Origin: a virus
Reading direction: 5' to 3' (one strand)
IMG/VR virus record: IMGVR_UViG_3300045999_006012
Span: 1 to 32,600 of that record
Length of the DNA: 32,600 bases
Shown: piece after piece, positions 1-32,600 of the stretch
Numbering within the stretch: the stretch's first letter is position 1
How the letters are laid out: every line of letters begins with the position of its first letter
Notes under the pieces: generated by a model
What the model was told of the DNA's origin: nothing
Database searches by the model: none
The model's input: only the letters and a program-made list of their open reading frames with translations
Program-made: the position numbers and the translations under genes

Positions 1-2
1 GA

Positions 3-506
3 GCCAAGGATTGCGACCAGATCAGCACCGCACTGGATGAACTGCTGGTCAGGCACAAGGAATCGCTGAAGGCCCAGGCCCCCACGCAGAAGTTCAAGCT
101 GGCCGATCTGCCCTGGTCCTTCCAAGACATCGATGGCGCCGCCATCTTTGTGGTCAAGGCCAAGATGAAAGCCAGCGGCATCGACCGTGACGGCCGTCGC
201 TGGACTGCTGCGCCTGCCCTGTTCGACGCCAAGGGTCAGCCGGTCAAGGACCGTGAGGCGCTGGCCAAGATGTGGTCCGGCACGGTGGGCCGCATCTCGT
301 TTGAAGCGCAGCCGTTCTACCAGGCTGCGATAGGTGCCGGCATTACCTTGCGACTGCGTGCAGTTCAGGTGATCAGCCTGATCGAGGGTGGCGGCGATGC
401 CAAGAGCTTCGGCTTCGACGACGAGGAGATCGGCTGGTCGCCCAATGCGGAGGAGGCGGTCCCGTTCGACTCCACCGGCACCGGGCCTGATGACGGGGAC
501 TTCTAG
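3..506 (+). CDS. Single-stranded DNA-binding protein, T7 gp2.5-like (5' partial)
   Basis: The reading frame is open from base 3, so the start lies outside the window and 167 C-terminal residues are visible. The sequence follows the T7 gp2.5 pattern: a lysine-rich helix (LDELLVRHKESLKA), a LPW motif, then the OB-fold part with KASG, PALFDAKGQPV and GAGITLRLRAVQV. It ends in an acidic tail with a terminal aromatic residue (GPDDGDF). In gp2.5 such a tail contacts DNA polymerase and the primase-helicase and competes with ssDNA for the OB cleft. The role is to coat ssDNA during replication and recombination. The endonuclease I gene starts inside its last codons, as expected for the gp2.5-gp3 neighbourhood. 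Confidence 0.9.
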   Translation, partial: AKDCDQISTALDELLVRHKESLKAQAPTQKFKLADLPWSFQDIDGAAIFVVKAKMKASGIDRDGRRWTAAPALFDAKGQPVKDREALAKMWSGTVGRISFEAQPFYQAAIGAGITLRLRAVQVISLIEGGGDAKSFGFDDEEIGWSPNAEEAVPFDSTGTGPDDGDF

Positions 507-876
507 GTTCCGCTCCAAGTTTGAGGCGGCAGTCGCTGCCTCACTCAGCAAGCGGGGCCTGGCATTCAACTACGAAGGGCAGGCCCTGCCGTACACCATC
601 AAGGCGATCTACACCCCCGACTTCATCCTGCCTAACGGGGTGATCGTCGAAACCAAAGGGCACTTCCCACCTGAGGACCGTCGCAAGATGCTGGCCGTCC
701 GCGACGCCCACCCCCACCTGGACATCCGGCTCTGCTTCATGAACGCAGACGTCCGCCTGTCCAGGGCCGCCAAGTCCTTGGCCTTGTGGCAATGGGCCGA
801 GAGGCACGGCTTCCTCTGGTGTGAAGGCCACATACCCACCACCTGGTTCGATGCCGTCCAAGTTCCTGAAGCATGA
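490..876 (+). CDS. Endonuclease I (Holliday junction resolvase), T7 gp3-like
   Basis: A 128-residue protein aligned by eye to T7 endonuclease I. The catalytic set is present at matching spacing: E12 in SKFEAAV, D44 in TPDFILPNG, and E54 and K56 in VETKG, corresponding to T7 E20, D55, E65 and K67. The LDIRL and C-terminal IPTTW motifs are also family-like. It resolves branched DNA, and in T7 it also degrades host DNA. The open frame extends upstream to 388, but the residues before 490 are only an alternative reading of the SSB gene. ATG 490 gives the correct N-terminus and a 17-base overlap with that gene. Confidence 0.92.
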   Translation: MTGTSRFRSKFEAAVAASLSKRGLAFNYEGQALPYTIKAIYTPDFILPNGVIVETKGHFPPEDRRKMLAVRDAHPHLDIRLCFMNADVRLSRAAKSLALWQWAERHGFLWCEGHIPTTWFDAVQVPEA

Positions 877-2455
877 GCCCTGTCCCGAGTGCGGGTCGAA
901 GGACAACTTCGCCCGGTACGACGACGGCCATGGCCACTGCTTCGGCTGCGGATACCAGGACCAACCACCACGGGACAAGCCACCACGCATGGCACCACTG
1001 GCACCACCCAAGACACCGCTGATCGAGTTCGTTTCCATCAAGGCCCTCAACAAGCGGGGCATCACAGAGGAGACGTGCAAGCTGTTCAACTACGGCACGT
1101 CCACCATGCGCGGCCAGCCCGTGCAGGTGGCCGAGTACCGCAACCAGCGGGGTGACGTCGCCGCCCAGCACGTCCGCTTCCCTGACAAGAAGTTCGCGTG
1201 GACAGGCGACACCTCCAACATGCAGCTGTGGGGCCAGCACCTCTGGCGCCAGGGCCATGGCGGTGGCACCGGCCTGTTCGTGGTGGTGACGGAAGGCGAG
1301 ATCGACGCCATGTCGGTGAGTCAGGTGCAAGGCAACCGCTTCCCTGTGGTCTCCCTTCCTAATGGCGCTCAGTCGGCCAAGAAGTACCTGGCCGCAAATG
1401 CCACATGGCTGGCGCAGTTCAGCCGCATCGTGCTGTGCTTCGACAACGACGAGCCCGGTCGCCAGGCCGCGGCCGATGCGTTGTCGGTCCTGCCCCTGGG
1501 CAAGGTGGCGATCTGTCACCTGCCCCGCAAGGACGCCAACGAGATGCTGCAGGCAGGCGAAGGCGACTTGCTCCGCGACCTGCTGTGGAAGGCCACGCCA
1601 TCTCGGCCCGATGGCATCGTCAATGCCAGCGAACTGTGGGATGAGCTGATCAAGCCGGGGGCCACTGCTGCCTGCAACTACCCCTGGCCCATGCTTGACC
1701 GCACCACCCGCGGGTTCCGCAAGGGGGAGATGGTGACGCTGTGCGCCGGCAGTGGCATCGGCAAGTCATCCATCTGCAGGGAGTGGACCCACCACTTCCT
1801 GCGCAGCGGGTTGCGGGTGGGGTACATCGCCCTGGAGGAATCCACCAAGCGCACCATGCAGGGGATCGTGGGGATCGAGCTGAACAAGCCCATCCACCTC
1901 GACCCTGCTGCAGCCACCGAGCAGGACGTCCGCTCTGCATTCGATCGGGTGTTCGGCACCGGCCGCTGCTTCCTGTACGACCACTTCGGATCCATGGACC
2001 CGGAGCGGTTGATCGAACAGATCCGCTACCTGGCCGATGGCGAAGGCTGCGACCTGGTGGTGTTGGACCACCTCACCATCGTGATCAGTGGGCTCAGTGA
2101 TCTCGACGAGCGTCGTGCCATCGACGTCACCTGCACCAAGCTCCGCCAAGTGGTGGAGCAGACGGGCATCGGGCTGGTCCTGGTGTCCCACCTGAAGCGG
2201 CCAGAAGGCCGCGGCCATGAGGAGGGAGCGCAGACGTCTCTCTCCCAGCTGCGTGGCAGCCATGCCATCGCTCAGCTGTCCGACATGGTGATCGGCGCAG
2301 AACGGAACCAGCAAGGCGACGTGTGCGACCGCAATGAACTGCAGCTGCGTGTCCTGAAAAACCGCTTCAGCGGTGAGACAGGGACCGTGGACAAGCTGCT
2401 GTACGACACCGACACCGGCCGCCTTGTTGTGCCGCTGTCCCATTACTTCAACTGA
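851..2455 (+). CDS. DNA primase-helicase, T7 gp4-like
   Basis: 534 residues from ATG 851. An in-frame GTG at 821 is possible, but the 851 start puts the zinc finger at the N-terminus as in T7. The zinc-binding primase domain has C11, C14, C30 and C33. The Toprim primase core has TEGEID (E148 to D152). The RecA-like helicase domain has Walker A AGSGIGKSS (299-307), the helicase motif LEES, and Walker B VVLDHL around D406. The end reads ERNQQGD and then LRVLKNRFSGETG, as in T7 gp4 (566 aa). It unwinds the fork and makes primers on the lagging strand. T7 gp4 ends in an acidic tail with terminal Phe that docks on the polymerase; this protein ends in LSHYFN with no acidic stretch. Confidence 0.95.
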   Translation: MPSKFLKHEPCPECGSKDNFARYDDGHGHCFGCGYQDQPPRDKPPRMAPLAPPKTPLIEFVSIKALNKRGITEETCKLFNYGTSTMRGQPVQVAEYRNQRGDVAAQHVRFPDKKFAWTGDTSNMQLWGQHLWRQGHGGGTGLFVVVTEGEIDAMSVSQVQGNRFPVVSLPNGAQSAKKYLAANATWLAQFSRIVLCFDNDEPGRQAAADALSVLPLGKVAICHLPRKDANEMLQAGEGDLLRDLLWKATPSRPDGIVNASELWDELIKPGATAACNYPWPMLDRTTRGFRKGEMVTLCAGSGIGKSSICREWTHHFLRSGLRVGYIALEESTKRTMQGIVGIELNKPIHLDPAAATEQDVRSAFDRVFGTGRCFLYDHFGSMDPERLIEQIRYLADGEGCDLVVLDHLTIVISGLSDLDERRAIDVTCTKLRQVVEQTGIGLVLVSHLKRPEGRGHEEGAQTSLSQLRGSHAIAQLSDMVIGAERNQQGDVCDRNELQLRVLKNRFSGETGTVDKLLYDTDTGRLVVPLSHYFN

Positions 2456-2463
2456 CACCCACC

Positions 2464-2670
2464 ATGAACTGCCCATCCTGTGACACCGACAAGCATCGAG
2501 TCCTGCAGACCAGACAGGAGACGTCGGAGTCCACCATCCGTCACCGCATCTGCCGCAACTGCGGCCATGAGTTCTACACGGTGGAGGTGGACCTGCCGGC
2601 TGGTGCCGTGAAAAACAAGCACGAAGGCCTGGCGCGGACTGATGGCTTCAAGCGGATCACCTTCAGCTGA
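2464..2670 (+). CDS. Small zinc-ribbon protein, NrdR N-terminus-like
   Basis: 68 residues. Two CxxC knuckles, CPSC (residues 3-6) and CRNC (30-33), flank a segment with RQETSESTIRHR, followed by GHEFYTVEV. This layout resembles the zinc ribbon of the bacterial regulator NrdR (MxCPxC, arginine-rich linker, CxxCGxxFTTxE), but there is no ATP-cone domain. A DNA- or RNA-binding regulatory role is an inference. It starts 8 bases after the primase-helicase gene, with no strong Shine-Dalgarno sequence, and its TGA shares a base with the next ATG (TGATG). It occupies the slot where T7 has the DNA polymerase gene. Confidence 0.75.
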   Translation: MNCPSCDTDKHRVLQTRQETSESTIRHRICRNCGHEFYTVEVDLPAGAVKNKHEGLARTDGFKRITFS

Positions 2671-3059
2671 TGACTGACATGACAGCCAACCAACCCACCG
2701 ACTGGCGAGCGCTGTGCGCTGATCAACTGCCCGAACTGCGTGGAATGTTTGAGCGCATCCTGTGTGTTGCTCGCTCATCCGGCGGGCCAACTGTTGGAAA
2801 CATCCAGCTGGCCGATCGACTGATAGATGCCGTTGTGAGCTGGTCTGCCACTGCCCTGGCCCAGCCCGAGCCGCAGGGGCCGACGGATGAGGAAATCGAC
2901 GATCAGTTCTTTGCACATTGTTATACCGACGATTTTGGCAATGAATTGATGGAGATTCAGCAATTCCGCAAAGGCGCCCGCACCATCCTTGCCCGCCTTG
3001 GCCGCCCCGCTATCAAGCCGGTGCCCGTCGCTGAGCCGCTGCCGGGGCCGCATGGCTGA
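2670..3059 (+). CDS. Hypothetical protein, 129 aa
   Basis: I do not recognise a domain. The N-terminal half (about residues 10-65) is predicted helical, and a QPEPQGPTDEEIDD segment leads into an acidic and aromatic region (DDQFFAHCYTDDFGNELMEIQQF) and a proline-rich tail. The start is ATG 2670, coupled to the previous stop as TGATG. Bases 2900-2980 look less GC-rich than the flanks. The position between the primase-helicase and exonuclease genes suggests early or middle expression with replication genes. The function is unknown. Confidence 0.7.
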   Translation: MTDMTANQPTDWRALCADQLPELRGMFERILCVARSSGGPTVGNIQLADRLIDAVVSWSATALAQPEPQGPTDEEIDDQFFAHCYTDDFGNELMEIQQFRKGARTILARLGRPAIKPVPVAEPLPGPHG

Positions 3060-3336
3060 CGCCCGCCCCACCTATTGGTCGACGCCCGATCGCAAGACCA
3101 GCATCACCGTCGTCTATTACAAGGACAGCGGTAGCCATGCGTTCGTGGTCTACACCAACGGCAGGTCTGCCCAGCTGTGTCGCACCGCCAACGACGCAGC
3201 CAAGGCGATCAAGTGGCCGGCCAACCTGACCACCGGGGCGGCGGCCCGTCAGTTCCTGGCCCACTGGGGCTACAAGCCGCCGGCCAAGAAGCAACCAGCA
3301 CCTGAGCCCAACGACAACACCAAGACCATCATCTGA
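3052..3336 (+). CDS. Hypothetical protein, 94 aa
   Basis: The start chosen is ATG 3052 (MADARPTYWS), preceded by a G-rich stretch (GGGG) that can act as a ribosome site and overlapping the previous gene by 8 bases. The open frame reaches back to 2989, but the upstream residues are only an alternative reading of that gene. About residues 10-55 look like a beta-rich domain (KTSITVVYYKD, HAFVVYTNGRSAQL), followed by a helix and a proline/lysine-rich tail. I recognise no family. It lies 3 bases before the exonuclease gene and is probably co-translated with it. Confidence 0.72.
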   Translation: MADARPTYWSTPDRKTSITVVYYKDSGSHAFVVYTNGRSAQLCRTANDAAKAIKWPANLTTGAAARQFLAHWGYKPPAKKQPAPEPNDNTKTII

Positions 3337-3339
3337 ACC

Positions 3340-4098
3340 ATGACCTTGCTGATCGACGCTGATCACCTGATCCATTCCGCCTGCGCTGCCTGTGAATGTG
3401 ACATTCGTTGGGACGAGTGGATCAACACGCTGCACCTGGAGCAGGCCGACGTCAAAGACTTCATCACCATGCGCCTGTCCTACTGGCGTGAGCTGGCCGG
3501 CGACGACGGGGTGGTGATGTGCTTCTCCGACTATCCCACCTTCAGACACCAGGTCAACCAGCAATACAAGGCCAACCGCATCGGCAAGCGCAAGCCACTG
3601 GGCCTGCGCGACATCCGGCAGTGGGTGCAGGAGGAGTATCACCACCGCATCTGCGCTGGCCTGGAGGCCGACGACGTGCTGGGCCTGCTCGCCACCAACG
3701 GCAGCTACCCTCGGCCGATCATCGTGTCCATCGACAAGGACATGCGGACGGTCCCCTGCTCACTGCTGGCCGGCGACCAGGTGGAAACTGTCACGTTGCT
3801 GGAGGCCAACCGCAACTGGATGAAGCAGGCCCTGACAGGTGACACGACAGACAACTACCCCGGCTTGAAGGGAGTGGGCCCTGTCACTGCCGAGAAGATG
3901 CTGGGTCCTGCCGCCACCCTGCCCGAGATGTGGGACACCGTGGTTGCGGCATACCAAAAGGCGGGCCGCACCATGATGGATGCGCTGATGAATGCACGCA
4001 TGGCCAGGATCCTGCGCCATGGCGACTACGACTTCCACACTGGAGAGATCCAGCTGTGGGATCCCGACCGTGACCCTGCGATGAAGGCCAATGGATGA
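3340..4098 (+). CDS. 5'-3' exonuclease, T7 gp6-like (PIN/FEN fold)
   Basis: 252 residues with the metal-binding acidic residues of the FEN/5'-nuclease superfamily in order: D6 and D8 (LLIDADH), E109, D111 and D112 (LEADDVLG), D132 and D134 (SIDKDM), and D168 and D171 (TGDTTDNYPGLKGVG). The last leads into the helix-hairpin-helix that holds duplex DNA. The conserved basic YKANR segment precedes them. In T7, gp6 removes RNA primers and digests host DNA. The length is somewhat below T7 gp6 (300 aa), but all key residues are present. It overlaps the next small gene by 8 bases. Confidence 0.93.
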   Translation: MTLLIDADHLIHSACAACECDIRWDEWINTLHLEQADVKDFITMRLSYWRELAGDDGVVMCFSDYPTFRHQVNQQYKANRIGKRKPLGLRDIRQWVQEEYHHRICAGLEADDVLGLLATNGSYPRPIIVSIDKDMRTVPCSLLAGDQVETVTLLEANRNWMKQALTGDTTDNYPGLKGVGPVTAEKMLGPAATLPEMWDTVVAAYQKAGRTMMDALMNARMARILRHGDYDFHTGEIQLWDPDRDPAMKANG

Positions 4099-4282
4099 CG
4101 ACACCCTCTGGCCACCGATTGACGAGGCCCTGCTGAAGAAACTGGACGAGGTGTTCCCCGAAAGGTGTCCCGACATCAGCCACCGCAAGCGGAAGATTTG
4201 GATGGATGCCGGGGCCCGCAGCGTGGTGCGCATGTTGCGCTCCATATATCTTGAGCAGCAGGACCAGCAAGCCGAAGGCTGA
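4091..4282 (+). CDS. Conserved small phage protein, 63 aa
   Basis: A short soluble protein with a helical pattern: LLKKLDEVFPERCPD, then RKIWMDAGARSVVRMLRSIY. Similar small proteins with an FPE..P motif and a RxVVR helix are, as I recall, common in T7-like phages between the exonuclease and the virion genes. The function is not known. It overlaps the end of the exonuclease gene by 8 bases and is followed 3 bases later by the gp7.3-like gene, so it sits at the junction of the replication and virion blocks. Confidence 0.75.
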   Translation: MDDDTLWPPIDEALLKKLDEVFPERCPDISHRKRKIWMDAGARSVVRMLRSIYLEQQDQQAEG

Positions 4283-4285
4283 GCC

Positions 4286-5011
4286 ATGTGCAAACCCAAG
4301 ATGCCGGCTGCTCCGGTCAGCCCCTATGCCGCCGGCAGTCGGTACGACGCAGCCAAGGCGGAGCTGGAGGCAGCCAAGAAGGCTGAAGCGGAAGGCGCCC
4401 CGCCTGTCACCCGTGAGGCGCTGGCCTTGAGGGGTGGCAAGGGGTTTGTGGGCAAGGCGCCTATCACGATGACCACCACATCGTCTCAGCGCCTGCAGAA
4501 AGCACAGCAAGAGTTCGCTGCAGCTGAGCGGGACTACATCAACTCCGGCGCCCAGGGGATGCGCGAGGCGGAGCAGCAGCAGGCCCAGCAGCAGCAGGCT
4601 GCCTACGACCGGATGATGGCGGACCAGCGGGCATCGCAGCAGGCGATGCAGCAGCAGTACCAGCAGATGATGGCGGCGCAGCAGCAGGCGCAGCAGCAGG
4701 CTTTCGCCCAGCAGGCGGAGGCCACCAGGATCCAGCAGGAGGCCATGCGCCGGCAGGCCGATGAGGCCCGGCAGGCGCAAGAAGAGGCCATGACCCGGGC
4801 CCGGGCCGAGTCCGACGCCCGTGCCGCTGAGCAGCGCCGCATCTCCCAGGCCATGGCCGCACCTGCTGCCAACCCCAGCGCCACTGACGCCCGGGCTTCG
4901 CTTGGCGTTGGGCCTGGACTGCGCAGCACCGGCAGGGGGCGCCGCCGTTATCGGACTGGTGACTCTGGCCTGGCCATCGCAGGCGGTGGTCTCAACATCC
5001 CCGTGGGCTGA
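4286..5011 (+). CDS. Gln-rich virion protein, probable T7 gp7.3-like
   Basis: 241 residues in three parts: an N-terminal Ala/Lys-rich region, a long helical Gln/Ala-rich stretch (about residues 94-185, many QQQ and AQQQA runs), and a short basic and glycine-rich end (GRGRRRYRTG, then GGGLNIPVG). The end resembles that of T7 gp7.3, which has a basic stretch followed by SSGGGINI, and the gene sits directly before the portal as gene 7.3 does. T7 gp7.3 is a small virion protein needed for host range/adsorption and ejected with DNA. The protein here is much longer because of the Gln-rich middle. The family assignment rests on the C-terminus and position only. Its stop overlaps the portal ATG (TGATG). 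Confidence 0.65.
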   Translation: MCKPKMPAAPVSPYAAGSRYDAAKAELEAAKKAEAEGAPPVTREALALRGGKGFVGKAPITMTTTSSQRLQKAQQEFAAAERDYINSGAQGMREAEQQQAQQQQAAYDRMMADQRASQQAMQQQYQQMMAAQQQAQQQAFAQQAEATRIQQEAMRRQADEARQAQEEAMTRARAESDARAAEQRRISQAMAAPAANPSATDARASLGVGPGLRSTGRGRRRYRTGDSGLAIAGGGLNIPVG

Positions 5012-6696
5012 TGGAACTGAACCTGACCAAGAACGTCGATCGCCAGTCCAAGCCATATGGCGACGGCGGGCAGGGCAAGGTGGCCGCGGCCTACCACCGC
5101 ATGACCACCTACCGGGATTCGTTTCTGCAGCGGGCCCGGGACTGCAGCAAGGTCACGATCCCAACCCTGATCCCCGATGAGGGGGGCATGGAGCACGGGA
5201 AGTTCAAGACCCCGTACCAGTCGCTTGGTGCGCGGGGTGTGAACTACCTGGCCAGCAAGCTGCTGATCAGCTTGTTCCCGCCCAACGCCGCCTTCTTCAA
5301 GCTGGAGATCGACGACCTGGCGCTGCGCATTGCAGAGCAGGGGCCCGAGATCAAGACCGAGCTGGATGCCGCCCTGGTCCGGGTCGAGCACGCAGTCATG
5401 TCGGTGCTGGAAACAGCCAACGGCCGGGCTTCCATGCACGAAGCGTTCAAGCACCTGCTGGTCGGCGGCAACGTCCTGCTGTACGTCGACAGCGATGGCA
5501 TCAAGGTGATCCACCTGAACCGCTACTGCGTGCAGCGGGATCCGATGGGCAACCCCGCCAAGATCGTGGTGCTGGAGGAGGTGACGCCCGACGTCCTGCC
5601 CGAGGGATTCATCGAGGAGGACGAGCAGGAGGAGCACACGTACCCCGACCGCAAGACCGTGAAGGTCTACACCTGCGTCGAGTACGAGGACCGCCGGTGC
5701 CATTGGTACCAGGAGGCGCTGGGCAAGGAGATCCCCGGCACCCACGGCATGTGCGCTGCGGACGTGTCGCCATGGATCCCGCTCCGCTTCAACCGGGTGG
5801 ACGGGGAGGAGTACGGCCGCGGCTACGTCGAGGAGTATTACGGCGACCTGCTCGCCCTGGAGGGGCTGTATCAGGCGGTGCTGGAAGGCAGTGCTGCTGC
5901 CGCCAAAATCCTGTTCCTGGTCAACCCCAACGGCACCACCCGCCCACGCACTCTGGCCAATGCAGCCAACGGCGCCATCGTCCAGGGCAACGCCGCTGAC
6001 GTGACCGTGATCCAGAGCCAGAAGGCTCAGGATCTGAGCATTGCGTCCAGCACCATCGAGCGGATCGAGGGGCGGATGCAGTACGCCTTCCTGCTGAACA
6101 CTGCCATCCAGCGGCCGGGTGAACGGGTGACAGCAGAAGAGATCAGGTACATGAGCCAGGAGCTGGAGGCTGGCGTCGGCGGCCTGTACTCGATCCTGAC
6201 CCAGGAGCTGCAGCTGCCGCTGGTGCGCCGGCTGATGCACCTGCTGCGCAAGCAGCGCAAGCTGCCGCCCTTCCCCCAGGTGGACGGCAAGCCGGTGGTG
6301 AGCCCCAAGCCCGTCACCGGCCTGGAAGCCATCGGCCGCGGCGACGACCGCAACAAGCTGGTCGACTTCCTGGCGACCGTGCAGCAGGCCCTGGGCCCCG
6401 AGGCCCTGGCCCGTTACATCAACGTGCCGGAGGCGCTGGCACGACTGGCTGCCGCTGAATCCATCGACACCACCAACTTGGTGAAGACACAGCAGGAACT
6501 GCAGAGCGAAGAAGATGCAGCACGACAAGCAGAACAGGAGCTGATGCAACAGCAACAGCAACAAGAAATGATGCAGGCTGGCCTTAAGTCACCCGCCCTC
6601 GCCAAACTGACGGACGGGTACGTTCAGCAACAGCTATCCCAAGGAGAACCAACTGATGCCGCGCCAGAGCAGCAAGCCCCAGGACTCGCAGTCTGA
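5011..6696 (+). CDS. Portal / head-tail connector, T7 gp8-like
   Basis: 561 residues (T7 gp8 is 536). The N-terminal part has the family signature YRDSFLQRARDCSKVTIPTL, KFKTPYQSLGARGVNYLASKL and LFPPNAAFFKL, which matches T7 gp8 segment by segment. The middle has the wing/stem pattern and VEEYYGDLLALEGLYQAVLEG. The C-terminus is a Gln/Glu-rich helix (EEDAARQAEQELMQQQQQQ). Twelve copies would form the DNA gate at the capsid vertex that binds terminase during packaging and the tail afterwards. The start overlaps the previous stop; the end overlaps the next small ORF by 41 bases. Confidence 0.95.
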   Translation: MELNLTKNVDRQSKPYGDGGQGKVAAAYHRMTTYRDSFLQRARDCSKVTIPTLIPDEGGMEHGKFKTPYQSLGARGVNYLASKLLISLFPPNAAFFKLEIDDLALRIAEQGPEIKTELDAALVRVEHAVMSVLETANGRASMHEAFKHLLVGGNVLLYVDSDGIKVIHLNRYCVQRDPMGNPAKIVVLEEVTPDVLPEGFIEEDEQEEHTYPDRKTVKVYTCVEYEDRRCHWYQEALGKEIPGTHGMCAADVSPWIPLRFNRVDGEEYGRGYVEEYYGDLLALEGLYQAVLEGSAAAAKILFLVNPNGTTRPRTLANAANGAIVQGNAADVTVIQSQKAQDLSIASSTIERIEGRMQYAFLLNTAIQRPGERVTAEEIRYMSQELEAGVGGLYSILTQELQLPLVRRLMHLLRKQRKLPPFPQVDGKPVVSPKPVTGLEAIGRGDDRNKLVDFLATVQQALGPEALARYINVPEALARLAAAESIDTTNLVKTQQELQSEEDAARQAEQELMQQQQQQEMMQAGLKSPALAKLTDGYVQQQLSQGEPTDAAPEQQAPGLAV

Positions 6697-6847
6697 AGTC
6701 TCCCTGATCAACAAGGATTCCGAGCTGCCGCCTCATCCGGTCAGCGAAGACATTGTGGTGTGCGAAGTGAAAAGCCGGGCCAAGCCTGAGCCTGCACCTG
6801 CACCTGTCGTGACCACAGACAAAGACGGCACCATCACCATCAAGTGA
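6656..6847 (+). CDS. Small hypothetical protein, 63 aa, between portal and scaffold
   Basis: The ORF starts inside the last 41 bases of the portal gene. A good ribosome site (AAGGAG) lies about 11 bases before ATG 6656, which supports translation. The product is hydrophilic: an acidic middle (SEDIVVCEVKS), a proline/alanine-rich stretch, and an end reading TTDKDGTITIK. No domain is recognised. Its stop overlaps a possible GTG start of the scaffold gene, suggesting coupling. T7-like phages often carry a tiny gene here; a head assembly role is a guess. Confidence 0.65.
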   Translation: MPRQSSKPQDSQSEVSLINKDSELPPHPVSEDIVVCEVKSRAKPEPAPAPVVTTDKDGTITIK

Positions 6848-6852
6848 CACCC

Positions 6853-7671
6853 ATGCCAGAACCCATCACCATCGTTCAAGAAGCAACGCCGGCCCTGTCT
6901 CCTGAGAACCAGGAGATGCTGCAGTCCCTGGAGCAGGAGCAGCAGACCAAGCAACCCCAGCTGCTGGCCGGCAAGTACAAGTCCGTCGACGACCTGGAGA
7001 AGGCGTACAAGGAACTGCAGACCAAGCTGAGCCAGGGTCGCACCGAGGAACCCGCAGAGGAGCCGGCAGAGGAAGCCGAGGAGTCCGAGGAGGAGCAACC
7101 GGCGGGCGACGCCCGGGAGATCTACGGCGACCTGATCGGCGGCCGGCTGGAGGAGGCTGGAGTCGACTTCAAGTCCATGTCGGATCGCTTCTCCCAAGCC
7201 GGCAAGCTGGACGGCGGGGACTACGACCAGCTGGCGCAGGCTGGCTTCAGCCGTGAGATGGTCGACGCCTACCTCACGGGCCTGAACTACCAGGTCACGA
7301 AGGACAGCCAGCTGGCCACGCAGGAGGTGGCCGCCATCAAGCAGCAGTACGGCGGCGACGCCGGCTATGCCGCAATGATCGAGTGGGCCAGCAGCAACCT
7401 GCCCAAGGGGGAGGTGGACGCCTTCAACAAGGTGATCAACAGCCAGCCGCTGGACGTCGTGAAGTTGGCGGTCGCCGGCCTGCACGCCAAGTACAGCGAG
7501 TCGGTGGGCCGCGAGCCGAAGCTAGTCAGCGGCAGGGCCCCCAAGGCCTCGGGCGAGAAGTACGAGTCCACCGCCCAGGTGGTGGCCGCCATGTCCGACC
7601 CCCGCTACCAGTCCGACCCGGCCTATCGCCGGAAGGTGGAGGAGAGGCTTGCCAGGTCCAGCATCATGTAG
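6853..7671 (+). CDS. Capsid scaffolding protein, T7 gp9-like
   Basis: 272 residues from ATG 6853 (GTG 6844 would add three residues). It has the usual composition of gp9-type scaffolds: LAGKYKSVDDLEKAYKEL near the N-terminus, a strongly acidic middle (EEPAEEPAEEAEESEEEQ), a helical core, and a conserved end with MSDPRYQSDPAYRRKVEERL. In T7 the C-terminal helix contacts the capsid shell and the scaffold leaves before DNA fills the head. It is the last gene before a strong intrinsic terminator, so scaffold and capsid are transcriptionally separated. Confidence 0.92.
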   Translation: MPEPITIVQEATPALSPENQEMLQSLEQEQQTKQPQLLAGKYKSVDDLEKAYKELQTKLSQGRTEEPAEEPAEEAEESEEEQPAGDAREIYGDLIGGRLEEAGVDFKSMSDRFSQAGKLDGGDYDQLAQAGFSREMVDAYLTGLNYQVTKDSQLATQEVAAIKQQYGGDAGYAAMIEWASSNLPKGEVDAFNKVINSQPLDVVKLAVAGLHAKYSESVGREPKLVSGRAPKASGEKYESTAQVVAAMSDPRYQSDPAYRRKVEERLARSSIM

Positions 7672-7691
7672 ATGCAGGAGGAAAGGGATCC

Positions 7692-7721
7692 AGCCCCGGT
7701 CCACAAGTCCGGGGCTTTTTT
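7692..7721 (+). terminator. Intrinsic terminator after the scaffold gene
   Basis: A perfect 8-bp stem, AGCCCCGG (7692-7699) with CCGGGGCT (7709-7716), has a 9-base loop and is followed by a T-run to 7721. This is a canonical Rho-independent terminator. It lies 20 bases after the scaffold stop and 130 bases before the capsid start, so some upstream transcripts should end here. Confidence 0.88.
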
Positions 7722-7722
7722 G

Positions 7723-7775
7723 TTGCTTGAGTGAGTGCCTACACTCTGGGCACCTGGACCCGCTCACTTAAGCGA
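7723..7775 (+). promoter_or_regulatory. Long hairpin in the capsid leader
   Basis: Bases 7723-7737 pair with 7761-7775 over 15 consecutive base pairs (three G-U wobbles, no mismatch) around a 23-base loop. It sits directly after the terminator T-run, at or near the expected 5' end of the capsid transcript. It could protect the mRNA end, be a processing site, or overlap a phage promoter. I see no clear sigma70 promoter (TACACT at 7740 has no good -35), and the promoter of any phage polymerase is not known to me. Confidence 0.55.
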
Positions 7776-7851
7776 AGGCCCTCTGCGGAGGACACCCCCA
7801 GTGAAAGGGAGGGAGGTCGGGTAACAACCCAACTTCTCTAGGAGTCGATCA
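7776..7851 (+). promoter_or_regulatory. Capsid 5' leader with small hairpins and strong ribosome site
   Basis: After the long hairpin come two short stem-loops: CCTC/GAGG (7780-7791) and GGGT/ACCC (7819-7830). Between them is a purine tract (AAAGGGAGGGAGG, 7805-7817). A strong Shine-Dalgarno sequence AGGAG (7840-7844) stands 7 bases before ATG 7852. This fits high-level translation of the capsid protein. Confidence 0.6.
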
Positions 7852-8835
7852 ATGCCTGCTCCCGATTTCACGGCCTCACGGCTTGGCCTTATCAACAACG
7901 CTGGCGGTGGCACCTTCCTTGGTGACAACGCCATGTTTCTCAAGGTGTTCAGCGGTGAAGTGCTGACCGCCTTCCGCCGGGCCACCATCTTTGAACCGCT
8001 GCACACTGTTCGGACCATCAGCTCCGGCCGGTCGGCGCAGTTCCCGATCATCGGCCTGACCAGCACCTCGTACCACACCCCTGGCACGATGCTGACTGGC
8101 AACCAGATCAAGCACGCCGAAGCTGTCATCAACATCGACGACAAGCTGGTGAGCAACGTGTTCATCGCTGACATCGACGAGGCGAAGAACCACTACGACG
8201 TGCGCTCTCAGTACAGCACTGAGATGGGCAACGCCATGGCCTATCGGTTCGACCAGAACATCGCCACGATGATCGCCAAGGCGGCCCGCACCGCCACCAA
8301 CTTCAACACCGATCTGCCTGGCGGCACTCGCATCAAGATCGTGGCCGCCAACAAGGCCGCGATCACTGGCGCCCAGCTGGCCACTGCGCTGTTCAGCGCA
8401 GCCCAGACCATGGACGAGAAGCACCTGCCCGAGAACGACCGCTATTGCGTTCTGGCTCCGGCCGAGTATTACAAGCTCGTCCAGCAAACCGACGTCATCA
8501 ACCGTGACTGGGGTGGGCAAGGCGCCTATGCGGACGGCACCGTGCTGAAGGTGGCCGGCATCACCATCCTGAAGTCGACCCACCTCCCCACCACCAACCG
8601 CTCTGCGGTTACTGGGGAGAACAACGACTACAGCGGCAACTTCACCGACTGCGTGTCGCTTGTGTTCAACAAGCAGGCCGTGGGCACCGTGAAGCTGATG
8701 GACCTGAAGATGGAGCAGACCGGCTCCGACGTGCACGCCCTGTGGCAAGGCACCTTCATGGTTGGTTCGATGGCCCTGGGCAGCGGCGTGCTGCGCCCTG
8801 ACTGCGCCATCGAGATCTACACCGCCACCAGCTGA
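7852..8835 (+). CDS. Major capsid protein, T7 gp10-like
   Basis: 327 residues (T7 gp10A is 345). Family features include FLKVFSGEVLTAFRRATIF near the N-terminus, RSAQFPIIG, a TPGTMLTG segment, INIDDKLVSNVFIADIDEAKNHYDVR, and the C-terminal pattern HALWQGTFMVGSMALGSGVLRPDCAIEI, typical of the HK97-fold gp10 family. It builds the icosahedral shell. The gene stands alone between two terminators with a structured leader and a strong ribosome site, so it is probably made from its own abundant transcript. I see no slippery site or extension ORF at the end that would give a T7-like 10B form. Confidence 0.96.
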   Translation: MPAPDFTASRLGLINNAGGGTFLGDNAMFLKVFSGEVLTAFRRATIFEPLHTVRTISSGRSAQFPIIGLTSTSYHTPGTMLTGNQIKHAEAVINIDDKLVSNVFIADIDEAKNHYDVRSQYSTEMGNAMAYRFDQNIATMIAKAARTATNFNTDLPGGTRIKIVAANKAAITGAQLATALFSAAQTMDEKHLPENDRYCVLAPAEYYKLVQQTDVINRDWGGQGAYADGTVLKVAGITILKSTHLPTTNRSAVTGENNDYSGNFTDCVSLVFNKQAVGTVKLMDLKMEQTGSDVHALWQGTFMVGSMALGSGVLRPDCAIEIYTATS

Positions 8836-8844
8836 CGATCCAGC

Positions 8845-8876
8845 GGGGGCCTACGGGCCCCCTTCTTCTTTCTTCT
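8845..8876 (+). terminator. Intrinsic terminator after the capsid gene
   Basis: A 7-bp G/C stem, GGGGGCC (8845-8851) with GGCCCCC (8856-8862), is closed by TACG, which as RNA is a C(UACG)G loop of the very stable UNCG class. A pyrimidine tract rich in T (8863-8876) follows. It starts 9 bases after the capsid stop, and position and form resemble T7 T-phi. Confidence 0.85.
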
Positions 8877-8887
8877 GGAGCTGACCC

Positions 8888-9496
8888 ATGCCCATCACCC
8901 GCACGTCGTTTCTGGAGGCCGTCAACACGGTCCTGCGGATGCTGGGGGAAGCTCCCGTCAGCAGCCTCGATGGTGACTTCGGCCTGGCGCAACAGGCCAG
9001 CGACATCCTGATCGACGCCAGCCGCCGCCTGCAGATGGAAGGCTGGACGTTCAACACCGACTACGAGCGCACGCTGCTGCGGAACCAGGACAGCGAGATC
9101 CTGGTGGGCAACAACGTGCTGCGGGTGGTGGTCCACGAATACAACCATCCGCACCTGGACGTGGTGCAGCGTGGCGCCAAGCTCTACGACCGGCGCGGCA
9201 ACAGCTACCAGTTCGACCAGGACCTGAAGGCGGACGTCACCCTGGCGCTGGAGTGGGACGAGCTGCCCGAGCACGCACGCCGGTACATCACGGTGATGGG
9301 CGGCCGGCAGCTGCAGCAGCAGGTGATCGGCTCCAACGACCTGAACAACATGAACGCAGTCGAGGAGGCCATGGCCAGGTCGGCTTTCTTGGAGCTGGAG
9401 ACGACACTGGACAACCACAGCATGTTGCAGGGTGATCCCAACATCGGCGGCCCAGTGCTTGGGTACCTGCCGATCAACACCATCCGCCGGATGTAG
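8888..9496 (+). CDS. Tail tubular protein A, T7 gp11-like
   Basis: 202 residues (T7 gp11 is 196). It has the family pattern: AVNTVLRMLGEAPVSSL at the N-terminus, ASDILIDASRRLQMEGWTFNTDYE, LYDRRGNSYQFDQDL, and LPEHARRYITVMGGRQLQQQVIGS. Twelve copies form the adaptor ring between portal and nozzle. A ribosome site (GGAG) precedes ATG 8888. It ends 2 bases before the gp12-like gene, its usual partner. Confidence 0.93.
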   Translation: MPITRTSFLEAVNTVLRMLGEAPVSSLDGDFGLAQQASDILIDASRRLQMEGWTFNTDYERTLLRNQDSEILVGNNVLRVVVHEYNHPHLDVVQRGAKLYDRRGNSYQFDQDLKADVTLALEWDELPEHARRYITVMGGRQLQQQVIGSNDLNNMNAVEEAMARSAFLELETTLDNHSMLQGDPNIGGPVLGYLPINTIRRM

Positions 9497-9498
9497 CC

Positions 9499-12126
9499 AT
9501 GCCCCTGGTCAGCAGCACCATCCCCAACCTGATCAATGGGGTGAGTCAGCAGCCGGCTGCCCTTCGCCTGGCGTCACAGGCTGAGGCAGTCGTGAACTGC
9601 ATGCCGTCGCCAGTGGAGGGACTGAAGAAGCGCCCGCCCTTCAACCACATCGGCAAGCTGTTCAGCGGTTCAGCCGGCAGCGGCCGGCCCCACTTCACCG
9701 TCGTCGATCGGGACGGCATCAACAGGTGGGGGATCCTGCTGCAGGACAACGCCATCAAGGTGTTCGGCCTGGATGGCGTGCTGAAGTCGGTGGCCACCCC
9801 CAACGGCACCGGCTACTTGGACGTGGCAGGAGAGCCCAGCAAGCAGTTCCGGGTGGCGTCGGTGGCGGACTACACCTTCATCCTGAACCGCGAGAAGGTG
9901 CCGGCCCTGCTGTCTGGTGGCGGCGACCTGAGCCCGTCGTGGGGCACCAAGGGGATGGTGTTCGTGAAGGCCGCGGCCTACAACACCGAGTACAAGGTTA
10001 AGGTCAACGCTACCGAGGTGGCAGTGAAGACCAGGCCGCCGGGCGGCGACACCTTCTCCGCCACGTACAGCCAGTCCGGCACCACCGTCACCGTCACCTG
10101 CAACAACCACGGGTGGGTGACGGGATACCAGATCAACTTTGCCTCGCTGACTGGCACCGCGGTCAATGGCCAGTTCACGATCACCGTGACCGGGGCCAAC
10201 ACCTTTACGTTCACCGCGGCGCAGTCGTTGACCACCAGCGGCAACTGCTCCGTCAACTACAACCCATCGCTGTCGACGGTGGACATCGCCAAGCGGCTGC
10301 GGGATGCGCTCGCCGCCCAGGGCGCCCTGTCTGGGTTCACCTTCACGGCCGATGAGTACATCATCCGGGTGTCGAAGAACGACGGCGGCGCCTACGCGAT
10401 GGAGGCGACGGACGGGTACGACGCTGCGTCCATCCGAGCGGTGAAGGGCACGGTGGAGTCCCTGACCGACTTGCCCACCAAGGCGGAGCACGGCTTCATC
10501 GTGAAGGTGCAGGGGGACAGCAGCAGCGAGTTCGACGACTGGTACCTGCGGTTTGAGACCAACGCCGGCAGCGGGTTCGGAGACGGCAACTGGCAGGAGA
10601 CTGTCGCCCCGGGCGTCCCGTACAAGCTGGATCCGGCGACCATGCCGCATGTGCTGGTGCGCGAGAGCGACGGCACCTTCACGTTCAAGCAGTTCGACTG
10701 GAGCCCGAAGCTGGCGGGGGACGAGAACACCGCCCCGAATCCGAGCTTTGTCGGCAGCCAGCTCAGCAACATCACGGTGTTCCGCAACCGGCTGGTGCTG
10801 TTGTCGGACGAGAACGTGATCCTGTCGGCCGCGGATGAGTTCGACCGCTTCTTCCCCGAGACCGTGCAGACGGTGCTCGACTCCGACCCAATCGACATCA
10901 CCTGCGGCGGCAGCCAAGTGAACGTGCTGCTGGCGGCGGTGCCATTCGCCAGCACGCTGCTGCTGTTCTCCCGGCACGCGCAGTTCCGCATGGACAGCGG
11001 CTCGCTGACCGTGCAGCCGCTGACACCCAAGAGCGCCAGCATCACCCAGATGACGGCCTTTGAAACGCTGGACGGGTCGGATCCGGTGGCGGTGGGCCGG
11101 ACCATCTACTTCCCCATCCCGCGAGGGACGTTCGGCGGGTTGCGTGAATACTTCCTGCCGGACACCACCAGCCCGGTGCCGGCCAGCGACGAGGTGACGG
11201 CCACGGTGCCCCGCTACATCCCCGCCGACCTGGTGCAGATGGCCGCCACGGTGTCCGAGGAAGCGGTGGCGCTGATCACCAAGTCGCAGCCGAAGCGCCT
11301 GTACTTCTACAAGTTCTTCTTCCAAGGCGATCAGAAGCTGCAGAGCGCCTGGTCCTACTGGGAGGTGGAAGGGGACAAGCAGCTGCTGGGGGTCCAGTTC
11401 GTCGACAGCGACCTGTACGCCGTCGTGCAGTACGCCGATGGGGTGTACCTGGAGCAGGTGGTGGTGCGGCCGGAGAACGTCGACCCGGGCAAGGACTACG
11501 AGCTGCTGGTGGATCGCAAGGCCAGCCAGGCGGCCTGCACCGTGGCGCTGACCAACCCATCCGGCCTGGACGTGCAGTCGACCATCACGCTGCCCTACCC
11601 CCGCAGCACCGGGGGCGAGTACGTGGTGGTGGGCACCGGGGGCGTCGGCAACCCCCTGGCCCCGGGGCAGGTGGTGTTCCCCATCGCGCAGGGCGCCAAC
11701 ACCATCACGGTGCGGGGCAACCTGACCGCTGCGTCGTTCTGGGTTGGGGAGCTGTACACCATGCGGTACGAGTTCAGCACCCCCTACCTGAAGGAGCAGC
11801 CGCAGGGTGGAGGTGTGTCGATCATCGGCGGGCCCAGGCTGCAGATGCGGACCTGGACGCTGATGCACGACAAGTCAGGGCACTTTGAGCTGTGGATCAC
11901 ACCAAGGGGCCGGACGACCAAGAAGCACCCCTTCAACGGGCTGGTGATGGGCGACTCGGCGGTGGCACTGGGGACGGTGGCGCAGCAGGTGGGCAAGTTC
12001 CGTGTGCCGGTGATGGCGCAGAACATCGATACCAAGGTCGAGATCTTCAGCCGCAGCCCACTGCCCTGTCGAGTCCAGTCGGCAGAGTGGGAAGGCATGT
12101 ACTTCAGCAGGGCCGATCGACTGTGA
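9499..12126 (+). CDS. Tail tubular protein B (nozzle), T7 gp12-like
   Basis: 875 residues, longer than T7 gp12 (794). It starts with the family signature IPNLINGVSQQPAALRLASQAE, then NCMPSPVEGLKKRPP. It continues with NREKVP, SNITVFRNRLVLLSDENVILS, FPETVQTVLDSDPID, and LLLFSRHAQFRMDSG. Near residues 182-254 an extra beta-rich domain is present (NHGWVTGYQINF, then GTAVNGQFTITVTGANTFTFTAA), inserted where other gp12 proteins run from a TTPDG-like loop into ISTxxIA. This accounts for most of the extra length. The hexameric nozzle carries the fibres and is the exit channel for DNA. Confidence 0.94.
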   Translation: MPLVSSTIPNLINGVSQQPAALRLASQAEAVVNCMPSPVEGLKKRPPFNHIGKLFSGSAGSGRPHFTVVDRDGINRWGILLQDNAIKVFGLDGVLKSVATPNGTGYLDVAGEPSKQFRVASVADYTFILNREKVPALLSGGGDLSPSWGTKGMVFVKAAAYNTEYKVKVNATEVAVKTRPPGGDTFSATYSQSGTTVTVTCNNHGWVTGYQINFASLTGTAVNGQFTITVTGANTFTFTAAQSLTTSGNCSVNYNPSLSTVDIAKRLRDALAAQGALSGFTFTADEYIIRVSKNDGGAYAMEATDGYDAASIRAVKGTVESLTDLPTKAEHGFIVKVQGDSSSEFDDWYLRFETNAGSGFGDGNWQETVAPGVPYKLDPATMPHVLVRESDGTFTFKQFDWSPKLAGDENTAPNPSFVGSQLSNITVFRNRLVLLSDENVILSAADEFDRFFPETVQTVLDSDPIDITCGGSQVNVLLAAVPFASTLLLFSRHAQFRMDSGSLTVQPLTPKSASITQMTAFETLDGSDPVAVGRTIYFPIPRGTFGGLREYFLPDTTSPVPASDEVTATVPRYIPADLVQMAATVSEEAVALITKSQPKRLYFYKFFFQGDQKLQSAWSYWEVEGDKQLLGVQFVDSDLYAVVQYADGVYLEQVVVRPENVDPGKDYELLVDRKASQAACTVALTNPSGLDVQSTITLPYPRSTGGEYVVVGTGGVGNPLAPGQVVFPIAQGANTITVRGNLTAASFWVGELYTMRYEFSTPYLKEQPQGGGVSIIGGPRLQMRTWTLMHDKSGHFELWITPRGRTTKKHPFNGLVMGDSAVALGTVAQQVGKFRVPVMAQNIDTKVEIFSRSPLPCRVQSAEWEGMYFSRADRL

Positions 12127-12608
12127 GCCGGGCCTATGTGCGCAAGGCGATCCCCAGCGACATCCCTGCAGTGGCGGCAGACATGCGGCCAGCCGACAGG
12201 GCTGAGCTGCAGGCCAGTGGGCGTGACAACGCCGAGCAGTCGCTGCTGATTGGCCTGCTGCACGGCAGCCCCTGCATGACGATCTGCCGCGAGGACGACA
12301 CCCCCGTTGGGATGTACGGGGTGGTGCCCGCCGCTGAACGCATGGGAACGGTGTGGCTGCTGGGGACTGAAGGGCTGGTGTCAGATGCGAGAGTGCGACT
12401 GCGGTTCCTGCGTGAAGCCAAGGCCCATGTCGCCCGCTTCTTCGATGACTACGACCTGCTCTGGAACTGCGTCGACGCCAGGAATGAAGTCCACATCAGA
12501 TGGATCCAGTGGATGGGTTTCACGTTCATCGCTGAGCATCCAAACTATGGGCCAGAAGGTCGACGGTTCTTGGAGTTCTGCAAGGTGAAGCCATGTGCGC
12601 CCCACTAG
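12123..12608 (+). CDS. T7 gp13-like internal virion/assembly protein (GNAT-like fold)
   Basis: 161 residues from GTG 12123, which overlaps the gp12-like stop as GTGA. The C-terminal half matches T7 gp13: VWLLGTEGLV, then RLRFLREAKAHVARFFDDYDLLWN, then NEVHIRWIQWMGFTFI. The layout (an N-terminal IPSDIPAVAADM, then PVGMYGVVP) suggests an acetyltransferase-like fold, as in many gp13 homologues; no acetylation role should be assumed. T7 gp13 is needed for correct assembly of the internal core. It lies directly before the gp14-like gene as in T7 and overlaps it by 16 bases. Confidence 0.82.
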   Translation: MSRAYVRKAIPSDIPAVAADMRPADRAELQASGRDNAEQSLLIGLLHGSPCMTICREDDTPVGMYGVVPAAERMGTVWLLGTEGLVSDARVRLRFLREAKAHVARFFDDYDLLWNCVDARNEVHIRWIQWMGFTFIAEHPNYGPEGRRFLEFCKVKPCAPH

Positions 12609-13588
12609 CCGTCATCGCGCCGATCGTCGGCAGTGTTGCCTCCATTGGCCTAGGGATCTACAGCGCCTACTCCGGCTACCAAGGGGCCAAGGCGCAAGCG
12701 AACTACCAGTACCAGACGCAGCAGGCGCAGGCGGGGTACCAGTTCATGGAAGCCCAGCGGCAAATGGACTACCAGTTCCAAGAGCAGCTGCGGCAGTCGG
12801 AATACGTCTTCCAGAACCAGATGGCCGCCCGGCAGTTTGAGTACCAGCAGTCGAACCTGCAGTACGAGAACGAGGTGGCTGAACAGCAGCGCCGGTACCA
12901 GTACGAGCAGGCCGTCTACCAGCAGAACTACGAATTCCAGCAGCTGCAGACCGACCTGAGCCGTGGCTACGAACAGATGAGGGAGGACCAGCAGCGGTCG
13001 GTGATGGAGCTGAATGCCGAGCTGGCTGGCGTCGCCTATGCCAACGACCTGCGGCAGCTCGACGTGATGTTCATGCAGGAGGAGGAGGCCGCGGCGCAGC
13101 AGAAGCTGAAGGGGTCACGGGAGGCGGCGCAGATGCGGGCGGAGGTGCGGGCATCAGGGCGGGTGGGCAACACCGTCGACAACCTGGTGGCCGATTACTA
13201 CCGGCAGCAGGCGCAGTACGACTTCGCCACCAACCGCAACTTGGCTTTCACCGGCAGGGCAACGCAGGAGAAGAAGCGCGGGGCGCAGGCGCAGTACGCA
13301 GCGCGGAAGGTCAGCGAGCAGCCGTACATCCAGACGCCGTACGCCAACCCGGTCAGGGGGAATGCGCTGGCGCCAGGGCCTGGTGTCGCTCCGATGTACG
13401 GGCCGACGCCGATCCGGCAGCAGGTGACGAAGGGCACGGTGACGCAGCAGCCGGTGTATCGGTCCTACGTGAGCAGCACGCCGTACGTGCTGCAGGGCCT
13501 GGGCAGCATGCTGAGCAGCGGGGTGGATCTGGCCAAGGGCATCGGCGGCTACAACACTTGGAAGGCCGCTCAGCCTGGAAGGTCTTAA
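12593..13588 (+). CDS. Internal virion protein, T7 gp14-like, with hendecad repeat
   Basis: 331 residues, against 196 in T7 gp14. Like T7 gp14 it begins with Met-Cys and a short hydrophobic segment (LAVIAPIVGSVASIGLGIYSAYSGY) that can insert in a membrane. Residues about 38-136 are a Gln/Tyr/Phe/Glu-rich helical repeat of exactly 11 residues with an aromatic residue at the start of most units. A gp14-like region follows (EVRASGRVGNTVDNLVADYYRQQAQYDFATNRN). T7 gp14 leaves the head at infection and forms the outer-membrane part of the ejection channel. The order 13-14-15-16 supports the assignment. Confidence 0.85.
   Translation: MCAPLAVIAPIVGSVASIGLGIYSAYSGYQGAKAQANYQYQTQQAQAGYQFMEAQRQMDYQFQEQLRQSEYVFQNQMAARQFEYQQSNLQYENEVAEQQRRYQYEQAVYQQNYEFQQLQTDLSRGYEQMREDQQRSVMELNAELAGVAYANDLRQLDVMFMQEEEAAAQQKLKGSREAAQMRAEVRASGRVGNTVDNLVADYYRQQAQYDFATNRNLAFTGRATQEKKRGAQAQYAARKVSEQPYIQTPYANPVRGNALAPGPGVAPMYGPTPIRQQVTKGTVTQQPVYRSYVSSTPYVLQGLGSMLSSGVDLAKGIGGYNTWKAAQPGRS
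12704..13000 (+). repeat. Nine tandem 33-base/11-residue units in the gp14-like gene
   Basis: Codons for Y, Y, Y, Y, F, N, Y, F and Y fall at 12704, 12737, 12770, 12803, 12836, 12869, 12902, 12935 and 12968, exactly 33 bases apart. Typical units read YQFMEAQRQMD and YQFQEQLRQSE. An 11-residue (hendecad) period implies a long, nearly straight or right-handed coiled coil. Confidence 0.85.
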
Positions 13589-13591
13589 GCC

Positions 13592-16435
13592 ATGGCACGT
13601 CCATACCTGGGGGAGTCGTACGGCAACACCGATCGCCGCACGCCCGGCCGTCTGCTGGGTGGCATCCCCGAGGCCGCCAGCCAGGCACCGATCGGCACCG
13701 GCCAACTGCAGCAGCCTGCCATTCAGGCGGTGCAGCAGCTGGTCGAGACCTTTTCGCCCGCCGGGCAGGGAGCAACCCTGGGCGGCCCTGCCCAGGTGCC
13801 GACGCCACCGCAGCTGCCACAAGCGCAGAGCCCGGTCATCTCCCCGCTGCCGCGGCCGGTGCAGGCGCCCAACCCGGTGGTGCAGCAGAGCGTGGTGCAG
13901 GCGCCCAGCTACGCCCCCTACGTCGACAACATCACGCCACTGGCCCGGTCGCTGGCGGGTTTCAGCACCTTCTTTGAAAAGCTCACCGACTACGGGGTGG
14001 AGCAGGAGAAGCAGGCGGACGCCCGGGCCCAGCAGCAGGGCATGGCACTGGCCCAGGAAGCGGGCCAGGTGGGCGCATTCCAGTCACTGCAGGAACTGCA
14101 GAAGCGACTGGAGAAAGGCGTGGCCGAAGGGGCGGTCGGCTACGAGGACATGCTGCGGCGATTTCAAGCGGCAGATCCCCGGGCACTGCGGTACGCCACC
14201 ATCAACCTGCAGACCGCCTACATCGACGGCAACGTCGCAACGCTCAAGGAGAGGCTGTTGCAGACCAAGACGCTGCTCGACGGCCGCCCGCTGGAGTCGG
14301 TACCGGCCAGCGACCCGGAGTTTCAGCGGGCCATGACTGCGCTGATGTTCCCGCAGGGGACGGCGCACATCATGCCGGAGGTGTGGAAGTCCCGGCAGCA
14401 GCAGATCCAAGCCACGTACGGCTCTGCCATGGCGGACCAGGAGTCGCGCTTTGGTGGGTTCAAGACGCAGAAGGCCAAGCAGTCCCTGACGGCTGTGATC
14501 GACAGCGCTGGGGAGGAGATCGTCAGCGGCACCGTCCCTCCAGAGCAGGTCGCGTCGAAGTTGAGCCTGGGCCTCAATGGCTTCTTCCTCGACAGCGGCC
14601 AGACCACCGAGGAGTACCAGAAGGAGAAGCAGGGCCTGGTCAAGCAGCTGGTCGGCGCCACGCTGATGGCATCCGGTGGCAACTGGGGCCGGGCCAAGGT
14701 GGCGCTGAGCCGACTTCCGGAGGTGATGGCCCAGGTGACAGCGGGCCCCAATGGCGAGCTGCTGCTGGATCAGATCGGCGGCAAGGCTGCGCTGCTTGAG
14801 GTGGTGCAGGAAGCGCAGAAACAGGTGATCGAGCAGCAGAACCTGCAGGACGGCCTGGAGCAGCGGGAGGCCAGGGAGCAGCTGCAGGTTGATCTGCAGC
14901 AGATGCTCACCCCCGAAGTGCTGGGCGATCCCGTGGCTGTCGACCAGACAGAGGAGCTGATGCTGCGCCGCGGCCGGGAGCTGTACGGCAGCAACCCAGA
15001 GATGGCAGCGCAGTACGAGGAGGGAGTGCGCAAGCACTTCAGCGGGATTCGCGCTGGGTTCGTCGTGCCGACCCAGGAGAAGAACGAGGTGGCGCTGTGG
15101 GCTGAGATGGCCCAGAACCCCAACGTCGACTTCACCGACCGGATCATGCAGCTGCAGCAGTCCGGCCAGCTGAGCTACCAGGCGGCCAAGGGGTTCCTGC
15201 AGGCGCAGTCGTCGCGCAACCGGGAGGACAACAAGGCGAACTACCAGGTGCTCCGCGGCCTGCAGGATGACCTGAAAAAGCGACTGGAGGCGCAGTTTGC
15301 CCGGGGCAACTCCGAAGGTGGAGCCAACCTGACACCCAACGAAGCGAAGCAGCTGTGGGAGGCGATGGGCCAGCTGTATCGCCAGGGCGACGAGATGATC
15401 CGCAAGGCGCCAGGGCAGGACATGACCACCCAGCTGGGCGGCCTCTACAGCAACGCCCTGCAGCAGTCGCTGCCGCAGCAGACGCCGCAGGCCCCAGCCG
15501 GCGCCACGCCGGAGTCGATCAACAAGGGCCTGGTGCCGGGCGGTCGCGGCAATGCGCAGCAGAACGCCCAGCTGCGTCGAAAGGCGGAGACCCAGCCGCT
15601 GTATTCCAAGGAGCGGATGATCCAGCAACTCGACGGCGTGCTGACCGGCAAGCCGCTGGACGACGCCACCCGCAACATCATCCGCCGAACGGGCATGAAG
15701 CCCAGCGAGTTCTTTCAGCGGCAGATGCAGCTGCACGGGATCCCCGTCGACAGCGATGCACAGAAGCGGCTGCAGGAGCTGGATGGCGGCGACCTGGTGT
15801 CACGGGGGCCGGCCGCCCGGCCCAACCCGTACCTGGCGTCTGCGATCCGCCTGAGGGACCAGATCGCCACCGGCCTGCTGAATGTCGTTGCCCCGCCGGC
15901 CTATGCCGCCAGGAGGGATAGCACCCCTTTTTCGGGTAGCGCCAGCATGGGGCAAATCAGCGGCTCCCGGGTGGCTGTCAGAAGCGTGCCGCCACAGACC
16001 CGGGCGCTTCTGCGCACCATCAGGTTTGCAGAAGGCACCGCCCATTCAGACGGCTACCGGACCATGTTCACCGGGGCCAAGTTCAGTGACCTGAGCCGCC
16101 ACCCCCGGCGCATCAACAGGTCAAACGGCTTGGCGTCTGACGCGGCTGGCGCGTACCAGTTCCTGTCGACGACATGGGACTCCGTGGGCGGCGGAGCTAT
16201 GACACCTGAGCGGCAAGACATGGCCGCCATCCGACTGGTCCGCAACCGAGGCGTCGACCCACGACTGCCCAGCGGCTTCACCCGACAGGTAGCGGACAGG
16301 CTGGCTCCCGAATGGGCCAGCTTCCCGACCATGCGCACTGGCACCAGCTACTACGGCCAGGGCGGCAAGAGCTATGCGGAGCTGAAGGCGTACTACGACC
16401 AGGTGCTGCGCGAGGAGATGGCGCGGGGCCGCTGA
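13592..16435 (+). CDS. Internal virion protein, T7 gp15-like, with C-terminal lambda R-type lytic transglycosylase
   Basis: 947 residues; T7 gp15 is 747. The body (about residues 100-700) is helical and Gln-rich and is assigned to the gp15 family by position and pattern (FSTFFEKLTDYGVEQEKQADARAQQQG). The C-terminal 145 residues look like the phage lambda endolysin R (a lytic transglycosylase, GH104 type): IRFAEGT with the probable catalytic E814, KFSDLSRHPRR, AAGAYQFLSTTWD, ERQDMAAIRLVRNRGV, LAPEWASFPT, then GTSYYGQGGKSY. T7 instead carries its peptidoglycan-cleaving domain at the N-terminus of gp16. The domain probably makes a local hole in the wall during DNA entry. It starts 3 bases after the gp14-like gene. 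Confidence 0.88.
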   Translation: MARPYLGESYGNTDRRTPGRLLGGIPEAASQAPIGTGQLQQPAIQAVQQLVETFSPAGQGATLGGPAQVPTPPQLPQAQSPVISPLPRPVQAPNPVVQQSVVQAPSYAPYVDNITPLARSLAGFSTFFEKLTDYGVEQEKQADARAQQQGMALAQEAGQVGAFQSLQELQKRLEKGVAEGAVGYEDMLRRFQAADPRALRYATINLQTAYIDGNVATLKERLLQTKTLLDGRPLESVPASDPEFQRAMTALMFPQGTAHIMPEVWKSRQQQIQATYGSAMADQESRFGGFKTQKAKQSLTAVIDSAGEEIVSGTVPPEQVASKLSLGLNGFFLDSGQTTEEYQKEKQGLVKQLVGATLMASGGNWGRAKVALSRLPEVMAQVTAGPNGELLLDQIGGKAALLEVVQEAQKQVIEQQNLQDGLEQREAREQLQVDLQQMLTPEVLGDPVAVDQTEELMLRRGRELYGSNPEMAAQYEEGVRKHFSGIRAGFVVPTQEKNEVALWAEMAQNPNVDFTDRIMQLQQSGQLSYQAAKGFLQAQSSRNREDNKANYQVLRGLQDDLKKRLEAQFARGNSEGGANLTPNEAKQLWEAMGQLYRQGDEMIRKAPGQDMTTQLGGLYSNALQQSLPQQTPQAPAGATPESINKGLVPGGRGNAQQNAQLRRKAETQPLYSKERMIQQLDGVLTGKPLDDATRNIIRRTGMKPSEFFQRQMQLHGIPVDSDAQKRLQELDGGDLVSRGPAARPNPYLASAIRLRDQIATGLLNVVAPPAYAARRDSTPFSGSASMGQISGSRVAVRSVPPQTRALLRTIRFAEGTAHSDGYRTMFTGAKFSDLSRHPRRINRSNGLASDAAGAYQFLSTTWDSVGGGAMTPERQDMAAIRLVRNRGVDPRLPSGFTRQVADRLAPEWASFPTMRTGTSYYGQGGKSYAELKAYYDQVLREEMARGR

Positions 16436-16479
16436 CCCGTCATCATCGAACCACAGCACGGCATAACCGATAGAGAGCC

Positions 16480-19400
16480 ATGCCCACCCAGACGATCAAG
16501 GACCCGCAGACCGGCGAGGAGCGGCAGGTCTACGTCGCGCCCAAGGGCATGGCCAAGCAGCCGACGCAGAGGCCAGCGGCCAAGCCCAGGCAGCAGGACA
16601 ATGGCTTGTTCGGCCTTGGCATCCAGCCGGTCGACCTGTTCCCCACCGCGGCCGTGGGCCAGCAGGCATTTCAGGCCGCGGCGCAGGGTGTCACCGCTGG
16701 CATCCAAGAGTTCCAGCGGACGGGTGACTTCACCAAGGCGCTGACTGCTGCGCAACGGGGATCTGCTCAGTCGCTGGAAGGCAGCCGGCCGGTGCAGACC
16801 CTCAGCCGGATTGGATACAACGCCGTTGCCGGCCTGGTGCAGGAGGTGAGCGACGCCGCGCAGGAGACGTTCGGCGGCAAGGCGACCACCGCACAGAACA
16901 AGAACCTGCCGCTGTTCGGCATGCTGCCGCCGCTGGCCAAGGCCAAGAGCAGCGGCCCGGCTGAGGACCTGCTGACCAACATTACGCAGGCGGCCCTGGC
17001 GTGGGTGCCCGCCGCCCGCGGCGTGAACCTGGCGGCCAGGGGGCTGAAGCTGCTACCTGGCGCCACCGCTGTCGGCAACACCGCCGGCACCGCGCTGAAT
17101 GCCCTGAAGGCCACCAAGGCAGCGCAGGCGGTGGCCAAGGTGCCGGGCGCTGCTGCAGTCGGCCGGGCGGTCGCCAGCAACACCGTGACCAAGGCCGCGG
17201 CCACTGGCGCCGTGGTGGACTACACCGCCTTCGATCAGCACGAGGGCCGGCTGGTTGACCTGGTGGATCAGCTGCAGCAGACGGTCACGGGCACCCCGCT
17301 GGAGGGGCCCCTGGTCGACTACCTGAAGTCTGACCCCCGTGACGTCGGCGCCACCGGCCGCCTCAAGAACGTGCTGGAAGGCGCCCTGATCGGCACCGGC
17401 CTGGAGGTGGCACTGCGCACCTTCCGTGCAGCCAGGAGCGCCGTGCAGGCCCGCAACGCAGCGCCTGAGGCCAAGGCCGAGGCACTGCAGCAGCTGCAGC
17501 AGGACAGCGATGCGCTGAGCCTGGAGCTGGTGCGGCAGGCCAGCTCCACCCCGGATGCCGGCCCGGCCCTGTCGGTCGACATGCCGCAGGCGCAGCCGAT
17601 GCCGCGGCCGGACATGCAGCCGCCGCAGTACAGCCAGGTGGCAGAAGTCAACCCGCAGACCATTGCGGTGGACCCGCAGCGGTTCCAGTTCAAGGAAGCC
17701 GGCCGCCTGACCAAGAGCGGGGCCAGCGGCTCCCTGGCGGAGTCCAGCGACTTCAACGACGTGCTCGCTGGGGTGATCAGCGTCTGGCGTGACCCGGCCG
17801 ATGGGCAGACCTATGTGGTGAACGGCCACAACCGGCTGCGGCTGGCCAGGGAGAGCGGCGCCAGCAACGTGCTGGTGCGCTACCTGAGCGCCGAGACGGC
17901 AGAGGAGGCCCGGGCCATCGGCGCCCTGCAGAACATCGCAGAAGGCCAGGGCACCCCGGTCGATGCGGCCAAGTTCATGCGGGACACCGGCAAGAGTGCC
18001 GAGGACATGGCGGCCGAAGGCATCAACCTCAGCGGCCCTGTCGCTTCCCAGGCGGTGCCGCTGAGCCGGCTGCCGCAGAACCTGTTTGACAGGGTGGCCA
18101 CCGGCAAGCTGGACCTGGCCAAGGCCGCGGCCCTGGGCTCTGAAGCCTTGGACCCGCAGATCATCAACGACGTGGCGACTGAAGCCACCAAGCGGAAGTG
18201 GTCGGCCGACAAGATCCTGCAGGCCATGCAGGAAGCGAAGTTCGCCCAAACCCAAGCCACTGGCGACGACCTGCTGAGCCTGCTGGGAGGCGAGTGGGCC
18301 AGCAAGACCAGCAACTTCAACCAGCTGCTGGACGTCCGCACCGAAGCCTTTAAGTCGCTGCGCGAGGAGATGGTGGCGCTGACGTCGGCCGCCCGGGAGG
18401 GGCGCCGCGGAATCCTTGAGGCCGCTGGCAACGTGATCGACGTGGCCGGCAGCCAGGCTGCACGGGGCCAGGCTGCCCAGGCGGTGGAGGTGTTCAACCG
18501 GGTGACGGGCTACGTGGGCCCGGTCCGTGACCTGCTGAACGAGATGGCCGGCCAGGTCAGCGGCAAGCGCACCGCCAAGTTGGTGGTGGGCGAGAACCTG
18601 GACCGCCTGCGCCAGGCGATCGACGACGAGATCAACGGGCCGCGACCGCCACTGGATGAACCGCCGGCCGCGGCTGCGCCAGAGCCGAGTGTCCCAAGCG
18701 CGGGAAGCTCGGCTGCCTTCACCCCGCAGCAGGCATCTGAAACCAGGGCCCTGTTCGACCGGGCCCTGGCCACCCTGCCGCCGGAGAAGCGTGCAGCACT
18801 GCAGGCAGAGCTGGAGGCCCGCGCCGCTCGCGGCCAGGCCCTGGCGTCCGAGGTGGACGCTGATGGCCGCACATGGGTGGGCGTCGCCGAGTACAAGGAG
18901 CTGCCGGTTGAGGCGCAGCGTGCCCTGGCGCTTGAGGTGATCGAAGACATCCGCAGGGTGGCGGGTGACGACGTGGCCATTCGCTTCAACAATGCTTTTG
19001 AGCTGATCCAGCGCCCCCAGGCTCACGGCGGTGGCGACAAGAGGATCCTGGCCGGCGGGATGTACGACCCCATCGGAGATGTGATCAGCATGAACGGGTG
19101 GCTGTATGGCACCCCGGCCAGCAGCAAGAAGCAGACCGCCTTCCATGAGGCTTTCCACCGGGTCCAATACAACTTCCTCACCGAGAAGGAGCTGAAGGCC
19201 CTCAACAGCATGTGGTCGCAGCTGAAGCTGTTTGTGGGCGACGGCTCCGACCGGCGCACCCTGATCGAGCAGCAGGCGGTGGCCTTCCAGAAGTACGCCT
19301 ATGCACGCAAGGAAGGTATCGACCCCATCGCCTACCTGGCTGGCGCTGATGAACAGTCGCTGAAGGGGTACAAGGCAAACGAAGACGGCAGCACCCAATC

Positions 19401-22400
19401 GCTGACCGGCATGGAAAAGGCCACGCAGGACATTGTCGTGGCTGGCGTCAACATCCTCGACAACCTGCTGGACTTCATCGAGAAGGCCAACAACTACCTG
19501 CGGGGTCGCGGCTGGACTTCGGTCAAGTCGATCTTCGACCAGGCGTACACCGGCAAGCTGGCCGAAACCCGGGGCGACCTGGGCAATGCCCTCGACGACT
19601 ACGGCTCCCGGGCCTACATCCTCGACGAGATCAAGGCCCTGAAGACCGTCCCCCTTGGCGACAAGACGGCGCGGGGCGTGCTCTACAGCGAAGTCGATCC
19701 AGTGCCCGTCGCCGCACCCACGCCGGACGAGCGGTGGGCGCAGCAGCTGGTCGATCAGATCCTGGCCAACCGCCAGGCGATCGAAGACGGTGACATGACC
19801 CTGGACGACCTGCTGCAGAACAACGTGCTGAAGGTCCAGAGCCCCAGCGGTGCCACCGTCTACGTGCCCGACGCGCCACCGGAGATGGTGGAGGCGTACC
19901 GGGCGCACAGCGACCTGGTGAACCGGGTGGACGCCACCGGCATTCCGGTGATGTCCGAGGAGCGGATCGCGTTCGACACCGCTGCCTGGCTGGAGAAGTC
20001 CAACTACGACAGCAAGGCGGTGCTGGAGAACCTGGCCCGCATCAGCGGCCCGCTGTCGAACTACCAGGAGAACCTGGTGGCGCTGCGAGCAGCCATGCTG
20101 CTGGCCGACCACAACAACTACCAGGCCGGCATCGCCGCCAACAAATGGCTGAACGGCGCAGTGGATGAGTCGGCCGACATGGGCCAGCTGGCCGCTGAGC
20201 TGGTGAGCGCAGCTGCTGCAGCAGACCGCGCCAACCGTGCAGTGGAGTCCGTCACCCGGCCGCTGGGTCAGCTGATGCGCAGCACGCAGATCCGCCGGCC
20301 GCTGCCTGGTTCGCTGCCGTTCGACACGCCATCCGCCGGCCGCAACATCGCGGAGGAGCTGGAGGAGGCCATGGTCAAGGAGGCCGACGTGCCGGTGTCG
20401 GAAACCATCGGCCGCCAGGTGAGCCCCGAGCTGGAAGAAGCCATCCGCACGGGTGACTTCAGCAGCCCGAAGGTGGCGGAGGAGCTGGACGCACTGGCAC
20501 TCAACAGCGCCCAGGGTGCTGTCACGCCCGGCTACGCCCAAGGCTTCTGGTCCAACCTCAACAAGTCGCTGGGGGTCGGCGCCAACGGCCTGATGATGTA
20601 CCGCTCCAGCCAGCTGCTGAGCAGCGGCATCACCTTCTGGGGCAACGTGATCAACAGCGCCCTGCGGACGGTGGAGCTGCCGTTCACCCAGGCGGTGGGC
20701 GCCATGATGCAGGGGGCCCCGGTGCGGGCCAGCCGGTCGCTGATGATCTACGGCCAGTACGTCAGCAACCTGCTCAACGCATTCCGCATGGGCGTGGAAT
20801 CGTTCAAGGTGGGCCGCGGCCTGTTCGACCTGAACCGCGAACAGGCCGACTTCTTAGACCGGCTGGCCCAGCAGGACGCCCAGGGCGAGCTGGTCGCCTC
20901 CCCACAGCAGGGCGAATGGGATCTGAACACCATGCCCTGGGTGGCGATTCAGGACAAGAGCAACTGGGCCGTGGCGCAGAAGCGCATCTGGCAGGGCCTC
21001 AACCTGTCCACCCGCCTGCAGGTGTCAGCCGACAGCGCCTTCAAGACGCTGGTGGGCCAGTCTTTTGAGTACGTGCGCAACCTGCAGCCAGGCCTCGACA
21101 ACGCCGTGCGGCTGGGCATGGACGGCAACAGCAAGGAGGCGTGGAAGTTCGCCACCGACTACGCCCGCGCTGCTGTCGATCGGTCGATGCGTGACGTGAC
21201 GATCAACGGCCGCACCATCCTCGATGGCGTGATGGAAAGCCCCCACGCGCAGACCGCCATGCGGTGGGCCACCTTCACTGACGACATCTGGGCGCAGATG
21301 CAGCCCCGCACCATGTCCTACGGGATGAAGGTGGCAGAGGCCAAGGGGCTGAAGGACGTCGACGCGCAGAAGTTCGCCCAGGACTACGTGGTCAACGGGC
21401 CGCGGATCTTCGGCAAGGGCATGGACGACATTCCGTTCTTCGCCCGCACCTTCAGCATCATGCCAAAGATCTGGCAGACGGGTCTCGACTCCCCGATGGC
21501 CCCGCTGTTTGCGCTGATCCAGCCGTTCAACCGCACCCCCGGCGACATCGTGAAGTCGGTGGCACGCAAGACACCACTGGCCCCGCTGGTGGATACCTGG
21601 TGGCGAGACGTCTTCTCCGAGGACGCCATGACCCGCGACCGGGCGGTGGGCGACATCGCAGTGGGCGCCGCGGCCATCGCTCTGGCCAGCGTTGCCATGA
21701 CGCACGGCCGGGTGCAGTTCACCGGAGGCGGCCCCATTAACCCAGAGGCCCGTCGCAAGTGGAATGAGCAGGAGGGCAAGCAGCCCTACTCGTTCCGCAT
21801 CCGCACAGGCGAGGACGAGAACGGCAACCCCATCTACTCCGACTGGGTGTCGATGCGGGCCATGGACCCCTTCTCTTCTCTGCTGGGCGGCCTGGCCGAC
21901 TACCACGAGCTGGCGAACAAGGTGTCCGTCGAAGCGCGGGAGCGACTGGGCGGCGCCCTGGTGATCGACCTGGTGGCAGCTGTCGCCGCCGGCCAGCTGC
22001 AGAAGTCGTACTACACCGGCTTCTCCGAGTTCGCGCAGATGGTGCTGGGCCTGGGCGAGCTGGACACCGCACCCAACAAGCGGCACCCCACCGCCCGGTA
22101 CGTGGAGCGACTGGTTGCCAGCTTTGTGCCGTACAGCAGCGCACTGCGAGCCGGCCGCCGGATTGAAGATCCCACCGCCAGGGAGGTGCCGGCCAGCGAC
22201 AGCCCCAACCTGGTGATGCGCCTGTTTGAGGAGACGCTGAACGAGATCCGCAACGCTGTGCCGGGGTGGTCGGAGAGCCTGCCGCCCAAGCGCAACTGGA
22301 TCACGGGTGAACCCATCGTGCTCAGCGGCATCTGGGGTGATCAGTTCCTGCCGCCGGAGTCCCCCTGGCTGTCGGCCCTGATCCAGTACAGCCCGGCGTC

Positions 22401-22881
22401 GCCGTTCCAGCTGCGGGGCGAGCCCGGCGAGATGGTGCTGCGGGAGATGGGGCAGCTGACCGGCCGCGGCGCTGGCTTTGTTGGCCCCAGGCCCACTGAC
22501 TTCACCGATGGCGGCAAGGTCAAGGCCAACCGCCTGGCGCCCGACGAGTACGAGCAGTACGTGCTGGCCATCAGCCGTACGCCCGACCAGTTCGGCCGCA
22601 CCCTGGTGCAGGCCCTGGAGGAGGAGATCAAGAGCGACCTGTACCAGCAGAACCCGCAGGGGGCGCCCAGTGAACAGGTGACGAGCCTGCGTGCTGCGGC
22701 CCTGAATACGGTGATCACCGACTTCATGAAACTGGGCCGCGAGGCATTCCTGAGTAGCCCGGCTGGCAAGCGACTGATGGACAACAAGGACTGGGCGGAA
22801 GGTGCTAACCGGGACGTGCAGTTCCGGCTTAAATACGGCCAGGAGATTGATCCTGCGGCATTCGTGGAGGCACTGCGCTGA
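16480..22881 (+). CDS. Giant internal virion (ejection) protein, gp16-like, with ParB-like and zincin domains
   Basis: 2133 residues; T7 gp16 is 1318. I see no T7-like transglycosylase at the N-terminus. Residues about 165-260 are Ala-rich and hydrophobic, ending in VVDYTAFDQHEGRLVDLV. Residues about 390-560 resemble a ParB-like domain: NGHNRLRLARESG (448-460) and then ALQNIAEGQGTPVDAAKFMRD, as in ParB-like units of DdrB-type polyvalent phage proteins. Around residue 889, HEAFH (889-893) is a zincin metal site, with E930 (LIEQQAVAFQKYA) as a plausible third ligand. The C-terminal third has gp16-type features: a hydrophobic segment at 1725-1745 and WITGEPIVLSGIWGDQF near 1945. Such proteins enter the cell with the DNA. 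Domain calls are by eye; the gp16 role follows from position and size. Confidence 0.85.
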   Translation: MPTQTIKDPQTGEERQVYVAPKGMAKQPTQRPAAKPRQQDNGLFGLGIQPVDLFPTAAVGQQAFQAAAQGVTAGIQEFQRTGDFTKALTAAQRGSAQSLEGSRPVQTLSRIGYNAVAGLVQEVSDAAQETFGGKATTAQNKNLPLFGMLPPLAKAKSSGPAEDLLTNITQAALAWVPAARGVNLAARGLKLLPGATAVGNTAGTALNALKATKAAQAVAKVPGAAAVGRAVASNTVTKAAATGAVVDYTAFDQHEGRLVDLVDQLQQTVTGTPLEGPLVDYLKSDPRDVGATGRLKNVLEGALIGTGLEVALRTFRAARSAVQARNAAPEAKAEALQQLQQDSDALSLELVRQASSTPDAGPALSVDMPQAQPMPRPDMQPPQYSQVAEVNPQTIAVDPQRFQFKEAGRLTKSGASGSLAESSDFNDVLAGVISVWRDPADGQTYVVNGHNRLRLARESGASNVLVRYLSAETAEEARAIGALQNIAEGQGTPVDAAKFMRDTGKSAEDMAAEGINLSGPVASQAVPLSRLPQNLFDRVATGKLDLAKAAALGSEALDPQIINDVATEATKRKWSADKILQAMQEAKFAQTQATGDDLLSLLGGEWASKTSNFNQLLDVRTEAFKSLREEMVALTSAAREGRRGILEAAGNVIDVAGSQAARGQAAQAVEVFNRVTGYVGPVRDLLNEMAGQVSGKRTAKLVVGENLDRLRQAIDDEINGPRPPLDEPPAAAAPEPSVPSAGSSAAFTPQQASETRALFDRALATLPPEKRAALQAELEARAARGQALASEVDADGRTWVGVAEYKELPVEAQRALALEVIEDIRRVAGDDVAIRFNNAFELIQRPQAHGGGDKRILAGGMYDPIGDVISMNGWLYGTPASSKKQTAFHEAFHRVQYNFLTEKELKALNSMWSQLKLFVGDGSDRRTLIEQQAVAFQKYAYARKEGIDPIAYLAGADEQSLKGYKANEDGSTQSLTGMEKATQDIVVAGVNILDNLLDFIEKANNYLRGRGWTSVKSIFDQAYTGKLAETRGDLGNALDDYGSRAYILDEIKALKTVPLGDKTARGVLYSEVDPVPVAAPTPDERWAQQLVDQILANRQAIEDGDMTLDDLLQNNVLKVQSPSGATVYVPDAPPEMVEAYRAHSDLVNRVDATGIPVMSEERIAFDTAAWLEKSNYDSKAVLENLARISGPLSNYQENLVALRAAMLLADHNNYQAGIAANKWLNGAVDESADMGQLAAELVSAAAAADRANRAVESVTRPLGQLMRSTQIRRPLPGSLPFDTPSAGRNIAEELEEAMVKEADVPVSETIGRQVSPELEEAIRTGDFSSPKVAEELDALALNSAQGAVTPGYAQGFWSNLNKSLGVGANGLMMYRSSQLLSSGITFWGNVINSALRTVELPFTQAVGAMMQGAPVRASRSLMIYGQYVSNLLNAFRMGVESFKVGRGLFDLNREQADFLDRLAQQDAQGELVASPQQGEWDLNTMPWVAIQDKSNWAVAQKRIWQGLNLSTRLQVSADSAFKTLVGQSFEYVRNLQPGLDNAVRLGMDGNSKEAWKFATDYARAAVDRSMRDVTINGRTILDGVMESPHAQTAMRWATFTDDIWAQMQPRTMSYGMKVAEAKGLKDVDAQKFAQDYVVNGPRIFGKGMDDIPFFARTFSIMPKIWQTGLDSPMAPLFALIQPFNRTPGDIVKSVARKTPLAPLVDTWWRDVFSEDAMTRDRAVGDIAVGAAAIALASVAMTHGRVQFTGGGPINPEARRKWNEQEGKQPYSFRIRTGEDENGNPIYSDWVSMRAMDPFSSLLGGLADYHELANKVSVEARERLGGALVIDLVAAVAAGQLQKSYYTGFSEFAQMVLGLGELDTAPNKRHPTARYVERLVASFVPYSSALRAGRRIEDPTAREVPASDSPNLVMRLFEETLNEIRNAVPGWSESLPPKRNWITGEPIVLSGIWGDQFLPPESPWLSALIQYSPASPFQLRGEPGEMVLREMGQLTGRGAGFVGPRPTDFTDGGKVKANRLAPDEYEQYVLAISRTPDQFGRTLVQALEEEIKSDLYQQNPQGAPSEQVTSLRAAALNTVITDFMKLGREAFLSSPAGKRLMDNKDWAEGANRDVQFRLKYGQEIDPAAFVEALR

Positions 22882-25652
22882 TGGCCTATTCCTACGTCAT
22901 CTACACCGGGAACGGGGCCAACACGCAATTCAGCGTGCCCTTTCCGTACCTGCGTAGAGAGCACGTCTTTGTCTCTGTGAACCGCGTGTCAGCCGCGTTC
23001 ACCTGGGTTGACGGAAGCACCGTGCAGGTGACGCCGGCACCAGCCAGCGGGGCCCGGGTTGAGGTGCGTCGGACCACCCCGGTCGATGTGCCGCTGGTCA
23101 CGATCGCTGACGGGTCGACGCCTGTCGCCGCGGACTTCAACACCAACAACCTCCAGCAGACCTACATCAACCAGGAGCAGGACGACCAGATCGAGGACGG
23201 CATTTTCGTCAACAACCTGGGCAACCTGGATGCAGGCGGGAAGCAGATCAAGAACGTCGGCAACCCCGTCGACGCGCAGGATGCCGTCACCAGGAGCTAC
23301 GCCGACAACTGGTTCGCCACCTACGGCGAGAAGTACCTGGGCGCCTACTCCTCTGACCCTGTGTCAGGGCCCGGCGGTGCGCCACTGCAAGAAGGCAGCC
23401 TGTACTTCAACACCGTCACGAAGCGGCTGCGGGGTTACTCCGGTGGCAGCTGGGCCGACACCGCGGCGCCCAGCGACCTGTTCCGGTGGAAGCGCACTGC
23501 AGAAGGCGGCGAGACCAGCCTGAGCGCCAGCGACGACAACGGCCTGCCCTTGGCGTACACCGCCGACCTGGAGCAGGTCTATGTGAACGGTGCGCTGCTC
23601 GCCCGTGGCGTCGACTACGTGGCGATCAACGGGGTATCGATCACCGGCCTGGCGCCGCTGAGCGCAGGCGACGTTGTGGAGGTGCTGTCCTTCAACGGCT
23701 TCACCGTCGGCATCACGCCCACCGACGTCGACTTCACGGCCCTGGGCGCAGCAGCCCAGCCGCTGGCCGATGCCGACCTGCTGCTGGTCCGCCAGGGCAT
23801 GGTCAACAAGAAGGTGAGCGCAGGGGTGCTGCGGACTGAGCTGGCCACCACGGCGCAGGCAGCCGAAACAGCAGCAGAGGCCGCGCAGGCTGCAGCTGAA
23901 ACCGCTGAGATCAACGCAGAGGCCGCGGCCGTCAACGCAGCTGGGGCGCGTGACGCAGCGATCATTCAGGCGGGGCTCTACGCCACTGAGGCGGCAGGCC
24001 GCGCAGCCGTCGCTGATGGCCAGGCATTCAAGGTGCAGGGCGCAGGCGACATTGCTGCACTTGAGTACCGGCGAGTCAACAGCACCACGTCGACCCTGCT
24101 TGCCATCTACCCAGCGGCCAGTGCCGTCTGGGCCATCCGCGAGGACATTCACGACTCCCGCCTAGCGGACTACGTGGGCGCCGGGCCGCTGCAGCCGATC
24201 GTCACCGACAACAACGACAGCATCGTCCTGGGCTTCGACGGCACCAAGTCGATGGTGGTCGGCGCCGGCCTGATCAACGAGGCCAACCTGCAGGAGCAGA
24301 CCGAGCTGGAGGTGCTGGGCTCCCTGTTCGTCAGCGAATACACCGGCACCGGGCCCGTGTACCCGATCGTGACCGACCGGGAAGGCCGGGTGATCCTGGG
24401 CTACAGCGTCAGCACTGGCGGCTTGATCGGCGCAGGGGTGGGCTCTGCCGGCACGTCGGCGGCCACGCCACTGGCGGAGCCGCCCATCGCCAAGGCGTAC
24501 AACCACCTGCTGTCCTACGGGCAGTCGCTGTCCATTGGTGGCGCCGCTGGCGGCCCGCCGATCTCCGCCACACAGCCGTACAGCAACGTCACCTTCGACG
24601 GAGGCCCCCGGGCTGGCGACCAAGTGACGTACAGCTACTCACCGCTGAAGCCCCTGGTGGAGGAGCTGGATGCCGGCGGACGAAGCGAGACCATCTGCTC
24701 TGGCGCCGCCAACTATGCGCTGACCCTGGCGGCGACAGAGGACGGCGTGACGCCATCCGGCCATGTGATCCTGGCATCTGCGCCTGGCCTTGGCGGTGCG
24801 GGCATCAACGGCCTGAAGAAGGGGTCGCTGCAGTACACCAACGTCTTCCTGCAGCACGTCACGCAGGCGAAGGCACTGGCGGTCGACTACGCCGCCCATG
24901 CCTTCTGCTGGATCCAGGGTGAAGCCGATGGCAACCTGGGCACCACGTACTCCACCTACCGCTCGCTGCTGGAGCAGCTGCAGGTCGACATCGAGGCGGA
25001 CATCAAGGCGATCAGCGGGCAGACGTCGCCCGTGTACTGCTTCACCTACCAGACGTCATCCAGGGTGACGATCAACAGCGCAGCAGTGACGCTGGCCCAG
25101 CTCGACCTGGCGCAGAAGAATGCCAAGTTCACACTTGCGACACCCTGCTACCACCTTCCCTTCTCTGACGGGACGCACTTGACGCCCGATGGGTATAAGT
25201 GGCTGGGTGCATATTTCGGCAGGTGCTACAAGCAACTGGTGTTTGATCGCGTCAAACCGAAGTTCCTCAACCCGCTGTCGGCCACCCGCCGGGGGAATGT
25301 GATCCGGGTGCGATTCGATGTGCCGGCGCCGCCCCTGGTGCTCGACACCACCACGCTGGCCCTGGCCACCGACTTTGGTTTCAAAGTGCTGGACGGCGCC
25401 TCGACGGCAACGATCAGCAGCGTGTCGATCGACGGCTCCGATGCTGTGATCGTCCTGTCGGCCACCCCCACGGGCGTCGTGAAGGTCCGCTACGGCCTTG
25501 ATTACCTGGGGGTCGGACTTACGATCACGACAGGAGCCTCTGGGAACTTGCGCGACAGCAGCCCCGACTCGATCACGATTTCAGGGGTATCGCGGCCTCT
25601 GTACAACGTCTGCCCGCACTTTGAGCTGACGGCCATCACCATCGGAGAGTGA
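22881..25652 (+). CDS. Tail fibre with T7 gp17 N-terminus and C-terminal SGNH esterase-like domain
   Basis: 923 residues. The first 150 match the T7 tail fibre attachment domain (YVIYTGNGANTQFSVPFPYLRREHVFV, DFNTNNLQQTYINQEQDDQIEDG). An Ala-rich trimeric coiled coil follows (about 315-360), then two copies of a 22-residue repeat starting at residues 430 and 486. From about 540 the sequence has SGNH/sialate O-acetylesterase (CE6-like) signatures: GQS with S549, FCWIQGEAD with E681 and D683, and SDGTHLTPDGY with D763 and H766 as the probable acid and base. The last 110 residues look beta-rich. It probably binds host surface polysaccharide and removes ester groups. Its ATG overlaps the gp16-like stop (TGATG). 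Confidence 0.9.
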   Translation: MAYSYVIYTGNGANTQFSVPFPYLRREHVFVSVNRVSAAFTWVDGSTVQVTPAPASGARVEVRRTTPVDVPLVTIADGSTPVAADFNTNNLQQTYINQEQDDQIEDGIFVNNLGNLDAGGKQIKNVGNPVDAQDAVTRSYADNWFATYGEKYLGAYSSDPVSGPGGAPLQEGSLYFNTVTKRLRGYSGGSWADTAAPSDLFRWKRTAEGGETSLSASDDNGLPLAYTADLEQVYVNGALLARGVDYVAINGVSITGLAPLSAGDVVEVLSFNGFTVGITPTDVDFTALGAAAQPLADADLLLVRQGMVNKKVSAGVLRTELATTAQAAETAAEAAQAAAETAEINAEAAAVNAAGARDAAIIQAGLYATEAAGRAAVADGQAFKVQGAGDIAALEYRRVNSTTSTLLAIYPAASAVWAIREDIHDSRLADYVGAGPLQPIVTDNNDSIVLGFDGTKSMVVGAGLINEANLQEQTELEVLGSLFVSEYTGTGPVYPIVTDREGRVILGYSVSTGGLIGAGVGSAGTSAATPLAEPPIAKAYNHLLSYGQSLSIGGAAGGPPISATQPYSNVTFDGGPRAGDQVTYSYSPLKPLVEELDAGGRSETICSGAANYALTLAATEDGVTPSGHVILASAPGLGGAGINGLKKGSLQYTNVFLQHVTQAKALAVDYAAHAFCWIQGEADGNLGTTYSTYRSLLEQLQVDIEADIKAISGQTSPVYCFTYQTSSRVTINSAAVTLAQLDLAQKNAKFTLATPCYHLPFSDGTHLTPDGYKWLGAYFGRCYKQLVFDRVKPKFLNPLSATRRGNVIRVRFDVPAPPLVLDTTTLALATDFGFKVLDGASTATISSVSIDGSDAVIVLSATPTGVVKVRYGLDYLGVGLTITTGASGNLRDSSPDSITISGVSRPLYNVCPHFELTAITIGE
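24168..24401 (+). repeat. Two-copy repeat in the tail fibre
   Basis: Residues 430-451 (DYVGAGPLQPIVTD and then IVLGF) and 486-507 (EYTGTGPVYPIVTD and then VILGY) align without gaps, 56 residues apart. They probably form small beta modules between the coiled coil and the esterase-like domain. Confidence 0.7.
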
Positions 25653-25655
25653 CCC

Positions 25656-26405
25656 ATGAGCGCCTTTATTCGACTGCCCATCACTTCTGCTGCGTCGCTG
25701 GGCACCATCCCTGCCAATGACATCCGGTTCTTCGATCTGTACGAGCAGGGCACGTACGACCACTGGATCTTCAACAGGGGCACGCCTGCAAACCTGACCG
25801 GCAGAACCAACGGCAGGCTGCTGACGCTGCAGTCGACGGCGCCCGTGTACTCCGGCAGTTTCCTGACGCTGCCGCGAGTGGATGGCCAGGCCCTGTTGAC
25901 CGACAGGGACGATTCAGCCACTGCAACCGACACGCTGTTTGCGGTGGTGCGTGCCAGCGCAGACCTGGCAAGCAACTCCATGCAGATCATGGGGTCCCTG
26001 GGCGCCACCACCGGCTACGGGATCTTCTTCCACAGCACTGCCTTCCCCAAAGTGCTGAGGGTGACGGCCCGGGCCAGCGTGTTCGCCAACGACCTGGCCG
26101 GCGATTCGTCCAACTCCGCGGTGTGGGTGTTCGTTGCCATGGCCCGCAACTTCTCGGGGGCGACCAAGCTGATCACCAGCCTGCGCGGCGGCGGGCTGAC
26201 ATACAACCTGTCGTCGGCCGCCACCTACACCCCGTCGGCCGGCAAGATCTCGCTGGGCAATGCGTACACCACGGCCCTGGGCGCTGGCGGGATGGACGTG
26301 GCGGAGTTCGGCATCTTCGATCGTGCGCTGACAGAAGCGGAGCTGCAGTCGCTGTATGTCCGCCGCAAGCGGGAGATGGCCAAGGTCGGCATCTCGGTCC
26401 TCTAA
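25656..26405 (+). CDS. LamG/concanavalin-like tail protein
   Basis: 249 residues directly after the tail fibre gene (3-base gap), with a purine-rich ribosome site (GGAGAG) before ATG 25656. The C-terminal part has the typical end of LamG/jellyroll lectin domains in phage adhesins: ISLGNAYTTALGAGGMDVAEFGIFDRALTEAELQSLYVRRK. The N-terminal part (FFDLYEQGTYDHWIFNRGTPANLTG) is not recognised. It is probably a second receptor-binding or fibre-associated protein that binds carbohydrate. No cleavage function is seen. Confidence 0.72.
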   Translation: MSAFIRLPITSAASLGTIPANDIRFFDLYEQGTYDHWIFNRGTPANLTGRTNGRLLTLQSTAPVYSGSFLTLPRVDGQALLTDRDDSATATDTLFAVVRASADLASNSMQIMGSLGATTGYGIFFHSTAFPKVLRVTARASVFANDLAGDSSNSAVWVFVAMARNFSGATKLITSLRGGGLTYNLSSAATYTPSAGKISLGNAYTTALGAGGMDVAEFGIFDRALTEAELQSLYVRRKREMAKVGISVL

Positions 26406-26417
26406 TCCCAAGGAGCA

Positions 26418-26489
26418 ATGACCAATTCGCAGGGCGCCCCGCAGAACGTCCTGGGCGAATACTTCAGCGCCTTCTGGATCCGGCCGTAG
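26418..26489 (+). CDS. Possible 23-residue microprotein
   Basis: A short ORF has a strong ribosome site (AAGGAG, 26410-26415) just before ATG 26418. The product starts MTNSQGAPQNVLG and ends FSAFWIRP. It is too short to classify. It lies between the LamG-like protein and the lysis candidates. It may be a real peptide or the remnant of a tail gene. Confidence 0.4.
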   Translation: MTNSQGAPQNVLGEYFSAFWIRP

Positions 26490-26547
26490 GCCATGGCCTG
26501 CCAATGCTGCCTCGGTATCGTGCCTACGAACGGAAGCCCATCCTTCC

Positions 26548-26787
26548 ATGCTTGAGACGCTGATCGCAGCCGGGATCGTTGGATCGGTCGGCGCCTTATG
26601 GAAGATCGCCATGGAAAACGTGGCGATGCGAGCAGGACTGAAGGCTGGGATGGCCAGCGTGATCCATGAGCTGCAGTCACTGCGCACTGAGCTGAGCAAG
26701 GACATCGCATCCTTGGAGAACGACATCAAGGACCACGAATTCAGGCTGCGAGACCTGGAGAAGAAGCCCCTACCCCCAACGGAGTGA
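26548..26787 (+). CDS. Small membrane-anchored coiled-coil protein, lysis candidate
   Basis: 79 residues. The N-terminal segment LIAAGIVGSVGALWKIA is hydrophobic and can span the membrane. Residues about 35-72 are heptad-like (IHELQSLRTELSKDIASLENDIKDHEFRLRDLEKK), giving an anchored coiled coil similar in layout to inner-membrane spanins (Rz, T7 gp18.5) or other lysis accessory proteins. There is no clear lipoprotein partner nested in it. The stop overlaps a GTG that could start the next gene. The position at the end of the virion operon suits a late lysis role; holin, spanin and structural alternatives remain open. Confidence 0.6.
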   Translation: MLETLIAAGIVGSVGALWKIAMENVAMRAGLKAGMASVIHELQSLRTELSKDIASLENDIKDHEFRLRDLEKKPLPPTE

Positions 26788-26792
26788 CCACC

Positions 26793-27008
26793 ATGGACGC
26801 CAACACCGAAGCATTGATCGCCCTGGGCCTGTTCGTCCTGTCAGAGCTGATCGGCATGTCGAAGCTGAAGGACAACTCGCTGCTGGAGCTGCTGCTGCAC
26901 ATGGCCGGCGAGCTGTTCCCGTACGAAGTGAAGCGGAAGGAGCCACCGACCCGTGCAACCAGGCCGCGGCGGCGCCGGGCCAGCAGCGCCCGCTCTGCTG
27001 ATCAGTAG
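26793..27008 (+). CDS. Putative holin-like small membrane protein
   Basis: 71 residues from ATG 26793 (GTG 26784 is also possible, coupled to the previous stop). One hydrophobic segment (ALIALGLFVLSELIGM) is followed by NSLLELLLHMAGELF and a strongly basic Arg-rich tail, a common layout of single-span phage holins such as T7 gp17.5. The pattern SELIGMSKLKDNS recurs, as I recall, in small proteins of cyanophages. It is the last plus-strand gene and overlaps the end of the opposing endolysin gene by 7 bases, which supports a lysis role. The holin function is inferred. Confidence 0.6.
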   Translation: MDANTEALIALGLFVLSELIGMSKLKDNSLLELLLHMAGELFPYEVKRKEPPTRATRPRRRRASSARSADQ

Positions 27009-27574
27009 TCCCACACCACCTTGGGCCGGCCAGGGCGGATTCCGGTGTGGACAAAGCCCTTGGGGGCGCCCAGGCCGGTGCTGTAGAGCCAGTTGGCCTT
27101 GCACCAGTTCTGCAGGCTGTAAGTGGACAGGCCGTCGATGTACCAGTCGATGGCTCCGGTGTCAGGAGCGTCGTACAGGTGCTCCGATCGGCTGGCTCCA
27201 CCCACCTGGGCGTTGATTTTGGGCGGCCGGTAGCCGGACGTGATGATCACCGGCTTGTGGGAGAAGTGAATCCGGGCCTTTTCAAGGAACTGGCACAGCA
27301 ACATGGCGGTGTTGCACTGGTGCTGGGCCACAAACCGGCGTGATTCCGACCAGAGGGTGATCTCGCCGTACTGAATGTTGGGGGTAACGCGGTAGCTGAA
27401 GGGCGATTGGGGCGTGAAAGGCGCCTCGGTGGGCTTTGGAGCCGCCCTGTACAGCTCTGCGAAGTCATCCAGCTGCTCAGCCGTCAAAGAGCCCTGCAGG
27501 GCGTTCCAGGCGGCGATCTGATGGGGCAGCTGCTGGTAGTGATCAGCTGCGTCGGTCAGACGGATGGTGCTCAT
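27002..27574 (-). CDS. Endolysin, peptidase M15 family
   Basis: 190 residues. The C-terminal half is a D-Ala-D-Ala carboxypeptidase/M15 domain: ITSGYRPPKINAQVGGASRSEH with H132, TGAIDWYIDG with D143, and KGFVHTGIRPGRPKVVWDY with H176, the three zinc ligands. The N-terminal 60 residues (FAELYRAAPKPTEAP) are not recognised and may bind the wall. There is no signal peptide, so a holin is needed. It cuts peptide cross-links of murein, unlike T7 gp3.5 amidase. It is the last gene of the minus operon and converges on the holin candidate. Confidence 0.87.
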   Translation of the reverse strand: MSTIRLTDAADHYQQLPHQIAAWNALQGSLTAEQLDDFAELYRAAPKPTEAPFTPQSPFSYRVTPNIQYGEITLWSESRRFVAQHQCNTAMLLCQFLEKARIHFSHKPVIITSGYRPPKINAQVGGASRSEHLYDAPDTGAIDWYIDGLSTYSLQNWCKANWLYSTGLGAPKGFVHTGIRPGRPKVVWDY

Positions 27575-27819
27575 GCCTTTACCGCGGGGTCTTTCGGGAA
27601 GATCTGAACGTTGGGCACGTCGAATGGCAGCTGCTGCCAGACGTCATGCTGGATGGCCAGGTCCCAGGCTTGTTCCTCGCTGAGCGCCATGACGACAGTC
27701 TGGAATGAACCCTTGATCTTGTGGCCGTTGTAGCCGACGAAGACGCCCGGCAAGCGGATGACAAAGGCCCGGGGGCGCTGCGGCTTAGGAGCGAGCTGTG
27801 GTGATCCAGGATCCGCCAT
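27571..27819 (-). CDS. Hypothetical protein, 82 aa
   Basis: The start chosen is the ATG at 27819 (MADPGSPQLAPK). The frame is open further upstream, but that part is only an alternative reading of the terminase C-terminus. It overlaps the terminase end by 35 bases and the endolysin start by 4 (ATGA). A proline-rich N-terminus leads into a compact domain (AFVIRLPGVFVGYNGHKIKGSFQTVVMALSEEQAWDLA). No family is recognised. Tight coupling between terminase and endolysin suggests late expression. Confidence 0.68.
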   Translation of the reverse strand: MADPGSPQLAPKPQRPRAFVIRLPGVFVGYNGHKIKGSFQTVVMALSEEQAWDLAIQHDVWQQLPFDVPNVQIFPKDPAVKA

Positions 27820-29518
27820 CTTTCTTCGGAAGTTCCGCAAGGCTGAACCCAAGAAACTGAGCATCGACTGCACCGTCAATGTTCCCCATGAAAGCTTCCA
27901 GCTCAAGATCCCACAGCTCGGCTTTACGTTCTTTCATGGCACGGTCCTCGTCGATCGCCAGCGACTCGTTCCAGTACTGCACGGCGCCGGCCAGGGCGTC
28001 GAGGCGGTCGTCGTGCTGCAGGCAGCCCTTGTCGACGGTGACGTGAGTGAGCTGGTGGAACAGCTGGTACGCCAGCCGCTTCTCGATCGCCTCGTCATCC
28101 CGCCCCTTAGAGTCGTTTTCGACGACGGAGCGGTTGATGATCAGCCGGTGCTGGTTCATCACCGGCTCCAGTGCGCTGATAATCCGCCGTTCCTTCTGCA
28201 CGTTTGACCGCACCGGCTCGATGGTGCAGGGGTGGTGCAGCTGCAGATGCGGCTTCAGCAGGTTCTCCAGCATCCCCTGGCCAAACTGGTCCTCCAGCAA
28301 GATCAGGTTGACCTTCCGCCGCTTGGCGGCCTGGGCCATGCCAACCAGCACCTCGTCGGTGTAGCCATTGCGGAAGGCGCCAACCTCCAGCACAAACAGG
28401 TTGCCGTTCAGGTGCGCCACGATGGCGTAGGCCGTCTCGTCCTGGCCGCGGCCGGACGGGTCGATGAACATGACGCAGCCCTGAAACGGCAACCAGTCAC
28501 CGTGAACAAAGGCCGGGCGGTGGTAGTAGTCGCCGGAGAAACCCACCACCGGCAGGTCGGTGATGCGGTACTCGGCTCCCATGGACCACACCAGCTTCTC
28601 GGGGGCGTGGTCCGACACCTCCAGCACCACCAGATCGGAGAGGCGAAGCGGAAACCGCTCCATGTCCGACAGGGACGTGTCCAGCTGGAACTGCAGGGCG
28701 AAGGCAGAGCGGCCGTAGGACGTCTCCCGCTCCAGCAGATCCAGCTCAGAGAAGCGATCGGGGTCGGTCGGCTTCCCAATCAGCCCTTTCCCGCCCTCCA
28801 GAATCACCGGGGCCAGGGAGTCTCCGTACTTTTCCGGCTTGCCGGGGTACCTGGCAGGCCAAATGCGAGTGGTAAAGCCCCGCAACTGCAGCTTGTTGTA
28901 GATCGACTCCTCTGTCTGGGGTGTGCCGAGGTACATCACCTCCCCGCCGGGCTTGAGAATGGCGTTGTACTCACCGACTGCAGCAAGCAGCTTCTCCCGC
29001 ATACCCACAGACCACGACGTGGTGGGTGTCTCAATGTCGTCGGGAATGATCAGGTCCGCACGGGAGCCGGTGATCTGACCGAAAATGCCCACCGACTTGA
29101 CCGATGGGCTCTTGTCCGGCTTGGCGTAGCTGACGTCGAACGCATTGACGGCAGATCGCTGATCTTCCCGCCTTGGCTCCAAGCACTGCAGCATCGGCAT
29201 GTCCCGAATCAGCTGCAGGCAGAAAGTCGTGAAGTTCTTGGCCTCCGCCCCAGAGGCGGAATTCACCATGATCTTCTTTTGGGGATCGTTGCGCAGCAGC
29301 CAGAGGACGTAGGCCGCGGCCATCCATGACTTGCCGACACCCCGGAATGCCTCGACGATCCGCCGCTTGGGACCGTGCTGCATGTACTCAGCAATGTCCA
29401 GCTGGATAGGCGTGGGGTCCGGCAGGCCCAGGTGGCGCCAGACGATGACCAGGAAGTAGCGGAAGTCGGTGCTGTAGGGCTCAGGCAGTGGCTGCCAGGT
29501 CGCCGGCTGCCTGGCCAT
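27785..29518 (-). CDS. Terminase large subunit (DNA maturase B), T7 gp19-like
   Basis: 577 residues (T7 gp19 is 586). The ATPase domain has Walker A FRGVGKSW (58-65) and Walker B LIIPDD with D160 and D161, followed by E163. The C-terminal RNase H-like nuclease domain has FIDPSGRGQDE with D353 and D360, LLEDQFGQG, and HDDRLDALAGAV as the last acidic pair. These match T7 gp19. It drives DNA into the prohead through the portal and cuts concatemers. It is on the minus strand, opposite the portal and capsid genes. Its start overlaps the upstream stop as ATGA. Confidence 0.95.
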   Translation of the reverse strand: MARQPATWQPLPEPYSTDFRYFLVIVWRHLGLPDPTPIQLDIAEYMQHGPKRRIVEAFRGVGKSWMAAAYVLWLLRNDPQKKIMVNSASGAEAKNFTTFCLQLIRDMPMLQCLEPRREDQRSAVNAFDVSYAKPDKSPSVKSVGIFGQITGSRADLIIPDDIETPTTSWSVGMREKLLAAVGEYNAILKPGGEVMYLGTPQTEESIYNKLQLRGFTTRIWPARYPGKPEKYGDSLAPVILEGGKGLIGKPTDPDRFSELDLLERETSYGRSAFALQFQLDTSLSDMERFPLRLSDLVVLEVSDHAPEKLVWSMGAEYRITDLPVVGFSGDYYHRPAFVHGDWLPFQGCVMFIDPSGRGQDETAYAIVAHLNGNLFVLEVGAFRNGYTDEVLVGMAQAAKRRKVNLILLEDQFGQGMLENLLKPHLQLHHPCTIEPVRSNVQKERRIISALEPVMNQHRLIINRSVVENDSKGRDDEAIEKRLAYQLFHQLTHVTVDKGCLQHDDRLDALAGAVQYWNESLAIDEDRAMKERKAELWDLELEAFMGNIDGAVDAQFLGFSLAELPKKDGGSWITTARS

Positions 29519-29715
29519 CAGGACTGCTCAACCTCCACCCACGCCTCGTTGACGTCCGGCGTGGAGGGATCATCACCTGCGTACTGGCCCAGGTCGTTAC
29601 GGGCCCGTTCGTAGATAGCTTCATCCGTCTCTTCTGCCTGCCGGGCCTGCAGCTTCTCCAGCGCCTGCAGCCTGAGCGCCTCGTTGCGGGCAGCAGCGCG
29701 AAGGTAGGGGTTCAT
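29518..29715 (-). CDS. Hypothetical protein, 65 aa, upstream of terL
   Basis: A short hydrophilic protein: a basic helix (YLRAAARNEALRLQALEKLQARQAEE), then an acidic end (GDDPSTPDVNEAWVEVEQ). No domain is recognised. It is coupled at both ends by 4-base overlaps (ATGA) with the 111-residue gene upstream and terL downstream, so it is surely part of the operon. A packaging accessory role is possible from position only. Confidence 0.7.
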   Translation of the reverse strand: MNPYLRAAARNEALRLQALEKLQARQAEETDEAIYERARNDLGQYAGDDPSTPDVNEAWVEVEQS

Positions 29716-30047
29716 TGCACGATCTCCTCCAGAACGTCAGTAGCGGGCGCCTGGGTAGGACCACCAGCGAAGACCCGCACCGGGTGATTGACGATGCAGA
29801 GGTAGGGATCCCACGCCTCAGGGGCATCGGCGGCCATGAGGTTGACGTGCCAGCCGTCGAGCGCAACAGGCGGGGTGATTACTTCGCCGGTCTCGGGATC
29901 CCACTCGCCGCCTTTGTAGATCGTGCCCACCTCGTCGATGGCGTGCGTGTGGCTGGCAAGAATCAGGTCGCCGTCTTGAGTCACCAGCCCTTCAGCCTCA
30001 GCCAGGCTGCGGAAGGTCTCGCGGTCGGGAAAGCGAAAACAAAACAT
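29712..30047 (-). CDS. Hypothetical protein, 111 aa
   Basis: It has DPETGEVITPPVALDGWHVNL, then APEAWDPYLCIVNHPVRVFAG, a pattern that I recall in many tailed-phage proteins of unknown function near fibre or terminase genes. The N-terminus (CFRFPDRETFRSLAEAEGLV) looks alpha/beta. There is no catalytic motif. It starts 3 bases after the spike gene ends and overlaps the next gene by 4 bases. Confidence 0.75.
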   Translation of the reverse strand: MFCFRFPDRETFRSLAEAEGLVTQDGDLILASHTHAIDEVGTIYKGGEWDPETGEVITPPVALDGWHVNLMAADAPEAWDPYLCIVNHPVRVFAGGPTQAPATDVLEEIVQ

Positions 30048-30049
30048 GG

Positions 30050-31384
30050 CTACTGGGTCAGGGCCTGAAGCGTGGTGTTGTCGAGCCTGCGGGGCCAGTA
30101 CGACAGGCGGCGGATTGGTGCGTTCAAATTCCCGCCACCCGTTGGATTGCTGCCAAGAGTGATCCTGTCTACAGACGGGATGAATGCAGGATTAACAGAC
30201 GCACCTTCAGTTCCGTTTGCCGCAATACGATAATTGGCTGCTCTTATTGCAACAGCTTTTCTGTATAGAATTCCACTGGCAACCGTTGCACTTAGTGTTG
30301 GGTCAGTGTTGGCTTCACCAGTTTTACGGACTGTTGCTGCGTATGCATTTGTAAAATTGTAAGCTTGTATTGAATTTAATGCGGTGCCATCATGTAGCGC
30401 CCATTCTGTAGGAAATCTAGAAACAACTGGCGCCATAATTCCTTCTATAAAGATCGTCCCCTCATCCTGCCTATACCAAGAGCTAAACGCACTCCCCGTG
30501 ATACTCACCACGTCAGCACTGCGGGTGACGGTCGCAGTAGTGGTGGGGATATACGAAGTGGCAAACGCGCCGGCTTCTAGTTGGGCGCCCCAAAGATAAT
30601 AAGCTACCGCACCACTTCCTGTATAAGTGTCGCTGCCACCAGAAAACGGACGAATGCGAATTCTTGCTGTTGTAAGAGAAGATCCAATCGCTCCTGTCAG
30701 CACGCACCTATACCACCCAGATGAAAATGCTGTAATTGAAGCTGCGGCACCTGATCCAGTGCCGAATGCCCCGCTCGTAACCGTGTTGGCAGATAAATTA
30801 AATGTGGCTTGACAGCCGTTTGCGTCATCGACACTGCTTAGCTTTATTTGAACTTCGGTACGACCTGCTGCCTTTAAGAAAATGCTGACTGTATTTGTAC
30901 TGTTGGCAACAATCGTTGCATCTTGCACTAATGTATGGAGCGAACTAGCTGTTGTGTTTTCAACAAAGCTATCAGCGGTGGTTGCGCTATTGGGAGCGGC
31001 AATAGAGTTTGTAGTAATTGTGTCTGATTGTGGCCTGCTCCACGTCGTAGAAAAGTCCTCCGACTGCAACAGCAAATTCGCCCGCTGCTCCTCCACCAGC
31101 AGCCCTAGGCTTTCGCCGGTCACCGGGTCGTGCGTAAACCTCGGCACGTTCGTGCCCGCCGCCTGAATCAGCCCGTTGCTGCCGACAAACGTTCCGTCAC
31201 TAGCCCTCGTAAATGTGATCAGCTGCTGGCCACTTACCGCATCAATCAGGCTCCGGCTCTCGGCAAACCGCTGATCCAGGCTTGGGGCGACACCTGCCAG
31301 ATCCCAGAGCCTGTCGCCAAGGCCAAACCCCCCGGCGCGTGGCACCAGGATGGTGGGCCGGATGGGGGACATCAGCAGCCGCAT
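30050..31384 (-). CDS. Spike/fibre-type adhesin with ConA-like C-terminus and AT-rich core
   Basis: 444 residues. The N-terminal third has the phage spike/fibre pattern ITFTRASDGTFVGSNGLIQAAGTNVPRF, DPVTGESLGLLVEEQRANLLLQSEDFSTTW. The middle (about residues 110-270) resembles carbohydrate-binding beta-sandwich modules (SIFLKAAGRTEVQIKL, WYRCVLTG, YLWGAQLEAGAFATSYIPTT), and the end (IRRLSYWPRRLDNTTLQALT) is the usual finish of a LamG/ConA-like domain. It is probably a virion adhesin. The codons for roughly residues 100-400 are much richer in A and T than the rest of the genome, while both ends match it. The start could also be the ATG four codons downstream. Confidence 0.8.
   Translation of the reverse strand: MRLLMSPIRPTILVPRAGGFGLGDRLWDLAGVAPSLDQRFAESRSLIDAVSGQQLITFTRASDGTFVGSNGLIQAAGTNVPRFTHDPVTGESLGLLVEEQRANLLLQSEDFSTTWSRPQSDTITTNSIAAPNSATTADSFVENTTASSLHTLVQDATIVANSTNTVSIFLKAAGRTEVQIKLSSVDDANGCQATFNLSANTVTSGAFGTGSGAAASITAFSSGWYRCVLTGAIGSSLTTARIRIRPFSGGSDTYTGSGAVAYYLWGAQLEAGAFATSYIPTTTATVTRSADVVSITGSAFSSWYRQDEGTIFIEGIMAPVVSRFPTEWALHDGTALNSIQAYNFTNAYAATVRKTGEANTDPTLSATVASGILYRKAVAIRAANYRIAANGTEGASVNPAFIPSVDRITLGSNPTGGGNLNAPIRRLSYWPRRLDNTTLQALTQ
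30140..31085. other. AT-rich island inside the spike gene
   Basis: Two 60-base lines counted here (30241-30300 and 30841-30900) have 25 and 24 G or C (about 41%), against 39 (65%) in a typical line such as 21541-21600. The borders fall inside the gene, so only its core differs. The block is approximate, judged by eye. Confidence 0.75.
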
Positions 31385-31389
31385 GGCGA

Positions 31390-31716
31390 TCAGATGCCAG
31401 TGGACATGGCGGCCTTGAACACAACGCTGGGTGTGCCACCTGAGAAGCTCACCAGCCGCCCCCTGATGAACGGCACCGGCACCTGCACCAACGCATAGCC
31501 AGTGGTGCCGTTAGCCGTCAGCGTGATGTCCCCTGAAGCGTTGAGGTTGAACCAGGTGGTGGCATCCACCGACCCTTCCAGCCGGATGACGACGTTGGTG
31601 CCGATCGACGACACGTCCACCTGAAAGAGCACGTTGTCCTGCGGGCCCAGGGCCTGGAAGTCTGTCGCCCCTGCAGAGGTCCTGGTCCCCAGTGTGGTGA
31701 CGATGGGCGTCGACAT
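31390..31716 (-). CDS. Small beta-rich protein, 108 aa, probable virion-associated
   Basis: Almost wholly beta-strand-like, with FQVDVSSIGTNVVIRLEGSVDATTWFNLN, then TLTANGTTGYALVQVPVPFIRGRLVSFSGG. The motif IGTNVxxRLEGSxDxTxW recurs in small phage structural proteins that accompany fibres or spikes; this is from memory of the pattern, without a search. It lies 5 bases before the spike gene and 2 bases after terS. A partner or decoration protein of the spike is plausible. Confidence 0.7.
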   Translation of the reverse strand: MSTPIVTTLGTRTSAGATDFQALGPQDNVLFQVDVSSIGTNVVIRLEGSVDATTWFNLNASGDITLTANGTTGYALVQVPVPFIRGRLVSFSGGTPSVVFKAAMSTGI

Positions 31717-31718
31717 AG

Positions 31719-31961
31719 CTAGGCGGCCCTGCGTGGCTTCATCTGCACCACCTTATCGAGGTCAGGCAAGGCCGACACCAGCTCCCCAAAAGGCGTCCCT
31801 TCAACCGGCTGTGCGCTGATCTGGTTGTCCTTCAGGAACTGGCGGAGGATGTTCAGTTCGCCAGCTGTGATGCCCCCACCACTCAGCCGGTCGTGCAGAT
31901 GTTGGGCCAGGCCGGCGTGCAGGTTCGACAGCAGCTCGTTGGTGTCTTTCGCTTTGGCCAT
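31719..31961 (-). CDS. Terminase small subunit (DNA maturase A), T7 gp18-like
   Basis: 80 residues (T7 gp18 is 89). The start chosen is the ATG at 31961 (MAKAKDTNELL), which has a strong ribosome site (GGGAGGG) 4-10 bases upstream; the frame is open further back but without family character. The pattern LLSNLHAGLAQHLHDRLSGGGITAGELNILRQFLKDNQI is typical of the small T7-type terminase. It recognises or recruits concatemer DNA for TerL. Four genes separate it from terL, whereas in T7 the two are adjacent. Confidence 0.8.
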   Translation of the reverse strand: MAKAKDTNELLSNLHAGLAQHLHDRLSGGGITAGELNILRQFLKDNQISAQPVEGTPFGELVSALPDLDKVVQMKPRRAA

Positions 31962-31981
31962 AGATCCCTCCCAAAAGGGGC

Positions 31982-32015
31982 GGGGGAGAAAGCCCGTGGT
32001 CTGTCCTTCTCCCCC
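31982..32015 (-). promoter_or_regulatory. Hairpin between the winged-helix gene and terS
   Basis: A perfect 9-bp inverted repeat, GGGGGAGAA (31982-31990) and TTCTCCCCC (32007-32015), has a 16-base loop. On the minus-strand RNA it is followed by GCCCCTTTTGGGAGGG, where the last part is the terS ribosome site. It may be a weak terminator or attenuator or may influence terS translation. The T-run is only four bases, so strong termination is doubtful. Confidence 0.5.
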
Positions 32016-32055
32016 TTGCAGCACCCACCACAGGCACCGCACACACCATAGCCCG

Positions 32056-32451
32056 TCAGTCGACGTCTTCCGCAACGAGGGAGTGATGGCCTTGGGCACG
32101 CTCACTCGGGGGGATGCCAACGATCTCCAGCGCAGCCCTGTGCGCCTCCAGGTGCTCCGGGTGCGTCACCCGGTACCGACGCTTCCAGCTCCCCCTGGTC
32201 GACGGCACCAGATGCAGAAACTGGATCAGCCCATCGTCCAGCAGCAGGTCGATCGCCTTCAACACCGTCGTCTTCGACATCCGACACAGACCGGCAATCG
32301 CCTTGTGACTCAGCTCCGTCGTACCCCCGCACTCCCCCCGCTGGTCATGCCATGCCGCCTCCCACATCACCCCATACACCAACCCGCATTCCCGACTCAG
32401 TGCCAGGGCTTCCCTCATCAACGGACAGGCCCCAACCAGCTGAACAGTCAT
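32056..32451 (-). CDS. Winged-helix DNA-binding protein
   Basis: 131 residues. Residues about 45-78 (TELSHKAIAGLCRMSKTTVLKAIDLLLDDGLI) form a helix-turn-helix of the winged type, followed by a basic wing (STRGSWKRRYRVTHPEH). The first 40 residues are helical. It is the first gene of the minus operon, about 95 bases before terS. It could regulate this operon or act in replication or packaging site recognition; the sequence does not decide. No strong Shine-Dalgarno is seen before the ATG at 32451. Confidence 0.78.
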   Translation of the reverse strand: MTVQLVGACPLMREALALSRECGLVYGVMWEAAWHDQRGECGGTTELSHKAIAGLCRMSKTTVLKAIDLLLDDGLIQFLHLVPSTRGSWKRRYRVTHPEHLEAHRAALEIVGIPPSERAQGHHSLVAEDVD

Positions 32452-32530
32452 AAAGGGTCTTCAGGAGTACACAGATAAATCCTACGGCTGGCCGACCTGC
32501 TCTTCACCCATTATTGAATAAAGGTAAACC
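32452..32530 (-). promoter_or_regulatory. Possible promoter region of the minus operon
   Basis: An AT-rich patch (32511-32528, TTATTGAATAAAGGTAAA on the plus strand) is unusual in this GC-rich genome and lies upstream of the first minus gene. Weak sigma70-like matches on the minus strand are TGAAGA (32506-32501) and TAGGAT (32484-32479) with a 16-base spacer. No phage-type promoter was recognised. Confidence 0.35.
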
Positions 32531-32552
32531 CAGGCGTCCAAGGCCTCCACAA

Positions 32553-32597
32553 CCCCCCCCCTCGCGGCCTCCGCCCCCCTCTCCCCCTTACCCCCCC
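32553..32597 (-). other. G-run tract, G-quadruplex motif on the minus strand
   Basis: The plus strand has C-runs of 9 (32553-32561), 6 (32574-32579), 5 (32583-32587) and 7 (32591-32597), with spacers of 12, 3 and 3 bases. The minus strand thus has four G-runs of five or more, a textbook G-quadruplex pattern, about 100 bases upstream of the winged-helix gene. Confidence 0.75.
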
Positions 32598-32600
32598 GGT

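What the first reader, a model, noticed from the sequence alone, without database searches (positions are those of the whole stretch)
16480..22881. Giant ejection protein with ParB-like and HEAFH metallopeptidase domains
Seen: NGHNRLRLA at residues 448-456 followed by a QNIAEGQGTPVDAAKF segment, and HEAFH at 889-893 with E930 as possible third ligand, inside one 2133-residue frame at the gp16 position. Known: polyvalent proteins of phages and plasmids (DdrB-like) combine ParB-like nucleases and zincin peptidases and enter the cell with DNA, and T7 gp16 is ejected. Inference: this phage may deliver anti-host (for example anti-defence) enzymes fused to its DNA-ejection machinery.
Basis: partly seen in the sequence, partly recalled or inferred. 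Interest (0 to 1): 0.78.

Follow-up and report, generated by a model that had tools for sequence, protein, structure and literature searches.

The report
Phage ejection protein with swappable cargo
A T7-like phage carries its probable DNA-injection protein as a giant chain with a nucleotide-type DNA-binding domain and a predicted metal protease built into the middle, and relatives swap, add or drop these modules, so the injection machine probably also delivers host-acting enzymes.

Summary
Window 16480-22881 encodes 2133 aa at the T7 gp16 position, with NGHNR at 448-452, HEAFH at 889-893 and E930.

(1) Residues 385-660 are a ParB NTPase fold plus helix-turn-helix. The AlphaFold model (pLDDT 83) matches CTP-bound ParB, KorB and Noc. 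The P-motif GxxR (G449, R452) is invariant in 68/68 distinct sequences. It is not the DdrB-ParB family.

(2) Residues 790-1010 hold a predicted zincin. H889, E890 and H893 are invariant in 44/44 and E930 in 43/43, but the low-confidence model matched no solved fold.

(3) The C-terminus belongs to an internal-virion-protein family (phrog_6651), homologous to pelagiphage gp16-position proteins, not detectably to T7 gp16.

(4) An unbiased search with the C-terminal part shows the middle is a cargo slot. ParB, zincin and two kinds of ADP-ribosyltransferase occur alone, together or not at all (at least 6, 7 and 4 changes on the C-terminal tree). In a marine group, ParB(+zincin) is a separate gene directly upstream of a related gene.

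Best reading: a polyvalent effector built into a podophage ejection protein, a new variant of a known kind. Delivery and enzyme activity are inferred. The family includes unannotated gene 21 of cultured Prochlorococcus phages P-SCSP1.

The parts
16480..22881 (+). 2133-aa fused protein: ejection-type chassis with ParB and predicted zincin cargo
   Evidence: homologues
16480..17631 (+). N-terminal chassis (aa 1-384); aa 162-328 homologous to Pelagibacter phage HTVC011P internal virion protein D
   Evidence: hhalign 98.4%, E 5.6e-15; ProddE 92.7%
17497..19728 (+). cargo slot (about aa 340-1083) with Ala/Pro-rich linkers; content differs between close relatives
17632..18459 (+). ParB NTPase-fold domain plus HTH (aa 385-660)
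   Evidence: model pLDDT 83; Foldseek PDB ParB/KorB/Noc E 2.9e-6 to 1e-3; TIGR00180 8.2e-5, below its cut-off; HTH_ParB in 7/40 members
17821..17847 (+). Box II / P motif NGHNRLRLA (GxxR = G449, R452)
   Evidence: invariant N448, G449, H450, R452 in 68/68
17929..17976 (+). Box III-like QNIAEGQGTPVDAAKF (invariant N485, G491, D495, A496)
18847..19509 (+). predicted zincin metallopeptidase domain (aa 790-1010)
   Evidence: 50 aligned homologous domains; model pLDDT 67; motif invariance
19144..19158 (+). HEAFH active-site motif (aa 889-893), in a predicted helix aa 880-899
   Evidence: H889, E890, H893 invariant 44/44; helix
19267..19269 (+). E930, predicted third zinc ligand, in a later helix
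   Evidence: invariant 43/43; helix 139-155 of the model
20680..22878 (+). C-terminal chassis (aa 1401-2133), internal virion protein family
   Evidence: phrog_6651 7e-20; hhalign HTVC011P 98.3-98.5%, ProddE 99.5%
12593..13588 (+). gp14-like internal virion protein gene
   Evidence: Pfam T7_gp14 6.5e-4, below cut-off
13592..16435 (+). gp15-position gene with C-terminal endolysin/transglycosylase-like domain
   Evidence: phrog_90 9.4e-29 at aa 775-939; Pfam 0.006
22881..25652 (+). T7-type tail fibre gene, overlapping the stop codon of the giant gene

Best explanation
The gene encodes a fused internal virion protein. Its N- and C-terminal parts form a podophage ejection-protein chassis that is packaged in the head and leaves with the DNA. 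A middle slot carries enzyme or DNA-binding cargo, which enters the host envelope or cytoplasm as part of the ejected protein. In this phage the cargo is (a) a ParB-fold NTP-binding switch with a helix-turn-helix, predicted to bind DNA in a nucleotide-controlled way, and (b) a gluzincin-type protease, predicted to cut host proteins and/or release cargo from the chassis. Shown here: architecture, motif invariance, ParB fold (model), chassis homology, and repeated swap, loss and fission of cargo. Inferred: packaging, delivery, nucleotide and DNA binding, proteolysis, and the host target. I think an effector role of the protease (about 0.5) is likelier than pure self-release (about 0.35).
For: ParB fold with HTH. 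Predicted zincin catalytic residues invariant. Chassis = internal virion protein family. Slot swap between close relatives: L010 is 60% identical over aa 1-726 and 75% over 1074-2133, with an ADP-ribosyltransferase in place of the zincin; L011 has lost the zincin. Searching with the C-terminal chassis alone gives 46 complete proteins: ParB+Zn 28, ParB+Zn+ART 4, ParB+ART 1, ParB without zincin or the main ART family 2 (one carries a DUF3990-type ART), Zn only 5, ART only 1, none detected 5. Fewest changes on the chassis tree: ParB 6, Zn 7, ART 4; the window's 7-member clade holds four detected cargo states, namely ParB+Zn, ParB+ART, Zn only and none. Split form: ParB(+Zn) ORF directly upstream of a gene related to the C-terminal chassis. 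The same ParB domain occurs in MuF/Zeta, ART-PolyVal/PBECR3 and 2H proteins. Zincin-only and ParB-only members argue that each module is useful by itself.
Against: No virion proteomics or activity data exist here. The zincin model is poor and matches no solved fold. No detectable homology to T7 gp16, the best-studied gp16. 'None' slots could hold domains too divergent to see.
Confidence: 0.7

Rival explanations
1. The zincin is only a maturation protease: it cuts the giant protein (as proposed for P1 DdrB) before or during packaging, so the ejected pieces are separate and the protease never acts on host proteins.
For: Iyer et al. 2017 (PMC5512222) infer this for P1 DdrB, which is processed to about 76 kDa. 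The zincin sits between ParB and the C-terminal chassis wherever both are present. In one phage group ParB(+Zn) and chassis are separate genes.
Against: Chassis proteins without any zincin exist, some still carrying ParB or ART cargo (L010, L011, L028, L275), and zincin-only chassis exist with no known cargo to release. N4 vRNAP is packaged unprocessed despite its protease domain (PMC5512222).
Confidence: 0.3
2. ParB and the zincin are structural or DNA-handling parts of the ejection machine itself (anchor or ratchet on the incoming DNA), not cargo aimed at the host.
For: ParB is present in 35 of 46 complete chassis proteins and has an HTH and clamp-type fold. T7 gp16-C is thought to ratchet DNA inward (PMC8954989).
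Against: ParB and zincin were each gained or lost at least 6 and 7 times on a retained chassis, and five members have neither. Homologous pelagiphage chassis lack both. The same ParB domain occurs in unrelated MuF-type proteins.
Confidence: 0.15
3. The HEAFH region is not an active protease: it is a helical segment with a degenerate or non-catalytic metal site.
For: Low-confidence model (pLDDT 67, pTM 0.51) with no Foldseek match and no convincing Pfam zincin match (one member to Peptidase_M30 at 0.047).
Against: H889, E890 and H893 invariant in 44/44 and E930 in 43/43 sequences as little as about 20% identical; the helix order fits the zincin core described in PMC5512222.
Confidence: 0.12

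Closest known systems
Polyvalent proteins of phages and conjugative elements (2017, PMC5512222): P1 DdrB, N4 virion RNAP, MuF fusions
   Same: Large virion-linked multidomain proteins mixing ParB-fold, zincin, ART and other conflict domains; predicted to be injected.
   Different: Here the carrier is a T7-position internal virion protein (phrog_6651). The ParB domain is not DdrB-like. In that paper the term 'internal virion' does not occur and 'podovir-' occurs only three times.
T7 gp16 and related podophage ejection proteins (review PMC8954989)
   Same: Gene order, large size, position between gp15 and fibre; chassis homologues annotated 'internal virion protein D'.
   Different: 2133 aa against 609-1337 aa listed in the review; no N-terminal transglycosylase found (the lysozyme-like domain is in the gp15-position gene, as in K1E); no detectable sequence homology to T7 gp16.
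ParB-CTPase-fold proteins: ParB/Spo0J, Noc, KorB and the 2025 survey of fusions (PMC12704722)
   Same: Fold, HTH, Box II GxxR, Box III asparagine.
   Different: Pfam PF02195 does not reach this family; the passages read of the 2025 survey list phage fusions with DUFs and methyltransferases, and the words polyvalent, portal, peptidase and ADP-ribosyl are absent from its main text.
Prochlorococcus phages P-SCSP1 gene 21 (PMC9860041)
   Same: Direct homologue, about 30% identical over aa 385-2104, with ParB + zincin + ART + chassis.
   Different: 2571 aa and carries an additional ART. The authors only speculated 'internal virion protein' from size and position and found no similar genes.

Membership tests
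ParB-CTPase fold (ParB/Noc/KorB) | N-terminal fold matching solved ParB structures | tested here: met
   Foldseek top 24 hits all ParB, Noc or KorB, E 2.9e-6 to 9.8e-4, prob 1.00; TM-scores 0.26-0.42 by query length, so relative domain placement differs
ParB-CTPase fold (ParB/Noc/KorB) | Box II P motif GxxR | tested here: met
   G449-H-N-R452, 68/68; motif definition in PMC12704722
ParB-CTPase fold (ParB/Noc/KorB) | HTH following the fold | tested here: met
ParB-CTPase fold (ParB/Noc/KorB) | CTP or other NTP binding and DNA clamping | not testable with these tools
   needs DRaCALA and DNA assays; C-terminal dimerization domain and parS site not tested
DdrB-like ParB (Pfam ddrB-ParB PF18763) | Match to family model | tested here: not met
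   P1 DdrB 5.9e-42; no match in the window or the nine relatives' records checked; hhalign to DdrB negative
Zincin metallopeptidase (polyvalent MPTase type) | HEXXH plus downstream Glu ligand | tested here: met
   invariant in 44/44 and 43/43
Zincin metallopeptidase (polyvalent MPTase type) | Zincin fold (N-terminal helix, sheet, two C-terminal helices carrying HEXXH and E) | tested here: inconclusive
   helix order agrees but pLDDT 67, only two short strands between the N-terminal helix and the motif helix, no fold match
Zincin metallopeptidase (polyvalent MPTase type) | Significant match to MPTase-PolyVal, P1 DdrB or N4 MPTase | tested here: inconclusive
   hhalign best alignments fall on their HEXXH but are not significant; PF18818 also misses P1 and N4 themselves
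Internal virion protein family phrog_6651 | Match to family profile | tested here: met
   7e-20 for aa 1400-2133
T7 gp16 family (phrog_342) | Sequence homology to T7 gp16 | tested here: not met
   hhalign prob <1%; PHROG match absent
T7 gp16 family (phrog_342) | Gene position between gp15 and fibre genes | tested here: met
Polyvalent proteins | Disparate enzymatic or conflict domains in one virion-linked polypeptide | tested here: met
   ParB + predicted zincin (+ART in relatives) on a virion-protein chassis
Polyvalent proteins | Injected into host with DNA | not testable with these tools
   needs virion and infection proteomics

The most novel reading that the evidence does not exclude
The ParB module is a nucleotide-gated DNA clamp that loads on the incoming phage genome during ejection, so that the ejected protein tethers, shields or pulls the DNA while the neighbouring protease or ADP-ribosyltransferase disarms the host: a DNA-clamp-coupled injection device.
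Probability: 0.12. Interest if true: 0.85.

Novelty: new variant of a known kind. Interest (0 to 1): 0.66.

Why it matters
It gives a domain-level reading of giant unannotated virion genes in marine phages that include cultured Prochlorococcus phages. It suggests that the short-tailed-phage ejection apparatus doubles as a protein-delivery device with an exchangeable cargo slot. Close natural relatives with full, empty or swapped slots give ready-made comparisons to test whether injected enzymes matter for host range or defence evasion, and the cargo families are a list of candidate anti-host enzymes.

Tried and rejected
DdrB-like ParB membership: rejected. Direct homology to T7 gp16: not detected with T7 and pelagiphage gp16 profiles. 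The Pfam ExsE hit (PF18286, E 0.04, and 3kxy E 0.49): weak and inside the ParB fold, ignored. phrog_21 'portal protein' (1.8e-46): matches only the ParB segment (profile 1002-1287), so it is the shared ParB domain, not a portal. Zincin by Foldseek (PDB, BFVD): nothing, but the model is weak. Positive selection in the zincin between the window and L001: not supported; aa 901-1000 is 77% identical with raised synonymous change too, suggesting exchange. Chassis in genome contigs: none found. In one search the printed query length (8686) was a concatenation of five proteins; the residue ranges used lie within the window protein, so results stand.
Full report
Observation. The frame 16480-22881 (+) is one uninterrupted ORF of 2133 aa. 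Gene order is head scaffold, capsid, gp11-like, gp12-like, gp14-like (Pfam T7_gp14 6.5e-4), gp15-position gene with an endolysin-like C-terminus, the giant gene, then a T7-type tail fibre. TerL is about 75% identical to Prochlorococcus phages P-SCSP1. As in those phages, no family-A DNA polymerase was found in the window or in the records of four relatives, while T7 gave a hit; the window may be a fragment.

ParB domain. A family of 87 hits was collected. Invariant residues include Q403, K405, W436, D438, N448, G449, H450, R452, R478, N485 and D495. The AlphaFold model (pLDDT 83, pTM 0.68) matches ParB, KorB and Noc, several of them CTP- or CDP-bound, as its 24 best solved structures, including the HTH. 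The sequence profile weakly supports the same register (ParB 7bnr E 0.015; 6sdk and 6t1f E about 0.1), as does TIGR00180 (8.2e-5, below its curated cut-off). NGHNR corresponds to Box II (GxxR) and QNIAEG..T..DAA to Box III of canonical ParB. In the 2025 survey of this fold (PMC12704722) R-to-A in GxxR abolished NTP binding, and nucleotide choice could not be predicted from sequence, so I do not name the nucleotide.

Predicted zincin. Iterated searches gave 50 aligned homologous domains. In the enlarged set 52 of 53 domains keep HExxH, and the exception is a 48-residue fragment at a contig end. The predicted helices place HEAFH in one helix and E930 in a later one, as described for polyvalent MPTases (PMC5512222). 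The model is too weak (pLDDT 67) for fold matching, and both libraries gave nothing. I treat catalysis as likely but untested.

Chassis. aa 162-328 and about 1590-2095 align with Pelagibacter phage HTVC011P internal virion protein D (hhalign 98%), and the C-terminus with Desulfovibrio phage ProddE (99.5%) and with phrog_6651 'internal virion protein' (7e-20). HTVC011P has about 410 aa between the two matched blocks; the window protein has about 1265. The extra length is where ParB and zincin sit. T7 gp16 is not detectably related to any of them, so 'gp16-like' rests on position and role.

Cargo slot. In L010 the flanks are 60% (aa 1-726) and 75% (aa 1074-2133) identical to the window protein, but the zincin is replaced by a PARP-like ADP-ribosyltransferase (Pfam PARP 6.8e-4, below its cut-off; 19 related domains found by an iterated profile). 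L011 keeps ParB and has lost the zincin. L028 carries a DUF3990/ART-PolyVal-like domain. Because those loci were found through ParB, I repeated the search with the C-terminal chassis only (alignment A5). Of 46 complete proteins (a 725-aa fragment left out), 28 have ParB+zincin, 4 ParB+zincin+ART, 1 ParB+ART, 2 ParB without zincin or the main ART family (one of them the L028 contig), 5 zincin only, 1 ART only and 5 none detected. L229, 74% identical in the C-terminal chassis, has only an Ala/Pro-rich linker in the slot. On a 52-row chassis tree ParB changed at least 6, zincin 7 and ART 4 times; the window's own strongly supported 7-row clade holds four detected states, ParB+zincin, ParB+ART, zincin only and none. 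Between the window and its near-twin L001 the chassis C-terminus is 99.5% and the zincin 89% identical, with raised synonymous change at aa 901-1000, which fits local exchange.

Fission. In uncultured phage MedDCM-OCT-S31-C1 (Nohivirus) and nine IMG/VR contigs (L079-L087), the ParB(+zincin) ORF of 1154-1569 aa is followed directly by a conserved ORF (about 1140 aa where complete). Its profile aligns with the chassis C-terminus (93%, E 2.4e-7), with weaker collinear support from the middle segment (50%). The separate gene pair supports functional association of cargo and chassis.

Wider network. The same ParB domain occurs next to MuF (L062), MuF and Zeta toxin (L066), ART-PolyVal and PBECR3 (L075), and 2H phosphoesterase and GGDEF (L073). 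This is the polyvalent-protein domain network described in 2017 (PMC5512222).

Mechanism. The most economical account is that the chassis carries the protein into the virion and out with the DNA, while the slot is a cargo bay. ParB-only, zincin-only, ART-only and empty proteins show that no module is needed for the chassis function and suggest that each is useful by itself. This favours host-directed roles over a purely structural or maturation role, without excluding self-release by the zincin. Packaging and injection were not shown here. The P-SCSP1 authors only guessed that gene 21 encodes an internal virion protein, from size and position, and found no similar genes (PMC9860041).

Novelty. 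Known: polyvalent proteins, ART cargo of head-packaged proteins, mosaic ejection proteins. Not found in the papers searched: polyvalent cargo built into a T7-position internal virion protein, a ParB-CTPase-type domain there, or demonstration of an exchangeable slot. Subscription journals and supplements were not searched. I rate it a new variant of a known kind.

Noticed in passing
window 1-32600: No family-A DNA polymerase found here, in four relatives' records, or in P-SCSP1c (T7 positive), matching the DNA-polymerase-lacking MPP-C cyanophage clade; TerL about 75% identical to P-SCSP1.
   Followed up: partly
window 13592-16435: The gp15-position gene carries an endolysin/transglycosylase-like domain at its C-terminus (aa 775-939), a domain that T7 has on gp16.
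   Followed up: no
window 22881-25652: Tail fibre with T7-type N-terminus and a SASA (sialic-acid acetylesterase-like) domain at aa 637-782 (4.5e-5, just below cut-off), possibly a surface-sugar esterase.
   Followed up: no
window 30050-31384: Minus-strand gene related to tail proteins (phrog_5939, 1.3e-81) beyond TerL, also minus strand; an unusual place for a tail gene in a T7-like genome.
   Followed up: no
L066:5058-10277: 1740-aa protein combining MuF, a Zeta toxin-like kinase and two copies of the same ParB domain; L062 and L064 also have two ParB copies.
   Followed up: no
phrog_21 (PHROGs v4): Profile labelled 'portal protein' includes this ParB domain near its C-terminal end, so ParB-bearing proteins may be mis-named portal.
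   Followed up: no
L061:6270-10830: A ParB ORF is followed directly by an ORF ending in an ART-like domain (7e-34), a possible further split version.
   Followed up: no
window 19180-19479 (aa 901-1000) against L001: Local divergence hot spot (77% aa identity, high synonymous change) in an otherwise about 97% identical gene.
   Followed up: partly
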